A model generated the notes under the pieces. The model saw only the letters and a list, made by a program, of their open reading frames with translations. It was not told where the DNA came from and searched no databases. From Natranaerofaba carboxydovora (lineage in GTDB: Bacteria > Bacillota > Natranaerobiia > Natranaerobiales > Natranaerofabaceae), in contig NZ_CP054394.1 in NCBI RefSeq assembly GCF_022539405.1, positions 2,178,501 to 2,242,500 on the forward strand: a DNA stretch of 64,000 nucleotides, written 5' to 3'. Each line of letters begins with the position of its first letter. Position 1 is the first letter of the stretch. The translations under genes and the position numbers were made by a program. Positions 1-64,000 of this stretch are shown here, one piece after another.

Positions 1-263
1 AAGCTTACCCTTATTTCTTCATCTCTTAATATCTCCTCCATCAACTGATCTAAAAGAAGTACTTCAACGCCTTCTCCCCTCAACCTTTCAATAAATTGTT
101 CATGCTCTTTTCTCGCACCATGAAGCCATGGTATTTCATTAAAAAGCATTTGTTCTAAATATGTAGGATATATATGCAGTAATTCTTTACCTGGTTTATG
201 TAGTATGACCTTTTCAAGATATCCTATTTCGCTTGTCACCTTTGGATATGTTCCTACTTTCAT
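1..263 (-). CDS. arcA: Arginine deiminase, N-terminal part (cut by window edge)
   Basis: The frame starts with ATG at 263 behind a GGGGG ribosome site and runs off the left edge, giving about 87 residues. The visible part has the arginine deiminase opening: SEIGYLEKVILHKPGKEL, then LEQMLFNEIPWL, then HEQFIERLRGEGVEVLLL, all in family order. The enzyme hydrolyses arginine to citrulline and ammonia, the first step of the ATP-yielding ADI pathway, and produces ammonia useful for pH balance. The catalytic Cys, His and Asp lie outside the window, so activity cannot be judged. A palindromic repeat lies upstream. The ornithine transcarbamylase and carbamate kinase genes, if linked, would be to the left. 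Confidence 0.9.
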   Translation of the reverse strand, partial: MKVGTYPKVTSEIGYLEKVILHKPGKELLHIYPTYLEQMLFNEIPWLHGARKEHEQFIERLRGEGVEVLLLDQLMEEILRDEEIRVS

Positions 264-303
264 GTTATTCCCCCATTTGAAGAAATTTAAATAATAAAAC
301 TTT

Positions 304-451
304 GAATCTGGTGCAAAAAGTCTATTCACATAAGTAGAGTGTTTTTAATTAATACATCTAAAACTCGTCAGCAGTCGAAATAAGGCTTCCGCATCAAGAT
401 GTATTATAATTAAAAACAAAACTTTGCTCATATGACTTTTTCCTCAGTATT
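304..451. repeat. Palindromic intergenic element, internally deleted copy
   Basis: About 148 bp between arcA and the deacetylase gene. The left end reads GAATCTGGTGCAAAAAGTC; the right end, ATATGACTTTTT, is degenerate. It keeps the left arm, the ATACATCT/AGATGTAT stem and the left half of the inner stem (CAGCAGTCGAAATAAGGC), but lacks the inner right arm and both apical hairpins that the 49506-49728 copy has. Same orientation as that full copy. It carries no open frame of note. Confidence 0.85.
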
Positions 452-470
452 AGTTGTTCCCATTAAACAA

Positions 471-501
471 AAAAAGATGCTAGCTTAGCTAGCATCTTTT
501 T
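471..501 (-). terminator. Perfect 14-bp hairpin with the stop codon as its loop
   Basis: AAAAAGATGCTAGC is followed by three bases and then its exact complement. On the minus strand the 3-nt loop is the TAA stop of the deacetylase gene, and the descending arm ends in five T. The hairpin therefore uses the last codons of the gene as its ascending arm. An A-run on the other side makes it potentially bidirectional. Confidence 0.85.
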
Positions 502-1342
502 GGGATATTTCCTGTTTTTCCATAAGTTCTGTTAGGGTTAATATCTCTATATCTTGATCTACTGCATACTCTACAACAGATTTAAACTTATCCGTAGTTA
601 TACCGTAATCAAAAGGGTCGTCTTGAACATCATGGGTAAAAAATATAACTATTTTACGCTTCTCTATTGCCTTATCTATTAATCTTTTAAGTCCATCTGT
701 CGAATGTATCCCCATATCAACCGCATCTAAAAATTTGTCCTCAAGAGGGAAAGGATTTAATGTGTTCTCTGCTTTTCTTACAGTTGTTCTATATGAAAAA
801 AGTAAATCTTTTACTGTGTCATTGTAAGCACCGTGGGGTAGAGCATGATGTTCTGGTATATCTAATCCTTTCTTTTCAAAAGTTTCATTTACTTTCTCCA
901 TCTCCTGGTGTATATCTTGTTCGGTCAGTTCTGTCATATTTGGGTGGGAATATGTGTGATCTTCCACGTCCCATCCGGCTTCATCTAATGCTTTTATCTG
1001 CTCCCAATTCATATATTCACCTAATTTTTTTTCGGCAAAAATAGGAGATATATAGGTCACAGCTTGTATACCCTTTTCTTCTAAAATAGGATACACCACT
1101 TCATAATCTGTCTTATATCCGTCATCAAAGGTTAATATCATTCCGCCGTTGTCTAATACTTCTCCACTTTCATTATTCCTACCGTTATTGCGATCATTAT
1201 TACTTTTACTTTCACCATTTCTATCAACATTTTGCTTTTCGTTATTTGTAGTCTCTTCATTAGTGTTGCAGGCAGTAAAATTTAAAAGACTTGCAGAAAG
1301 AATTAACATCAAGCTTATAGCTAGTAATCTCTTTTTCATCAT
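485..1342 (-). CDS. Polysaccharide deacetylase (NodB domain) lipoprotein
   Basis: 285 residues. The N-terminus is a lipoprotein signal: basic MMKKR, a hydrophobic run and a lipobox ending LNFTAC, with Cys 25 as the likely lipidated residue. A low-complexity Asn/Glu/Ser-rich linker (about 26-62) leads to a NodB carbohydrate esterase domain. Visible motifs are ILTFDDGY (catalytic and metal Asp pair) and DHTYSHPN (H-x3-H metal site), with LPHGAYND later. Family members remove acetyl groups from peptidoglycan, chitin or exopolysaccharide at the cell surface; the substrate here is not indicated. It is a single gene with its terminator built into its stop codon. Confidence 0.88.
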   Translation of the reverse strand: MMKKRLLAISLMLILSASLLNFTACNTNEETTNNEKQNVDRNGESKSNNDRNNGRNNESGEVLDNGGMILTFDDGYKTDYEVVYPILEEKGIQAVTYISPIFAEKKLGEYMNWEQIKALDEAGWDVEDHTYSHPNMTELTEQDIHQEMEKVNETFEKKGLDIPEHHALPHGAYNDTVKDLLFSYRTTVRKAENTLNPFPLEDKFLDAVDMGIHSTDGLKRLIDKAIEKRKIVIFFTHDVQDDPFDYGITTDKFKSVVEYAVDQDIEILTLTELMEKQEISQKDAS

Positions 1343-1476
1343 ATATCTACTCCTATCCCTATTGTATCATGTTATGCTTCTTTACTCTATCCACTAATTA
1401 TAATAGATATTAACTATAATGTCATCACTCAAAAAGTATTTTAAATTTTAAATTTTTGTTAATTTTTATTTAAAAA

Positions 1477-1977
1477 TCAAAATAAAATATATAAAAGCCA
1501 GTATACCATTGCTGAAATAGCTAGAAAAAAACCTAGTGGTATTTGAAAACGAACTTTTTCTTCATTTTCTAGATCGATCAATTTTAAGTTCAATGATAAT
1601 TTAACTTTCACTTTTCGGCGAAATAAAATATATATTGATATAAATAAAAGTAATATACCTGTTCCTAAAATGGCTGAAGTCAAAATAGTATCCGGACCAA
1701 CAAAAGAACCCAGGGTAGCAATCAACTTAATATCATTAAGACTGACCCAACCTAAAAAATAAGGTACTACCATCAAAATTGCACCAATTAATACCCCTAG
1801 AAACGCTGAATTAAACCCCTGATTTCCATTAAAGCCTACATTCACTAAAAAACCAATAACAAGAAAAACACCTACAAGAATGTTATATATTTTTTTAAAT
1901 TTGACATTACAATACAAAGCCATGCTTAGAAAGATAAGCATCAAAAATGTTATTAATAATATATCTATTTTAATAAT
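1477..1977 (-). CDS. Degenerate A24-type prepilin peptidase-like membrane protein
   Basis: A mostly hydrophobic protein with the layout of small A24 (TadV/CpaA-like) prepilin peptidases. The first motif, usually Asp followed by a basic stretch and IPN, reads YCNVKFKKIYN, so the first catalytic Asp is Asn. The second, usually GxGDxK, reads SLNDIK and keeps only the Asp. A GGAGG lies 7 nt before an in-frame ATT at 1977 and no ATG, GTG or TTG has an equally good site; ATT would add a first membrane segment. Conventional starts would be TTG at 1944 or ATG at 1941. No pilin genes are nearby. Processing activity is doubtful. Confidence 0.6.
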   Translation of the reverse strand: MIKIDILLITFLMLIFLSMALYCNVKFKKIYNILVGVFLVIGFLVNVGFNGNQGFNSAFLGVLIGAILMVVPYFLGWVSLNDIKLIATLGSFVGPDTILTSAILGTGILLLFISIYILFRRKVKVKLSLNLKLIDLENEEKVRFQIPLGFFLAISAMVYWLLYILF

Positions 1978-2186
1978 TGCTTTTCCTCCTTTCCGGTATT
2001 TAATTAAAATATTTAAGTTTATTCAGGAAGGAAATACATATTCCTGTTTATATAATGTATTCATAATATACTCTCCTGTTAATTTTTTAAGTTAATTAAT
2101 GCTAAATGAAAAAATCATAGAGGAAACTGTCTTTTTTTGTAGAATCTAGTTACTCAAAATAGTCTATAAAAAGAGGTGTTAGCAAA

Positions 2187-3659
2187 TTGGATAAAAGTCA
2201 AAAAATTATTATTACAGTAATAGTGGCCGCTCTTTTCTTTACAATCGGCACTGCCTTTCAATCATACTTCTCTCATGCAGATGCTCCACCAGATGAAGAA
2301 GTAACAAGCGAAAATGGAGACAAAAACGAAGATAAGGAAAAGGATACCAAAGAAGAAGACAAAAAAGAAGACAAAGATAAAAAATTAGAAGAAAAAGAAG
2401 AGGAAGAAAAAGAAGAAAAGCCTGCTCATGGTCTTGAGTTTAGTTATCCTGATGCTGTTCGGGGAATTTATCTTACTGGTCACTCTGCCGGTGGACAGAG
2501 ATTTGACGATCTTGTAGAGCTTGTTGATAATTCCGATCTAAACTCAATGGTAATCGACATAAAAGATGATACGGGGAACATAACTTTTAAGCTTGAAGAT
2601 ACCCCTTATGATGATTACAGTAGAAATTATATTGGAGACCCAGAAGAAGTATTAAAGACTTTAGAGGAACATGACATTTATCCCATCGCAAGAATAGTTG
2701 TTTTTAAAGATAATGTTTTTACTGCTGATAACCCTGATCTTGCACTGCGTAACCCTGATGGTAGTTTGTGGACTAATAGAAGGGGCGAATCTTATGCTAA
2801 CGCATTTAAGGAAGAAGTTTGGGAATACAATTTGGAAATCGCAAAAAAAGCTGCAGAAATGGGCTTTCAAGATATTCAATTTGATTATGTGAGATTTCCG
2901 GAAGGATTTGAAAATAGAGAAGATGAACTAGACTATAGTTTTGGTAATTATACCGAAGAGGAGCTAATGCCAAAGATTTTGGATGAATGGGAAGAAGAAA
3001 TACAGGAAACTGAAGAAAAAATGGAACAAGCAGAGCAGCAAATTGAAGAGGATGTCGAAGACGACAGCGATGAAAAAGAAAATTCAAATGAAGAAAATAA
3101 TGATAATAATGACTCAGATAATGAAGAAGAAAATGATGAGCCAGAGCCTCCAGAGTACAGCTATGGACTTGCAAGAACCCAGGCTATAACAGATTTTGTA
3201 GCCTATGCCTATGACGAGTTGAGCGAATACGATGTTGATGTTTCTGTAGATATTTTTGGATATACAGCTGTTGATATGGATGCTCATGGTATAGGTCAAA
3301 ATTTCTTGGATATTAGCAGAAATGTAGATGTTATCTCCTCTATGATTTACCCAAGTCACTGGGGACCTGGTTATTTTGGAATATCTACACCTGATACAGA
3401 ACCTTACAGACTTACTGAAGAATATATTATAAGGGAAAACAAAATTTTGGGGCAATTAGAAGATCCACCAGTGTCAAGACCTTGGATTCAGGACTTTACA
3501 GCCACATGGCTTGGGTCAGGCAATTACATCTCTTATGGCAAAGAAGAAGTTGAAGCACAGATTAGAGCATTGAATGAACATGGTGTTGATGAATTTTTAT
3601 TATGGGACTCAAATAATAATTACACCAGAGATGTAGATTACACACCTCTTGAAGATTAG
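2187..3659 (+). CDS. DUF4015 putative glycoside hydrolase, membrane-anchored, with acidic insertions
   Basis: 490 residues from a TTG start preceded by GAGGTG. Residues 6-27 form a signal anchor. Residues about 36-80 are almost entirely Glu, Asp and Lys. A TIM-barrel-like DUF4015 domain follows: VRGIYLTGHSA, MVIDIKDDTGNI, YPIARIVVFKD, GFQDIQFDYVRFPEG, SVDIFGYTA, and a C-terminal FLLWDSNNNYT. A second DE/N-rich insertion (about 268-315) interrupts the barrel after FDYVRFPEG. The family is assigned to glycoside hydrolases by fold; the substrate is unknown. The gene stands alone and ends in a strong terminator. The acidic insertions fit a salt-adapted exported protein. Confidence 0.75.
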   Translation: MDKSQKIIITVIVAALFFTIGTAFQSYFSHADAPPDEEVTSENGDKNEDKEKDTKEEDKKEDKDKKLEEKEEEEKEEKPAHGLEFSYPDAVRGIYLTGHSAGGQRFDDLVELVDNSDLNSMVIDIKDDTGNITFKLEDTPYDDYSRNYIGDPEEVLKTLEEHDIYPIARIVVFKDNVFTADNPDLALRNPDGSLWTNRRGESYANAFKEEVWEYNLEIAKKAAEMGFQDIQFDYVRFPEGFENREDELDYSFGNYTEEELMPKILDEWEEEIQETEEKMEQAEQQIEEDVEDDSDEKENSNEENNDNNDSDNEEENDEPEPPEYSYGLARTQAITDFVAYAYDELSEYDVDVSVDIFGYTAVDMDAHGIGQNFLDISRNVDVISSMIYPSHWGPGYFGISTPDTEPYRLTEEYIIRENKILGQLEDPPVSRPWIQDFTATWLGSGNYISYGKEEVEAQIRALNEHGVDEFLLWDSNNNYTRDVDYTPLED

Positions 3660-3670
3660 AGATTAGAAGA

Positions 3671-3716
3671 AAAAAAGGCCTAGACACCCAAAATTTGGGG
3701 GTTAGGCCTTTTTTTA
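3671..3716 (+). terminator. Intrinsic terminator after the DUF4015 gene
   Basis: AAAAAAGGCCTA pairs with TAGGCCTTTTTT, with a further CCCA/TGGG pairing inside. A T-run ends the plus-strand side. It probably also serves the convergent HD-GYP gene. Confidence 0.85.
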
Positions 3717-3747
3717 TATATCATACATCGTATTACACTTCTTCCTT

Positions 3748-4785
3748 TTACACATCGAGCACTTTTTCTATAGTAATTTCTCTATTTTTTTTCAGGTCTA
3801 CAAATTCATCTCTCACCTTAATCAATGGTCTACCTGGCTCATCTCTATTAACCATTATTACCTCTGCTATACTTTCATCATTTAATAAAACTTTTGACCC
3901 TATAAAAAAGTCCATCAGCCTATTCATGAAAGTTCTAGAAACAAGTGGATCTAGCCTATTAAAGCTTTCTTTATTAAGATGCTCTATAGCTTTGAATACA
4001 CCCTTTTTTTCTCTTTCAAACTTTACTGAAGTCATCTGATCAAATACATCAGCTACTGCAATAATTCTAGCAAAAAAGTGTATTGAAGAACCTTTTACTC
4101 CATCAGGATATCCTTCCCCATTCATCCGTTCATGGTGCTGTAATACTCCTTTGGCTACATTATCGTTAAACTTAGTCTGGCTTTTTATAATTTCGAAACC
4201 TTTTCTTGGATGTTCTTTATCTAGTTCTTCATTTTCTTTGCTTTGGCTAGTAGCCTGATCATTACTTTTAGTCATTGTTCTGCCCATATCATGCAAAAGC
4301 CCTGTTAAACCTATTTCTTGAACAACAGAGTCATCAAAGTCTAGCCATCTTGCAAGTAGAGAAGAATAGATACCTACATTAATACTATGCTGAAACAACC
4401 GATTATCGTCATCTTCTAGCTGAGTTAAGAGCTTGAAAAAGTAATAATAATCCTCTGTAAAATCCATCAGCTCTTTGGCTGTTTCTTTTACTTCTTGTTC
4501 GTATATTGTTTCTCCGCTCTCTAACCCTTCAATCATCTTGGAGACTTTTTCAACAGATTTATTATATTTTTCCTTGACCAATTTTTCTGTATCTCTTCTA
4601 GTTTGAACGACCTCTGCCTCTTCATCTTTTACATAAACACTTTCTACATGCCATTTGTCTAGATACTCAATAATCTTTTCCGTTACAATATTATCTTTTG
4701 GGTATAGTACCAAACCATCAGGAGAAACCACATCTTTGCCGAGCTTATATCCTGGTTCTAATTCAGTCACTTTTATCTTTTTCAT
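3748..4785 (-). CDS. HD-GYP domain protein, putative cyclic di-GMP phosphodiesterase
   Basis: 345 residues. An N-terminal region of about 130 residues (start KVTELEPGYKLGKDVV) precedes an HD-GYP domain: HSINVGIYSSLL, LLHDMGR, HHERMNGEGYPDGV, then ARIIAVADVFDQMTS. HD-GYP enzymes hydrolyse cyclic di-GMP with a di- or tri-metal site. The HDxGK motif has Arg in place of Lys, and the segment after it is replaced by a polar Ser/Asn/Glu-rich stretch, so metal binding may be altered. The GYP signature is intact. It is transcribed alone; a second HD-GYP protein is encoded at 6543-8093. Confidence 0.82.
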   Translation of the reverse strand: MKKIKVTELEPGYKLGKDVVSPDGLVLYPKDNIVTEKIIEYLDKWHVESVYVKDEEAEVVQTRRDTEKLVKEKYNKSVEKVSKMIEGLESGETIYEQEVKETAKELMDFTEDYYYFFKLLTQLEDDDNRLFQHSINVGIYSSLLARWLDFDDSVVQEIGLTGLLHDMGRTMTKSNDQATSQSKENEELDKEHPRKGFEIIKSQTKFNDNVAKGVLQHHERMNGEGYPDGVKGSSIHFFARIIAVADVFDQMTSVKFEREKKGVFKAIEHLNKESFNRLDPLVSRTFMNRLMDFFIGSKVLLNDESIAEVIMVNRDEPGRPLIKVRDEFVDLKKNREITIEKVLDV

Positions 4786-5044
4786 TTTACTTACCCCCTG
4801 ACATTCGCTTATCTACAATATTTTATTAGCCTTGTTAAAACTTTTGTTAAATCTTACTTAATAACTTTTCTAAAAATATCAAAATATACCTTCTTCTTTC
4901 ATTAAAAGGGGTATAATAGACTAGTTTAATCTAAGTTAAAAATCCTATTTAAATTAATACAATAGTCCCGGGCCAATAAGCTTGTTTTCATATTAAAATT
5001 ATTATATAGTTGAATTGCTAATAGATAAAAAAGGAGTTAAAAGA

Positions 5045-5338
5045 ATGGTAAATTTAACCTGTCCTCGCTGTAATAGTGAAAATATTGAACAAAATAAAGT
5101 TAATAAAAACAATATAATAAGCGTCATTATTATATTGATAGTTTTTATCTTATTTTTAATGCCTGTACTCTCATATTTCTTGGCTGTATACTATTCAGTC
5201 TCTTTTGAATTATGTTATTTGTTTATAATAATAACCGGAGTAATAGTACTTTTCAGGGAATTTTTAAAGAGGCATAACTTTTGCAAGCAGTGTCTATACA
5301 AGTGGGATAACAAAAAATCAAAGCAAAAAAGTTACTAA
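5045..5338 (+). CDS. Small zinc-ribbon membrane protein
   Basis: 97 residues from ATG at 5045, chosen because GGAG lies 8 nt upstream; a longer frame exists but lacks a ribosome site. It opens with CPRCNSENI, a Cys pair typical of zinc ribbons, followed by two long hydrophobic segments (about 25-47 and 52-72), and ends with a second pair, CKQCLYKW. The four Cys could form one zinc ribbon on the cytoplasmic side. No specific family is recognised. It is convergent with the serine protease gene, only 4 bp away. Confidence 0.6.
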   Translation: MVNLTCPRCNSENIEQNKVNKNNIISVIIILIVFILFLMPVLSYFLAVYYSVSFELCYLFIIITGVIVLFREFLKRHNFCKQCLYKWDNKKSKQKSY

Positions 5339-5342
5339 GAAT

Positions 5343-6203
5343 TTATTCGTCATACAAAATATTTTTTTCTTTTAGAACATCTATTATTTCTTTTGTATTA
5401 AAGGCAATCCCTCTCACTTCGTCTTCATTTATTTTTCTTGCAGCATATATAATTCCTACAACTTTTCCTTCATCATCAAAAATTGGACTTCCACTGCTCC
5501 CAGGATATATAGGAGCATATACTTCTAAAAGTGGCTCAGCATTTCCTGTTTTAACTACATTTACAAGTTTCCCTTCTTTGGCGATTCTTGTAAATCCTAA
5601 AGGGTTGCCTATAATTATCACTTCATCGTCAATCGACATGTTCGGATCTTCTGACATTTTGACACTGGGAAGATCATTTGCATCCTGTAATCTCAAAAAA
5701 GCCAGATCAAGATTAGTAGATGGGATTATTACCTCTTCAACACGATAAACTCCATCTTCTTCAAAAGTCACTGTCATCATACTACCATTTTCCACAACAT
5801 GTCGGTTAGTGACTATAAATCCATCCTCTTTTATATTAAACCCAGACCCTCTAAAGGTTTCTTTTCTAACTCCAGGGCCCCCTCCACCGTCTACTTGTAT
5901 TTGAACAACTGATTTTTGAAGTCCGGATATCTTGGGGTCCTCTAATAATTCTCCTGATTTATGTATAAAATCCAAAGGCGGCAAGGTAAATATCCTGAGA
6001 AAATTAGATAATACAAAAATAACAAATACGACCAATAGTACTGATCCTGTTATTCTAAAAAATATCTTTCTTCGTCTATATTGATCTTCTAGATAGCTTG
6101 AATCTTCGTCAAAGTCTTCTTCTGTAAATTCCTCTAATTCATCAAGTTCTTCAAATTCATTCTCGAAACTATCGTCTTTGTAATTATTATCTTTGTATTT
6201 CAT
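5343..6203 (-). CDS. Membrane-anchored trypsin-like (HtrA/DegP-type) serine protease without PDZ
   Basis: 286 residues: a very acidic cytoplasmic N-terminus (about 10-40), a basic QYRRRK stop-transfer, one membrane helix (about 49-70), then an extracytoplasmic chymotrypsin-fold domain. The triad is visible as His 135 (TNRHVV), Asp 166 (NLDLAFL) and Ser 237 (GSSGSP). DegP relatives usually carry C-terminal PDZ domains; this one ends right after the protease domain. The likely role is envelope protein quality control. It is followed upstream by the acylphosphatase gene, 22 bp away, probably on one transcript. Confidence 0.85.
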   Translation of the reverse strand: MKYKDNNYKDDSFENEFEELDELEEFTEEDFDEDSSYLEDQYRRRKIFFRITGSVLLVVFVIFVLSNFLRIFTLPPLDFIHKSGELLEDPKISGLQKSVVQIQVDGGGGPGVRKETFRGSGFNIKEDGFIVTNRHVVENGSMMTVTFEEDGVYRVEEVIIPSTNLDLAFLRLQDANDLPSVKMSEDPNMSIDDEVIIIGNPLGFTRIAKEGKLVNVVKTGNAEPLLEVYAPIYPGSSGSPIFDDEGKVVGIIYAARKINEDEVRGIAFNTKEIIDVLKEKNILYDE

Positions 6204-6225
6204 ATCTAGTCCTCTCTTTTAATCA

Positions 6226-6501
6226 TTAAAATCTTATTTCAAAGCTATCATATTTACCCTCCGCTTCAAGCCACTCAGCATCAATTTTGTCAACTCTGCC
6301 GGTTCTGCTATTTTCTATTCTTGAATACAAATCCTTTAATTTTTCTTCCGTACCTTCACCAGCCAACTCTACTCGACCATCGGGCAAATTTCTTACAAAA
6401 CCAACAATTCCTAGATCATCTGCCTGTTTTTTTACGTAGTTTCTCATACCTACTCCCTGAACAATACCTTCCAAATAAGCATGCAAACACTTTTTTGCCA
6501 T
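6226..6501 (-). CDS. acyP: Acylphosphatase
   Basis: 91 residues, the usual length. The active-site loop GIVQGVGMRNYV supplies the phosphate-binding Arg 20, and GFVRNLPDGRVE supplies catalytic Asn 38; the terminal FEIRF strand is also typical. The enzyme hydrolyses acyl phosphates such as acetyl phosphate and carbamoyl phosphate. It is encoded between the HD-GYP response regulator and the serine protease, all on the minus strand with short gaps. A cytoplasmic housekeeping role is likely. Confidence 0.93.
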   Translation of the reverse strand: MAKKCLHAYLEGIVQGVGMRNYVKKQADDLGIVGFVRNLPDGRVELAGEGTEEKLKDLYSRIENSRTGRVDKIDAEWLEAEGKYDSFEIRF

Positions 6502-6542
6502 ATCAATAATCCCCCTTTCACTTAAGTTCTATTCTAAACTAA

Positions 6543-8093
6543 TCAATCTGCTTCCTGTTCATAAATTCTCTCAAATTCTTTTTCGAGGGCTTTAAAACTT
6601 TCTAAAACCCGGGGACAAAAATGTTCTGGTTCGACCCTACCATCACCTTCGGTAATTATTTTATAAGCTTTTTCGTGGCTAAAAGAAGGTTTATACGGTC
6701 TTTTGCTTCTCAATGCATCATACACATCACATATTGCTACTAACCTAGCAGTAAAAGGTATCTCTTCTCCTTGCAAACCATAAGGATAGCCTGTTCCATC
6801 ATAGCGTTCATGATGATACATTGCAATTTCTCTTGCCATTGCAAAATATGGAGAATCTCCCAGAATCAAAACACCATATATAGTATGGTTTTGCATTTCC
6901 ATAAATTCCTCTTTGGTCAAAGGCCCTTCTTTTAGGAGTATATCAGGTCCTATTTTAATCTTGCCTACGTCATGCATTTTGGAAGAGTACGATAGTTCGT
7001 CTAGCCCTTTACCAGAAAAACCAAATTGTCTTGCAAGTAAAAGACTATATTTACTAATTCTTTTAATATGATTTCCTGTTTCAAAATCTACAGCCTCTGC
7101 AGCTCTTGAAAGAGCACCTGCTGTATATGTAAAAGCACTTCTAAGCTCTTTTGTCTGTTCATTCATTCTTTTGTATACAGTTATCTGGTTAACTAACCCT
7201 CTCAAAATTTCTTTTTGTAAAAAACCTATTTCAGCCATAAAGTTTACTGCCACTACAGACACATCTTCATAAGATGAGGTTATATAATTAACTACATCAT
7301 TCAAATCCAATATATACCTATAAATATTACATGTCTCACATTTTAAAGAAAAGTAACTACTGTTTTCTTCTCTGTCAAGTTCCATCAAACATGAAGTAGT
7401 GCCAGTACCCCTCCTAAGCACATTACACATAACCGGCCCTTCATTTGAGGCCAAAATATAATTATCTACTAAAATATATCTGCTCATTTGGAACAGATAT
7501 TTTCGACATCTTACATAATCATTTTCCCTTAAAAATATATAGACCACTTCAGGTGCAGAGATACTATACTCTGAAAAAAATACCTTATCAATTAATTCTT
7601 TTTCCACCGTTTCTAATTCGAACCACATCAGATCATACTTATCAAACATCTCTTCTGAGTATGATAGTATCTGAGTGAGGCTATTGTTAACTGTTTCTAA
7701 TTCAAGGTTAGAAGTTCTAAGCTCTAGAAGGTTATTTAATCTATACCAGAGTTCTTTATCATCTAGGGGCAGATAATATATATCATCCACGCCTTTACTA
7801 AGCGCCTCAATCCTTTGCTCTCTTGTAATATTATTACTTACCAATATAATAGGAAGTTCAAACTTTTCCTTTTTGTTTCTTATTTTTTCACAAAGTTTTA
7901 ATGAGTGTTCTGTATTATCAAAATCAATGATAACAAGGCGTAGAGACAAGTCAAAATTTATTGTATCTAACATTTCGGGGTCATTTTCTACCTGTTTAAG
8001 ATTAACTCCCAAAGAAGATAATACTTGCTCCATAATATGTATTATATCCTCTTTTTTATTTGATATTACCAATGCATTTCCAGCTCTATACAA
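6543..8093 (-). CDS. Response regulator with C-terminal HD-GYP domain
   Basis: 516 residues from a TTG start behind GAGGGG. A receiver domain (about 1-125) has the acceptor candidate Asp 57 in VIIDFD. A middle region (about 130-330) has several Cys, including CETC, and no recognised fold. The C-terminal HD-GYP domain shows HDVGKIKIGPDIL, HHERYDGTGYPYGL and ARLVAICDVYDALRSKRPYK, all canonical, so cyclic di-GMP hydrolysis is plausible. It follows a kinase/phosphatase gene by 33 bp and the STAS gene lies just before that, suggesting one regulatory operon. Confidence 0.87.
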   Translation of the reverse strand: MYRAGNALVISNKKEDIIHIMEQVLSSLGVNLKQVENDPEMLDTINFDLSLRLVIIDFDNTEHSLKLCEKIRNKKEKFELPIILVSNNITREQRIEALSKGVDDIYYLPLDDKELWYRLNNLLELRTSNLELETVNNSLTQILSYSEEMFDKYDLMWFELETVEKELIDKVFFSEYSISAPEVVYIFLRENDYVRCRKYLFQMSRYILVDNYILASNEGPVMCNVLRRGTGTTSCLMELDREENSSYFSLKCETCNIYRYILDLNDVVNYITSSYEDVSVVAVNFMAEIGFLQKEILRGLVNQITVYKRMNEQTKELRSAFTYTAGALSRAAEAVDFETGNHIKRISKYSLLLARQFGFSGKGLDELSYSSKMHDVGKIKIGPDILLKEGPLTKEEFMEMQNHTIYGVLILGDSPYFAMAREIAMYHHERYDGTGYPYGLQGEEIPFTARLVAICDVYDALRSKRPYKPSFSHEKAYKIITEGDGRVEPEHFCPRVLESFKALEKEFERIYEQEAD

Positions 8094-8126
8094 AGCGGTT
8101 TCCCCTCTTTCTACACAAAAATAATC

Positions 8127-9719
8127 TCAGATACTTTTAATCATATTAACCCGATTTCCCCTGGAGTTATAAAACACATAATCAAAACAGCATTTAGCTA
8201 TGATAAGGCCTCTACCTTCATCGGAAAAATCATTCGTATTTAAATTTTTTTCTATTCTACTATTCCAGTCAAAACCCTCTCCTTCATCCTGTATGCAAAC
8301 TTTAATATAGTCAGAGGTTTTTTTGAACATGATATGAATTTTCTTTGAATCATCGTGTTTGTTACCGTGCTCGAGGCTGTTGTTAAGCATCTCGTTTACT
8401 CCAAGCATAACTTTGTCCACATCTAATTCATCTTTATAATTATCTATTAAATAGTGATAAATGTTCTTCTTAGCAATATGGATTTCATCAAAAGTACTAT
8501 TAATGGTGAAATTTTTTTCGATCAATTCATTCGGATCCATTTGAAGGGCCAAAACTATAATGTCATCCTCTTTAGGGGAAATCCCTAGAAACTTTTTGTG
8601 ATCACGCTTAATTAACTCTGTTATTACATTTGGATCATATCTATGATGTTTGTAATAGATCTTTTCTAAACGTTTTAGACCATAGATTCTATTCCTTACT
8701 CTAGTATTTAGAAGACCTTTAGTATAAAACAAAAGGGTATCTCCTTTGTTAATTTTACATGTTTTGTTGTCAAACTCAAACAATTTTTTATCAATTGATG
8801 AAGATACAGGAAGCCCCTGACATTCTAATTCTTGTATTTCACCATCCCACCTAGATAACAAAGGTGGTAGATAAAACCCGGCATTACTATATTCAAACAC
8901 ATTAGTTTCAAGATCCAATACCCCAATATAAATGCAGATTAAATAGTCTGAAGGAAAGTTTGCTTCAAGAAATTTTTCAGTAAGATAATATAAAATATCT
9001 TTGGGGTTGATATTTAGCGATCCAAAATTTTCTAAGAAAAAGTTGTTTATTGAGTTTTTTATGAAAATATTTAAAATTAGGCTTTCGTAATCCTGTGTGC
9101 TAACATCGGCAAAAAAGTAAAATATTCTACCTCCTATTTTTTGTATATCACAGTAATTACCTTTTAAGTTTTCAGCAGGCTTGTACCATGAAGAAAATGT
9201 CAAACCATTAATCTCTGGATGGTTAACGTTTGACATTTGTTTGGACAGTACATTATTTTCTTTTAGCGTTCTATTGATTTTTTGATCCAGCCTGCTTAAT
9301 TTTTCTTCAGCTTCAATTCTTCTTTTTCTCTCATTCTTGGTCTCAAACATATACTCCATACAACATCTTATAATGTTTGGACTTAACTCATCTTTGGCCA
9401 TGTAACAACAAAGGCTGGGTTTTCTTTTAATTAAAGACAACTTATCTTCAAAGTTAACTTCCTCGTAAATTATAATTACTGGTAAATTAATGTTGTCTCC
9501 AATATTACAAACTTTTAAGGCAAAATTTTCATCCAACATATCGAGAGTTTTTTCACAAACAAATACCATATCATAATAATTATGTTTTAATTTTATTTTA
9601 GTATCTCCATAATTAAATACTCTATCAATAATAAGTTCTTCTTTTCCTAAGCCTGCTTTTAAGTACTCATATAGCCTTGAATACACATCCAAATTTTTTT
9701 CAAATAACAATAGCCGCAC
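8127..9719 (-). CDS. SpoIIE-like phosphatase domain fused to an anti-sigma-type kinase domain
   Basis: 530 residues from GTG behind GGAGG. A receiver-like N-terminus (1-125) and a short coiled coil (130-165) are followed by a PP2C/SpoIIE domain (about 170-395) and a HATPase_c domain (about 410-530). The kinase part is complete: E443/N447/H451, DEGEGFDW and GRGLIIAK, as in RsbW or SpoIIAB. The PP2C part is eroded: GGD is KGN (Asn 188) and YTDG is YTKG (Lys 334), while Asp 191, Asp 205 and the final EDD remain. Two metal ligands thus appear lost. The STAS partner is encoded directly upstream. Confidence 0.85.
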   Translation of the reverse strand: MRLLLFEKNLDVYSRLYEYLKAGLGKEELIIDRVFNYGDTKIKLKHNYYDMVFVCEKTLDMLDENFALKVCNIGDNINLPVIIIYEEVNFEDKLSLIKRKPSLCCYMAKDELSPNIIRCCMEYMFETKNERKRRIEAEEKLSRLDQKINRTLKENNVLSKQMSNVNHPEINGLTFSSWYKPAENLKGNYCDIQKIGGRIFYFFADVSTQDYESLILNIFIKNSINNFFLENFGSLNINPKDILYYLTEKFLEANFPSDYLICIYIGVLDLETNVFEYSNAGFYLPPLLSRWDGEIQELECQGLPVSSSIDKKLFEFDNKTCKINKGDTLLFYTKGLLNTRVRNRIYGLKRLEKIYYKHHRYDPNVITELIKRDHKKFLGISPKEDDIIVLALQMDPNELIEKNFTINSTFDEIHIAKKNIYHYLIDNYKDELDVDKVMLGVNEMLNNSLEHGNKHDDSKKIHIMFKKTSDYIKVCIQDEGEGFDWNSRIEKNLNTNDFSDEGRGLIIAKCCFDYVFYNSRGNRVNMIKSI

Positions 9720-9747
9720 TTAACTACAACCTCCACAGGAAAAATTG

Positions 9748-10068
9748 TTATTTTTTAGCATCGCCATCTTCTATTTCAATTACTTTATTCAAATGTATCA
9801 TGGAAAACATTTTATTTACATAGTCACTTGTAACATTTATTATCTTTAACTTTCCATTTCTTTCGCTGAGCTTTTTCTGGATTAAAAGTAATTTGCCAAG
9901 TCCAGAACTATCAATCCCATAAACTTTCTCGAAGTCTATAATTATAGTATCGTAGCCTTCATTATAAACAGAAAGTAGGGTTTCTTTAAGGTCTGAAGAA
10001 TTTGTAATATCAATCTTACCTTCAGGAATAATTAGTACACTACCGTCTTCTTTTTTTTCTACTTTCAT
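9748..10068 (-). CDS. STAS-domain anti-sigma factor antagonist
   Basis: 106 residues, the length of SpoIIAA/RsbV proteins. The phosphorylation motif reads GIDSSGLGKL, with Ser 54/55 at the conserved position. Such proteins sequester an anti-sigma kinase when unphosphorylated and are phosphorylated by it. The kinase partner is most likely the HATPase domain of the next gene, 28 bp downstream. No sigma factor gene is in the window. This is the first gene of the three-gene regulatory operon ending at 6543. Confidence 0.88.
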   Translation of the reverse strand: MKVEKKEDGSVLIIPEGKIDITNSSDLKETLLSVYNEGYDTIIIDFEKVYGIDSSGLGKLLLIQKKLSERNGKLKIINVTSDYVNKMFSMIHLNKVIEIEDGDAKK

Positions 10069-10209
10069 AACTAACCCTCCATCCTAACAAGTATTATGTA
10101 ACGTATATACATTAAACCATTTGCCGTTAACTACTTCTAGATAAGCTTAACAAATCCTTTTTTTCTCAATTTTTTTCAATTCAAACTGATAACTAGTTCT
10201 GCTTAATAA

Positions 10210-10272
10210 AAAAAATATTTTAAGGTCTCCAAAACTAACACTGACATAGTCTCCCGGAAACCTTAAAAAAAT
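10210..10272 (-). terminator. Terminator after the holin-like gene
   Basis: An AAGGTCTCC arm pairs imperfectly with GGAAACCTT across a 25-nt loop, followed on the minus strand by a T-rich tract. Position suits the gene ending at 10293. Confidence 0.55.
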
Positions 10273-10292
10273 TTGAATCAATCCGCTTTTAA

Positions 10293-10535
10293 TCACATTT
10301 CCAAAGTGTTTTTTGTACCTGAGTAAGTCCCAACAGCTGCTAAACCAATAGCTGTCCCAATTAACACAGCCTTTGCTGGTTCATCGGGTGCTAAATAAAT
10401 TAAGCTCAGAATATTACCAATAACAATAGCCAAAATTGGTGACGCTTTTTTTGGGAAACCAAGCATTTTGGCCACCTGAATAAGTCCTACCACAAAAGGA
10501 ACCAGGACAACATCATAAACTTCAAATTCCAACAA
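10293..10535 (-). CDS. Small holin-like membrane protein
   Basis: 80 residues starting at TTG behind AAGGGGG. Three hydrophobic stretches (about 5-25, 30-50, 55-72) and the pattern VPFVVGLIQVAKMLGFPKKASP resemble small phage r1t-type holins and their chromosomal relatives. No lysin, structural or integrase gene is nearby, so this is not a visible prophage; such proteins are common as lone chromosomal genes in clostridia. Function is unassigned. An inverted repeat spans its leader at 10548-10635. Confidence 0.55.
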   Translation of the reverse strand: MLEFEVYDVVLVPFVVGLIQVAKMLGFPKKASPILAIVIGNILSLIYLAPDEPAKAVLIGTAIGLAAVGTYSGTKNTLEM

Positions 10536-10547
10536 TTTTCCCCCTTA

Positions 10548-10635
10548 CCCTTTAAGGTATTATAATTTTAGAAAAACCTAAAGAAAGGCTTAATTATTAA
10601 TATTTCTATTTGGATACAAATATCACCTTAAAGGG
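10548..10635. repeat. Inverted repeat between fxsA and the holin-like gene
   Basis: CCCTTTAAGGT at 10548-10558 is the exact complement of ACCTTAAAGGG at 10625-10635, separated by about 66 AT-rich bases. In the holin-like gene's leader it could form a long-loop hairpin. A TATAAT-like box lies inside the loop. Confidence 0.5.
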
Positions 10636-10653
10636 CAAGAAAATCTCATCTGA

Positions 10654-11064
10654 TTAAAAACGTTTGCCAATATCTCCATGATAAACACTTATTCTACCTT
10701 CTTTAATCATTTTATTTATTTTTTTATAGACTATATCCTTGATAATACCTCTTGTTAAAGGAATAAGAAAACTAAAACCAGCCAAATCAGTGACAAGACC
10801 TGGAGTTAATAAAAGCGCACCTCCAACTAAAACTGAAGCAGCATTGAAGAGTTCCTTTGTAGGAAGTTCACCAAAATTAAGTCTCTCTCTAAATCTTCTC
10901 AAAACCTGTACTCCTTGACTTTTGGCCAAGAAAACACCTATTGAACCCGTTGCAGCTATAATGATTATCGTTGGCAAAGTACCAATTAGTCCTCCCAGTT
11001 CAATCAACAGCCATATTTCTAATAAGGGGCCCAGGGTAAACAGCAAAAAAAGCTTAAATAACAA
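10654..11064 (-). CDS. fxsA: FxsA family membrane protein
   Basis: 136 residues. The FxsA pattern is clear: GPLLEIWLLIELGGLIGTLPTIIII, then GVFLAKSQGVQVLRRF, GALLLTPGLVTDLAGF and a short basic cytoplasmic tail. FxsA is an inner-membrane protein that in E. coli relieves phage T7 exclusion by F; its ordinary role is unknown. It lies 34 bp downstream of the thioesterase gene and is probably cotranscribed with it. Confidence 0.88.
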   Translation of the reverse strand: MLFKLFLLFTLGPLLEIWLLIELGGLIGTLPTIIIIAATGSIGVFLAKSQGVQVLRRFRERLNFGELPTKELFNAASVLVGGALLLTPGLVTDLAGFSFLIPLTRGIIKDIVYKKINKMIKEGRISVYHGDIGKRF

Positions 11065-11098
11065 GTCAGAAAGCCTCCTTTAATAGGATTCACCTTTT

Positions 11099-11518
11099 TC
11101 ATTTCCTGAGTTTTTCATTAAGCTTATCATATAATTCACTAGAATTCTTCTTTAAATTCACTGGTTTAGCGTTGTTGTTTACAAAAGCATGTATAGTTTC
11201 ACCAAATGCAAGCAGCATATTATCTGGCTTTCTATATATATTATAACAAAAAGTTAGCCTTGCAGGTGTAAAATTTTTGACACTTGTTTTTAAGCTTATC
11301 AGGTCATCATAATAAGCTGGTGATTTGTACTCACAACTTGATTTCACCACCGGCAAGAAAAGACCTTCTTTTTCAAGTTCGACATACGGAAAACCCAGTT
11401 CCCTAAAATATTCATTCCTACCTACTTCAAACCATATAAAATAATTGGCATAATAGACTACTCCCATTTTATCAGTCTCCTGATATTTTACCCTTAAAGA
11501 TATTTCTTTTTCCATCAT
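11099..11518 (-). CDS. Acyl-CoA thioesterase, YbgC/4HBT family
   Basis: 139 residues from ATG at 11518, chosen because GAGGTGG lies 9 nt upstream. The hotdog-fold signature YQETDKMGVVYYANYFIWFEVGRNEYFRELG matches the 4-hydroxybenzoyl-CoA thioesterase/YbgC family, including the catalytic Asp in the TDxMGVVYYANY helix. Substrates in this family are short or medium acyl-CoAs; the actual one cannot be read from the sequence. It is followed by fxsA and preceded by pyruvate kinase, with a half repeat between. Confidence 0.82.
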   Translation of the reverse strand: MMEKEISLRVKYQETDKMGVVYYANYFIWFEVGRNEYFRELGFPYVELEKEGLFLPVVKSSCEYKSPAYYDDLISLKTSVKNFTPARLTFCYNIYRKPDNMLLAFGETIHAFVNNNAKPVNLKKNSSELYDKLNEKLRK

Positions 11519-11546
11519 AATATTTAACCACCTCATACATTCCGAT

Positions 11547-11586
11547 GATTCCGGTGCAAAAAGTCATATGAACAAAGTTTTGTTTT
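11547..11586. repeat. Half copy of the palindromic element overlapping the pyk stop codon
   Basis: GATTCCGGTGCAAAAAGTC followed by ATATGAACAAAGTTTTGTTTT matches one complete outer arm of the family. The other arm is absent. The inner end of the arm runs into the TAA stop codon of pyruvate kinase at 11585-11587. Confidence 0.85.
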
Positions 11587-13369
11587 ACAAAATTACAGCT
11601 TCTCCTTCATATACTAACCCTCTAAAAGGATCTATTGTAACTACTTCTCCTTCTTCTAATGCTTCAAAAGCTTTTTTTACACCAACAACTACAGGAATAT
11701 TAAGTTCAATGCCTATGATGGCTGTCTTACATGTCAGACCATCTTCCACTGCTATGATCCCTTCCACATTAGACAGTTTGGGCACTATATTTCTTGTTGT
11801 TCTGTCTACAACTATTATATCTCCACCTGATATTCTGTTTATTTTCTCTTCACTATCTATAATATTAATCCTTCCTGTAGAAGGCTTTTTGCCTATCCCC
11901 GTTCCTGATGTTTTGATCTGGCCTACAGTATGTACTCTTATTAAATTTGTGGTCCCTGATATTCCCACGGGCACCCCGGCAGTTAATATTACTAAGTCAC
12001 CATTTTTTAGATATCCAGCTTTCAAAGAAGTACTTATGGCCTCACTAAACATCTCATCTGTTTCATTAGTTTCTTCACACAATAATGGATATACCCCCCA
12101 TGACAGATTTAGCCTCCTCACTATTTTTTTGCAGGGAGTAACAGCCAAAACTGGGATAGAGGGTTTATATTTTGCCACCATTCTTGCCGTATAGCCCGAT
12201 TGAGTACTAGTCAAGATTGCTCTTGTTCCAAGACTTAAAGCCATCTGGCAGGTAGAAAATGCTATAGCATCTGTCACACTTGTATTTGTATTTCCTGCAC
12301 TACTTTCAAATTGTTTCTCTCTGTTTTTGCTATAATAACTGCTATTATCAAATAGCTCATCTTCTGTCCTTTTAACAATACTATACATAGTCCTTACGGT
12401 TTCAATTGGATATTTTCCAATGGCGGTTTCTCCGCTTAGCATCACAGCATCAGTTCCATCAAAAATAGCATTTGCCACATCACTTGCCTCAGCCCTTGTA
12501 GGTCTTGGGTTGTTAGTCATAGATTCTAACATCTGTGTAGCTGTAATAACTGGTTTACCAAGGTGATTAGCCTTTCTTATTATTCTTTTTTGAATCAAGG
12601 GGACATCCTCTGCTTGAATCTCAACACCCAAATCACCTCTAGCAACCATAACACCATCTGAGACTTCCAAAATTTCATCAAGATGTTCTACACTTTCCTT
12701 CGTCTCTATCTTTGAAATAATCGGTATATTGCTTCCCTTATTTTCTAAAACCTTTCTTACTTCCAAAATATCTTCAGCATTTCTAATAAAAGATGCCGCA
12801 ATAAAATCTGCAGATTCGCTTATGGCTATATCCAAATCTTCTTTATCTTTTTCAGTTACCACAGGAATGGACAAATGTGCACCGGGAATACTGACACTTT
12901 TTTTATCTTTGATCACTCCACTGTTTTTTACAAGACAATGTACACCGTTATCCTTAATTTCATTAACCAAAAGCTCTATCATTCCATCATCTAATAGGAT
13001 TGTTATGCCAGGTTTTATCTCATCAATAATCTCAGGAAGATTTATTGCCGCCCTATAGGAATCCCCTAGTATATCACTTTTGGTTAACACAAATTCCTGA
13101 CCTTCTTCTAACCATGTTTCTCCGCCTTCAAAATCTTTAAGCCTAATTTCAGGACCTTTAGTGTCCACTACTACAGCACCTGGCCTTCCCAAATCATCAA
13201 AAACTTCTTTAACCATTCTAATATTTTCCCTGTGCTTTTCTTTCTCTCCATGAGAAAAATTAATTCTGACAACATCCGCTCCATTTTCCACCATTTTGGC
13301 AAAAACAGCCTTGTCTTCTGACGAAGGCCCTATTGTAGCAACAATTTTTGTCTTCTTAATATCATTCAT
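11585..13369 (-). CDS. pyk: Pyruvate kinase with C-terminal PEP-utilizer-like domain
   Basis: 594 residues, the long Bacillus type with an extra C-terminal domain. Motifs: KIVATIGPSS, RINFSHG, VDTKGPEIR, the active-site region ISKIETKESVEHLDEIL, MVARGDLGVE, ITATQMLESMTNNPRPTRAEASDVANAIFDGTDAVMLSGETA. The enzyme makes pyruvate and ATP from PEP and ADP. In the extra domain (about 480-594) the usual GLTSHAA reads GLTCKTA, so the position of the swinging His is Lys 548; the domain is not expected to carry phosphate. The stop codon overlaps a repeat arm. Confidence 0.96.
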   Translation of the reverse strand: MNDIKKTKIVATIGPSSEDKAVFAKMVENGADVVRINFSHGEKEKHRENIRMVKEVFDDLGRPGAVVVDTKGPEIRLKDFEGGETWLEEGQEFVLTKSDILGDSYRAAINLPEIIDEIKPGITILLDDGMIELLVNEIKDNGVHCLVKNSGVIKDKKSVSIPGAHLSIPVVTEKDKEDLDIAISESADFIAASFIRNAEDILEVRKVLENKGSNIPIISKIETKESVEHLDEILEVSDGVMVARGDLGVEIQAEDVPLIQKRIIRKANHLGKPVITATQMLESMTNNPRPTRAEASDVANAIFDGTDAVMLSGETAIGKYPIETVRTMYSIVKRTEDELFDNSSYYSKNREKQFESSAGNTNTSVTDAIAFSTCQMALSLGTRAILTSTQSGYTARMVAKYKPSIPVLAVTPCKKIVRRLNLSWGVYPLLCEETNETDEMFSEAISTSLKAGYLKNGDLVILTAGVPVGISGTTNLIRVHTVGQIKTSGTGIGKKPSTGRINIIDSEEKINRISGGDIIVVDRTTRNIVPKLSNVEGIIAVEDGLTCKTAIIGIELNIPVVVGVKKAFEALEEGEVVTIDPFRGLVYEGEAVIL

Positions 13370-13459
13370 ACTAGCCGCCCCTCTCTTCTATAACATTATC
13401 GTCTCCCTGTCAGCTTATCAACCACCATACCATAAGGGAACTTTTGATCCCTAACCAAT

Positions 13460-13675
13460 AATCTGGTTTAAAAAGTCTTACGAGTAAATTTTTGATTTTA
13501 TTGTTAATACATCTTATCGAAGAAGCAGTTGAAATAAGGCCTGATGACATGAGGTCATCAGCTAATCTAGCTCAGGAAGAGCTAATTGATTAGGAAGCCT
13601 TATTTCGACTGCTGATGAGTTATAGATGTATCAATAAAATCACTTACTTTGCGAGTAGACTTTTTAAACCAGATC
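13460..13675. repeat. Full-length palindromic element (216 bp), divergent copy
   Basis: It fills most of the 307-bp gap between pyk and dnaE and ends one base from the dnaE stop codon. Read on the minus strand it aligns end to end with 49506-49728. Ends are GATCTGGTTTAAAAAGTC and its complement. Inside are ATACATCT/AGATGTAT, an inner stem CAGTCGAAATAAGGC/GCCTTATTTCAACTG, and two apical hairpins: AGCTC/GAGCT flanked by CTAATC/GATTAG, and CTGATGAC/GTCATCAG. It may also act as the dnaE transcript end. The rest of the gap shows only an AT-rich pyk leader. Confidence 0.88.
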
Positions 13676-13676
13676 T

Positions 13677-16600
13677 TTAGTGGTACTTTATCCTAATAGC
13701 ATCACTTCCTAACATATTTTTTACTTCACCTATAAATTTTCTATCTAAGCTCGCCCAGTATTCTTGAGGAACTTTTTTCACCCTCTTTTCCTTTGGAAAA
13801 TAAATAAAAACCGGCAGTTCCCTCTTTTCTTTTTTTAGTAGTTCTTTTAATTTTTCTAGTAAATGGTGCTGGCTATCTTCGATTTTGATATAAATACTTT
13901 TATTATTTTCTATTTGATCTGAGCTATAGCCGTTATTATTAACATTGTTATAACCATTATTTTTATTTTTTAATTCGCCCTTATTAACTTCTTTGAGTAA
14001 ACGTATATCTTTACAGATTATCTTTATTTCATCGTCTTCTTTTTTGTCTAGCCTACCTTCTACAAAAAGTGGGTCTTCGCTATCAATATAGTCTTTAATT
14101 CCTTCGTATTCAGGCGGAAAAACCACAACTTCTACAGAACCCGTCATATCTTCAAGGGTAAGAAAAGCCATTAGATCGCCTTTTTTGGTTGTAATAACGT
14201 TTATATTATTTTTTATCCCACAAATGTTTACATTTGAACCATCGCCGTATTGATTAATAGTTGATATATAAGGGATAGATAGCTCTTGGGTCTTATCCCT
14301 ATATTCTTCTAAAGGATGTCCACTTACATAAAAGCCTAAAAGTTCCTTTTCCATTGACAACCTTTCCTTTAAGCCAAATTCTTCAAAATCAGGAAATTTC
14401 ACTTCTATGCCCGGAGCTTCTTCATCAACTAGATCCCACATAGACATTTGACCCTTTTCTCTTTCTCTGTTTAGAACCTGGGCCTGGTGTATTACTTCAT
14501 CAAGTACAGATAAAAGTTTCTTTCTGTTGGTGCCAAAATCATCAAAAGCACCCACTTTTATAAGACTTTCTAAAGTTTTTCTGTTACACGCCCTGAGATC
14601 AACCCGATTCACAAAATCTAAAAAAGAAGTAAACTTTTCATCTTCTTCTCTAGTACTTATTATCTCTTCTACTGCTGCTTTGCCTACATTTTTGACAGCA
14701 GCAAGTCCAAATCTTATCTTGCCAGGCTCTACCACAGTAAAATTAACCAAAGATTCATTGATATCCGGCGGCAAGATCTCTAGGTCAAGCTGCTTCAAAT
14801 CTTCAATGTAAAGAGATATCTTATCACTATCATCCATAGAGTTGGTTAAAAGTGCAGCCATAAACTCCGTTGGATAGTTAGCTTTTAGATAGGCAGATTG
14901 ATAAGCAAGATAAGCATAAGCAGCAGAGTGGGATTTGTTAAAGCCATAATCAGCAAATTTAACTATCAATTCATATATTTTTTCCCCTAACTCTCTGTCA
15001 TAACCGTTATTTACACAGCCCTCAACAAATTTTACCCTTTGCTCATCTAGGATATTTTTTTTCTTTTTTCCGATAGCTCTTCTTAACAGGTCAGCTTCTC
15101 CAAGGCTAAAGCCAGCTATAATGTTAGCTACCTGCATAATTTGTTCCTGATATACCATTATTCCGTAAGTTTCTTTTAATATGGGTTCTAATTTTGGATG
15201 CGGGTACTCAATTTTCTGCTCTCCATGTTTACTTTTTATGAAAGTTGGTATCTGTTCCATAGGACCCGGCCTAAATAAAGCTGACACAGCAATTATATCT
15301 TCAAAACGCCCCGGCTTCATATCTTTTAGGACATTTCTCATGCCGCTAGATTCAAGCTGGAAGATCCCCAGAGTCTTGGCATCCTGTATAAGTTTAAATG
15401 TTTTCTCATCTTCAAAAGATATTTTGTCTAGGTCTATCTTTTCTCCCCGGCTATTATAGATTATCTGTACAGCATTGTTTAGCATTGTCAAAGTTTTAAG
15501 TCCCAAAAAATCCATCTTTAATAGACCAAGTTCTTCGAGGGTTCCCATAGGAAACTGGGTAACAACCTGGTCGCTATTTTTCTGCAGAGGAACATATTCA
15601 GTAAGAGGTTCTTTGGATATAACTATGCCCGCTGCATGAGTAGAAGCATGTCTATAAAGGCCTTCAATTGACCTCGAGATATCTATCAACTCTTTTATAT
15701 CGTTATCAGCTTTATAAAGTTCTAACAGCTCATTATTTTCTTTAAGAGCATCATCTATGGTCACACCAAGCACATGGGGAATCATCTTGGCAATTTTGTC
15801 TACTTCCCCGTAGCTATAACCAAGAACTCTACCGACATCTCTAACAGCAGCTCTTGCCTGCATGGTACCAAAAGTCATAATCTGAGCTACATGCTCACCA
15901 CCATACTTCTCTACAACATAATCTATTACTTTTTCCCTTTTTTCATAGCAAAAGTCAATATCTATATCTGGCATGTTTACCCTTGCCGGATTCAAAAACC
16001 TCTCAAATAACAAGCCATATTTTAAGGGGTCAATGTTCGTTATGGATAGACAGTAAGCCACCAAGCTGCCTGCAGCAGAACCCCGACCAGGACCAACAAG
16101 TATGCCATTTTCATGGGCAAATCTAACAAAGTCCCATACTATCAAAAAATATGAAGAATAGCCCATTTGTTCAATAACATCTAATTCATAATCTAGCCGT
16201 TCTTTTATTTCAGAAGTTATTTCACTATACCTTTCTTCAAGGCCCTCGTAACAGAGTTTTCTTAAGTAGGTTTTTTCATCGTAACCTTCTGGAACTTCAA
16301 AATAAGGCAGGTGCAAACTGCCTAAATCTAGCTCCACATCACATCTCTCTGCTATTTTGGCTGTATTTGCTATAGCACCTGGACATTCTGAAAAAAGTTC
16401 TTTCATTTCATCAGGAGATTTTAAATAAAATTCATCACAGGGAAACTTCATACGTTCGCTATCATTAATTTCTTTACCCGTCTGTATGCATAAAAGCACA
16501 TCATGAGTGGAGGCATCTTTTTTTTCAAGATAGTGAATGTCATTTGTTGCGACAAGGCCAATATCTAACTCCCTTGACAAGCGTACAAGCTCAGCATTTA

Positions 16601-17159
16601 CCTGCTTTTCTTCTGGCAGGCCATGATCCTGCAGTTCCAAGAAGAAATTATTTTCTCCAAAAATACTTTTATATTGCATAGCTTTTTCTTTTGCCTTCTC
16701 ATAGTCACTCTTAAGTATACTAGTTGGGATCTCTCCACCAAGACACGCACTAAGGGCAATCAACCCTTCTGAATGCCGCTCTAAAAGCTCGGTATCTACC
16801 CTCGGCTTATAATAAAAACCTTCAAGGTAACTTTTGGTCACAAGTTTCATAAGGTTTTTATATCCTGTTTCATTTTCTGCCAAAAGAACCAAGTGGTACT
16901 GGTTAGAATCAATCTTGGGGTCTTTGTCAAATCTTGTTCTTGGAGATACATATACCTCCGAACCAAGAATCGGTTTTATCCCTTTTGCTCTAGCCTCTTT
17001 ATAAAAATCCACCACACCATACATAACTCCGTGATCTGTTATTGCAACAGCATTCATGTTTTTTTCTTTTACCATTTCAATAAGTTCTTTAACACGGCTA
17101 GCACCGTCCAAAAGGCTGTATTGTGTATGCACGTGCAGGTGAACAAAGTCATTACTCAT
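13677..17159 (-). CDS. dnaE: DNA polymerase III alpha subunit DnaE
   Basis: 1160 residues, full length. The N-terminal PHP domain begins FVHLHVHTQYSLLDG with AITDHGVMYG following. The polymerase core has GPGRGSAAGSLVAYCL and PDIDIDFCYEKREKVI with the catalytic Asp residues, and VYQEQIMQVA; helix-hairpin-helix and OB-fold segments follow (SGHPLEEY, VNICGIKNNINVITTKKGDLMAFLTLED). An Asn-rich linker near 1070-1090 precedes a C-terminal TOPRIM-like strand set. In Bacillota DnaE works with PolC at the fork. Neighbours ytrHI and ytoI match the Bacillus subtilis order. Confidence 0.96.
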   Translation of the reverse strand: MSNDFVHLHVHTQYSLLDGASRVKELIEMVKEKNMNAVAITDHGVMYGVVDFYKEARAKGIKPILGSEVYVSPRTRFDKDPKIDSNQYHLVLLAENETGYKNLMKLVTKSYLEGFYYKPRVDTELLERHSEGLIALSACLGGEIPTSILKSDYEKAKEKAMQYKSIFGENNFFLELQDHGLPEEKQVNAELVRLSRELDIGLVATNDIHYLEKKDASTHDVLLCIQTGKEINDSERMKFPCDEFYLKSPDEMKELFSECPGAIANTAKIAERCDVELDLGSLHLPYFEVPEGYDEKTYLRKLCYEGLEERYSEITSEIKERLDYELDVIEQMGYSSYFLIVWDFVRFAHENGILVGPGRGSAAGSLVAYCLSITNIDPLKYGLLFERFLNPARVNMPDIDIDFCYEKREKVIDYVVEKYGGEHVAQIMTFGTMQARAAVRDVGRVLGYSYGEVDKIAKMIPHVLGVTIDDALKENNELLELYKADNDIKELIDISRSIEGLYRHASTHAAGIVISKEPLTEYVPLQKNSDQVVTQFPMGTLEELGLLKMDFLGLKTLTMLNNAVQIIYNSRGEKIDLDKISFEDEKTFKLIQDAKTLGIFQLESSGMRNVLKDMKPGRFEDIIAVSALFRPGPMEQIPTFIKSKHGEQKIEYPHPKLEPILKETYGIMVYQEQIMQVANIIAGFSLGEADLLRRAIGKKKKNILDEQRVKFVEGCVNNGYDRELGEKIYELIVKFADYGFNKSHSAAYAYLAYQSAYLKANYPTEFMAALLTNSMDDSDKISLYIEDLKQLDLEILPPDINESLVNFTVVEPGKIRFGLAAVKNVGKAAVEEIISTREEDEKFTSFLDFVNRVDLRACNRKTLESLIKVGAFDDFGTNRKKLLSVLDEVIHQAQVLNREREKGQMSMWDLVDEEAPGIEVKFPDFEEFGLKERLSMEKELLGFYVSGHPLEEYRDKTQELSIPYISTINQYGDGSNVNICGIKNNINVITTKKGDLMAFLTLEDMTGSVEVVVFPPEYEGIKDYIDSEDPLFVEGRLDKKEDDEIKIICKDIRLLKEVNKGELKNKNNGYNNVNNNGYSSDQIENNKSIYIKIEDSQHHLLEKLKELLKKEKRELPVFIYFPKEKRVKKVPQEYWASLDRKFIGEVKNMLGSDAIRIKYH

Positions 17160-17449
17160 ATTAAATCCCTCGCTAAAACTATCAAGTTATAATAATAAAA
17201 TAAGCCAGCACCTGCCCGCTGGAGGCGTGTCGCAAGAATTTGCTACAAATCTCGCAAATTAAAAGCTTTGTATATGTTTTATATTATTAGTTCTCCTACC
17301 AAAGAAAAATATCCTTCCAAAATCATTCTATAGAATCGAACTTTAGCTAGTTGAACCTTTTTCTCATATTTAATAATCTAGAAAAATAAATTAAACTAAA
17401 GAGTGATTCTGGTGCAAAAAGTCCGCATGAAAACCAGGGAGGTTGTATT
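17160..17449. other. Divergent intergenic region between dnaE and ytrH
   Basis: 290 bp upstream of both genes. It holds the dnaE ribosome site (GAGGG), an imperfect hairpin near 17231-17256 (GCAAGAATTTG against CAAATCTCGC), and a solitary repeat end at 17405-17423. No open frame or known riboswitch is recognised. Promoters must lie here but no convincing box pair was found. Confidence 0.4.
17405..17423. repeat. Solitary end of the palindromic element
   Basis: GATTCTGGTGCAAAAAGTC occurs exactly, without any arm or partner, 27 bp before the ytrH start. The following sequence supplies the ytrH ribosome site GGGAGG. Confidence 0.8.
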
Positions 17450-17782
17450 ATGCCTAATACATTTTTAAGCACTTTATTTTTAAATTTTTTTATTGCCTTT
17501 GGAGTTGTTTTAGGCGGTTCCATATTTGGTGGGATAGGCTCAGTATTTGGTGGAATTGCTCCCATGCGTACTATGATAGATACAGCAGAAAATTTAAAAC
17601 TCTGGGGAATGTTTGCAGCATTAGGTGGAACATTTACTGCTATGAAAGAGCTTGAACTTGGTTTTATTGAGGGTCAATTAAATTCGGTAGTTAAACAATT
17701 TATTTTTATATTAAGTTCTTTTATGGGAGCACATTTAGGTGTTGTAACTATAAATTGGCTCTCAGGAGGTAGCGGTACGTGA
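17450..17782 (+). CDS. ytrH: Sporulation membrane protein YtrH
   Basis: 110 residues from ATG behind GGGAGG. The YtrH pattern is complete: Gly-rich hydrophobic FGVVLGGSIFGGIGSVFGGIAP, a central helix and a third helix FILSSFMGAHLGVVTINWLSGG. In Bacillus subtilis YtrH is needed for efficient sporulation and lies with ytrI next to dnaE, as here. It localises to the membrane. The stop codon overlaps the ytrI start by four bases. Confidence 0.9.
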   Translation: MPNTFLSTLFLNFFIAFGVVLGGSIFGGIGSVFGGIAPMRTMIDTAENLKLWGMFAALGGTFTAMKELELGFIEGQLNSVVKQFIFILSSFMGAHLGVVTINWLSGGSGT

Positions 17783-18255
17783 ACAAAAAAAATATCAGCT
17801 TACTCCTAATTGGAATTTTGATAGGATCATCTATTACAACCATTTATCTTGGCCATGAATTAGATAATTTATATATTGAGGTACAAACTTTAGAACATGA
17901 CTTGCAAAAAGCAGAAGAAAGGGCCAAACAGTTAGAAGAAGATATCCAAAAAAAAGAAGAACAGCAGGGTGCTCCCGCAGTTCAACTAGTTAAAGACGTT
18001 GATATAATTATTGATTATCAAGATGATGAGTTCACAAGTTTATATATTCAAGAATACTGCGAAGAAATAACAAAAAAGCTCCTTGGTCAAGAGGTGCAAA
18101 GTCTTGAACCAGAGCTTATTTTTCAAATTTTGGATCAGCGTATTGTAAAATTAGAAGAAAAAGAATACAGACTTTATGTTAAAAGCCTAATCATAGCAGA
18201 AAAAACATCATTTCATATTGAGCCAGTACTTTTAGAAGAAGATGACGAAGACTAA
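17779..18255 (+). CDS. ytrI: Sporulation membrane protein YtrI
   Basis: 158 residues starting at GTG inside the ytrH stop (GTGA overlap), which implies translational coupling. One N-terminal membrane segment (about 5-25) is followed by a coiled coil (about 30-62, many Glu, Gln and Lys) and a small acidic C-terminal domain. The assignment rests on the size, layout and position directly after ytrH; the sequence is only weakly conserved in this family. It probably acts with YtrH during spore formation. Confidence 0.75.
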   Translation: MNKKNISLLLIGILIGSSITTIYLGHELDNLYIEVQTLEHDLQKAEERAKQLEEDIQKKEEQQGAPAVQLVKDVDIIIDYQDDEFTSLYIQEYCEEITKKLLGQEVQSLEPELIFQILDQRIVKLEEKEYRLYVKSLIIAEKTSFHIEPVLLEEDDED

Positions 18256-18269
18256 AATTTATTTTAATT

Positions 18270-19577
18270 CTATTTGCTGCTTTTTAATATTTTAGCTGCA
18301 AATAAAGCACTTGCTACGTAATAATCATTATGGACTATCTCTACACCAACTTTACCAGCGTTTCTTGTTTTCTCAATAATCCTTGCCCTTACTTCAATTT
18401 CTTCATTTAGCTGAACAGGCTGCAGATAATAAAGGGTAAAGTTCTCTGGGACAACCTCGTAATCATTGTCATTGCGAAGGGCTGCATGAGCAGCAGCAAG
18501 AATTATAGTGTTAAAAACACCACTGTTTAAACCTCCCATTTGATCTAACATTACAGAAGTCACTTCACCTTTAAATGTTATACCATCTTTATGTTTTTCA
18601 TAGGTAAAGTTATCAAGCACTATATCCCAGTAGCTTGATTGTACTTTCGTCCCTTTGGGGCCAAATTGCAAAGCTTTCATAACATCGGTACGGGTAATAA
18701 CTCCTACCAAATCACCTTCATCAACTACAGGTACAAGTTCTACTCCTTCCCATACCATCAAATGAGCTATAGAAGCTACAAGGGTCCTAGGAGAGGTAGT
18801 CAAAGGATTCTTCGTCATGATTTTGTCTACTTTAGATTCCATATTTCTTTTGTTAGTTATATCAACAGAAGTTATAACCCCTCTTACCTTCATATCATCA
18901 TCAACTACAGGAAACCTTGTATAATTGGTATCCTCAAACATTTGCTTCCAATCCTCTATACTATCTTTTACATTTAGGTAATAGGGGGTTTTGTTCATTA
19001 CATCCTGAACAAGCAAAATATCTTTTCTAACGTCATGATCATACAAAGTACGATTTATCAAAGTGGCTGTAGTATAGGTGTCATATGGGCTTTTAATAAG
19101 AGGAAGCTCAAGTTCGTCTGCCAATTTTTTATTTTCTTCATTGGTATCAAATCCTCCTGATATAAGTACAGCAGCCCCTTTTTCAAGTGCTAGCTTGTGA
19201 GCATTGTATCTATTACCAACAATCAATAAACTTCCTTCAGAGATATACTCTGCCATCTCTTCAAGTTCCATAGCTCCAATCAAAAACCTTTTTAGAGTCT
19301 TGTGAAGTCCTTCTTTCCCACCCAAAACAGTACCATCCACTGCACTAGCTAGTTCCGCAAAAGTAACTTTTTGCTCATATGTTCTTTTAGGACTTTCTAT
19401 CCTAATTGTCCCAATTCTAGGCACAGTACTTACAAATCCCTTGGCTTCCGCATCCTTGATAGCTCTATATGCAGTTCCATCACTAACATTCAAGTTTTTA
19501 GAAATACTTCTAACAGATATTTGACTTCCTACCGGAAGTCTCTCAATATAGCTTAATATTTTTTGATGCTTGTTCAT
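18270..19577 (-). CDS. ytoI: YtoI-like regulator: HTH, DRTGG, two CBS and hotdog domains
   Basis: 435 residues. The N-terminus is a winged HTH (HQKILSYIERLPVGSQISVRSISKNLNVSDGTAYRAIKDAE). A DRTGG-like segment (about 70-190) follows, then two CBS motifs (VQDVMNKTPYYLNVKDS and VDKIMTKNPLTTSPRT) and a thioesterase-like hotdog domain (about 320-430). This is the B. subtilis YtoI order. The CBS pair probably senses an adenine nucleotide or related ligand; neither DNA target nor thioesterase activity is known. Conserved neighbourhood with ytrHI and dnaE supports the name. Confidence 0.85.
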   Translation of the reverse strand: MNKHQKILSYIERLPVGSQISVRSISKNLNVSDGTAYRAIKDAEAKGFVSTVPRIGTIRIESPKRTYEQKVTFAELASAVDGTVLGGKEGLHKTLKRFLIGAMELEEMAEYISEGSLLIVGNRYNAHKLALEKGAAVLISGGFDTNEENKKLADELELPLIKSPYDTYTTATLINRTLYDHDVRKDILLVQDVMNKTPYYLNVKDSIEDWKQMFEDTNYTRFPVVDDDMKVRGVITSVDITNKRNMESKVDKIMTKNPLTTSPRTLVASIAHLMVWEGVELVPVVDEGDLVGVITRTDVMKALQFGPKGTKVQSSYWDIVLDNFTYEKHKDGITFKGEVTSVMLDQMGGLNSGVFNTIILAAAHAALRNDNDYEVVPENFTLYYLQPVQLNEEIEVRARIIEKTRNAGKVGVEIVHNDYYVASALFAAKILKSSK

Positions 19578-19610
19578 AAAATTGCCTCCTAAATTGTTTT
19601 CAAATTAACC

Positions 19611-19880
19611 TTAGCTCCTTTTGTATTCCCGACTTTTGCTTGTTTCTATTTTAATTTCCTCCTCTTGCTCATCCTCAACACCAAGCTTTTCTTTTTGATA
19701 AAAAGCAACCCTCAAATGAGAAGCTAAAACTACTATAGCAAACAATAGCCAAACAAGGGTAAAAAGTGAATCAACCCCCGCCAGCCCTATATCAGGCAAT
19801 CGGGGTAAAAATACAGCTATAGCAAAAGCCAATATAATACTTACAATATAAGAAATCTTCTTTTCAGAAAATCTCAGCAT
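19611..19880 (-). CDS. Small two-helix membrane protein, YtpI-like position
   Basis: 89 residues from ATG at 19880, selected because GGAGGAAGG lies just upstream. Two hydrophobic segments (about 9-25 and 33-55) are followed by a charged cytoplasmic tail. In Bacillus the small membrane protein YtpI is encoded next to ytoI, and this gene has that position and size, but sequence similarity alone would not justify the name. It is followed by ytoI after 33 bp. Confidence 0.55.
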   Translation of the reverse strand: MLRFSEKKISYIVSIILAFAIAVFLPRLPDIGLAGVDSLFTLVWLLFAIVVLASHLRVAFYQKEKLGVEDEQEEEIKIETSKSREYKRS

Positions 19881-19991
19881 AAGTCCTTCCTCCATAATTA
19901 ATATACTTATATTACTTTTCATATCTCTTTGTTTTATATTATACTTTTTATTACATTATGATTCTTGTTGAAATATATTATGGAGAAATAA

Positions 19992-21101
19992 TTATTTTTT
20001 AGCCAAAAATCCTGACAACTTCTTAATAAATCCTTTCAGGCCCTGATTGTCTGGATTCTCTCTTCCCAATATTTCATTACTTATCATTTCTATTTCTTGT
20101 GCAGTTTTTGATCTTGGCCATTCTATCATTATGGGTTTTTGCTTTTTAATAGATTGAGAAAAGGTGGTATTATCCATTACATGACCTAAATACTTTACTG
20201 ATGCACCAAGGAATTGCTTAGAGGCCATTACAATTTTTTCTCCCACATAATCGCCTTCTCTTTTGTCATCCACTTTGTTAACAATTAATCTAATAGGAAG
20301 CTCTGGACTCTCTCGCATTATAATCTTTATCATGGCATAAGCATCAGTTATTGCGTGTGGTTCAGGTGTGGTAACAAGCAACACCTCATCAGAAGCTAGT
20401 AAAAAATTAATTACATTCTTATTAACACCAGCACCTGTATCGAGAAGAATTACGTCAGCATAGTCATCTAATTTGTTAAAAGCTTGTAACAGTTTACTAA
20501 ACTGAGAATCTCTAAGGTTTGCAATCTCTTGCCAACCAGATCCTCCTGGTATAATCAAAATACCTTCCGGCCCTTCCAAAACTATATCAAAAATGTCTTT
20601 GTATCCCATTATTAAATGAGTCAAGTTATATTTTGGACTTAAATTCAACAATACATCTACATTAGCCATCCCTAAATCTGCATCAACCACGCAAGCTCTT
20701 TGCCCAAGTCTTGCCATGCTAATAGCTATATTTATAGACAAACTGCTTTTTCCTACTCCACCCTTACCACTTGTCACTGCAATCACTCTAGCGCTTTTAT
20801 TATCAGTCATATTATCCCTCTGCCCCCTGAAAATTGATCCGGGTCTAGCTATTTCAAGGTTTTTGTCATTTCCTAATTTTCTCGAAAGAACCTCTGAATC
20901 AAATGAAAACGAACTATTGCTTACTTTTAGTTTGGTACCTACAGCCAGGGGAATAAGTTTTCCCTTGTCAAATGGCACAGAGATTACGATATGGTTATTA
21001 TTGATTTCTATTACTTCACTGATATATTTGCCGCTATAAACATTAGTCGCAGGCTCTAAATAAATCTTGTCTCCGGGGTTAATTGAAATATTATTATCCA
21101 A
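19992..21101 (-). CDS. YcgR-type PilZN domain fused to a MinD/FlhG-like ATPase
   Basis: 369 residues from TTG at 21101, with AGGAGG 7 nt upstream. Residues 1-95 resemble the YcgR N-terminal (PilZN) domain: INPGDKIYLEP, EVIEINNNHIVISVPFDKGKLIPLAVGTKLKV, SFDSEVLSRK. The c-di-GMP-binding PilZ barrel that normally follows is absent; instead a P-loop ATPase begins near 103 with VTSGKGGVGKSS (deviant Walker A, Lys 113 and Lys 118), VVDADLGMANVDVLL and VILLDTGAGV. FlhG-type ATPases set flagellar number or position. No flagellar genes are in the window, so its target is open. Confidence 0.8.
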   Translation of the reverse strand: MDNNISINPGDKIYLEPATNVYSGKYISEVIEINNNHIVISVPFDKGKLIPLAVGTKLKVSNSSFSFDSEVLSRKLGNDKNLEIARPGSIFRGQRDNMTDNKSARVIAVTSGKGGVGKSSLSINIAISMARLGQRACVVDADLGMANVDVLLNLSPKYNLTHLIMGYKDIFDIVLEGPEGILIIPGGSGWQEIANLRDSQFSKLLQAFNKLDDYADVILLDTGAGVNKNVINFLLASDEVLLVTTPEPHAITDAYAMIKIIMRESPELPIRLIVNKVDDKREGDYVGEKIVMASKQFLGASVKYLGHVMDNTTFSQSIKKQKPIMIEWPRSKTAQEIEMISNEILGRENPDNQGLKGFIKKLSGFLAKK

Positions 21102-21189
21102 AAATAAACCTCCTATGCCATATATAAGCACAACATACTATGCCTTAATACCATATTTTCTATGGGAATGAAAATTTTCCTTCTTTTAT

Positions 21190-21218
21190 TTGACAAGATT
21201 CATCAAGGAAAAAATTAT
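21190..21218 (+). promoter_or_regulatory. Possible promoter of the SPOCS-like gene
   Basis: TTGACA at 21190-21195 is followed after 17 bp by AATTAT. The -35 box is perfect, the -10 box poor. Confidence 0.35.
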
Positions 21219-21275
21219 CATACTCTAATACGAGGCATTTTTACAAGTTCTACAAAAAAATAAGGAGGGGAAAAA

Positions 21276-21758
21276 TTGAAAATTAATATTAGCAACAATT
21301 GTAAACTCAAATCTTCGGTTAAAAATGACAAACACAAAGGTAAGTTAGAAGAAATAGAATTAGTTAGGCCCTGGGCTGAAATTATCAAAATGGAAGGAAT
21401 TCAAGCAGGCAATAATTTAAACGCCAGGGCAACAATTAAAAACATTGCTTTTCAAACAATTTCTCCAGTTAAAATCAATATTACTGGAAATATAGACGTA
21501 ACAACAGAAAAATATAACCAAAAAAACTCTACCAAACCCATCAAGCTAAAATGGGATAAAACTTTAAGAACAATACCTGAACAGCATAAAAGCATCTCAC
21601 TAAATACCCTGTTAAAAATTCCAGAAAACAAACCTAAAATAAAACAGCTAAAAACGATAAAGCCTGAACTAAAATATATAAGCGCAAAAACTCTACCTAA
21701 TAGAATTGCTATAAAGGGAGAAGTGATATTTAAGATTTGGTACTACCACAAAGATTAG
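21276..21758 (+). CDS. Basic protein with a SPOCS-like (DUF3794) C-terminal segment
   Basis: 160 residues from TTG behind AAGGAGGGG. It is Lys-rich, unlike most neighbours. The last part, KYISAKTLPNRIAIKGEVIFKIWYY, has the strand pattern of SPOCS repeats found in spore-coat and LysM proteins of clostridia. The central part (RPWAEIIKMEGIQAGNNLNARATIKNIAF) gives no clear family. A spore-related role is a weak inference from this similarity. Its stop codon overlaps the stop codon of the convergent fur-family gene. Confidence 0.5.
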   Translation: MKINISNNCKLKSSVKNDKHKGKLEEIELVRPWAEIIKMEGIQAGNNLNARATIKNIAFQTISPVKINITGNIDVTTEKYNQKNSTKPIKLKWDKTLRTIPEQHKSISLNTLLKIPENKPKIKQLKTIKPELKYISAKTLPNRIAIKGEVIFKIWYYHKD

Positions 21759-22138
21759 CTGCATTTTTCGCAGAACCCATAAAACTCTAGTCTGTGATTA
21801 ACAACTTTAATATTATTTTTTTCTTGGGCCCTTTCATTCAAATTGTCTTCTACTGGCAAGTCTAAATCAATCACTTCATCACAGCTATTACAAACAAAGT
21901 GATAGTGGTTTTCAGGGTTACCATCAAATCTACTATAAGTGCTACCATAATCTAACTCCATTATTTCTCCCATTTCCTTTAATACTTTTAGATTTCTGTA
22001 AACAGTACCAAGACTTATATTTGGCAGTTTTTGCCTAACTTGGTCATATATCCAGTCCGCAGTAGGATGACATTTAGTATTTTTTAAAACTTCCAGTATC
22101 ACTTTCCTTTGTTTAGTCATTCTTTTCTTTTCAGCCAT
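21755..22138 (-). CDS. Fur/PerR family metalloregulator
   Basis: 127 residues from ATG at 22138 behind AAAGGAG. The winged helix (TKQRKVILEVLKNTKCHPTADWIYDQV, then ISLGTVYRNLKVLKEMGEI) is typical. The structural zinc site has CNSC and CEKC, and regulatory ligands include HYHFVC and VNHRLEFYG. The protein stops right after the second Cys pair. PerR is the closest type by length and by the Asp/His layout, but Fur or Zur cannot be excluded. A palindrome lies in its upstream region. Confidence 0.85.
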   Translation of the reverse strand: MAEKKRMTKQRKVILEVLKNTKCHPTADWIYDQVRQKLPNISLGTVYRNLKVLKEMGEIMELDYGSTYSRFDGNPENHYHFVCNSCDEVIDLDLPVEDNLNERAQEKNNIKVVNHRLEFYGFCEKCS

Positions 22139-22161
22139 ATTCAAAAACTCCTTTGCCTTTA

Positions 22162-22180
22162 ATTAGTAATTAATACTATT
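22162..22180. promoter_or_regulatory. Palindrome upstream of the fur-family gene
   Basis: ATTAGTA-ATTAA-TACTATT is an inverted repeat with one mismatch, 24 bp before the start. Fur-family proteins bind AT-rich 7-1-7 palindromes and often control their own gene; this is a candidate operator. Confidence 0.35.
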
Positions 22181-22196
22181 CCGCCTTCAGTATATA

Positions 22197-22937
22197 CTAT
22201 AACATAACGTACTCTTTGTCAAAAAAATTAAACAATTCTTTTAGTGAACCCTGCTTGTCCGGTAAAAGCTTGTATTTTGTACCACTATTTGTATTACTAT
22301 CATGCCCTTCAAGATAATCAGTTACCATAAATACTTTCATCCCTGTTTTTTGGGCAGCTAAATCATATCTATAATCATTGCCGACCATCAAGCAGTTCTC
22401 GGGGGATTCATTTATATACTCACAAATTTCTAAATAATACTCTGGGTTAGGCTTTGCAAAATGCATTATTTCGTATGAAGTTATCAACTCAAATTCTAGA
22501 TCTAATATACCTGCCCATTTCATCCTGGTTTCAATTGCCTTCCTTGGGAATACAGGATTAGTTGCTATTACTACCTTGGTTCCCCAGGAGTTTAATTTAT
22601 TAATTATTTTGCGGGGAAGGTCATTTTTTTCTTTGACCATACTTTCTAACTGATTAAACTCATTTTTATAAAATTCATCAAATAAATCAAATATTCTTCT
22701 TTCCGTAACACTGAGTCCTTTTAAAAATTCTTTCATAAAAACTTCCTGGTTAGTTCTAAGAGGATTATTTTCTTCAATCATTTTATTTGTACTCATTAAA
22801 AATCTATCCATAAATTCATTGCTGTCCATAATTGTTTTTGCTTTATTGGTTATAAGTTGGATATATTTTTCAATAAAATTTTCAGTATCTATAGGCAGCA
22901 AAGTACCATCCAAGTCAAACATAACAGCATTATACAT
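22197..22937 (-). CDS. HAD superfamily hydrolase
   Basis: 246 residues from ATG at 22937, with GGGGGC upstream. Motif I is VMFDLDGTLL with Asp nucleophile and acid, motif II KVVIATNP, motif III Lys in HFAKPNPEYY, motif IV MVGNDYRYDLAAQKTG. The cap is a helical C1 type (about 20-110). HAD proteins of this shape are small-molecule phosphatases; the substrate is not evident. The gene stands between the Fur-family gene and the OsmC gene's terminator. Confidence 0.82.
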   Translation of the reverse strand: MYNAVMFDLDGTLLPIDTENFIEKYIQLITNKAKTIMDSNEFMDRFLMSTNKMIEENNPLRTNQEVFMKEFLKGLSVTERRIFDLFDEFYKNEFNQLESMVKEKNDLPRKIINKLNSWGTKVVIATNPVFPRKAIETRMKWAGILDLEFELITSYEIMHFAKPNPEYYLEICEYINESPENCLMVGNDYRYDLAAQKTGMKVFMVTDYLEGHDSNTNSGTKYKLLPDKQGSLKELFNFFDKEYVML

Positions 22938-23004
22938 ATTAGTATTCTGCCCCCTTAAATACATTCTCAATTGTACATTTTATATTATAATACAAATTTA
23001 ATAA

Positions 23005-23035
23005 AGGGCCCCGGTAAAAAACATACCGAAGCCCT
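23005..23035 (-). terminator. Terminator after the OsmC-family gene
   Basis: AGGGC and CCGGTA on one arm pair with TACCG and AGCCCT on the other; on the minus strand a short T-rich stretch follows. Confidence 0.6.
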
Positions 23036-23072
23036 AAATATACAACCTTTATAGTACTACTTTTATACTAAA

Positions 23073-23549
23073 TCATCTATTCATTTTTTCCCAGTAAACT
23101 TTAACTTCAATACCAGCATCTTTTAGCAAATTAAGCCCCGGACAACGTTTTTCAACTTCACCCTGCAGCTCTTCTAGCCTGCTTTTTGATTCCATTGTGT
23201 CTAAGTAAATATACTCTTCTACCTTTTGAAAATGCTGGTTTACCCCATCTACTCCCATAGCACCTCTTTCGTCAATCACACCCTGTGACTCAATTTCGAT
23301 GGAATCAACCTGAAAATTTAATTCCTCTGCAATCGTAGATATCATAACTGTACTGCAGCCACACAAAGAACCTATTACATACTCCATCGGATTTGGCGCT
23401 GTATCATCCCCTCCCATTTCTTTTGGTTCATCCATACAAAAGGGAGAAAAATCCCTAACATATATGGAGCTTTTAGATCCTCCCTGCCATTTTGACGTAG
23501 CTTTTATTGGTTCTAATTTGGGCTCTTTCAAAGGTTCTTTCTGCTTCAC
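23073..23549 (-). CDS. OsmC/Ohr family protein
   Basis: 158 residues from GTG behind AAAGGAGG. The OsmC core is visible: APNPMEYVIGSLCGCSTVMISTIAEE with the first reactive Cys, and EKRCPGLNLLKDAGIEVKV with the CPxxNLL-type second Cys. These proteins reduce organic or lipid hydroperoxides through a Cys pair, although the YhfA-like branch to which this may belong is less well defined. Extra residues at the N-terminus precede a SIYVRDFSPFCMDEP segment. Probably oxidative stress defence. Confidence 0.82.
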   Translation of the reverse strand: MKQKEPLKEPKLEPIKATSKWQGGSKSSIYVRDFSPFCMDEPKEMGGDDTAPNPMEYVIGSLCGCSTVMISTIAEELNFQVDSIEIESQGVIDERGAMGVDGVNQHFQKVEEYIYLDTMESKSRLEELQGEVEKRCPGLNLLKDAGIEVKVYWEKMNR

Positions 23550-23620
23550 CTGGTGTCCTCCTTTATTTTCAACACTTTATTTTGCAATAGTTTTCCGCTA
23601 TAATTCAATAATATTCTTCT

Positions 23621-24106
23621 TCAAATTAATCCTTCGAAATTATTTTGTCTTAAAGCTTCATAAGTAACCACTGATACAGCAGTACTCAAGTTAAGTGATC
23701 TTAACCCTTCTTTCATCGGTATCCTAACCTGTGACTTTTTATATTTTTCCATAATCCAGGAAGGCAGTCCAGCAGTTTCTTTCCCAAATATCAGTACATG
23801 TGAATTTTTATAGTTTAACTCAGCGTAATTTTTTTCCCCTTTTGTAGTAATTAAAAAAAAAGGATATCCTTTTAGCTCCCTTTCTACCGAAGTAAAATCT
23901 TTATGTAATCTATAACTTAATTGATCCCAATAATCAAGTCCAGCTCTTTTTAGATGCTTTTCATCTACAGAAAAGCCAAGAGGTTCAACAAGGTGTAGTG
24001 TACTTCCTGTCACAGCACATGTTCTAGCAATATTCCCTGTATTTTGAGGGATCTCTGGTTCTACAAGCACTACATGCTGATCTATTGAATTTTTTTCTGT
24101 CAACAT
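23621..24106 (-). CDS. trmL: tRNA (cytidine/uridine-34 2'-O) methyltransferase TrmL
   Basis: 161 residues, starting at ATG 24106, 10 bp after the queG stop. The SPOUT knot is clear: LVEPEIPQNTGNIARTCAVTGSTLHLVEPLGF, FGKETAGLPSWI, and RIPMKEGLRSLNLSTAVSVVTYEAL. TrmL methylates the 2'-OH of the wobble nucleotide of tRNA-Leu. It is encoded directly behind queG, another enzyme acting on position 34. Confidence 0.92.
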   Translation of the reverse strand: MLTEKNSIDQHVVLVEPEIPQNTGNIARTCAVTGSTLHLVEPLGFSVDEKHLKRAGLDYWDQLSYRLHKDFTSVERELKGYPFFLITTKGEKNYAELNYKNSHVLIFGKETAGLPSWIMEKYKKSQVRIPMKEGLRSLNLSTAVSVVTYEALRQNNFEGLI

Positions 24107-24116
24107 CCTATCACCT

Positions 24117-25319
24117 TCATCCAAATATTTTTTCTATTAGTTTTTGATATTCATCTTCTAGTTCTTCTGACCATATATCTTTTCTCTTTCCTCTAAAGTC
24201 TTTCAATATGTTTTCTACTATTACCTTTTGTTTATTAGTTAGATTATCATATATCATACCAATAGACCATAAGGAGTGACAAGTTACAATTTCACCCTTT
24301 TCTTTTATACTTTTTAATAGAAGATCTAACCCCCGTGGATCCTTCAAATTGCCAGCAGCTATGGCTGCATTCCTTTGAATTACAGCTTTCCCCCGCCACG
24401 AAATTGCTGTATTACCATAATACATTTTGAATTTTTTATTTGATAATCCAAGCAAAAAATCAAGCCTCGGAAAAATGTCATCTTTTGTTAGATCTTTTGG
24501 CAATAATTCATCTATATCCTTATCAGTATTTCTATCTACACATTTATCTTCATGTGAATAGTTAACAGGACAAACCTCAACACATCTATCACATCCATAT
24601 ATGTTATCAGCCATCATTGGTCTATATTCTTCTTCAATATACCCTTTTTTAACAGTCAAGTAAGAAACACACCGCTCAACCTTTAGCCTGTTACCGTACA
24701 AAAGAGCATTCCCTGGACAGCTTTTAATACATTTTTCACATTCTAGACATCTTTTAGATGCTTTTTCTGCTTCGTTATCAATTAATCCACGTGGTAGTTC
24801 TTTGTCAGTTAAAAGCCCTCCTATAAATATAAAAGATCCACCCTGGTTGGAGATTAAATTATTATTTTTGCCAAAAGTTCCAATCCCCGCTCTAAAAGCA
24901 AGTTCTCTATCCGCAAGAGGGCTTGTATCTACAAAAGCTTGATATTTACAGATCACATTTTCTCTTCGTAGCTGTTCCCCTAGGGCGTTTAATTTGTCTT
25001 TCAAAACGAGGTGATAATCCTTACCCCATGCCGACTTAGAAATTCTTCCCCTCAGATGTTCGTCCACAGGTTTTTTAGTAAGCCCGCCTCTAAAATTATA
25101 CGGGAAAGTAACAACAATAACAGAGTTAGCCCAAAAAGCATACTTTTTTGGGCTAACTCTAACGGTGATATCCCGCGGTACAAACGGTGTGTTTTCACCT
25201 AGTTTTTTTCTTTTAAGGAGACGTTTTGCACTATTAACGGAAAATTTAGCATCTATTATTCCAATATCCAAAAAACCTAAGTCATTAGCTTCGTTTTTTA
25301 TCAAATCTAATAATTCCAT
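24117..25319 (-). CDS. queG: Epoxyqueuosine reductase QueG
   Basis: 400 residues. The N-terminal cobalamin-binding reductase domain includes YQAFVDTSPLADRELAFRAGIGTFGKNNNLI with the proton-donor Asp. Two 4Fe-4S sites follow: CLECEKCIKSCP and CDRCVEVCP. The C-terminal part (about 300-400) has HEAT-like helices (NAAIAAGNLKDPRGLDLLLKSI). The enzyme reduces epoxyqueuosine to queuosine in tRNA position 34. It probably shares a transcript with trmL. Other queuosine genes are not in the window. Confidence 0.93.
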   Translation of the reverse strand: MELLDLIKNEANDLGFLDIGIIDAKFSVNSAKRLLKRKKLGENTPFVPRDITVRVSPKKYAFWANSVIVVTFPYNFRGGLTKKPVDEHLRGRISKSAWGKDYHLVLKDKLNALGEQLRRENVICKYQAFVDTSPLADRELAFRAGIGTFGKNNNLISNQGGSFIFIGGLLTDKELPRGLIDNEAEKASKRCLECEKCIKSCPGNALLYGNRLKVERCVSYLTVKKGYIEEEYRPMMADNIYGCDRCVEVCPVNYSHEDKCVDRNTDKDIDELLPKDLTKDDIFPRLDFLLGLSNKKFKMYYGNTAISWRGKAVIQRNAAIAAGNLKDPRGLDLLLKSIKEKGEIVTCHSLWSIGMIYDNLTNKQKVIVENILKDFRGKRKDIWSEELEDEYQKLIEKIFG

Positions 25320-25367
25320 TTAGAATTCAACTCCCGGTATATCTTTCATCTATTCACATTCACCGGT

Positions 25368-25763
25368 TTAAGATTTATTAATGTTTTTATTCATAAAAGT
25401 CAGAATTATATTCGACATTTCATTATCTTCTAGCCTGTAGTACGCAATTTTTCCTTCTTTTCTATAATTGCAAAGACCCATATCTCTAAGAAGTCTCAAA
25501 TGATATGAAGCCCTTTGTACAGAAGAATTAACTATCCCTGCAATATCACAGACACATAACTCCCCTTCATTGTGCAGTGAGTATATTATTTTTAGCCTGT
25601 TTTCATCGGACAATGCTTTAAAAACCTGAGTCAAATCAAGCACGTCTTTTACCTGCTCTCTTTGGCGTTTTACTTTGTCCGGAGAACATAATAACTCGTC
25701 AGGAACTACTTCCTCATAATATTCCTCGATAATCTTTGTATATTTTTCTTCTTTATTTGACAT
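25368..25763 (-). CDS. ArsR/SmtB family metal(loid)-sensing repressor
   Basis: 131 residues with the ArsR winged helix: VFKALSDENRLKIIYSL, then ELCVCDIAGIVNSSVQRASYHLRLLRDMGL, and the wing EGKIAYYRL. The ELCVCD motif on helix alpha-3 is the thiol site used by ArsR and CadC type sensors. It lies downstream of nth and of a cation diffusion facilitator, which it might regulate. A 7-bp inverted repeat in the short gap upstream is a candidate operator for autoregulation. Confidence 0.87.
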   Translation of the reverse strand: MSNKEEKYTKIIEEYYEEVVPDELLCSPDKVKRQREQVKDVLDLTQVFKALSDENRLKIIYSLHNEGELCVCDIAGIVNSSVQRASYHLRLLRDMGLCNYRKEGKIAYYRLEDNEMSNIILTFMNKNINKS

Positions 25764-25782
25764 GTTATCCCCCTCCTCACTG

Positions 25783-25802
25783 ATATTAATGATAGTTAAT
25801 AT
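25783..25802. promoter_or_regulatory. Candidate ArsR operator
   Basis: ATATTAA and TTAATAT form a perfect inverted repeat with a 6-bp centre, in the 42-bp gap between nth and the arsR-family gene and about 20 bp before its start. Size and AT content suit ArsR/SmtB operators. Confidence 0.5.
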
Positions 25803-25805
25803 GGA

Positions 25806-26429
25806 TTAGTCCACGGGATTATCACAATTAATATATAATGAACAAGTTTTACATTCAGGTTTTCTTGCTTTACAAATATTTCTACCATGATATATTAACA
25901 AGTGATGAAAGATCCCCCAATATTCCTCAGGTATTTTCTCTGTTAGTTCTTTTTCTACTTCTAAGGCTGTATTTCCTTTAGATATGCCAAGTCTATTTGC
26001 CACCCTAAACACATGAGTATCAACAGCAAAAGCTGGAATATTAAAAGCATTTGCCAAAACCACGTTAGCTGTTTTTCGTCCTACTCCAGGGAGCTTTTCT
26101 AAATTTTTTCTGGTTTTTGGCACCTCACCTCCGTATTCATTTAATAAAATTTCACAACTTTTCAGTATATTTTTACTTTTATTATGATATAATCCTGCAC
26201 TTTTTATATACTTAATTAATCCTTCTCTTCCTAGTTCTAAAATTTGCTCGGGTGTATTTGCCACTTTAAACAGCTCGTTAGTTATTCTATTCACTTTTTT
26301 GTCTGTACATTGGGATGAAAGAATAGTAGCTACCAATAACTCGAACGCTGTCCTATACTCCAATCCACATCTAGCTTCCGGGTAAAGCTTTGTTAGTTCA
26401 TTATAAATTTTCTTTAACTTATATTCCAT
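25806..26429 (-). CDS. nth: Endonuclease III
   Basis: 207 residues from ATG at 26429, which aligns with known Nth starts; an upstream TTG at 26453 is an alternative. The helix-hairpin-helix LEKLPGVGRKTANVVLANAF contains the catalytic Lys, AVDTHVFRVANRLG the catalytic Asp, and CKARKPECKTCSLYINC the C-terminal 4Fe-4S cluster. It removes oxidised pyrimidines and cleaves the abasic site in base excision repair. The neighbours on the same strand are a cation efflux gene upstream and an ArsR gene downstream. Confidence 0.95.
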   Translation of the reverse strand: MEYKLKKIYNELTKLYPEARCGLEYRTAFELLVATILSSQCTDKKVNRITNELFKVANTPEQILELGREGLIKYIKSAGLYHNKSKNILKSCEILLNEYGGEVPKTRKNLEKLPGVGRKTANVVLANAFNIPAFAVDTHVFRVANRLGISKGNTALEVEKELTEKIPEEYWGIFHHLLIYHGRNICKARKPECKTCSLYINCDNPVD

Positions 26430-26514
26430 CAAGGCTTCCCTCTTTCCTGCCAAATAGATTAAATTTATTATAAAATAAATCCACGTAAAAATCCATTGAC
26501 AGAAGCTTTAGCAT

Positions 26515-27447
26515 TTATTTCTCAGCTCCATTTTCTTTTTCCTCGTTAAGTTCTTTAAGATCAATACATTTAATACATTCGTTATAAGCACATGGGTCAA
26601 CATGAACAAAAACCCGTTCCACATCTTTTAGATCGCTTTCTAACAAAGACCTGACATCTGCAGCAATAGAATGGCCTTTCTCCACCGTATAATCCTTATC
26701 CACGCAAATCTTCAGGTCAACATAAACTCCCATTCCATGCATCCTAGCCTTTACTTCTCTGGCATTTCTAGCACCGGGAATGGTTAATACCCTATATCTA
26801 ATTTGTTCTATCTTCTCAGTTTCTGGTGCTGTATCAATTAATTCTTTAATGGACCTAAAATATATTTTTAGACCCATCCTCAAGATAAGTAAAGCTACAA
26901 CTCCTCCGGCTATCGGATCAAGCACCGGGTAGCCTATTCTTGCTCCAAGAACACCTATCAAAGCCGCAACAGAAGAAAGGGCATCAGAGCGGTTATGCCA
27001 GGCATCGGCTATCAACGCACTGCTATTTAGCTTTTTGCCCATGTAACTAACATACTGATACATAATTTCCTTAACCAAAATAGAAATCACAGCAATCCAG
27101 ATCGCTCCAACCTGGGGAGTAGTTACCTCCCTGGCAAAGCTGTAGACAAAAGAATAAATCAAACTGACTCCAGTAACTATTAGTATTAAAGCAACTATTT
27201 TTGCTGCAACCGATTCAATTTTCCCATGTCCGTAGTGATGACTGCTATCAGGCGGACGACTGGCAAACCTTATCCCAAGTATAACAACACCATTTGATAA
27301 TAGATCACTTAGTGAGTGAAATGCATCAGCAACAAGTGCAGCACTTCCAAATATAAAACCAAAAACACCTTTTAAAATCGTCAAAAATAAATTACCAGCT
27401 AGGCCTACATAAGATACTTTTTGAGCTTTTTTATTTTTATCTATCAT
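26515..27447 (-). CDS. Cation diffusion facilitator family efflux transporter
   Basis: 310 residues with six membrane helices. The metal-binding sites are on helix II (LVADAFHSLSDLLSNG) and helix V (LIADAWHNRSDALSSV), with HHYGHGKIES in the loop between. The cytoplasmic C-terminal domain (about 210-290) has the ferredoxin-like fold of the family. The tail carries CAYNECIKCI, a Cys cluster not standard for the family and possibly metal-binding. Substrates are Zn, Fe, Mn, Cd or similar divalent ions exchanged for protons. An inverted repeat upstream and the ArsR gene downstream suggest metal-responsive control. Confidence 0.9.
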   Translation of the reverse strand: MIDKNKKAQKVSYVGLAGNLFLTILKGVFGFIFGSAALVADAFHSLSDLLSNGVVILGIRFASRPPDSSHHYGHGKIESVAAKIVALILIVTGVSLIYSFVYSFAREVTTPQVGAIWIAVISILVKEIMYQYVSYMGKKLNSSALIADAWHNRSDALSSVAALIGVLGARIGYPVLDPIAGGVVALLILRMGLKIYFRSIKELIDTAPETEKIEQIRYRVLTIPGARNAREVKARMHGMGVYVDLKICVDKDYTVEKGHSIAADVRSLLESDLKDVERVFVHVDPCAYNECIKCIDLKELNEEKENGAEK

Positions 27448-27513
27448 ATACTTTTCACCTAACTTTTTTCTACTACCTATAATTTCATTACTAATTTATT
27501 ATACATAAATAAA

Positions 27514-27536
27514 ATATTCAAGTACATTTGAAAATG
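27514..27536. promoter_or_regulatory. Possible CadC/ArsR-type operator upstream of the cation efflux gene
   Basis: TTCAA (27517-27521) and TTGAA (27528-27532) are inverted around a 6-bp centre and resemble the centre of cad-type operators. The arms are short, so this is only suggestive. Confidence 0.25.
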
Positions 27537-27562
27537 ATTTTGAAAATAAATCAGAGGAAATA

Positions 27563-27594
27563 TTTGAACCGCCGCATAAAAACGGCGGTTCAAA
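27563..27594 (-). terminator. Hairpin after the ferredoxin gene
   Basis: TTTGAACCGCCG and CGGCGGTTCAAA form a perfect 12-bp stem around an 8-nt loop, directly after the ferredoxin stop. The following T-tract is weak. Confidence 0.7.
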
Positions 27595-27595
27595 T

Positions 27596-27784
27596 TTAAA
27601 CCTCTTTAATCGCCTCTGTAGGACAGTCTTCAATGGCATCCTTGGCATCATCTTCTTTTCCTTCTGGGACTTCTTCTGTGCTGGCCTGGGCTATGCCCTC
27701 GTCATTCCATTCAAAAACCTCAGGATATTCATCAACACAAAGGCCACAACTAATACAAAGCTCTTGATCTACTTCAACTTTCAT
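27596..27784 (-). CDS. Single-cluster 4Fe-4S ferredoxin
   Basis: 62 residues. Cluster ligands are Cys 10, 13 and 16 in CISCGLC and the distal Cys in DCPTEAI. The residue after the third ligand that in Thermotoga-type ferredoxins is a disulfide Cys is Tyr here (VDEYPEVF), and its partner Cys is also missing, so the cluster stays but the disulfide does not. The protein is strongly acidic. It is a candidate electron carrier for enzymes such as the tungsten AOR. Confidence 0.92.
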   Translation of the reverse strand: MKVEVDQELCISCGLCVDEYPEVFEWNDEGIAQASTEEVPEGKEDDAKDAIEDCPTEAIKEV

Positions 27785-27851
27785 ACTCCATTCACTCCTT
27801 GTTTTATGCTTTGATTTCTACTATATTTATTGTTGCATCAATGATACCTTA

Positions 27852-28085
27852 TTATTCCACAGAATTTTGTACCAGGTTTTTTGCCGATTCATATTTTGTC
27901 TTATCAACATAAATATCTACATTTTTGACCGTTCCAAGTATAACCTTCGAAGACACCCCTCCACCAGGATAATGTTTTCTTGCAGGTATTTCATGACTTT
28001 TTAACAGTGATATTACAATATCAGCTTCTATATCATCAGAAACATTCATCAAATATGTCCATTCTTCTGAACTCAAATTTTTCAC
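27852..28085 (-). CDS. DUF2007-like putative signal-transducing protein
   Basis: 77 residues. The pattern YLMNVSDDIEADIVISLLKSHEIPARK followed by GGG and VDIYVDKTKYESAKNLV fits the small DUF2007 family (PII-like or GlnB-related fold in predictions). Function is unknown. The start is 2 bp from the stop of the acetyltransferase gene, so the two are likely cotranscribed. Confidence 0.65.
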   Translation of the reverse strand: MKNLSSEEWTYLMNVSDDIEADIVISLLKSHEIPARKHYPGGGVSSKVILGTVKNVDIYVDKTKYESAKNLVQNSVE

Positions 28086-28087
28086 CT

Positions 28088-28645
28088 CTAAATAACAAGC
28101 TTTGCAAATTTACTTCTATGAATGCCCATAATTATCCATGTTAACTCCGGTTTAGTAGGGTCCATCTTCCTGTTTAGCTCAGTAAATCCACATTTTTCGT
28201 ACAGCCTTATTGCACGTTGATTAAATGATGCCACACTTAACCAAGCTTCCTCTAGCCCTTTTTCATAAAACAAATGAGCTAACAACTCTCCTATCGCTGA
28301 CTTTCCTATACCTTTGCCCCAATACTTTCTGCCCAAACGTATAGCTATTTCCACTCTTTTTTTCTTCCAATCAATATTTCTATATCTAATATATCCAACT
28401 CTTATATCTCCAATGTATTCATCCCACAACATAATTGTAAACCAACCGGGCACATATCCATCTTGTACCTGCCTGGTAAATTCCGAAACAGCACTTTTGG
28501 ATGGGGTGCCTGTAACACTACCTAAATCAAGATAATTAGAAAAGGACTCATTCCACCAGCTTACATAGTGCTTAACGTCACAAGCTTTAGGGGGGCGAAG
28601 ATATATTTTATTTAAAAACTGATAAGAAATAGCCATACGCTTCAC
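28088..28645 (-). CDS. GNAT family acetyltransferase (RimJ/RimL type)
   Basis: 185 residues. The acetyl-CoA loop reads IRLGRKYWGKGIGKSAIGELLAHLF, followed by LSVASFNQRAIRLYEKCGFTELNRK, both typical of the RimJ/RimL branch. The N-terminal KIYLRPPKACDVKHYVSWWN is also usual. Such enzymes acetylate protein N-termini, antibiotics or metabolites; the substrate is not indicated. It is followed by the DUF2007-like gene. Confidence 0.82.
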   Translation of the reverse strand: MKRMAISYQFLNKIYLRPPKACDVKHYVSWWNESFSNYLDLGSVTGTPSKSAVSEFTRQVQDGYVPGWFTIMLWDEYIGDIRVGYIRYRNIDWKKKRVEIAIRLGRKYWGKGIGKSAIGELLAHLFYEKGLEEAWLSVASFNQRAIRLYEKCGFTELNRKMDPTKPELTWIIMGIHRSKFAKLVI

Positions 28646-28809
28646 TCCACTTTACATAATAATTTAAACTTTTTAAAAGCTTTTCGCTGCATAACACTTT
28701 TTATGCCTAATTTTAACTATCATTTGAAAAAAGGCGCTATTTTATATTCTAGGATCTAATAACGTATTCCTTCTTGAAAAATAAAGATAAAACTTTGGTC
28801 CCGAAATTT

Positions 28810-29712
28810 TTAATCAAGCACTAAAAGTCCTATTTCACTTGCCCATTTTTTAACTTTCATTATTTCCATCATCCCAGGCCGTCTGTCTAATTCTATGTAC
28901 TCTGATGCTCTATAGGCAGGGAAATATTGACCCATTATATTTATAGGAATATCTTTTGATATTTTACTAATTTCATTAAAAATTTTATTGCTGTTTGAAA
29001 GATCGCCCGGCATTACTAGGTGTCTTACAAGAACCCCTTTATATGCAATGCCCTCATTATCTACGGCCAATGGTCCTACCTGCTGATACATCATTTTTAA
29101 ATTCTTTTTTACGGTTTGATAATAATTTTTAGCACCTGTGTATTTTTCAGCAGTATCATCATCACCAAACTTAATATCAGGAAGATAAATATCAACTACC
29201 CCGTCTAACAGTTCTATCACATTATTAGAATCATAACCACCGGTATTATATACCAAGGGAATATCAAGCCCCTTTCGGGCAGCTAAGTTTAGGGCAGCAA
29301 TCACTTGAGGCACAACATGGGTAGGTGATACTATATTTATATTGTGACACCCTCTATTTTGAATATTAAGCATTATATTTGATAGTTCGTTTACTGTTAT
29401 TTCCTCTCCGCCACCGTAATGACTGATATCATAGTTTTGACAAAATACACACTTCAAATTGCAATATGAAATAAAAATTGTCCCGGAACCGTTTTTGCCA
29501 ACGAGGGGTCTTTCTTCACCAAAGTGTGGGAAGCATGACGAAATTTTTAATTTAGCGGTCGTATTACAAAAGCCTTTTTCACCTTTTATTCTATTAACCA
29601 TACAATTTCTTGGACAAAGAGTACATTCATTTAATAATTTATAGGCTCTTTTTACTTTTTTGTTTAGTTTCCCCTCTTCAAATAATTTGACATAGCCAGG
29701 CTTTTTTGACAT
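28810..29712 (-). CDS. Radical SAM protein, PflA-related (COG1313/PflX type)
   Basis: 300 residues. An N-terminal Cys region (CTLCPRNCMVNRIKGEKGFC) comes before the radical SAM motif SYCNLKCVFCQN, which binds the 4Fe-4S cluster and SAM. Further motifs are VSPTHVVPQVIAAL and VYNTGGYDS. The family is related to pyruvate formate-lyase activating enzymes, but the substrate of this branch is unknown. It is 11 bp downstream of the PH-domain gene. No glycyl radical enzyme is encoded nearby. Confidence 0.85.
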   Translation of the reverse strand: MSKKPGYVKLFEEGKLNKKVKRAYKLLNECTLCPRNCMVNRIKGEKGFCNTTAKLKISSCFPHFGEERPLVGKNGSGTIFISYCNLKCVFCQNYDISHYGGGEEITVNELSNIMLNIQNRGCHNINIVSPTHVVPQVIAALNLAARKGLDIPLVYNTGGYDSNNVIELLDGVVDIYLPDIKFGDDDTAEKYTGAKNYYQTVKKNLKMMYQQVGPLAVDNEGIAYKGVLVRHLVMPGDLSNSNKIFNEISKISKDIPINIMGQYFPAYRASEYIELDRRPGMMEIMKVKKWASEIGLLVLD

Positions 29713-29723
29713 AACACCACCCC

Positions 29724-30308
29724 TTAATTTATTCTTTTTATCTCTTTATAAGGTTTTATTTCTTGAAGATAGGTGTTTAACTCCGCCAAAAACACCTCTT
29801 CTTTATCCGGTGTTATCCCAAATTTTTTTAATTCAGTTTCTATTAGAATAATATCTTTTTTTGATCTTGTTGCACACATAAAAACTTTTCCTTCATCCTT
29901 ATAAGAAGAATAAAAAATTGAAAAACCGGGAAGCTTTAAACTAGGCCAGAAAGTATGATTTAGATTTTTAGTTCTAACATTTACAACTGTTTCTAAATCT
30001 ATGGCATATTTCAAAGGCCCAAATTTAACAACAAGAGACTTTGGAGAAAGTTCATATCTCATAGTAAAAAACCAAACTGTCAAAACTAAAAAATCTATTA
30101 CTAACCCAACCGAAACGATAAGGGTGAATACCGCGCCAATATCACCTGTCATTCTATAAGCCTGCAGTGCAAAGTATGCCAAAACAGCAAAAATCAGAGC
30201 AGCAATTAAAAGTGATATCCAACCGTATGATTTTTTTGGAAAATATATTGACACTTTTTTTGCATCACCATTTATTGATGCTTCTTTTACTAGTCTACCC
30301 TGAAACAT
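29724..30308 (-). CDS. Membrane protein with bacterial PH-like domain
   Basis: 194 residues. Two membrane helices (about 32-51 and 58-82) are followed by a bPH_5-type domain starting MRYELSPKSLVVKFGPLKYAIDLETVVNVR and continuing through the CATRSKKDIILIET strand. The function is unknown; related proteins are membrane proteins of Gram-positive bacteria. It overlaps nothing and precedes the PflX-like gene on the same strand, and is divergent from the DUF378 gene. Confidence 0.72.
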   Translation of the reverse strand: MFQGRLVKEASINGDAKKVSIYFPKKSYGWISLLIAALIFAVLAYFALQAYRMTGDIGAVFTLIVSVGLVIDFLVLTVWFFTMRYELSPKSLVVKFGPLKYAIDLETVVNVRTKNLNHTFWPSLKLPGFSIFYSSYKDEGKVFMCATRSKKDIILIETELKKFGITPDKEEVFLAELNTYLQEIKPYKEIKRIN

Positions 30309-30470
30309 TTAAGGAAACACTCCTTTATGGAGTTATTTATTAGGTAGTATATCAACCTTTTAATGGTAAAGCAAACTCACTTCGTTAAAGTAGTAATAAT
30401 TTAGCAACGAATTAAATCTTAATCCGCTGGGAAAACTATGTATCAAACGATAAAAAAAGGAGTGATTTTT

Positions 30471-30665
30471 GTGGATAGAGTAGCCCTCGTTCTTGTAATT
30501 ATTGGCGCAATAAACTGGGGACTTATTGGCTTTTTTGGTTTCGACCTAATAGCCAGTATTTTTGGCGGCCAGCTAGCTACCGTAAGTAGAATTATATATG
30601 GTATCGTCGGCTTGGCTGGAATATATTCCATCTCCTTCCTATTAAAAGAAAGAGAAAAAGTTTAA
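30471..30665 (+). CDS. DUF378 family membrane protein
   Basis: 64 residues from GTG at 30471, chosen because AAAGGAG lies 8 bp upstream. The DUF378 pattern is complete: ALVLVIIGAINWGLIGFFGFDLIASIFGG and SRIIYGIVGLAGIYSISFLL, giving two membrane helices. Function is unknown. It is a single gene closed by a strong terminator. Confidence 0.85.
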   Translation: MDRVALVLVIIGAINWGLIGFFGFDLIASIFGGQLATVSRIIYGIVGLAGIYSISFLLKEREKV

Positions 30666-30673
30666 AAAAAATA

Positions 30674-30725
30674 AAACAATCATAGGAATTAGTTAAATTT
30701 ATACTTATATTTCCTATGATTGTTT
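30674..30725 (+). terminator. Terminator after the DUF378 gene
   Basis: AAACAATCATAGGAA and its exact complement form a 15-bp stem around 22 nt, ending in TTT. Confidence 0.75.
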
Positions 30726-30762
30726 GTCAAAATTTATAACCCGTTTCTTAATTATTAGTCAA

Positions 30763-30803
30763 AATTAAGTAGTCCAAAATCGACATCTGGGCTACTTAAT
30801 TTT
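30763..30803 (-). terminator. Terminator after the DUF1015 gene
   Basis: AATTAAGTAG with CC pairs with GGGCTACTTAATT. It lies 8 bp from the DUF1015 stop and has AT runs on both sides, so it may work in both directions. Confidence 0.7.
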
Positions 30804-30810
30804 TTCTTGT

Positions 30811-32076
30811 TTAATCAAGCTTGTTTAGAACAAGTCCACTAATTAGTTTCGGGAAGAAGTAAGTAGACTTTTGCGGCAGGCGCTCATTAGTCTGTGCTAA
30901 GTTAACAGTTTGGTCTAGTCCTGGCGGGTTAAGTATAAATGACACCTGTGCCTCCCCATTAACCACCAGATCTACTGCTTCCTGATCAACTCTAGTATAG
31001 GATAGACTGTCTCCTGATTTTATATCTTCTGGTGTAAAGTTTAACCTTTCTTGTAACACTTTTTCTTGTAGCCAGCTAACATCGAGTTTTTCATCTGAAT
31101 ATTTTTCTTTTGATTCTAGCATATAAACCTTATCCTTAGTAACCATCCCAAAAGCAAAACGATCATCGCCTCTCTCATTAAGCTTTTCAGTAAAATTGTC
31201 TATATCAATTTCAGTTGGCGAAGACCATTCCTCCAATTCGAATTCATCTTCTAAGCTAGAAACCAATTTGTTCAAGTCTAAATTTTCCATACCTTTAATA
31301 ACCCTGTGAGTTGGAAGTATTAAAAGTCCTGGGCTATAAAGATTTACTAAAACTGCTAATACTCGATCATATCCTTCTTTTCCTTTAGCTTCCATTTCTT
31401 TGGCAAAATCGAGTTGAGTCTCATAACGATGATGACCATCAGCAATAAATATAGTAAAGTCTTCAAATTCCTCTTGAATTTCTTTTTGAATAGAAGCGTC
31501 TTCTATAACCCAAAGTCGATGCCTCTGCCCGTTATAATCATTAAAATCCATAATAGGTTCTTTTTCTTTTATAGATGCACATTTATTTTCTACAGCTTTT
31601 TCTTTATCTGGATAAAGACCAAAAATAGGACTAAAGTTAGTCTTACAATGACGTAGAAGCTGTAATCGGTCCTCTTTCGGCTTAGATAAAGTCTCCTCAT
31701 GAGGTATAACTGATTTATTTTCATAAGGCTCTGTCTTTAAATTGGCAATAAGGCTATCTCTTTGATAACTATTACCTTCCCAGGTATATTGCTGCTCGTA
31801 CAGATAAAAGACTGGCTTATCTTCTTGAATCAGGACATTTTCCTGCATCCACTGGGCTAAATCATTAGCCGCTCTAGTATAACGATTATCATCTGGAGTA
31901 TCCTCCTTGGATTCTTTACCGTACTCTAACCGTATAATATTGTACGGACTTATTTTGTAGAGCTGCTCCTGCTCTTCAGGCCCGATTACATCATACGGAG
32001 GTGCAATCACATCCGCTGGTGAGCTTATCTTTTCAGTATTGTACCTTAGGCCTGAAAAAGGATAAATGGTTGTCAT
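30811..32076 (-). CDS. DUF1015 family protein
   Basis: 421 residues from ATG at 32076, chosen because AAGGAGG lies 7 bp upstream. DUF1015 motifs are SSPADVIAPPYDVIGPEEQE, YNIIRLEYGK, FYLYEQQY, EPYENKSVIPHEETLSKPKEDRL, FIADGHHRYETQLDFA and LPTHRVIKG. The GHHRY motif is the family hallmark and suggests a nucleotide or phosphate-related enzymatic role, but no activity is established to my knowledge. It is transcribed alone. Confidence 0.82.
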   Translation of the reverse strand: MTTIYPFSGLRYNTEKISSPADVIAPPYDVIGPEEQEQLYKISPYNIIRLEYGKESKEDTPDDNRYTRAANDLAQWMQENVLIQEDKPVFYLYEQQYTWEGNSYQRDSLIANLKTEPYENKSVIPHEETLSKPKEDRLQLLRHCKTNFSPIFGLYPDKEKAVENKCASIKEKEPIMDFNDYNGQRHRLWVIEDASIQKEIQEEFEDFTIFIADGHHRYETQLDFAKEMEAKGKEGYDRVLAVLVNLYSPGLLILPTHRVIKGMENLDLNKLVSSLEDEFELEEWSSPTEIDIDNFTEKLNERGDDRFAFGMVTKDKVYMLESKEKYSDEKLDVSWLQEKVLQERLNFTPEDIKSGDSLSYTRVDQEAVDLVVNGEAQVSFILNPPGLDQTVNLAQTNERLPQKSTYFFPKLISGLVLNKLD

Positions 32077-32452
32077 ATTATTCCTCCTTGTACTTACTTT
32101 AATCATTTGGATTGACAAAAAACATTTTAATATAACAAGTATAAAAATGCAAATATACGGGTCACCCTTGGACCAGCTATAAGGGCAAGAGGAGTATTTG
32201 AACTTAACTAAAATGATATAAGGTGATTATTCTTCCGATTACGGTAAGAAAAGCAATAAATGTTAAATTATCATTATGATATCCATTCTAAACCATCATC
32301 ATCATTATGTAAACAAAACATAGATAAAAAAAGAGCGTACAAGTCAAGAAAGTTTCCTTAGTGCTTACCTTAAAAATAGCAAGTTGCCTTTTACTTAACA
32401 GCGCTGCTATAATCTCCTTTAGTTATGTAAACTAAAACAAAGGGGGAATTAC
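32077..32452. other. Intergenic region upstream of sleB-like gene
   Basis: 376 bp between divergent genes. Apart from the promoter at 32384-32413 and the ribosome sites it holds nothing recognisable: no convincing open frame, tRNA, riboswitch or repeat-family member. Confidence 0.4.
32384..32413 (+). promoter_or_regulatory. Promoter of the SleB-like gene
   Basis: TTGCCT and TATAAT are separated by 18 bp, about 40 bp before the start codon. Confidence 0.65.
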
Positions 32453-33115
32453 ATGTTAAAAAAGGTATTTTGTAGTTTGTTGGTCTTAGGTATATTGTCA
32501 GTAGTACCAGCAGCAGGTCTGCAAGAAACTACTTATGCAAGTAGCTCTAACTCTCAAACATATACTGTAAGATGGGGAGATAGTCTTTGGAAGATTGCTA
32601 ACCATTATGGGACAAGCGTAAATGCCCTGAGACAAGCAAACAATATTTGGGGGAATTTGCTTTATGCCGGACAAACGATCAGCATTCCTACTTCAGGAAA
32701 TACAAGTTCTGGCAGTACAAGCAGTACAGACAGTGATAGTGGTTGGAGAAGATTATATGTATCAGATTACGAGAGAGATCTGATGGCGCGAGCTGTTTAT
32801 AGTGAAGCCAAAGGAGAAAGCTATACCGGACAGGTTGCAGTTGCAGCTGTAGTAATTAACAGAGTTCACGACCCGGATTATCCAGGCACTATTGAAGGAG
32901 TTATATTTGAACCCTGGGCTTTCTCACCAGTACACGACGGCAGGTTCTGGATGCAACCTGATAGCACTGCTTACAGCGCAGTAGAGGACGCTCTAAAAGG
33001 CTGGGATCCTACTTACGGAGCTACAGTATTTTATAACCCTGTAACTGCAGAATCGCCGTGGGTTTTTACTAGACCAATAATCACACGTATAGGAAACCAT
33101 GTTTTTGCAAGCTAA
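32453..33115 (+). CDS. LysM plus SleB-type cell wall hydrolase
   Basis: 220 residues behind AAAGGGGG. A signal peptide (about 1-29, ending near TYA) is followed by one LysM domain (TYTVRWGDSLWKIANHYGTSVNALRQANN through AGQTISIP), a Ser/Thr/Gly linker (about 78-100) and a Hydrolase_2 domain with ARAVYSEAKGESYTGQVAVAAVVINRV, catalytic Glu in SEAKGE, and FSPVHDGRFW. SleB and CwlJ lytic enzymes degrade spore cortex muramic-lactam peptidoglycan at germination, fitting the spore-forming host. It could be a vegetative hydrolase instead. Confidence 0.88.
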   Translation: MLKKVFCSLLVLGILSVVPAAGLQETTYASSSNSQTYTVRWGDSLWKIANHYGTSVNALRQANNIWGNLLYAGQTISIPTSGNTSSGSTSSTDSDSGWRRLYVSDYERDLMARAVYSEAKGESYTGQVAVAAVVINRVHDPDYPGTIEGVIFEPWAFSPVHDGRFWMQPDSTAYSAVEDALKGWDPTYGATVFYNPVTAESPWVFTRPIITRIGNHVFAS

Positions 33116-33171
33116 AGACTAAAAAGCAAGTAATTAATAGTAAAATAAGCAGGAAGTAGTTACTATATTAC

Positions 33172-33240
33172 ATAGGGTCGAATTCTAAAATCTCTTTATT
33201 GTGTATTTTAGGATTTGGCCCTATCTTTTTTTGTTTTTTT
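33172..33240 (+). terminator. Terminator after the SleB-like gene
   Basis: A 20-base arm ATAGGGTCGAATTCTAAAAT pairs with few mismatches to the complementary arm at 33205-33224, followed by T runs. Confidence 0.85.
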
Positions 33241-33302
33241 AGTGTTGTTATATAATAATTTCGAAAAATATGTGAACTTTTATAAAATTATATGTATTGC
33301 TA

Positions 33303-33331
33303 TTGCATAACAATTTTAGACCTGTTATAAT
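33303..33331 (+). promoter_or_regulatory. Strong promoter of the small peptide gene
   Basis: TTGCAT and TATAAT are separated by exactly 17 bp, about 45 bp before the ATG of the 33-residue peptide gene. It is one of the best matches to the sigma-A consensus in the window. Confidence 0.7.
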
Positions 33332-33376
33332 AACAAGCATCTCAAGGGAAAACAAACATCAAGAGGAGGGGTTATA

Positions 33377-33478
33377 ATGAGAAAGTTAGAAAAATTACTA
33401 AACAGAGTAGCTGAAACTAACAGAAAAGTATTTGGAGGTGGGAGAATAAGTTACCAGAAATTAAAGAAACACTTTTAA
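33377..33478 (+). CDS. 33-residue basic peptide upstream of the tungsten AOR; possible radical SAM substrate
   Basis: A short frame with AGGAGGGG 6-8 bp before ATG, a consensus promoter and a following terminator. The product has an amphipathic N-terminal half (MRKLEKLLNRVAETNRK) and a C-terminal part with FGGGRISY, then a Lys-rich KLKKHF ending in Phe. It has about eleven basic and two acidic residues and no Cys. Nearby genes encode a tungsten AOR and a SPASM radical SAM protein, as in peptide-modification loci, so it may be a precursor peptide. It could alternatively be a small accessory subunit or a leader. No named family was recognised. Confidence 0.6.
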   Translation: MRKLEKLLNRVAETNRKVFGGGRISYQKLKKHF

Positions 33479-33543
33479 TTAAAGCTTTCTTCCATAATGG
33501 TTCTCCCATTATTTTATTTGTGGTCTTATTATAGTAATACATA

Positions 33544-33593
33544 AAAAAAGCTATCCCGGGTTGTTATAATACACGCCTGGGATGGCTTTTTTT
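33544..33593 (+). terminator. Terminator between the peptide gene and the AOR gene
   Basis: AAAAAAGCTATCCCGGG pairs with CCTGGGATGGCTTTTTT, with G-T pairs, and ends in seven T. It would make the peptide transcript short and abundant, with the AOR on read-through or on its own promoter. Confidence 0.85.
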
Positions 33594-33726
33594 AACTTAT
33601 TTTAGAATATTTCAAATAATTACAATGCTCTATATTCAATCTAAACCGATTTAAAAAGAAGGATATTAAAAAGAAAGAGAGAATATATTAGGTATGGAGC
33701 GCTAATTCTAAAGGAAGGTGATTATT

Positions 33727-35460
33727 TTGAAAATTTATCGTGTAAACCTCAATACTGAGGAAGTAAAGACAGAAGAAGTCCCTGAGAGCTACGCCCCACT
33801 AGGTGGAAGAGCTTTGACCTCTCAGGTAATAAGTGACGAAGTAGACCCGGGAGCTCACCCACTTGGTGAAAACAACAAACTAGTATTTGCGCCTGGTCTA
33901 TTGTCAGGAACAAGGGCACCAAGCTCCGGACGTCTATCAGTAGGAAGCATCAGCCCTCTAACAGGAGGAATCAAAGAGAGTAACGCAGGCGGAACAGCTG
34001 CACAGTATTTTGGCAAATTAAATATAAAAGCACTCATAGTAGAAGGTGCTAAAGATGACGGCAAAAACGTCCTTGTAGTAAATAAAGACGGAGTAAAATT
34101 AGAAAAAGTTGACGGCCTAAAAGGCCTCGGTAACTACGAAGCAGGGGACAAGCTAAGAGAAAAATACGGCAAAAACGTCTCGGTTATGACCATTGGCCCT
34201 GCCGGAGAACACAAGATGACAGCAGCAAGTATCGCAGTCTCAGATATAGACAAAAACCCGGCAAGAGCAGCAGGCAGAGGTGGCCTTGGGGCTGTTATGG
34301 GCTCAAAAGGGCTAAAAGCTATAGTCATAGACGATACCGATGCACCTGGCGTAGTAATGCATGACGAAGATGCCTTCAAAAAAGCAAGTAAAAAGTTCTC
34401 CAAGATTATCCTTGACCACCCGGTATCAGGAGAAGCCCTAAGAAACTACGGTACCGCTGTACTAATCAACATCCTAAATGAAGCTGGTGGCCTACCCACT
34501 AAGAACTTCGAATCAGGAAGATATGACAAAGCAGATGACACAAGCGGTGAAACCATGGTAGATATAATCAAAAAACGTGGTGGCAAAGCAAGTCACTCCT
34601 GCCATCCTGGATGTATAATGGGATGCAGCCAGATCTACAACGATGAAGATGGTAACTACTTCACTGCAGGATTCGAATACGAAACAGTCTGGGCTTTTGG
34701 GGCTAACTGCTTGATTAACGATATGGACGCTATAGCATACTATGACAGATGCTGTGATGATATCGGCCTTGACACCATAGAAACAGGTGTAACCATGGGT
34801 GTTGCCATGGAAGCTGGAATAATAGAATTTGGCGACAAAGACGGGGTAAAAAGACTTTTTGACGAAGAGATCAGAAAAGCCACACCTCTTGGAAGACTCC
34901 TTGGTTCAGGTTCAAAAGTAACCGGCCAAACTTACGGGGTTACCCGTGTACCTGAAGTAAAAGGACAGGGTATACCCGCTTATGACCCAAGAGCTGTCAA
35001 AGGTGTGGGTGTAACTTACGCTACAAGTACCCAGGGCGCTGACCACACAGCAGGCTACTCTGTAACTGCTAATATCCTAAAAGTCGGTGGAGAAGTAGAC
35101 CCACTGAAAAAAGAAGGCCAAACAGAACTATCCAAAAACCTTCAGGTAGCTACAGCTGCAATTGATTCTACAGGGCTTTGCCTCTTTGTAGCTTTTGCAG
35201 TACTTGACAACGAAGAAGCTGTGCCTACTATAGTGGATATGCTTAATGCGCAGTACGGTATCAGCCTTACACCTGACGATGTAACAGAGCTTGGTAAACA
35301 AATCCTTAAGGTAGAGCGTAACTACAACAAAAAACTAGGCTTTACCAGGGAAGATGATAGAATGCCTGAATTCTTCCAGAAAGAAAAGCTGCCACCACAC
35401 GATGTTACTTTTGACTTTACAGATGAGGAGCTTGACTCTGTTTATCAGGATTTAGAATAA
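33727..35460 (+). CDS. aor: Tungsten-type aldehyde:ferredoxin oxidoreductase
   Basis: 577 residues from TTG at 33727 behind AGGAAGGTG. The AOR N-terminal domain has LGGRALTSQVISDE, SGTRAPSSGRLSVGSISPLTGG and AGGTAAQYFGK. The 4Fe-4S cluster ligands are Cys 292, 296 and 300 (CHPGCIMGC) and Cys 485 in the DSTGLC motif; DDIGLDTIETG is the pterin-binding site. The enzyme oxidises aldehydes to acids, reducing ferredoxin, with tungsten held by two pterins. Unlike its neighbours the gene uses many C-ending codons, suggesting high expression. It is followed by its own terminator, then MoaD-like and radical SAM genes. Confidence 0.95.
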   Translation: MKIYRVNLNTEEVKTEEVPESYAPLGGRALTSQVISDEVDPGAHPLGENNKLVFAPGLLSGTRAPSSGRLSVGSISPLTGGIKESNAGGTAAQYFGKLNIKALIVEGAKDDGKNVLVVNKDGVKLEKVDGLKGLGNYEAGDKLREKYGKNVSVMTIGPAGEHKMTAASIAVSDIDKNPARAAGRGGLGAVMGSKGLKAIVIDDTDAPGVVMHDEDAFKKASKKFSKIILDHPVSGEALRNYGTAVLINILNEAGGLPTKNFESGRYDKADDTSGETMVDIIKKRGGKASHSCHPGCIMGCSQIYNDEDGNYFTAGFEYETVWAFGANCLINDMDAIAYYDRCCDDIGLDTIETGVTMGVAMEAGIIEFGDKDGVKRLFDEEIRKATPLGRLLGSGSKVTGQTYGVTRVPEVKGQGIPAYDPRAVKGVGVTYATSTQGADHTAGYSVTANILKVGGEVDPLKKEGQTELSKNLQVATAAIDSTGLCLFVAFAVLDNEEAVPTIVDMLNAQYGISLTPDDVTELGKQILKVERNYNKKLGFTREDDRMPEFFQKEKLPPHDVTFDFTDEELDSVYQDLE

Positions 35461-35555
35461 AAGAGTTCAAAGTAAATTAGGATAGATTAATTGATTAGGT
35501 TAAAAGTTTAGCCAGTAATATTCAGTAAGTTAGTTTTAACTATTTGCTTCAAAAA

Positions 35556-35592
35556 AGGGCCGGGTAAATAATTATACTTTTCCCGGCTCTAT
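35556..35592 (+). terminator. Terminator after the AOR gene
   Basis: AGGGCCGGG pairs with CCCGGCTCT (one G-T pair) across an AT-rich loop. It separates the AOR gene from the MoaD-like and maturase genes. Confidence 0.75.
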
Positions 35593-35612
35593 TTATTCAA
35601 CTTTATTAACAT

Positions 35613-35641
35613 TTGATCATTTGGTTATTAATTGTTAATAA
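35613..35641 (+). promoter_or_regulatory. Promoter of the MoaD-like/maturase operon
   Basis: TTGATC and TAATAA are separated by 17 bp, about 38 bp before the MoaD-like gene start. Confidence 0.45.
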
Positions 35642-35678
35642 TAAGTAGTTTATAGTAGTTATAGGGGGTAAATAAAAT

Positions 35679-35918
35679 ATGACTGTTGAAATAAGATGTC
35701 ATGCAACCCTTAGGGATTATCTCCCGGAATCGGCCAAAAAAGGGATCTATCAATACGAGCTTAAAGGCGAAAAAAATGTCCGTGAGGTTGCAAACTCTTT
35801 AGAACTTCCTGTAGAAGAGCTTCATTTGATTATAGTGAATGGTGTACAGAAAAACTTAGACGCACCCATACAAGACGGGGACAGAATAGGACTTTTCCCT
35901 CCTGTGGGAGGAGGTTAA
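35679..35918 (+). CDS. MoaD/ThiS-like sulfur carrier protein
   Basis: 79 residues behind a GGGGG ribosome site. The beta-grasp pattern is clear: VEIRCHATLRDYLPE, VREVANSLELPVEELHLIIVNGV, GDRIGLFPPVGGG. The C-terminal Gly-Gly(-Gly) tail is where MoaD and ThiS carry a thiocarboxylate. MoaD with MoaE makes the dithiolene of molybdopterin; next to a tungsten AOR it is likely to serve cofactor synthesis for it. The gene ends 5 bp before the radical SAM gene. Confidence 0.88.
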   Translation: MTVEIRCHATLRDYLPESAKKGIYQYELKGEKNVREVANSLELPVEELHLIIVNGVQKNLDAPIQDGDRIGLFPPVGGG

Positions 35919-35923
35919 TTTTT

Positions 35924-37021
35924 ATGGACAAAGATCATGTAAAAATAAATGTTTCAGATGGAGTAAAAGTCATCCCAAAAAAAACAGACCTAAAAAAGCT
36001 TTACATCGAGTTAACCACAAGGTGTAACTTTAATTGTACAACATGCATCAGAAACTCATGGGATGAAGAAATAGATCATATGTCAGAAAAAACTTTAAAA
36101 ACTATATTAGATCAAATTGATGAACTCCCAGAACTAAACACAGTACACTTAGGCGGATTTGGTGAACCTTCAACTCATCCTTCGTTTTTTGAGGTTTTAG
36201 AAACAATCAAAAAACACGAATTGAAAGCTGAATTTATTACAAATGGACATTTTCTTACTGCAGAAAACTCTAAAAAAATAATTGATCTTGGTGTAGATAG
36301 GATAATTATATCTGTAGACGCTCCAGAAAAAGAAACCTTTGAAGAAATAAGGCTTGATTCTGACTTTAACCAGTTGATAAAAAATATCAATTATATCAAT
36401 GAATTAAAAAAAGAAGCTAGAGCAAAAAAACCCGAGTTATGGATAGAGTTTGTCGCAATGAAAAAAAACTATGAGATGCTTCCCACCCTTGTTAAAATGG
36501 CAGGCAAATACATGATAGACTCAATAATTGTCACCAATCTTCTGCCTTACACTGAAGATATGATAAATGAAGTTTTGTATGATACAGGAGAAGATGAGCT
36601 TGATATTGGAAGTGGTGGAGGTCTTATATACTTTAAATCCAAGCTACCTGAAATGAAGTTACGAACTACGAGATACTGTAATTTCGTTGAATCAAATTCT
36701 GCTGTTATAAATAGACATGGAAAAGTTAGTCCTTGTTACGGTTTTTTGCATGATCACACAGAATATATTTATGGGCGAAAAAAGATTAATAACAAGCATT
36801 ATTTCGGTGATGTTAATAAAGAAAAACTAAAAGACATCTGGCAAAATGATAGTTACGTAAAGTTTCGTTCATTAGTAAAAGACCAGCAGTTTCCATCTTG
36901 TACAGATTGTAAGTATCTAGAAGGATGCTCAATGACAGATGATAATTTCCTTGACTGCTGGGGTAACTCCCCAACATGTGCTGATTGCTTATGGTACCGA
37001 GGAATCATTATATGTCCCTAA
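35924..37021 (+). CDS. Radical SAM/SPASM protein, tungsten cofactor oxidoreductase maturase type
   Basis: 365 residues. The radical SAM motif ELTTRCNFNCTTCIRN has Cys 34, 38 and 41; GGFGEPSTHP and ITNGHFL follow. The C-terminal SPASM region has many Cys: RYCNF, SPCYGF, SCTDCKYLEGCSM, DCW and TCADCLWYRGIIICP, enough for two auxiliary clusters. From memory, a family of such proteins is encoded beside tungsten AORs (the Pyrococcus cmo gene and an NCBI family called W cofactor maturase). A role on a peptide or on the AOR cofactor is inferred from this context. It follows the MoaD-like gene directly. Confidence 0.88.
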   Translation: MDKDHVKINVSDGVKVIPKKTDLKKLYIELTTRCNFNCTTCIRNSWDEEIDHMSEKTLKTILDQIDELPELNTVHLGGFGEPSTHPSFFEVLETIKKHELKAEFITNGHFLTAENSKKIIDLGVDRIIISVDAPEKETFEEIRLDSDFNQLIKNINYINELKKEARAKKPELWIEFVAMKKNYEMLPTLVKMAGKYMIDSIIVTNLLPYTEDMINEVLYDTGEDELDIGSGGGLIYFKSKLPEMKLRTTRYCNFVESNSAVINRHGKVSPCYGFLHDHTEYIYGRKKINNKHYFGDVNKEKLKDIWQNDSYVKFRSLVKDQQFPSCTDCKYLEGCSMTDDNFLDCWGNSPTCADCLWYRGIIICP

Positions 37022-37047
37022 TTAATTTCGTGTTATGAAGATTAAAC

Positions 37048-37085
37048 GCTCCGGCGGAGAATAAACTAAAATTCTTCCCCGGAGC
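37048..37085. terminator. Bidirectional terminator shared by the maturase and UDG genes
   Basis: GCTCCGG and GGAGAAT pair with ATTCTTCC and CCGGAGC. The right arm is the last coding bases of the UDG gene, so its stop codon lies inside the hairpin. Confidence 0.6.
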
Positions 37086-37653
37086 TTAATTTATCATATA
37101 ATCTTTTTATCTCCTGTAAGTCTTCCCATGACTCCTTCTTCTTAGGTGGATTTCTAAGCAAAAATGCCGGATGGTATGTTGGCATTATAGGAATATCTTT
37201 TTTCTCATGCCATATTCCTCTAACCTTAGTTATTTTGGCCTTTGGGTCAAGCAAACCTTTTAATGCAGCAGAACCTAATAAAACCAATATTTTGGGCTTA
37301 ATTAATCTAAATTGCTGTCTAAGTATTGGAAGACACGTCTCCATTTCTTTCAAAGTAGGGGTTCTGTTATTAGGTGGTCTGCACTTTACGGCATTTGTAA
37401 TATATACATCTTCCCTTTTAAAATCTATAGAAGAAATCATATCAGTAAGAAGCTGCCCTGCTCGTCCTACAAATGGCCTTTGAAGCTCGTCCTCTCTAGC
37501 ACCAGGACCTTCTCCTACAAACATTACATCTGCTTTCGGATCACCCTCACCAAAAACGACTCCTTTGCATCCTTCTCTAAGATGACAAACATTACATTTC
37601 AAAGCTTCTTCTTTTAGCTCTTCTAATGATTCATAGCTATTGTTAAAATTCAT
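37066..37653 (-). CDS. Uracil-DNA glycosylase, family 4 (Fe-S type)
   Basis: 195 residues from ATG at 37653 with AAAGGAG upstream. The family-4 motifs are MFVGEGPGAREDELQRPFVGRAGQLL, TNAVKCRPPNNRTP and the C-terminal MPTYHPAFLLRNP. The Fe-S ligands are CNVC near the N-terminus, then KCRPP and ETCLPIL. The enzyme excises uracil from DNA, important in organisms exposed to heat or high salt. The gene ends inside a terminator hairpin and is divergent to nothing else close. Confidence 0.93.
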   Translation of the reverse strand: MNFNNSYESLEELKEEALKCNVCHLREGCKGVVFGEGDPKADVMFVGEGPGAREDELQRPFVGRAGQLLTDMISSIDFKREDVYITNAVKCRPPNNRTPTLKEMETCLPILRQQFRLIKPKILVLLGSAALKGLLDPKAKITKVRGIWHEKKDIPIMPTYHPAFLLRNPPKKKESWEDLQEIKRLYDKLSSGEEF

Positions 37654-37758
37654 AAGATTAAGGCTCCTTTCCCTCAAAAATCATAATTTTTATTTCTCTG
37701 TTATCTTTTTTTATCCTGCATAAAATACTTCAATTCTTTATTATTAAATCTTCTTTTA

Positions 37759-38946
37759 TCAATCTTTTTCAAAAGTCCCTTTTACAAGTAAGCTCCCATT
37801 ATTAAACATAAGCCTACCACCAGAAATCACAGTTTCTATTCTTAAATCATCTTTGTTTACTATTAATATGTCTGCATCCATGTTTTTTCTTAAAATACCT
37901 TTTCCAAATAACCCTAATATCCTGGCCGGATTTTTTGTCACCACATTTAAGACATCTTGTATGTCAAGACCTTCTTCAAAAACTGCTTCCCTTACAGATT
38001 TATAAAGTGAGGTCAGTTTACCACTATAGAGGCCACACAGCACCCCATTTTCATCATAATCAGGTAGACTTCCCTGCCCATCTGATGTAAAAGTTATATT
38101 ATCCAACAATACTTTTTCTTCTAATAATAGTTTTAAACCTTTACTTGCTTTAATTTCACCTTCTTTTAAAAACTGTTCAGTAGTTGTAGTTGTCATGTCT
38201 ATAAAACCACCTCTACGCGCATAGTCAGCAGCTTTTTCAAATAATTCTCCCGTTCTATTTACATGAGTGGGCAAAAACTGTTCTAAAGGTAACTCAGATT
38301 CTTTAGTTAAGTTTTCAATATGTAATAAATGATCTTTACCACTACCAAGATGAAAATGCACAACTGCCTTTTTACCCGATAATATCCCACCAAGTCGTGT
38401 GGCTGAAGCTATTTTTATAAGTTCTTCTGAACTTGGATGGGATGATCTGTGGTCTGAGAGGGCAATCTCACCTACTCCAATTACTTTATCTATAAAAATT
38501 AAATCTTCCTCAATTTTTCCTGTTATCGTAGATAAAGGAAGTTGATAGGAGCCAGTATAAATAAAACTAGAAATTCCTTCTTCTTCTAGGGCTTTTGCTT
38601 TTGCATACAAGCCCTTCATATCCCTTGTGATTCCATCGGTTCCTAGACAACCTACAACAGTAGTTATACCTGCTGTGATCAAATCTGATAACTGTACCTC
38701 GGGGGTCCTTGTTTTGAATCCGCCTTCTCCACCTCCACCTGTAATATGTACATGAGCGTCGATTAACCCCGGGACAACTAGCTTATTTTTTGCCTGTATT
38801 ACTTCCTTTCCAATAATGCTTTTTAGATTAGTATCCAAGTCAATTCTATCTTCAATTGCACCAATTTTTTCGCCAAGTATCAAAATATCCTTTTGGCCCA
38901 AGTACCCAGGAGCATAAACTTCGCCACCTTTGATAACTTTAATCAT
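37759..38946 (-). CDS. iadA: Isoaspartyl dipeptidase (beta-aspartyl peptidase)
   Basis: 395 residues of the amidohydrolase fold. Metal motifs: VPGLIDAHVHITGGGGEGG, a bridging residue in VIGVGEIALSDHRSS, HFHLGSGKD, LPTHVNR, and FTSDGQGSLP with the catalytic Asp. These match IadA, which removes isoaspartyl residues from dipeptides produced by damaged-protein breakdown. Ends of the chain have the usual composite beta-sandwich. A repeat element lies upstream; no partner gene is apparent. Confidence 0.92.
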   Translation of the reverse strand: MIKVIKGGEVYAPGYLGQKDILILGEKIGAIEDRIDLDTNLKSIIGKEVIQAKNKLVVPGLIDAHVHITGGGGEGGFKTRTPEVQLSDLITAGITTVVGCLGTDGITRDMKGLYAKAKALEEEGISSFIYTGSYQLPLSTITGKIEEDLIFIDKVIGVGEIALSDHRSSHPSSEELIKIASATRLGGILSGKKAVVHFHLGSGKDHLLHIENLTKESELPLEQFLPTHVNRTGELFEKAADYARRGGFIDMTTTTTEQFLKEGEIKASKGLKLLLEEKVLLDNITFTSDGQGSLPDYDENGVLCGLYSGKLTSLYKSVREAVFEEGLDIQDVLNVVTKNPARILGLFGKGILRKNMDADILIVNKDDLRIETVISGGRLMFNNGSLLVKGTFEKD

Positions 38947-38994
38947 TAAATTGCATCTCCTCCGTTTAGTTTTATAATTTTTAATTAAAACTTT

Positions 38995-39087
38995 GATTCT
39001 GGTGCAAAAAGTCTATTCACATAAATATAGTGTTTTTAATTCAATTAAAAACAAAACTCTGTTCATATGACTTTTTACACCAGAATC
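38995..39087. repeat. Palindromic element, 93-bp short form
   Basis: Ends GATTCTGGTGCAAAAAGTC and GACTTTTTACACCAGAATC. It keeps both outer arms, TTTTTAATT and AATTAAAAA, joined almost directly, and lacks everything inside. Plus orientation like 49506-49728. It lies in a 300-bp gap that otherwise shows only the iadA ribosome site and the DUF362 terminator. Confidence 0.9.
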
Positions 39088-39200
39088 AATCTTGCAAATC
39101 AAAATCTCACTTATAGTATGCAGGCTAAATTATACTCCTATTATAATAAGCATAATTAGGCTAATACTATAGTATTTCAAGTATAATTTAGTTATATAAA

Positions 39201-39236
39201 AAAATAGAGGAAGAATCATTTAATGATCCTCCCTCC
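39201..39236 (-). terminator. Terminator after the DUF362 gene
   Basis: GAGGAAGAATCATT pairs with AATGATCCTCCCTC (few mismatches); on the minus strand TATTTTTTT follows. Confidence 0.7.
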
Positions 39237-39246
39237 GTTTCTTTTT

Positions 39247-40344
39247 CTATTCATTTTCAAGATGTTTTAATATCTCTCTTGCATCAGGTGGGCAGCCTTT
39301 TACTGATTTTTTAAAGTCTTTGGTACACAGCCCAATACCAAGGCCATCCAGGCTTTTTTCTTTATAGCCAGTGCCTATACATATTTTTTTATCTTTTATG
39401 GTATATAGTTGGTTTTTATCGTCTAGTCTTGCCAAGGCATGAATTAAGCTGCCATAGCACGGCGAACAGGCACCATCCTCTTGTACATAGTCTGCATACT
39501 TTTCAGCCAGGTTACTATTTTCAACACTTATCTTTGGCTTTTTATCCCTGTCTAGCTCTACAAGCTGTTCATCACTAGCAAAAAACTCACCAACTCCAAG
39601 CCCTTCTGCTATCTTAAGATGCCCTACGTCTTCGATTTCATAACCCAATAATTTGGCCGCATACGAATCAAGTAATACCGGATCTTCGCATAACATAATC
39701 CTGCCCATCTCAACAGGATTACCCCCACCTTCATAAGTAAGGTCGCCGATAATACCATCAACTATTACTAGATCAGACTCAATAATAGTATTTAACCTTG
39801 CTATTGGCTCATCTAACCCAAGAGAGTGAAACCTTCTTTTCTCATCATTAGGAACACAACCTTTAAGGTTTTTCAAAGCACAGGTTAGATTAGTTTGGCA
39901 GTGTGCTTTTAAAACGGGCAAATTAATAAAATAATCTACATTCATAGGCCTTTTAAATACATTTATTTCATAAGACCCGCTTTTTACAGTCTCGTATTCA
40001 TGCTCCTGCAGATTTAATAATGGAATTCCATACTCTCTTGATAGCTGTGTATAACCACAAACATCAAAAGCCTTTTCGGTACTGGTCTCTACCCATGAGC
40101 TTTCCATAATAACAATATTATTAAACCCTTTATCTTTGAGGAATTCTAATACACCGGCAACCATCTCAGGCGAAGTAGTAGCCCCAGAATCAGAGTATTT
40201 AGGCTTTACCAAATTAGGCTTCAACGCTATCCGGGCGTCTTTAGTCAGATCCTCCATTTTGGGTGGATATTGATCAAGTATTTTTTTAACCATTTCCTTT
40301 GGAGAATTCCCATAAATCGTGTATATTTTGCCTTTTTCCATCAT
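39247..40344 (-). CDS. DUF362 domain protein with C-terminal Cys cluster
   Basis: 365 residues from ATG at 40344 behind AGGAGG. DUF362 motifs: ALKPNLVKP, TSPEMVAGVLEFLKDKG, LPVLKAHCQTNLTCALKNLKGCVPNDEKRRFHS, LVIVDGIIGDLTYEGGGNPVEMGRIMLCEDPVLLDSYAAKLLGY. The C-terminal part adds GACSPCYGSL, CIGTGYK, GIGLCTKDF and KGCPPDA, at least five Cys that could bind an Fe-S cluster or a metal. Biochemical role unknown; DUF362 proteins are often linked to iron-sulfur or redox functions. Confidence 0.8.
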   Translation of the reverse strand: MMEKGKIYTIYGNSPKEMVKKILDQYPPKMEDLTKDARIALKPNLVKPKYSDSGATTSPEMVAGVLEFLKDKGFNNIVIMESSWVETSTEKAFDVCGYTQLSREYGIPLLNLQEHEYETVKSGSYEINVFKRPMNVDYFINLPVLKAHCQTNLTCALKNLKGCVPNDEKRRFHSLGLDEPIARLNTIIESDLVIVDGIIGDLTYEGGGNPVEMGRIMLCEDPVLLDSYAAKLLGYEIEDVGHLKIAEGLGVGEFFASDEQLVELDRDKKPKISVENSNLAEKYADYVQEDGACSPCYGSLIHALARLDDKNQLYTIKDKKICIGTGYKEKSLDGLGIGLCTKDFKKSVKGCPPDAREILKHLENE

Positions 40345-40547
40345 ATCAGACCCCTCCTGATTGGGCATTAATTGTAAACAATTATAAGCCACACTATATT
40401 TATTCTAAAAAAGCCTTAATTATCCTTTTAAATTATCTAAATCAATTTAATCTTATATGTTATAATTTATCATTAATAGCAAAATATTAAATAATTGATT
40501 TTGACGAGTAAAAATCGATAACGATAACAGGTAAGAGGTGAATATCT

Positions 40548-41183
40548 GTGAATAATAAAATCATAAGGCTAGAAACAATTAAAAAAATATTCAATGACAA
40601 AGCCCCCAAATTACTTGGGACACACAGCAAATTTTCAGTTTTAGTTCCAATAGTAAAGGTAAATAACCATCTTCATTTATTATTTCAAATTAGAGCCCAA
40701 AAATTAAAAAACCGCCCTGGGGAAATTTCTTTTCCTGGCGGTGCTTTAGAACAAAATGAAACTTTTGAAGACGCATGTATTAGAGAAACCAGAGAAGAGC
40801 TAAATGTCAAAAAAGAAAATATAAATCTTTTTGGTGAGCTTGACTACATACTAACCCCATACGATGCCTTTGTTAAACCTTTCATTGGAGCTTTAGAAAA
40901 TATAAATCCAGACAACCTTGATTTTAATAAAGATGAAGTAGACGAGTTATTTACAATCCCCCTAGAATTTTTCGAAAAAAATTCTCCCGAACTTCATTAT
41001 GTTTATCTAGAGCCAAAAACAGGCGACGATTTTCCTTTTCATAAGGTTCCCGGGGGAAAGAAATACCCTTTTAAAAAGGGAAAATATCCGGTCTATTTTT
41101 ATAATCATGATGATTATAATATCTGGGGAATTACAGCGAGGATAGTTAATAATTTTATTGAAACTTACAAGAAATTTCTTTAG
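40548..41183 (+). CDS. Nudix hydrolase, CoA pyrophosphatase type
   Basis: 211 residues starting at GTG behind GAGGTG. The Nudix box GGALEQNETFEDACIRETREELN and the preceding LLFQIRAQKLKNRPGEISFPGG match the NudL/CoA diphosphatase branch. The last Gly of the usual box is Asn. Such enzymes split CoA into 3',5'-ADP and phosphopantetheine. It is convergent with the toxin gene, 12 bp apart. Confidence 0.87.
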   Translation: MNNKIIRLETIKKIFNDKAPKLLGTHSKFSVLVPIVKVNNHLHLLFQIRAQKLKNRPGEISFPGGALEQNETFEDACIRETREELNVKKENINLFGELDYILTPYDAFVKPFIGALENINPDNLDFNKDEVDELFTIPLEFFEKNSPELHYVYLEPKTGDDFPFHKVPGGKKYPFKKGKYPVYFYNHDDYNIWGITARIVNNFIETYKKFL

Positions 41184-41194
41184 TAACAAGGGTA

Positions 41195-41515
41195 TCAAAT
41201 AATATCTTCATATTTTTGCTTGCTATATAATACTCGCATAATAATAACTTCGTTTTTTTCTTCATTTATAATATAGAAACCAACGTAATTTTCAATAATA
41301 AGTTTGCGATAACCTTTGTTTTTGAGGATTTCGTCTTCTACAAGATTGCAGAAAAACGGGAATTCCCTTAATCGTAAAAAAGCTTCTTCTATTTTATCTA
41401 TCAGGTTTTCTGCAGCAGGTCTATTATAAAGGTCATTTACAATGTATTTGTAAATGTTGTCTAGGTCAGCATAAGCCGCAGGAGTCACTTTTAAATTGAA
41501 TTTATTTTTTGACAT
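41195..41515 (-). CDS. ParE/RelE family toxin
   Basis: 106 residues from ATG at 41515. The fold signature is KVTPAAYADLDNIYKYIVNDLYNRPAAENLIDKIEEAFLRLREFP, with GYRKLIIENYVGFYIINEEKNEVIIMRVLYSKQ near the end. ParE toxins poison DNA gyrase and RelE types cleave mRNA; the sequence fits the ParE branch best, by inference. The start lies inside the end of the antitoxin gene (14-bp overlap), giving translational coupling. Confidence 0.86.
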   Translation of the reverse strand: MSKNKFNLKVTPAAYADLDNIYKYIVNDLYNRPAAENLIDKIEEAFLRLREFPFFCNLVEDEILKNKGYRKLIIENYVGFYIINEEKNEVIIMRVLYSKQKYEDII

Positions 41516-41768
41516 GTTTGTTCCTAAGTCCTCTAAATACATCATCAGCTTCTAGTAGTTCTTCCCCGTTTTTTGCCTGTTCCTCTGCTTTAGCTAATTT
41601 TTCATACAAACCTAACTTAGCCATTTTCTTTTCATAAGCTTCAATGCTCATAACAACTAAATCCCCATACCCATTTTTTGTAATGTAAATAGGCTCATCC
41701 GTTGCGTGACAAAGTTCAGAGATTTCTGTTGTATTTCTTAAATCTTTCATAGGTCTAATTTCAGGCAT
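41502..41768 (-). CDS. Phd/YefM family antitoxin
   Basis: 88 residues. The N-terminal DNA-binding part, EIRPMKDLRNTTEISELCHATDEPIYITKNGYGDLVVMSIEAYEKK, is typical of Phd/YefM. The acidic C-terminal half (AEEQAKNGEELLEADDVFRGL) would wrap the toxin. It is the promoter-proximal gene of the toxin-antitoxin pair; its product probably represses the promoter at 41801-41829 through the repeats there. Confidence 0.88.
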   Translation of the reverse strand: MPEIRPMKDLRNTTEISELCHATDEPIYITKNGYGDLVVMSIEAYEKKMAKLGLYEKLAKAEEQAKNGEELLEADDVFRGLRNKHVKK

Positions 41769-41796
41769 AACATCAGCTCCTTTGTCTTTATTATGA

Positions 41797-41829
41797 CATA
41801 ATTATAGCATAATTATATATGAAATCCAA
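41797..41829 (-). promoter_or_regulatory. Promoter and direct-repeat operator of the toxin-antitoxin pair
   Basis: On the minus strand TTGGAT and TATAAT are 17 bp apart. CATAATTATA occurs twice, at 41797-41806 and 41808-41817, one turn apart and overlapping the -10 box, as expected for autoregulation by the antitoxin complex. Confidence 0.6.
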
Positions 41830-41879
41830 ATGTATTAATCACCTATTCTTTTAGGAGCTTTCTTAGTAGACTTAAACGA

Positions 41880-41918
41880 AAAAGGGGCTGTCCCAAACCT
41901 CCAACAAAACAGCCCTTC
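41880..41918 (-). terminator. Terminator after the downstream RNA methyltransferase gene
   Basis: AAGGGGCTGT pairs with ACAGCCCTT, followed on the minus strand by five T. Confidence 0.65.
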
Positions 41919-43333
41919 TATTTATCCACCCTTGACATCAATACTACACACTCCACATGAGCAGTTTGAGGAAACATATCTACCGGTTGGATTTCCTCTG
42001 CTTTGTATCCATGTTTAGCTAAAAACTTCATATCTCTTGCCTGAGTTATTGGATTACAGGAGATGTAAACCACTTTTTTCGGCGATATCTTAACTAGTGA
42101 GGACAAGAATTTTTCATCGCTTCCGCTCCTTGGAGGATCCATTATAACTACATCTAGTTTTTCACCGCTTTCCTTCATCTTGAGCATAAACTCTCCAGCA
42201 TCTCCTTGATAGAAGCGAGCATTATTTACTTGGTTTTGTTTAGCATTTTTGATGGAGTCCCGTACTGCATCTTTGTTCAATTCCACTCCTATCACCGATT
42301 TGACATTTTTGCTTAGGATTATCCCTATTGTTCCTATGCCTGAATAGGCATCCATGACCACTTCATTGCCTTTGAAATTGGCCATCTCTATGGCTTTACC
42401 GTACAGTTTTTCTGTTTGTTTAGGGTTAACTTGATAGAATGATTTTGATGATATGTTAAAGGTGTAACCGCATAGTGTATCCTGAATGGTTCCTTTTCCG
42501 TACAAGACTTTTTCTCTGTCACCCAACACCATACTAGTTCTTTTATTGTTAATATTCATGATAATAGTTTTGATTTCAGGGTGCTCTTTTCGCAAAGCCT
42601 TTATAAAGTTATTCTTCGATGCAAACATGGTACTAGGGGTGACTAGGATTACCATTATTTCCTTTGTGGCAAACCCTACCTTTACTAGGACATGCCTAAT
42701 TAGGCCTCTGCCGGTATCTTCATCATAGGGGTTCATTTTAAAGGACTTCATAAGTTTTCTTATGGTTTTGTGTATATCATCGGCCTTAGTACTCTGAATT
42801 AGACACCGATCCACTGGAATCACCTTATGGCTTTTTTCTTCATAGAAGCCTGAAACTATTTTTCCGTTTTTATATGAATATGTAGCATGGGCCTTGTTGC
42901 GGTAATCATAGGGGTTATCCATTGTAATAATGGAGTTTACTTTAGCAAAGGGCTTCATTAATTTTTCTACCATTAGCTGCTTATGTTGGAACTGATCCTT
43001 ATATGACATGTGCTGCAGTTGACATCCCCCACATTTATCGTAATGGGGGCACCTCGCTTTAACCCTTTTGGGAGATGGTTTCAATACCTTCAAAAGATTT
43101 CCTGTTATATGCCTTCCCTTTTTTATAATTTCTATTTTTGCAGTTTCATCTTTTATTAGGTTTGAGATTCGTATTTCTTGACCATTATAATTAACTATCC
43201 CTTTGCCCTCTGCATCTATGTCGATACATTTTGCTTCCACAATTTCTTTTTTAGAAGAGCCTCTTTTGCCGCTTGCTTTTTTGCTATTATTTTTTTTATT
43301 GTTACCTTTAAATTTTTGTTTTGTTTTTTTCAT
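41918..43333 (-). CDS. RNA uracil-C5 methyltransferase, RlmD/TrmA type (second of a tandem pair)
   Basis: 471 residues from ATG at 43333, with AAGGATGG upstream. A Lys/Asn/Ser-rich tail (about 1-30) precedes a TRAM domain, a 4Fe-4S site with CPHYDKCGGCQLQH, and the Rossmann methyltransferase domain with DAYSGIGTIGI, VIMDPPRSGSDE and the catalytic Cys in YISCNPITQARD. RlmD methylates U1939 of 23S rRNA (in Bacillus, related RlmCD does U747 and U1939). The basic tail is unusual in this acidic protein set. It is 38% or so longer than its TRAM core and follows a paralogue. Confidence 0.88.
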   Translation of the reverse strand: MKKTKQKFKGNNKKNNSKKASGKRGSSKKEIVEAKCIDIDAEGKGIVNYNGQEIRISNLIKDETAKIEIIKKGRHITGNLLKVLKPSPKRVKARCPHYDKCGGCQLQHMSYKDQFQHKQLMVEKLMKPFAKVNSIITMDNPYDYRNKAHATYSYKNGKIVSGFYEEKSHKVIPVDRCLIQSTKADDIHKTIRKLMKSFKMNPYDEDTGRGLIRHVLVKVGFATKEIMVILVTPSTMFASKNNFIKALRKEHPEIKTIIMNINNKRTSMVLGDREKVLYGKGTIQDTLCGYTFNISSKSFYQVNPKQTEKLYGKAIEMANFKGNEVVMDAYSGIGTIGIILSKNVKSVIGVELNKDAVRDSIKNAKQNQVNNARFYQGDAGEFMLKMKESGEKLDVVIMDPPRSGSDEKFLSSLVKISPKKVVYISCNPITQARDMKFLAKHGYKAEEIQPVDMFPQTAHVECVVLMSRVDK

Positions 43334-43435
43334 AATATCCATCCTTACTCTCAAAACTTTTTTCTGATGATGTTTGAGTCGTTCATACTTTATCAAACTT
43401 TTATAATAGCATCAACGTATTCCTACTGATATAAT

Positions 43436-44857
43436 TTATTTCTGTTCTATCAACACTATCGTCTCCACATGCACGCTCTGCGGAAACATATCCACTGGCT
43501 GCACAGCTTTGACATGATACTTAGTTTTGTCTGAGTTCACAAGTAGGTTCAAATCCCTTGCAAGAGTTGAAGGATTACATGAGACATATATTATTTTTTG
43601 AGACTTTAGATCCAATAATGCCTGCAAAAAATCTTTGTCACACCCTTTTCTAGGCGGGTCAACTACTACAATTTCAGGTTCTTGCTCTTTATGTTCTCTT
43701 AATTCATAAATAATCTCTTCTACTTTTCCATGCCAAAATACAGCTTTGTTTTCTAAATTATTTATCCCGGCATTATCCCTGGCATCATTAACAGCTTCCT
43801 TAACAACTTCCATCCCTATAACTTCATCAGCATATCTAGCAAAATTTAGAGCTATCGTACCAATCCCACAATAAGCATCTATAACCAGTTTATTTTTTAT
43901 ATTTGTTTCATTTGTTTCATTATGTAAACAAGCTAGCTCTATACTCTTGTTATATAGCTTTTCTGCTTGAAAAGAGTTAACCTGATAAAAGGCAGCCGGT
44001 GAAATTTTAAATTCTAAATTTCCCAGCTTATCTTTTAGATATGATCTACCCCAGATTGTCTTTTCTGCATCACCTAGGATCACATTTGTACGCTTTTGAT
44101 TAATGTTATGTACTATCCCTACTAGGTCTGTAACATTATCTTCTAACTCTTTAATTATCTTCTTCTTGTTGGGAAATTTGTTTTCCCTTGTTACAAAAAC
44201 AATCAAAATCTCTCCGCTATTTGCACCAACTCGAATTATCACATGACGTAATAACCCCTCATGTTTAGTTTCATCATAAGGAGGAATGTCGTATTTTTTC
44301 AGGATTTCTCTAACTTTTTTCAAAACTAAGTTGCCTCTTTCATCCTGGATCATGCAGTAGTCCACTGGTATTAGATTATGAGACCTTTTCTTAAAAAAAC
44401 CTAATTCTGTCTCATTGTCTATTTTTCGCACCGGCAGCTGAATTTTATTTCTATAGTTCCAGGGATGTTTCATACCCATTATCGGCAAAAATTCATACTC
44501 TTCGCTATCTATTCCACCAATTTTCTCTATATTCTCTTTTACCTGCTTTTCTTTAAATTTTAACTGCCCCTCATAACTAAGATGCTGAAGCTGACAACCT
44601 CCACAATCTTTATAATAAGGGCAGGGCGGGCTCACTCTATCTTTCGAGCTAGTCTTTATCTCTGTAATCAAAGCCCTGGCATAATTTTTCTTAGTACTTA
44701 TCACTTCACATTCAACCTCTTCTTCGGGCAAGGCTTCAGGCACAAAAATAGCAAAGCCCTCATACCTTCCTATACCTTCTCCCTGGTGATTCATATCATC
44801 TATATCAACGGTTATTCTGTCTCCAACTTTCACCGGGATGGTTTTTTTCTTACCCAT
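43436..44857 (-). CDS. RNA uracil-C5 methyltransferase, RlmD/TrmA type (first of a tandem pair)
   Basis: 473 residues. TRAM domain (DRITVDIDDMNHQGEGIGRYEGFAIFVPEALPEEEV), Fe-S ligands CPYYKDCGGCQLQH, SAM-binding DAYCGIGTIAL, VVVDPPRKGCD and the catalytic Cys in YVSCNPSTLARD are all present. It is closely related to the next gene downstream but not identical, and has no basic tail. Two paralogues side by side may share out the 23S rRNA targets U747 and U1939, or one may act on tRNA. The 102-bp spacing suggests one transcript. Confidence 0.9.
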   Translation of the reverse strand: MGKKKTIPVKVGDRITVDIDDMNHQGEGIGRYEGFAIFVPEALPEEEVECEVISTKKNYARALITEIKTSSKDRVSPPCPYYKDCGGCQLQHLSYEGQLKFKEKQVKENIEKIGGIDSEEYEFLPIMGMKHPWNYRNKIQLPVRKIDNETELGFFKKRSHNLIPVDYCMIQDERGNLVLKKVREILKKYDIPPYDETKHEGLLRHVIIRVGANSGEILIVFVTRENKFPNKKKIIKELEDNVTDLVGIVHNINQKRTNVILGDAEKTIWGRSYLKDKLGNLEFKISPAAFYQVNSFQAEKLYNKSIELACLHNETNETNIKNKLVIDAYCGIGTIALNFARYADEVIGMEVVKEAVNDARDNAGINNLENKAVFWHGKVEEIIYELREHKEQEPEIVVVDPPRKGCDKDFLQALLDLKSQKIIYVSCNPSTLARDLNLLVNSDKTKYHVKAVQPVDMFPQSVHVETIVLIEQK

Positions 44858-44915
44858 TTCGTCACTCGCTCCTTCGTTAATGAAATTATATTTGATTTGT
44901 ACTGTTTCACAAATT

Positions 44916-45236
44916 CTAGAATATATTTCTTATCCCAATAACAAATATCATTCCGGTAAATACAGTAAGCATCATATTTTTAGTCTTAATAGCAGTCAAA
45001 AAAGTAGGTACTGCTGCTAGTAGGAAAGGATTATCAAAAGAAATAAACAGTTCTGACTCTTCCATCATTACCCCTGGAGCTAGAAGAGCTGCTAATATTG
45101 CAACAGGTACGTAGTTTAACCACCTAATGACAATATCAGGAATTTCTAAGCGACTAAAAAGTGCTAGGGGTAAAAACCTGGGGATATAAGTGACAACCGC
45201 CATTCCGATGAGTATTAACAATACTTTATGGTCCAT
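44916..45236 (-). CDS. azlD: Branched-chain amino acid export protein AzlD
   Basis: 106 residues, four hydrophobic helices. TYIPRFLPLALF near the start and FLLAAVPTFLTAIKTKNMMLTVFTGMIFVI are typical of AzlD. AzlD is the small subunit of the AzlCD exporter of branched-chain amino acids. It follows azlC by 51 bp, probably one operon. Confidence 0.9.
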   Translation of the reverse strand: MDHKVLLILIGMAVVTYIPRFLPLALFSRLEIPDIVIRWLNYVPVAILAALLAPGVMMEESELFISFDNPFLLAAVPTFLTAIKTKNMMLTVFTGMIFVIGIRNIF

Positions 45237-45287
45237 ATTATTTCCTCCTAGATCAACCCTTTAAATTATTCATCTTTTTATTTATCT

Positions 45288-46001
45288 TTAGTTATCCTTA
45301 TTAGTTTTACTATTCTGACCGTCTGTTTGGTTTTTATGGTTATTTTCCATTATAAGCCCAATCGTTGCAGCAATAATTGTCGAAGCCATTATATACCAGT
45401 TGTTATCCGGAAAGAAAACATTAAAAACCAAGGCAAAAAAAGCAGAAATTAATGCAATCTGAATTAATCTAAAATTATTAAGCTGAATTGTTAACAAAAA
45501 TATAAACATGGCATACAAAACAAAATCAAAGCCAAGAGCTTCTGTATCAGGAACAAGCTGATGAAAATAAGCTCCTGCTGCACTTCCCAATATCCAGGCG
45601 CCATGGGAAGTAAATTGAAGCCCCAAAACAAACTTCTCATCTCGATCATAATTTTTAAACTCTACAGAATTAACTGCATAAGTTTCATCAGTGATTCCAA
45701 AGGCTGCAATAGGCAAAATTTTCCCGGGGAATTTTTTAAAGTTAACAGAAAGGGATGCACTCATCAGTAGATGACGCAAATTAACAAGAAAAGTAGTAGT
45801 AATAATACTAAAAGGATCAGCGCCCCTACCAAAAAGTTCTACTCCTATAAACTGAGCAGAACCTGCATAAACCAACACACTCATCATAACTGTCTCTATT
45901 AAATTTAGACCAACCTCTCTAGCTAAGACCCCATAAGCAAATCCAATGGGAATATATCCTAGTACAATCGGCAGTGCTTTTTTGGCACCTACTAAGTACA
46001 T
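45288..46001 (-). CDS. azlC: Branched-chain amino acid export protein AzlC
   Basis: 237 residues behind AGGGGTG. The AzlC pattern includes ALPIVLGYIPIGFAYGVLAREVGLNLIETVMMSVLVYAGSAQFIGVELF, LVNLRHLLMSASLS and GITDETYAVN. It has about six membrane segments and forms the large subunit of the AzlCD exporter. A charged C-terminal tail (ENNHKNQTDGQNSKTNKDN) is extra. The gene lies beyond the gatB terminator and so begins its own transcript. Confidence 0.92.
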   Translation of the reverse strand: MYLVGAKKALPIVLGYIPIGFAYGVLAREVGLNLIETVMMSVLVYAGSAQFIGVELFGRGADPFSIITTTFLVNLRHLLMSASLSVNFKKFPGKILPIAAFGITDETYAVNSVEFKNYDRDEKFVLGLQFTSHGAWILGSAAGAYFHQLVPDTEALGFDFVLYAMFIFLLTIQLNNFRLIQIALISAFFALVFNVFFPDNNWYIMASTIIAATIGLIMENNHKNQTDGQNSKTNKDN

Positions 46002-46058
46002 TGTTTTTCACCCCTAACGGAAGCAGCTTCTACAAACAGCATTAACAGACACAAACTT

Positions 46059-46104
46059 AATAAAATCCTGCTAAACCTCGTTAAAGATCTAGCAGGATTT
46101 TATT
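46059..46104 (-). terminator. Terminator of the gatCAB operon
   Basis: AATAAAATCCTGCTA and its exact complement TAGCAGGATTTTATT form a 15-bp stem with a 16-nt loop. It lies beyond the repeat at 46133-46192 that follows gatB. Confidence 0.75.
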
Positions 46105-46132
46105 ATACATTGTTAAACAAAATTTATTTAAT

Positions 46133-46192
46133 GATTCTGGTGCAAAAAGTCATATGAGCAAAATTTTATGAATAGACTTTTGCACCAGAATC
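46133..46192. repeat. Palindromic element, 60-bp minimal form
   Basis: Both ends (GATTCTGGTGCAAAAAGTC and GACTTTTGCACCAGAATC) enclose only short asymmetric segments, with no inner stems. Minus orientation relative to 49506-49728. It ends 4 bp before the gatB stop codon. Confidence 0.9.
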
Positions 46193-46196
46193 AAAC

Positions 46197-47621
46197 TTAA
46201 ATTTTTTCTTTTAAAAGATCATTAACCATTTGAGGATTGGCCTTACCTTTAGACTTTTTCATTACCTGACCAACCAAAAAGCCCATTGCTTTATCCTTAC
46301 CATTTCTAATATCCTCTATAGTTTCTGGGTTTTCTTCGATTACTTCTTCAACAAATTGCTCTATCTCACCCTGATCACTAATCTGTTTTAGACCTTTCTT
46401 TTCTACTACTTCTTCTGGTTTGTCTCCATTTTTGTACATTTCTTCAAAGACTTCTTTTGCAATTTTGCTGCTTATTGTTCCATCCTCTTCAAGTTTACAA
46501 AGTTCTACTAGCATATCAGATGTAATTTTTATTTCATCAATTTCTCTATTTTCTTCATTTAAAACCCTTAACAGATCACCCATTATCCAATTAGCTGGTT
46601 TTTTGGGATTTTCGGATTTCTTAGCGCATTCATCAAAATAATCAGCAATCTTTTTATCCGAAGTCAAAACTCCTGCATCATAGTCGCTCAAATTATACTC
46701 TGATACAAAGCGCTCTTTCTTTTCCTTGGGTAGTTCTGGAATATTGGCTCTAATCCTCTCAAGTTCAGATTCTTTCATCACAATAGGTGGTAGATCAGGT
46801 TCCGGGAAGTATCTGTAATCATGAGCTTCTTCCTTCGAACGCATAGAGATTGTCACCTGCTTACTCTCATCCCAGCGCCTTGTTTCCTGAACTATTTCTT
46901 CTCCGTATTCTAACGCTTCCATTTGACGCTCTACTTCATATTCAAGGGCTTTTTCTACAGCTTTAAAAGAGTTCATATTCTTAACTTCTGTCTTAGTCCC
47001 AAACTCATCGCTTCCTTTTGGCATTATAGAAACATTGGCATCACAGCGAAGGCTGCCCTCTTCCATTTTACAGTCAGACACTTCTGTATACTGCAAAATG
47101 TTTTTTAACGCCTCAAGGTAAGCTTTGGCTTCCTTGGGACTTCTGATATCCGGTTCAGTAACTATCTCAATAAGGGCAACTCCGGTTCTATTAAAGTCAA
47201 CCATCGAGTCCCCTCCGGCAGCATGCACAAGTTTACCTGCATCCTCTTCCATGTGAATTCTATTTATACGAACTTTCTTTTTCTCGCCTTCCACTTCTAC
47301 TTCTATATAGCCGTTTCTTGCAATTGGCAGGTCAAATTGTGATATCTGATAAGCCTTGGGCAGATCAGGATAAAAATAGTTTTTCCTATCAAACTTGCTA
47401 AATTCGGCAATTTCACAGTTCAAAGCCAACCCAGCAGTTACTGCAAGATCCAAAACATTTTTATTAAGAACCGGCAAAGTTCCAGGCATCCCTAGGCAGA
47501 TGGGACATACATTCTCATTTGGTTTCTTACCAAACTCTGTAGAACACCCACAAAATATCTTTGTATCTGTTAAAAGTTCGGCATGAACTTCAAGGCCAAT
47601 CACCGTTTCATATGACTGCAT
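46197..47621 (-). CDS. gatB: Aspartyl/glutamyl-tRNA amidotransferase subunit B
   Basis: 474 residues, full length. Catalytic kinase domain with [58 protein letters not shown] and the YQE-type C-terminal domain ([23 protein letters not shown]). It transamidates misacylated Glu-tRNA-Gln and/or Asp-tRNA-Asn with GatA-derived ammonia. It is the third gene of the gatC-gatA-gatB operon. Confidence 0.97.
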
Positions 47622-47679
47622 ATGTTTTCCCCCTTTATATTGCTTAAACTTACAACAAACTTATAACTTACCTGCTATT

Positions 47680-49143
47680 TTAGCTCTCTCCTGGTATCTT
47701 TTGCCCCAAATTCAGTGTTTTTTCTAATTCTGATGCCACCTGCAGTACTTTAGCTTCATCAAAAGGCTTACCTATAATCTGAATACCTACAGGGTTTCCT
47801 TCAACAAAGCCGCAAGGAACTGAAATTGCAGGGAGTCCGGCAAGGTTAACCGGTACGGTACAGATGTCGTTTAAATACATGGTAGCTGGATCATCAATCT
47901 GCTCACCTATATTAAATGGCAGAGTTGGAGTAGTTGGCGCCATCAGAACATCATATTTTCCAAATATGTCTTCGAACTCTCTTTTAATCAGAGTTCTAAC
48001 TTTTAAACCTTTAAGGTAATAATCATCATAATACCCAGAGCTCAAAGCATAATTTCCAAGCATAATTCTTCTTTTAACCTCTTCTCCAAAACCCTGACTT
48101 CTAGTTTCATAGTAAAGACTCTTTAGATTCTCATCAGATAATCTTGTTCCATACCTTACACCATCAAATCTGGCAAGGTTACTTGATGCTTCTGCAGGAC
48201 TTATAAGATAATAGGAAGTAAGTGCATACTCTGTGGTTGGAAGTGATATATCTTCCACCATAGCTCCTTGATCATCAATAGTATTTATAGCATTTTTGAC
48301 TACATTTTTTATTTCACTTTTTACCCCTAGTTGGAAATATTCCTCCGGTATACCAATTTTCATTCCATTGACACCTTTGTCTAATGATTTAGTAAAATCA
48401 GGTGCATCTATGTCAGCAGAAGTGGAATCCATCTCATCATGGCCAGATATAACGTTCATACTAAGAGCAACATCTTTAACATTTCTAGCAAAAGGACCTA
48501 TCTGATCAAAAGATGACGCAAAAGCCACAAGTCCGTATCTAGATACTCTTCCGTATGTAGGCTTAAAACCCACTACACCACAAAAGGCTGCAGGTTGTCT
48601 GATAGAACCACCCGTGTCTGATCCAAGAGCAAGGGGTACTTCCGCTGAAGCAACAGATGCAGCAGACCCCCCACTTGAACCACCAGGAACTTTATTCAAA
48701 TCCCAGGGATTTTTGGTGGTAAAAAACGCAGAGTTTTCGGTAGATGAACCCATGGCAAATTCGTCTAAATTAGTTTTTCCTACCATAATAAACCCTGTAT
48801 CTCGAAGCATTTTGACAACGGTCGCATCAAAAGGAGGCACAAAATTTTCAAGTATTTTTGATGCACACGTAGTCTTAATACCATCAGTACACATATTGTC
48901 TTTAATTGCGACAGGTACCCCAGCGTAAGGCGGGAGTTTTTCTCCCTTAGCCCTGTTGTCATCTATTTCTTCAGCTTTACTTATTGCTGTCTCTTCATCT
49001 ACGGATATAAACGCATTAATTTTTTCATCTACTTCATTAATTCTTGAAAAGGTTGAGGTGACCAATTCTTTTGCACTAAACTCTTTTTTATCAAGTCCCT
49101 CTTTAGCTTCATAGAGACTTAGTTTATGTAATTTCATAGGCAT
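47680..49143 (-). CDS. gatA: Aspartyl/glutamyl-tRNA amidotransferase subunit A
   Basis: 487 residues. The amidase Ser-cisSer-Lys triad lies in VAIKDNMCT, GGSSGGSAASVASAEVPLALGSDTGGSIRQPAAFCG. GatA hydrolyses glutamine and sends ammonia to GatB. Two ATG codons 6 bp apart follow GGAGG; the first is used here, although the second (49137) has the more usual spacing. It lies 22 bp after gatC. Confidence 0.97.
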   Translation of the reverse strand: MPMKLHKLSLYEAKEGLDKKEFSAKELVTSTFSRINEVDEKINAFISVDEETAISKAEEIDDNRAKGEKLPPYAGVPVAIKDNMCTDGIKTTCASKILENFVPPFDATVVKMLRDTGFIMVGKTNLDEFAMGSSTENSAFFTTKNPWDLNKVPGGSSGGSAASVASAEVPLALGSDTGGSIRQPAAFCGVVGFKPTYGRVSRYGLVAFASSFDQIGPFARNVKDVALSMNVISGHDEMDSTSADIDAPDFTKSLDKGVNGMKIGIPEEYFQLGVKSEIKNVVKNAINTIDDQGAMVEDISLPTTEYALTSYYLISPAEASSNLARFDGVRYGTRLSDENLKSLYYETRSQGFGEEVKRRIMLGNYALSSGYYDDYYLKGLKVRTLIKREFEDIFGKYDVLMAPTTPTLPFNIGEQIDDPATMYLNDICTVPVNLAGLPAISVPCGFVEGNPVGIQIIGKPFDEAKVLQVASELEKTLNLGQKIPGES

Positions 49144-49165
49144 ATCTCCTCCAATCGAATTAGCT

Positions 49166-49456
49166 TTATTCTTCTATAATTCTTGGAACTTTAAAGTATC
49201 CATCTTCTTTATCAGGTGCATTTTCAAGAGCCTTTTCTGTAGATAGAGATTCTCTTCTTTCGTCATTTCTAAAGACATTTTTCATATCTAGAGCATGAGC
49301 AGTTGGCTCTACCCCATCAAGGTCTAACTCCTGTAATTTGTCTGCCCACTTTAGTACCTCTCCTAGCTGCTCTGCAAAAGCGTCCACATCTTCATCCTTG
49401 ACATAAAGCCTCCCTAGATCCGCTACATGCCTGACAATATCCTTATCAACCTTCAT
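49166..49456 (-). CDS. gatC: Aspartyl/glutamyl-tRNA amidotransferase subunit C
   Basis: 96 residues, normal length. VRHVADLGRLYVKDEDVDAFAEQLGEVLKWADKLQELDLDGVEPTAHAL and the C-terminal LENAPDKEDGYFKVPRIIEE are classic GatC. It stabilises the GatAB complex. First gene of the operon; a full-length repeat element lies upstream at 49506-49728. Confidence 0.96.
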   Translation of the reverse strand: MKVDKDIVRHVADLGRLYVKDEDVDAFAEQLGEVLKWADKLQELDLDGVEPTAHALDMKNVFRNDERRESLSTEKALENAPDKEDGYFKVPRIIEE

Positions 49457-49505
49457 ATCACTTACTCCCTCCTTTTATCGATTTCTGTTCATAATTGTAA
49501 AACTT

Positions 49506-49728
49506 GATTCTGGTGCAAAAAGTCTATTCACATAAGTAAAGTGTTTTTAATTGATACATCTAAGATTCGTCAGCAGTCGAAATAAGGCTACCTAATCGAA
49601 TAACTCATCCTGAGTCAGGTTAGCTAATGACATCGGGGTCATTAGACCTTATTTCTACCAGCTCCCTCATCAAGATGTATTGCAATTAAAAACAAAACTT
49701 TGATCATATGACTTTTTGCACCAGAATC
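49506..49728. repeat. Full-length palindromic element (223 bp)
   Basis: Perfect ends GATTCTGGTGCAAAAAGTC and GACTTTTTGCACCAGAATC. Going in: arm TATTCACATAAGTAAAGTG against CAAAACTTTGATCATAT, then TTTTTAATT/AATTAAAAA, then ATACATCT/AGATGTAT, then GTCGAAATAAGGC against GACCTTATTTC, then two apical hairpins ACTC/GAGT and CTAATGAC/GTCATTAG. Compared with 13460-13675 the ends and both apical hairpins show paired compensating changes. No coding content. Confidence 0.92.
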
Positions 49729-49778
49729 AAAACTTTCATAGAATCATCACTTCTTAAGTCCGCTGCCACAAATCCCCA

Positions 49779-54200
<4,422 letters not shown>

Positions 54201-54268
54201 CACCCTTACTTTACATGTTTTTTCATACCTTAATATTTTACCATTAAAATAAAATAAACAAAAGAAAA

Positions 54269-54295
54269 GTAATCCAATATATTTCATGGATTACT
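54269..54295 (-). terminator. Terminator of the purine operon
   Basis: AGTAATCCA and TGGATTACT form a 9-bp stem, followed on the minus strand by a T-rich run. It lies 54 bp past the purD stop. Confidence 0.75.
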
Positions 54296-54349
54296 ATTGC
54301 GAGCTTTTGATTTGTGAGGTCTTTAGCAAATCCTAGCGAGTCGTTGGTA

Positions 54350-55624
54350 TTATAGATTAACTCCCTTATCGCCAATATCCCTTCTATAATGCATATCCTT
54401 AAAATCTATCTGACCAAGTCTTCTATACGCCTTTTGCTGGGCATCTGCCAAAGTGTCAGCCATAGCAGTCACACCAAGAACCCTGCCACCTGCAGTGACA
54501 GGAACACCTTCTTTATCTTTGACGCCTGCTCCAAAAAGCATCACATCACTTGAATCATCAAAATCATCAATTCCCTTTATCTCATATCCTTTAGTATAAG
54601 ATCCAGGATAACCCCCAGATGCTGCTACCACACACACAGCAGGTCTATCATCCCAATCAAGGGTAATACTATCTAATTTACCATTACATGCTGCGATCAT
54701 AACATCCACCAGGTCAGTTTTTAACCTTGGAATCACAGCCTGAGCTTCAGGATCACCAAATCTGACATTAAACTCCAATACCTTTGGCCCTTGTTCTGTC
54801 ATGATCAGTCCGGCATAAAGAATGCCTTTAAAGGGAACCCCTTTTTCACCCATTGCTTTGACTGTAGGCTTTAGAACATTTTTTGTGGTAAAGTCCATGT
54901 CTTCATCACTAAAGATGGGCGCTGGCGAATATGCTCCCATGCCACCGGTATTTGGCCCTCTATCACCATCATAAGCAGGTTTATGGTCCTGACTAGATAC
55001 CATGGGAATAATATTTTCCCCATCACAAAAAGCAAGAACCGATACTTCCTGACCTTCTAAGTACTCTTCAATCAAAATTTTGGCGCTAGCATCTCCAAAC
55101 TCTTTTTCTTCCATAAAACCTACCACTGTCTGCAAAATCTCTTCTCTACTTTGTGCAATTACTACCCCTTTCCCGGCACAAAGACCATCAGCCTTTATGG
55201 CAACTGGCGGGACAAGAGAAGCGGCGAATTTTTTTGCTTCATCACTATCTGTAAACTCACTTGCTCTTGCCGTTGGTATATCATTTTCCTCCATTACCTG
55301 CTTGGCAAAGACTTTACTAGACTCTAATTTGGCAGCTTCTTTTGAAGGGCCAAATATTTTTAGCCCTTCCTTTTCAAATTCATCTACTATTCCTAAAGCA
55401 AGGGGGGCTTCAGGTCCTACTATAGTTAAATCGATCTCCTTTTCCTTGGCAAAAGAAACAAGAGAAGATATATCTTCAACTGAAATATCAACACAGCTAG
55501 CTTCCTTTTTAATCCCATAGTTCCCGGGTGCCACGAACAGCTCTTTTACTTTGGAACTTTCATTTATCTTTTTGCAAAGGGCGTGTTCCCTACCCCCTGA
55601 GCCAACCACCAAAACTCTCACCAA
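54350..55624 (-). CDS. purD: Phosphoribosylamine-glycine ligase PurD
   Basis: 424 residues, ATP-grasp type. Motifs: VLVVGSGGREHAL, TIVGPEAPLALGIVDEF, FGPSKEAAKLESSKVFAKQVM, IKADGLCAGKGVVIA, SQDHKPAYDGDRGPNTGGMGAYSPAP and LEFNVRFGDPEAQAVIPRL. It joins glycine to phosphoribosylamine, the second de novo purine step. It is the last gene of the operon, 155 bp after purH, with a repeat element between. Confidence 0.97.
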   Translation of the reverse strand: MVRVLVVGSGGREHALCKKINESSKVKELFVAPGNYGIKKEASCVDISVEDISSLVSFAKEKEIDLTIVGPEAPLALGIVDEFEKEGLKIFGPSKEAAKLESSKVFAKQVMEENDIPTARASEFTDSDEAKKFAASLVPPVAIKADGLCAGKGVVIAQSREEILQTVVGFMEEKEFGDASAKILIEEYLEGQEVSVLAFCDGENIIPMVSSQDHKPAYDGDRGPNTGGMGAYSPAPIFSDEDMDFTTKNVLKPTVKAMGEKGVPFKGILYAGLIMTEQGPKVLEFNVRFGDPEAQAVIPRLKTDLVDVMIAACNGKLDSITLDWDDRPAVCVVAASGGYPGSYTKGYEIKGIDDFDDSSDVMLFGAGVKDKEGVPVTAGGRVLGVTAMADTLADAQQKAYRRLGQIDFKDMHYRRDIGDKGVNL

Positions 55625-55663
55625 AAATCCCCCCTATTAACTCTATTTTTTAAATATATTCTT

Positions 55664-55760
55664 GATTCTGGTGCAAAAAGTCATATGAACAAAGTTTTGT
55701 TTTTAGATGTATCAATTAAAAACACTTTACTTATGTGAATAGACTTTTTGCACCAGAATC
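55664..55760. repeat. Palindromic element, 97-bp form, inside the purine operon
   Basis: Ends GATTCTGGTGCAAAAAGTC and GACTTTTTGCACCAGAATC. It has both outer arms and one GATACATCT segment, but no inner stem. Minus orientation. It lies between purH and purD, 18 bp from the purH stop. Confidence 0.9.
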
Positions 55761-55778
55761 ATTTTTTTGCAGGCAAAA

Positions 55779-57338
55779 TTAGTGTTTAAAATGTCTTGTT
55801 CCTGTGAAGAACATAGCTATATTATTTTCTTCGGCAAGCTTAATAGAGTCTTCGTCACGCTTAGAACCACCTGGCTGTACTATAGCTGATACACCAGCAT
55901 CTACTCCCTGCTGCACTGTATCATTAAATGGGAAAAATGCATCAGACGCCATAACACTTCCCTTTGCTTTCTCACCAGCCTCTTTTATAGCTATGTCAGC
56001 AGAGCCGACTCTTTTCATCTGTCCTGCACCAACGCCAACTGTCTGGCCGTCTTTAACAAGAACTATAGCGTTTGACTTAACATGCTTAACAACTTTGTAA
56101 GCAATTTCCAGATCTTTCATCTTATCCTCTGACAGATTTCCACCGGTCTTTTGCTCCCAGGTTTTTACACTTGCTGTTTTGTTATCTTTTTCTTGACATA
56201 TATATCCCCATGTGAGTGGTTTTATGTCTAGTTTAGTCCCTTCTCTACCATAATCTGTCTCAAGGACTCTAATATCTGGCTTTTTCTTAAATACCTCTAA
56301 AGCCTCTCTTGAGTACTGAGGCGCTATAACAACCTCAACAAAAATTTCTGTTATAGCCTCAGCAACTTCCTCACTGCACGGTCTATTTAGAGCTACTATT
56401 CCACCAAATATACTTACAGGATCACTGTCATAAGCTTTTCTGTATGCTGTAAGAAGATCGTCACTTACACCAACACCACAAGGGTTAGTATGCTTAACTG
56501 CTACAACACAAGGGTCGGTAAACTCTTTGACAAGGTTTAGGGCAGCTTCTGTATCATTAAGATTATTAAAGGATAACTCTTTGCCCTGATGCATCCTTAG
56601 ATCTACATCTTCTGTGTGATAGAATGCTGCATTTTGATGAGGGTTCTCACCATATCTTAAACTGGTCTTATTGAAAAACTCAATACTATCTTTTTCCTTA
56701 AATACTTCTGCATCATCTTCACCAGTATCAGTTTCTTTATCATCAATGTTTTTACTCAAATAGTCAACTATCACACTGTCATAATAATTAGTGTGTTGAA
56801 AAGCCTTTAAAGCAAGCTCTTTTCTAACAGATTCTCTTATCCCACCGTGGTTATCAAGTTCTTTTAAGATATCAGAATAATTACCTGGGTCAACAACTAT
56901 ACTCACACGGGGCCAGTTCTTAGCTGATGCCCTTATCATAGTAGGGCCGCCAATATCGATATTTTCTAGAGCATCATCCATCGTGACATCAGGCTTACTA
57001 ACAGTTTCTTCAAAAGGATATAGGTTTATTGCTACAAGATCGATATATGAAATACCATGCTCTTCAAGCTGTTTTTTATGTTCTTCATCTTCTTTAGCTA
57101 GAATACCCACATGAATATAAGGATGCAGTGTTTTTACCCTTCCACCCAAAATTTCCGGAAATGAAGTAATCTCACTAACTTCTTTATGAGGAATATCGTT
57201 TTCTTTTAGTTTTCTTGCTGTTCCACCCGTAGAGATTATCTCTACACCTTGATCTGCAAGCTTTGAAGCAAATTCCACCAAACCCGACTTATCTGATACA
57301 CTTATCAGCGCTCTTTTAACTTCTTTTACATCACTCAT
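55779..57338 (-). CDS. purH: AICAR transformylase/IMP cyclohydrolase PurH
   Basis: 519 residues. The N-terminal cyclohydrolase begins VKRALISVSDKSGLVEFA with ISTGGTARKLKE and FPEILGGRVKTLHPYIHVGILA. The C-terminal transformylase has LRYGENPHQNAAFY, AVKHTNPCGVG, SNAIVLVKDGQTVGVGAGQMKRVGS and SDAFFPFNDTVQQ. It does the last two steps to IMP. Its start overlaps purN by 8 bp. Confidence 0.97.
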   Translation of the reverse strand: MSDVKEVKRALISVSDKSGLVEFASKLADQGVEIISTGGTARKLKENDIPHKEVSEITSFPEILGGRVKTLHPYIHVGILAKEDEEHKKQLEEHGISYIDLVAINLYPFEETVSKPDVTMDDALENIDIGGPTMIRASAKNWPRVSIVVDPGNYSDILKELDNHGGIRESVRKELALKAFQHTNYYDSVIVDYLSKNIDDKETDTGEDDAEVFKEKDSIEFFNKTSLRYGENPHQNAAFYHTEDVDLRMHQGKELSFNNLNDTEAALNLVKEFTDPCVVAVKHTNPCGVGVSDDLLTAYRKAYDSDPVSIFGGIVALNRPCSEEVAEAITEIFVEVVIAPQYSREALEVFKKKPDIRVLETDYGREGTKLDIKPLTWGYICQEKDNKTASVKTWEQKTGGNLSEDKMKDLEIAYKVVKHVKSNAIVLVKDGQTVGVGAGQMKRVGSADIAIKEAGEKAKGSVMASDAFFPFNDTVQQGVDAGVSAIVQPGGSKRDEDSIKLAEENNIAMFFTGTRHFKH

Positions 57339-57978
57339 TGATTATAATCCACTTCCTTTCGTCTATTCTTTTTAAGTTACCAGTTACCAAAGCCCTTACA
57401 GCCCTTGGCAGTAGCTGCCATTCACGTTTTTGAATTCTTCCTTTTAGACTATCTGCAGTATCGTTTTCAAACACTTTTACCGGTCGCTGTATCAATATAG
57501 GACCTGTATCTACACCTTCATCAACAAAATGAACTGTACACCCCGTAAATTTAACACCATAATCAAGAGCTTCTTTAACAGAATTATCACCTGGAAATGC
57601 CGGCAAAAGAGAGGGATGAACATTTACAATTTTGTTTTTGTACTCCTTTACAAAAATTGACGTCAAAAGACGCATATATCCCGCAAGTATTATGTAATCA
57701 ACTTCTCGATCTTTTAGCTCTTTGATCATTTCCCTCTCCATAGCTTCTCTATTTTGATATCTTGAAGGATAAAAAATTCTAGTATCTATATTCGCTTTTT
57801 TAGCCCTTTTAAGAGCTACTGCCTGAGCGTTGTCAGTAATCAACAGCTCTATACTTGCAGGTATATAACCAGTATCGACAGAATCAATAATAGCTTGAAA
57901 ATTCGTTCCACTTCCAGAAGCAAGGACTGCTATTTTTTTCCCCTGACTTTTATCAGTTTTGTTAGTTTTATCAGTCAT
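57331..57978 (-). CDS. purN: Phosphoribosylglycinamide formyltransferase PurN
   Basis: 215 residues. KIAVLASGSGTNFQAIID at the start, LAGYMRLL, NVHPSLLPAFPG with the catalytic His, and TVHFVDEGVDTGPILIQ are canonical. It transfers formyl from 10-formyl-THF to GAR. A short charged N-terminal extension (TDKTNKTDKSQGK) is extra. Overlaps purM by 8 bp. Confidence 0.97.
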   Translation of the reverse strand: MTDKTNKTDKSQGKKIAVLASGSGTNFQAIIDSVDTGYIPASIELLITDNAQAVALKRAKKANIDTRIFYPSRYQNREAMEREMIKELKDREVDYIILAGYMRLLTSIFVKEYKNKIVNVHPSLLPAFPGDNSVKEALDYGVKFTGCTVHFVDEGVDTGPILIQRPVKVFENDTADSLKGRIQKREWQLLPRAVRALVTGNLKRIDERKWIIINE

Positions 57979-59053
57979 AGAAAATCACCGAATCTTCCAT
58001 ATTATTTTCACTTACATCTTCTTCTATATTCTCTTTTGGCATAACCTTTCCTATGATATTAGCCTCTTCATTTGATGAAGCAAATAGATCCATAGCTTTT
58101 TTGGCTTCACCTGCACCCAGTATTAATACAAAACCAATCCCTAAATTAAATGTTCGTCTCATTTCCTGCTTTGAGATATTACCTTCTTTTTGGATCAAAT
58201 TAAAAATCGAAGGCTCTTCCCAGGATGACTCATCCAAAAATGCAGCTAGTCCCTCCGGTAATATCCTGGAGATATTTTCAACCAATCCTCCCCCGGTAAT
58301 ATGAGCCATACCTTTGATCTCTATATCTTCATTAAGTAAAGAACCTACCTCCTTAACATATATACGTGTAGGTTCTAATAGCTCTTCGCCAAGAGGACGA
58401 TCAAGTTCTGGAGGTGTATCCTGTAGGCTATACTTGCCACCTCCACCCTCTTCTTCAAGCAAGACCTTTCTGACAAGAGAGTAACCGTTACTATGAATAC
58501 CTGTTGATGGAAGGCCTATCAAAACATCTCCATCTTTTATACCTTTACCATCAACTATCTTATCCCTTTCTACGCCTCCAACAGTAAATCCTGCCACATC
58601 AAACTCACCAGGGGGATAAAAACCCGGCATCTCAGCAGTTTCACCACCTAAAAGAGCACATCCTGCTTCTCTACAGGCGCTATCTATTCCTTTAATTATC
58701 TCTTCTACCTGACCCGGATCAAGCTTTCCCGTAGCTAAATAATCAAGGAAAAATAGAGGCTTTGCCCCCTGACACAAGACATCATTTACACACATTGCTA
58801 CAAGGTCTTTTCCAATGGTATCATAGATCCCCGTTTTAAAGGCCAGTCTTAGCTTTGTACCAACCCCGTCAGTTGCTGCAACAAGTACTGGATCTTTATA
58901 GGCACCACCAAGGGAGTAAAGGCCCCCAAACCCACCTATACCAGAAATCACTCTATCATCTGCGTTAGAATCAGTGATCTTCTTAATTCTATCAACAGCA
59001 TCCTGCCCCGCTTCAATATCAACTCCTGCTTTTTTGTAACTATCCTCTGTCAA
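57971..59053 (-). CDS. purM: Phosphoribosylformylglycinamidine cyclo-ligase PurM
   Basis: 360 residues from TTG behind GGAGG. Motifs: YKKAGVDIEAG, VAATDGVGTKLRLAFKTG, DLVAMCVNDVLCQGAKPLFFLDYLATGKL, GGETAEMPGFY and MAHITGGGLVENISRILP. It forms the imidazole ring of AIR. The C-terminus is slightly extended with acidic residues. It follows purF after a 48-bp gap that contains a repeat end. Confidence 0.97.
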   Translation of the reverse strand: MTEDSYKKAGVDIEAGQDAVDRIKKITDSNADDRVISGIGGFGGLYSLGGAYKDPVLVAATDGVGTKLRLAFKTGIYDTIGKDLVAMCVNDVLCQGAKPLFFLDYLATGKLDPGQVEEIIKGIDSACREAGCALLGGETAEMPGFYPPGEFDVAGFTVGGVERDKIVDGKGIKDGDVLIGLPSTGIHSNGYSLVRKVLLEEEGGGGKYSLQDTPPELDRPLGEELLEPTRIYVKEVGSLLNEDIEIKGMAHITGGGLVENISRILPEGLAAFLDESSWEEPSIFNLIQKEGNISKQEMRRTFNLGIGFVLILGAGEAKKAMDLFASSNEEANIIGKVMPKENIEEDVSENNMEDSVIFYD

Positions 59054-59078
59054 TTACGCCTCCCTCCTCCTTCTTTTA

Positions 59079-59098
59079 ATCTTGGTGCAAAAAAGTCA
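59079..59098. repeat. Solitary end of the palindromic element between purF and purM
   Basis: AATCTTGGTGCAAAAAAGTC matches the family end with small changes. It lies 3 bp from the purF stop. No arm or partner end is present. Confidence 0.7.
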
Positions 59099-59101
59099 CA
59101 C

Positions 59102-60526
59102 TTAGCACCCTGCCCACTCAATATCAACAAGCTTAGTGGGGTAATCACCATCAAAACAGGCAGTACAAAAGCCACCTTTGGTACCACCTATACTCTCTAC
59201 AGCCTTTATCATTCCCTCTTTACTTAAGAAACCAAGGCTATCAGCACCAATAGCTTCTCTTATTCCTTCCGTATCTTTCTCGGCACCAATTAGTTCACCT
59301 TTGCTCGAAGTATCAATCCCTAGATAACATGGATGGGTTATTGGTGGGGAGCTTATCAGCACATGAACTTCTTTTGCACCGGCATCTTTTAGCATTTGAA
59401 CAATTTTCATCGAAGTAGTTCCTCTAACAATTGAATCATCAACAAGGATAAGCCTCTGTCTATCAACTGTTTGGTTAACCGGGTTAAGTTTAAGTTTGAC
59501 ACCGAGCTCTCTTAATTTTTGGGTAGGTTGGATAAAAGTACGCCCAACGTAACGATTTTTTATTAGCCCCATCTCATATGAAATCCCAAGTTCTTCAGAT
59601 ACACCAGAAGCTGCAGACAAACTAGAGTCAGGTACACCGGTAACAACGTCAGCTTTCACCGGGTACTCCCTGGCAAGCTGTCTGCCAAGCTCTTTTCTAA
59701 CAAGATGAACATTTCTTCCATAAAGGTTACTATCAGGTCTTGATAGATAGATGTATTCAAAAATACAGAGACTACTTTTTTGCTCCTCCATAACATCTAT
59801 TGACCTTATACCCTGTTCGTCAATAACAACCATCTCACCAGGGTCTATATCTCTTACAAATCTTGCTCCAATGGTATCAAAAGCACAGGTCTCGGAAGCA
59901 AGAACATAACCTTCACCAATTTTACCAAGAGAAAGAGGTCTAATTCCATTTGGATCCCTAATTCCAATAAGTTTTGAAGGTGTAACAACCAAAAAACTAT
60001 AGGAACCTTTAATTTCTGGTATTGTTTCTTTTAAGGCATCTACAATATTGTCTTTTTTTGATTTTGCAATTAGGTGTGCTAAGATTTCGCTATCAGTAGT
60101 AGTTTGAAATATAGTTCCTTCTTCTTCTAATTCATACTTTAGCTTCTTAGAATTAACTAAATTCCCATTGTGAGAAAAGGCAAGTTTCCCAAGGCGACCG
60201 CTAATATATAGAGGCTGTGTATTATTAATTGAACTATCACCTGAAGTAGAATATCTTACATGCCCTATAGAGACTTTTCCTGTCAGCTCTGATAATCCTT
60301 TATCATCAAAGACTTCATTACAAAGTCCAAGTCCCTTTTGAATCCTAAAGTTTTCACCATCACCTGTTACTATCCCCGCACTCTCCTGACCTCTATGCTG
60401 CAGGGCATACAGGCCATAATAAGTCAACTTGCCAATCTCATCTATTGGCGCAAAAGCCCCAAAAACTCCACATTCATCCTTAGGTTTGTCAAAATTCTCA
60501 GTTATATTATTTAACTCATGGCACAT
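59102..60526 (-). CDS. purF: Amidophosphoribosyltransferase PurF
   Basis: 474 residues. A short propeptide precedes catalytic Cys 19 in [38 protein letters not shown] and SHNGNL complete the glutaminase. The transferase part has [14 protein letters not shown] and [30 protein letters not shown]-terminal CTAC and another Cys fit the Bacillus-type 4Fe-4S enzyme. It makes phosphoribosylamine, the first committed step. It overlaps purL by 16 bp. Confidence 0.97.
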
Positions 60527-62736
60527 GGGATACTATCCCTCCATTTTTTATTCAAAGTTTCAAAAGGAATAACCAATTCCTTGTCATTAACCACTAACCC
60601 CTGCTCTTTTTCTTTTACTTCCCCTATAACTTCTGCAGATATACCTGATTCTCTTGCTTTAGATAGTAATTTTTCTTTATTTTTTTGGGGTAAAGAAACA
60701 ACTACCCTTGACTGACTCTCTGAGAATAGAGCCGTGAATAAATCTTCACTGACTTTTGTCAGGTCAACTACCACTCCCCTGTCACCCTTTATCATACTCT
60801 CACTTAGCGCAGCTGCTAGCCCTCCCTCAGACAGATCATGAGCAGAGCTTAAGAGCTTTTCGTCATTGGCATTTATTATTAGCTCTTGCAGCCTATTTTC
60901 TTTTTGTAGGTCAATCTCAGGTGGTCTGCCGCTAGTTTTGCCAAGAAGATGATATACAATTTCCGAACCGCCAAATTCTTCTTTGGTATCACCAAGTAAA
61001 ACTATCAAATCTCCCTTTTCCTTGAAATCTGTAGTCAATCTATTGTTTACATCCTGGATAAGTCCTACCATACCAACAACAGGGTTTGGCTTAATTTGTC
61101 CATTTTGACTCTCGTTATATAGACTTACATTCCCACCTGTAACAGGCGTATCAAAAACCTTACAGGCTTCACTCATACCTTTTATTGCCATAGCAAGCTG
61201 ATAATACCCTTCGGCCTTTTCTGGAGAACCAAAGTTTAGACAGTTTGTTATTCCAAGAGGAGTTGCTCCTGCACAGGCTACATTCCTAGCAGCCTCTGCC
61301 ACAGCAATCTGTCCTCCGATATAAGGGTCTAGATAAACATACCTCGGGTTGCCGTCTGTAGATAAGGCTACCCCTTTGCCATTTTCTCTTATTCTTATCA
61401 TAGACCCATCCCCACCAGGGTTTATAACTGTAGAAGTCCTAACCATATAATCATATTGGCTATATACCCATTTTTTGCTAGCTATATTTGGAGAAGCTAA
61501 AAGATTTGTAAAAACTTCATCCATCTCATGATTATCCAAAATCTCTTTTTTTATTTGATCCGTGTATTCATCTTTATCTTTTTCTTGATTAAGTTCTTTT
61601 ATATATTGAGGTTTTACTATATCCCTCTTGTATTCAATAACATCATCTACAAGGGCATTAACAGGAATTTTTGCAGCTACTTTATCTTTATCCCTAACAG
61701 TTACATTTCTGTCCTCAGTAACCTCACCTATCTTTGTAGCTGTTAACTCCCATTTTTCTACAACATCTTTAATGTCATCTTCTTTACCTTTTTGTACGAT
61801 TACAAGCATTCTCTCCTGGGATTCACTAAGCATAACCTCATAAGGAGTCATCTTCTCTTCCCGGCGGGGAATCTTGTCCGAGTCAATTACAACACCTGTT
61901 CCCGCGCGGCTTGCCATCTCTGGTGCAGAAGATGTAAGTCCTGCTGCTCCAAGATCCTGGATACCAACCACAGCAGGAATCTTGGCTAATTCTTGACAAG
62001 CTTCCAAAAGAAGTTTCCCCATAAAAGGATCTCCCACTTGAACAGCAGGGCGATCTTCTTCAGATTCTTCAGTCAGTTCTTCCGAGGCAAAACTTGCCCC
62101 TCCAATACCATCTCTGCCTGTTTTTGAACCTACTAATATGAGAGAGTTTCCAACGCCTTTGGCAAAACCTTTTCTGATCTTATCTTTTTCTACAAGGCCT
62201 ACACACATTGCATTAACGAGAGGGTTGTCTTCATAAGAAGAGTCAAAATACACTTCTCCTCCAACAGTAGGAATTCCAACACAGTTGCCATATCCACCTA
62301 TCCCGGATACAACCCCATCAAATAAAAATTTAACTCTGTTATTATCCAAATGACCAAATCTTAACGAATTAAGGAGAGCTATTGGCCTTGCTCCCATGGC
62401 AAATATGTCCCGGAGTATCCCCCCAACACCTGTAGCCGCTCCTTGATAAGGCTCAATTGCAGACGGGTGATTATGACTTTCTATCTTAAAGGCAAGTCCA
62501 AGACCATCACCAATATCAAGCACACCTGCATTCTCTCCCGGGCCTTGAATCACCTGTTTCCCTTCAGTAGGGAATTCTTTTAACAGAGCTTTAGAATTTT
62601 TGTAACTGCAGTGTTCACTCCACATAACCCCAAACATTGCCAGTTCAAGGTCATTTGGTTCTCTATTCATAAGTTCTGTTATTTTATCGTACTCTTCTTT
62701 GGTTAGACCCACCTCTTTATACTTTGTTTGCTCCAT
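60511..62736 (-). CDS. purL: Phosphoribosylformylglycinamidine synthase subunit PurL
   Basis: 741 residues from ATG at 62736 behind GGAGGGAAG. Small-type Pur[125 protein letters not shown] and [17 protein letters not shown]. It works in a complex with PurQ and PurS to convert FGAR to FGAM. It overlaps purQ by 20 bp. Confidence 0.97.
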
Positions 62737-63430
62737 CCTCTTCCCTCCAGTAGCCAAGGATTGAATTAAATATTTTAAGTCCATCGTCCGAGCCCAAAAT
62801 CTCTTCTCCCACCCTTTCCGGATGAGGCATCATACCAAGGACATTTTTCTCTTTATTACAAATCCCTGCAATATTATACCTTGAGCCATTTGGGTTATTA
62901 TCTTCTGTGATATTGCCATCTATATCCGAATATTTAAATATAATTTGATTATTATCTTCCAAATCTTTGATAACATCATCAGATGCATAATAATTACCTT
63001 CATTATGGGCAATTGGTATTTTAAGAATTTCACCTTCACTGCACTTTGCTGTAAAAGGGGTATTATTATTTTCTACTTTTATATAGACATCATCACAAAT
63101 AAATTTCAGATTCTTATTTCTCATCAGAGCACCCGGCAAAAGGCCAGCCTCTACAAGTATCTGAAACCCATTACATATCCCTATAACAAGTCCACCTTTC
63201 GAGGCAAAGTCGACAATGTCTTTCATTATGGTTGAAAACCTGGCCATAGCACCGGGTCTAAGATAATCACCATAGGTAAAGCCCCCTGGCAAAATCACAC
63301 AATCTATATCACCCGGCAGAGAGTCTTCATGCCAGAGATACAAAGCCTCTTCTTCTAGGACATCCTTGACAAGATGGTATGAATCTAAATCGCAGTTAGA
63401 ACCGGGAAACATCACCACACCAAATTTCAT
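62717..63430 (-). CDS. purQ: Phosphoribosylformylglycinamidine synthase subunit PurQ
   Basis: 237 residues, a class I glutaminase. [14 protein letters not shown] at the start, [48 protein letters not shown] with the nucleophile Cys, and MMPHPER with the catalytic His. It supplies ammonia to PurL. It overlaps purS by 4 bp. Confidence 0.97.
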
Positions 63431-63681
63431 GTTGATACCTCCACAATTTCGTATTCATAGTCTTCTATTACCGGATTTGCAAGTAATCTCTTGCACATCT
63501 CTTCTACGTTTTTTTCTGCTTCATTTTTTGATTCATTATCAAGCTCTAAGGTCATATATTTCCCTATGCGAACATCTTTAACTTCATCATAGCCCATGGC
63601 CGATAACGAGCTCTGTACTGCTTCACCCTGGGGGTCAAGAACTCCTTTTTTCAACATTACCTTTATTACTGCTTTGAACAT
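63427..63681 (-). CDS. purS: Phosphoribosylformylglycinamidine synthase subunit PurS
   Basis: 84 residues, the usual length. [44 protein letters not shown] is the PurS signature. It bridges PurL and PurQ in the three-part synthase. It begins one base after the purC stop and overlaps purQ by 4 bp. Confidence 0.97.
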
Positions 63682-64000
63682 CTACTGTTCACCTCCGGAT
63701 ATTCTCTGCAAGATTTCACTGTAGCCTTCTAGTACTTCCCCCATATCCTTCCTAAATCTATCCTTATCTAATATTTTATAAGTTTCTCTATCCCACAACC
63801 TGCATGAATCAGGTGAAATTTCGTCAGCAAGAATAATATTTTCATCAGAATCCCTGCCAAATTCTAGCTTATAATCAACAAGGAGTAAATCCCTTTCATT
63901 AAAATACGGCACAAGAAGTTCATTTATCTCAAGTGCTTTTTTGGTGACTGCTTCCACCTCTTCTTCAGTTGCTATCTCTAAATTCTTTATATGATATTCA
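63682..64000 (-). CDS. purC: SAICAR synthetase PurC, C-terminal part (cut by window edge)
   Basis: The frame is open to the right edge, 105 residues shown. It has the end of PurC: KKALEINELLVPYFNERDLLLVDYKLEFGRD, then NIILADEISPDSCRLWD, and DKDRFRKDMGEVLEGYSEILQRI. PurC adds aspartate to CAIR. First visible gene of the minus-strand purine operon, whose promoter and any PRPP-responsive or guanine riboswitch lie beyond the window. Confidence 0.96.
   Translation of the reverse strand, partial: EYHIKNLEIATEEEVEAVTKKALEINELLVPYFNERDLLLVDYKLEFGRDSDENIILADEISPDSCRLWDRETYKILDKDRFRKDMGEVLEGYSEILQRISGGEQ

Follow-up and report, generated by a model that had tools for sequence, protein, structure and literature searches.

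FlhF and FlhG set the position and number of flagella. In a 64,000-nucleotide stretch of the Natranaerofaba carboxydovora genome (the window), a preliminary description had pointed to a gene in which the N-terminal domain of YcgR is joined to a MinD/FlhG-like ATPase, and had suggested for it, with two HD-GYP proteins encoded in the window, a c-di-GMP-linked or flagellar role. The questions raised by this locus are whether both halves of the protein are what they appear to be, whether the gene is real, and what a protein of this architecture might do.

Domains and residues of the fusion protein

The features of the locus are collected in Table 1. An alternative, longer GTG frame starts at 21131 and is less likely to represent the true start.

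Table 1. Features of the PilZN-FlhG fusion gene and of the HD-GYP-type genes in the window
Feature	Position	Strand	Remarks
PilZN-FlhG fusion gene	19992..21101	-	369 codons plus stop, TTG start, unbroken frame
Ribosome-binding site AGGAGG	21109..21114	-	7 nt before the TTG start (21099-21101); sequence
YcgR-N (PilZNR/PilZN) domain, residues 9-87	20841..21077	-	PF12945 and predicted fold
Linker, residues 88-104	20790..20840	-	occupies the place of the YcgR RxxxR and c-di-GMP-binding PilZ domain
FlhG/FleN-type ATPase domain, residues 105-344	20070..20789	-	Pfam, PDB sequence and fold matches
Deviant Walker A SGKGGVGK, residues 111-118	20748..20771	-	sequence
C-terminal helix, residues 354-367	20001..20042	-	predicted; probable membrane-targeting sequence
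HD-GYP-type gene	3748-4785	-	HD domain by Pfam
HD-GYP-type gene	6543-8093	-	HD domain by Pfam

The YcgR N-terminal pattern noted at the start of the protein was borne out by Pfam (PilZNR, PF12945, 55.9 bits against a cut-off of 23) and by the predicted fold, and the deviant Walker A motif proved to be present as described. The ATPase region matches the AAA_31, ParA and CbiA models. The claim that the ATPase stands where YcgR has its c-di-GMP-binding PilZ barrel also held: the protein has no Pfam match to PilZ (PF07238) and lacks the c-di-GMP motifs, [DN]xSxxG being absent from its N-terminal part and present there in one of the 35 full-length fusions listed from the phylum (see below). A second barrel is ruled out because only about 17 residues separate the two domains. 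As to the "MinD/FlhG-like" ATPase, the FlhG half of the label stands, in the form of the FlhG/FleN type, and the MinD half does not. The top PDB sequence matches are FleN (5j1j, E=6.6e-57) and FlhG (4rz2), and the NCBIfam MinD models remained below cut-off (TIGR01968, 109.7 vs 212.9 bits; TIGR01969, 145.6 vs 201.75 bits). MinD identity was rejected on these cut-offs, on the ATPase tree and on the residues of the FliY-binding surface.

The AlphaFold2 model of the whole protein has a mean pLDDT of 86.4, with linker residues 93–99 under 50. Its pTM is 0.73, and the relative placement of the PilZN and ATPase domains in it is uncertain; the C-terminal helix was predicted in the same model. Using Foldseek, the whole protein matched Geobacillus FlhG first (4rz2; TM 0.93 by target length) and FleN next. 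When modelled alone (pLDDT 86.4, pTM 0.77), the N-terminal part found its best match in MotI/DgrA of Bacillus subtilis (5vx6; Foldseek E=2.3e-4), with residues 2–92 of which it aligned at Z 11.4 and an rmsd of 2.7 over 84 residues (VIA). The next rows of this comparison were VCA0042 residues 25–129 (Z 10.8 and 10.3), followed by PilZ domains of BcsA (Z 8.9), matches which fit the N-domain being a PilZ-like barrel. E. coli YcgR-N reached Z 7.5 (VIA), level with unrelated barrels, and a search of the PDB with the N-domain profile placed MotI (YpfA) first (E=0.0085), with an unrelated protein close behind (E=0.033). The structural comparison with YcgR-N that had been proposed for the N-terminus came out in its favour, MotI residues 2–92 being the best match, and both halves of the protein are confirmed.

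Residue numbers of the window protein equal those of Geobacillus FlhG plus 82, as fixed by K36 and D60. K113 and K118 are present in 35/35 listed fusions. The catalytic Asp (Geobacillus D60) is found in 30; the other five carry Ala or Ser and are the f56 members L077, L078, L079, L203 and L204, located behind parB (three were seen directly and two assigned by exclusion, since G263 has the Asp). In Geobacillus FlhG an Ala change at this position stops ATP hydrolysis, according to the accessible text of PMC12327844, and the five f56 fusions may be arrested in their ATP-bound form. The FliY-binding residues given in the accessible text of the same paper, K177, R207 (printed twice as 277) and F215, correspond to K259, K289 (a conservative change) and F297 of the window protein. 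Among the listed fusions K177 is Lys in 35/35, R207 is Lys or Arg in 29/35 and F215 is Phe or Tyr in 35/35; the corresponding counts are 59, 56 and 58 in 59 FlhG rows and 1, 0 and 1 in 16 MinD-type rows. C-terminal tails of the membrane-targeting type occur in most members of an alignment of 32 of the 35 listed fusions (without G263, G239 and G062), the exceptions being L073, L077, L080 and L081; another alignment comprised 30 of those 32. The N-terminal DQA..L pattern is absent from 33 of the 35, the window protein included, and present in two. In the PilZN part dN is lower than dS in six of the seven close pairs where dS was computable, for example 0.136 vs 0.65 in f32, several of the dS values being near saturation.

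The identity of the window gene as a real, conserved FlhG variant is well supported. The missing enhancer helix sets it apart from a canonical FlhG, and the lack of a c-di-GMP-binding PilZ domain from a YcgR.

Occurrence, gene settings and descent

The search for the same architecture in related genomes was fruitful. All three genomes examined from the order carry the fusion, the two other proteins being 51 and 56% identical over nearly the full length, and of 398 genomes sampled across the phylum at least 35, that of the window counted, have the fusion at full length. A full-length call denotes a match from position 6 or earlier with at least 388 bits, and matches were listed down to about E=1e-98. 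Other listed matches begin at position 49 or later, bar one from position 26 in G297, which contains seven stop codons and was left uncounted. In L074, a member of f94, Pfam did not report PilZNR, and its N-domain was counted by alignment and by the N-domain profile. A first contig scan found no relative, a pattern scan for the ATPase motif found no fusion among the best 80 of 481 relatives, and none of the 23 matching records of a plasmid search covers 80% of the query. The Thermohalobacter berrensis locus L085, matched over query positions 10–368, was rejected as an ordinary flhG followed by ycgR. NZ_CP154629.1 (L050), a 2.63-Mb Acetoanaerobium record labelled as a plasmid, has flhG and then a ycgR-type gene, and is probably a mislabelled chromosome.

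FlhA was found in 326 of the 398 genomes (325 over cut-off) and in all 35 listed fusion genomes (hypergeometric probability about 6e-4 against 325/398, uncorrected for kinship). A separate FlhG accompanies the fusion in 30/35, with the DQA..L pattern in 27 of those 30. Among the matches listed, the fusion is the only FlhG in G273, G361 and G263, for which 2 of 5, 3 of 6 and 4 of 6 matches are listed, respectively, the remainder being weaker than about 1e-6. In G032 the ordinary flhG is in two pieces through an apparent frameshift (L215, about 4200–5057), which could be a sequencing error or a real loss, and the fusion is intact. G303, where the FlhA match stops at the edge of a contig, was counted in neither FlhG class.

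The window genome comprises 3.26 Mb in one contig. Its flagellar and chemotaxis cluster contains flhA, flhF, flhG, ycgR, cheB, cheA, cheW, cheC, cheD and a sigma factor gene, names mostly read from translations (flhA, the flhG-type ATPase and ycgR also by search), and there are two FliM/FliN-type genes in the genome. Locating this cluster placed it about 1.2 Mb from the fusion gene, which is therefore not beside flhF; no flagellar gene was seen among the window's 58 ORFs, judged by reading their translations. The ordinary flhG of the host begins with DQAETLR and is 29–30% identical to the ATPase of the fusion, which is a second FlhG-type gene, given that the cluster holds the ordinary one. Host ycgR, behind flhG, has PilZNR and PilZ domains with the c-di-GMP motifs RNFFR and DISGGG. 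The suggested flagellar association is upheld through the relatives of the gene, at or beside flhG in 3/35 and with FlhA in 35/35, and not through the window itself.

For three of the listed fusions the setting is a flagellar operon. Those of G273 and G361 take the position of flhG, between flhF and ycgR, and both proteins open with a DQAxxLR-type motif (MVDQANSLR and MVDQADKLR) ahead of the PilZN domain; in G044 the fusion lies between flhG and ycgR, in tandem behind flhG. In nine of nine fusion genomes of one group, formed by families f56 (5), f104 (2), f129 and f113 and including G263, parB (spo0J) immediately precedes the fusion on its strand, the listed ends being 11–65 bp apart in the eight loci measured. 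At the f56 locus scanned, a parB-like gene is followed by parA, parB and the fusion in that order, and the opposite strand carries a DUF1256 gene. The parB neighbourhood of these nine suggests a different partner there. The remaining 23 listed fusions, the window gene included, are near neither parB nor a host-type flagellar cluster, in a comparison which covered 10–16 kb and took the flagellar genes of the window genome as reference, other flagellar genes being unrecognisable to it.

The flagellar operon of G263 (L214, 5696–7371) reads flhA-flhF-PilZ gene-sigma factor gene and lacks flhG between flhF and the PilZ gene, since those two overlap. Its FlhF is a divergent protein of 310 amino acids (E=8.7e-9 to the FlhF of the window genome), and PilZNR was not reported for its PilZ gene.

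The ATPase tree comprised 110 domains, 94 FlhG and fusion rows and 16 MinD-type rows; it took all 35 listed fusions and only six of the ordinary FlhG rows L099–L162, and was without L006, L016, L059, L112, L137 and L157. The fusions group with FlhG and apart from MinD (root split, 69% SH-aLRT), 15 of the 16 MinD rows sharing one branch of length 1.97 (100%). Twenty-eight fusions, that of the window included, form one group (SH-aLRT 98), within the tree that also recovers the nine parB-linked rows (89); the f94 set, the G044 fusion and the two proteins that carry the DQA motif are placed elsewhere, among further FlhG rows. A single clade for all 35 was not rejected (p-AU 0.603), the tree held to it being 4.28 log units better. 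The PilZN tree of 79 domains has a split (88) with 33 of the 35 fusion domains on one side; opposite them are all 44 YcgR domains and the two other fusions, those of G044 and of G273, the latter on a long branch. Here too, a single clade of fusion domains was not rejected (p-AU 0.532). Families f32, f34, f35, f39 and f74 cluster with one another among the fusions and again among the ordinary FlhG rows of the ATPase tree, the pattern that joint inheritance of the two genes would produce. One ancient insertion of YcgR-N into a duplicated flhG would explain these sequences simply; several events are possible.

Proposed function and rival explanations

According to the accessible text of PMC12826062 and PMC12327844, FlhG forms an ATP-dependent dimer, binds the membrane by its C-terminal helix and activates FlhF by its enhancer helix; the Bacillus protein binds FliY and the cell-cycle protein GpsB (PMC12327844, accessible text). 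In the model proposed for E. coli YcgR-C contacts MotA and YcgR-N contacts FliG, and B. subtilis MotI acts on MotA (both from the accessible text of PMC12713396). On the best reading of the data, the fusion keeps the ATPase, the C-ring-binding surface and the probable membrane helix of FlhG, and a domain that probably docks on the motor has replaced the helix which activates FlhF. We tentatively favour, with somewhat less than even confidence, its being an FlhG paralogue that acts in C-ring assembly or flagellum placement as a second factor, uncoupled from FlhF. ATP would drive the protein to dimerise and bind the membrane, its YcgR-N domain would dock it on the motor (rotor or stator, FliG being the contact proposed in E. 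coli), and the ATPase would hold the FliY/FliM part of the C-ring. With the enhancer helix gone, the fusion would work without stimulating FlhF, alongside ordinary FlhG or, in a few genomes, in its place. Every binding step here is inferred by analogy. Several points count against this proposal: the window gene and 22 other listed fusions are near neither parB nor a host-type flagellar cluster, and nine lie behind parB; the closest fold to the N-domain, B. subtilis MotI, acts on MotA, the contact of YcgR-N with FliG being a proposed model; the five f56 fusions lack the catalytic Asp; the association with FlhA is uncorrected for kinship; and the two domains are placed with uncertainty relative to each other in the model.

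The placement behind parB in nine of nine genomes of one group raises an unlikely alternative, in which a positioning ATPase has been redeployed to the chromosome or the cell cycle in the manner of ParA or MinD, the PilZN domain serves a non-flagellar partner (ParB or a division protein), and the protein is flagellar by ancestry only. The distance of the window gene from flagellar genes and the binding of GpsB by Bacillus FlhG (PMC12327844, accessible text) agree with it. However, that placement is limited to one tree group and is for this reason probably a single event; FlhA accompanies every listed fusion, the FliY-binding residues are kept, and G263, itself parB-linked, has no other FlhG among the matches listed. 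It is mainly on account of the parB-linked group that a chromosomal or cell-cycle role is entertained. Rather improbable is a role as regulator of ordinary FlhG, in which the ATPases would form heterodimers and PilZN would redirect or titrate FlhG. The co-occurrence of a separate FlhG in 30/35 genomes and the parallel grouping of five families among fusions and ordinary FlhG rows, as in long co-inheritance, are what this role would produce, but the fusion stands alone in three genomes among the matches listed, and a shared dimer is less likely because the two ATPases of the window genome are only 29–30% identical.

That the fusion regulates motility in connection with c-di-GMP, with the two HD-GYP proteins serving it, along the lines of the preliminary description, is very unlikely. 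Two HD-GYP-type genes and a YcgR-family domain do occur in one window, but some 12 and 15 kb separate these genes from the fusion, distance being their sole tie to it; the fusion has neither PF07238 nor, in its N-terminal part, [DN]xSxxG, whereas host YcgR keeps both c-di-GMP motifs. The proposed link is unsupported, and a c-di-GMP receptor was rejected because the PilZ domain and the motifs are missing; judged by its sequence, the fusion itself is not one. It is hardly credible that the gene arose artefactually, through misassembly or a frame error that joined two neighbours: flhG and ycgR do adjoin in ordinary operons, but in the order flhG then ycgR, the reverse of that in the fusion, and the PilZN part changes slowly at the protein level. 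The frame is open, and the recurrence of the fusion at full length in at least 35 assemblies excludes chance and the frame error that had been named as a possible refutation.

Elsewhere in the window, one of the two HD-GYP-type proteins has a receiver-domain match below cut-off, and the second HD-GYP gene adjoins a gene (8127–9719, - strand) joining a SpoIIE phosphatase and an RsbW-type kinase in one protein; the three, all on the - strand, possibly form a partner-switch signalling group. Divergent from the fusion is a TTG frame of 160 amino acids with a good ribosome-binding site (21276–21758, + strand) and a partial, sub-threshold SipL/SPOCS match (20.7 bits against 23.6). Adjoining paralogous genes resembling TrmA/RlmD-type RNA methyltransferases, as read from their translations, lie at 41918–43396 and 43436–44857 (- strand).

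Returning to the favoured reading of an FlhF-uncoupled FlhG paralogue, a wider and doubtful extension would be that the phylum possesses a second system for flagellar number or position, uncoupled from FlhF by exchange of the helix inside flhG, the parB-linked copies connecting placement to origin segregation. The DQA-PilZN-ATPase proteins of two genomes are read as a surviving intermediate of this exchange. A natural FlhG with a motor-protein domain in place of the FlhF-activating helix pulls two FlhG roles apart and opens them to testing, and YcgR-N, whose partner is disputed, gains a second natural context without c-di-GMP. How FlhF and FlhG work in bacteria that are not monotrichous is much less known, according to the accessible text of a 2025 review (PMC12826062).

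Comparison with known systems

No description of the PilZN-FlhG architecture was found in the open-access literature, so that the fusion may be called unusual, as it had been, in this sense; in the phylum it is not rare. The words MinD, ATPase and FlhG are absent from the main text of PMC11800159, and word searches found neither PilZ, YcgR nor fusion in PMC12826062, neither PilZ nor YcgR in PMC12327844, and neither FlhG nor MinD in PMC12564702.

MinD and ParA (Soj) belong to the same ATPase superfamily; the MinD-type rows lack the FliY-surface residues, and the fusion groups with FlhG. With FlhG/FleN/YlxH (Geobacillus FlhG, 4rz2; Pseudomonas aeruginosa FleN, 5j1j) the fusion shares the ATPase fold, the deviant Walker A motif, the FliY-binding residues and, as predicted, a C-terminal helix that is probably membrane-targeting. 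FlhG has an N-terminal DQAxxLR, whereas 33 of the 35 listed fusions lack it and have PilZN ahead of the ATPase instead; the FlhG gene is located beside flhF, and the fusion is outside the flagellar cluster in 32/35. With the N-domain (PF12945) of YcgR/MotI (DgrA/YpfA) it has the sequence profile and fold in common; their C-terminal PilZ domain, c-di-GMP motifs and MotA-contacting tail are absent from it, the ATPase being there instead. The accessible text of PMC11800159 reports a class of proteins with PilZN and no PilZ, and describes YcgR-GAZ and YcgR-NpzN of the Spirochaetota, in which, as in the fusion, PilZN is recombined with other modules; unlike the fusion, these proteins keep a PilZ domain.
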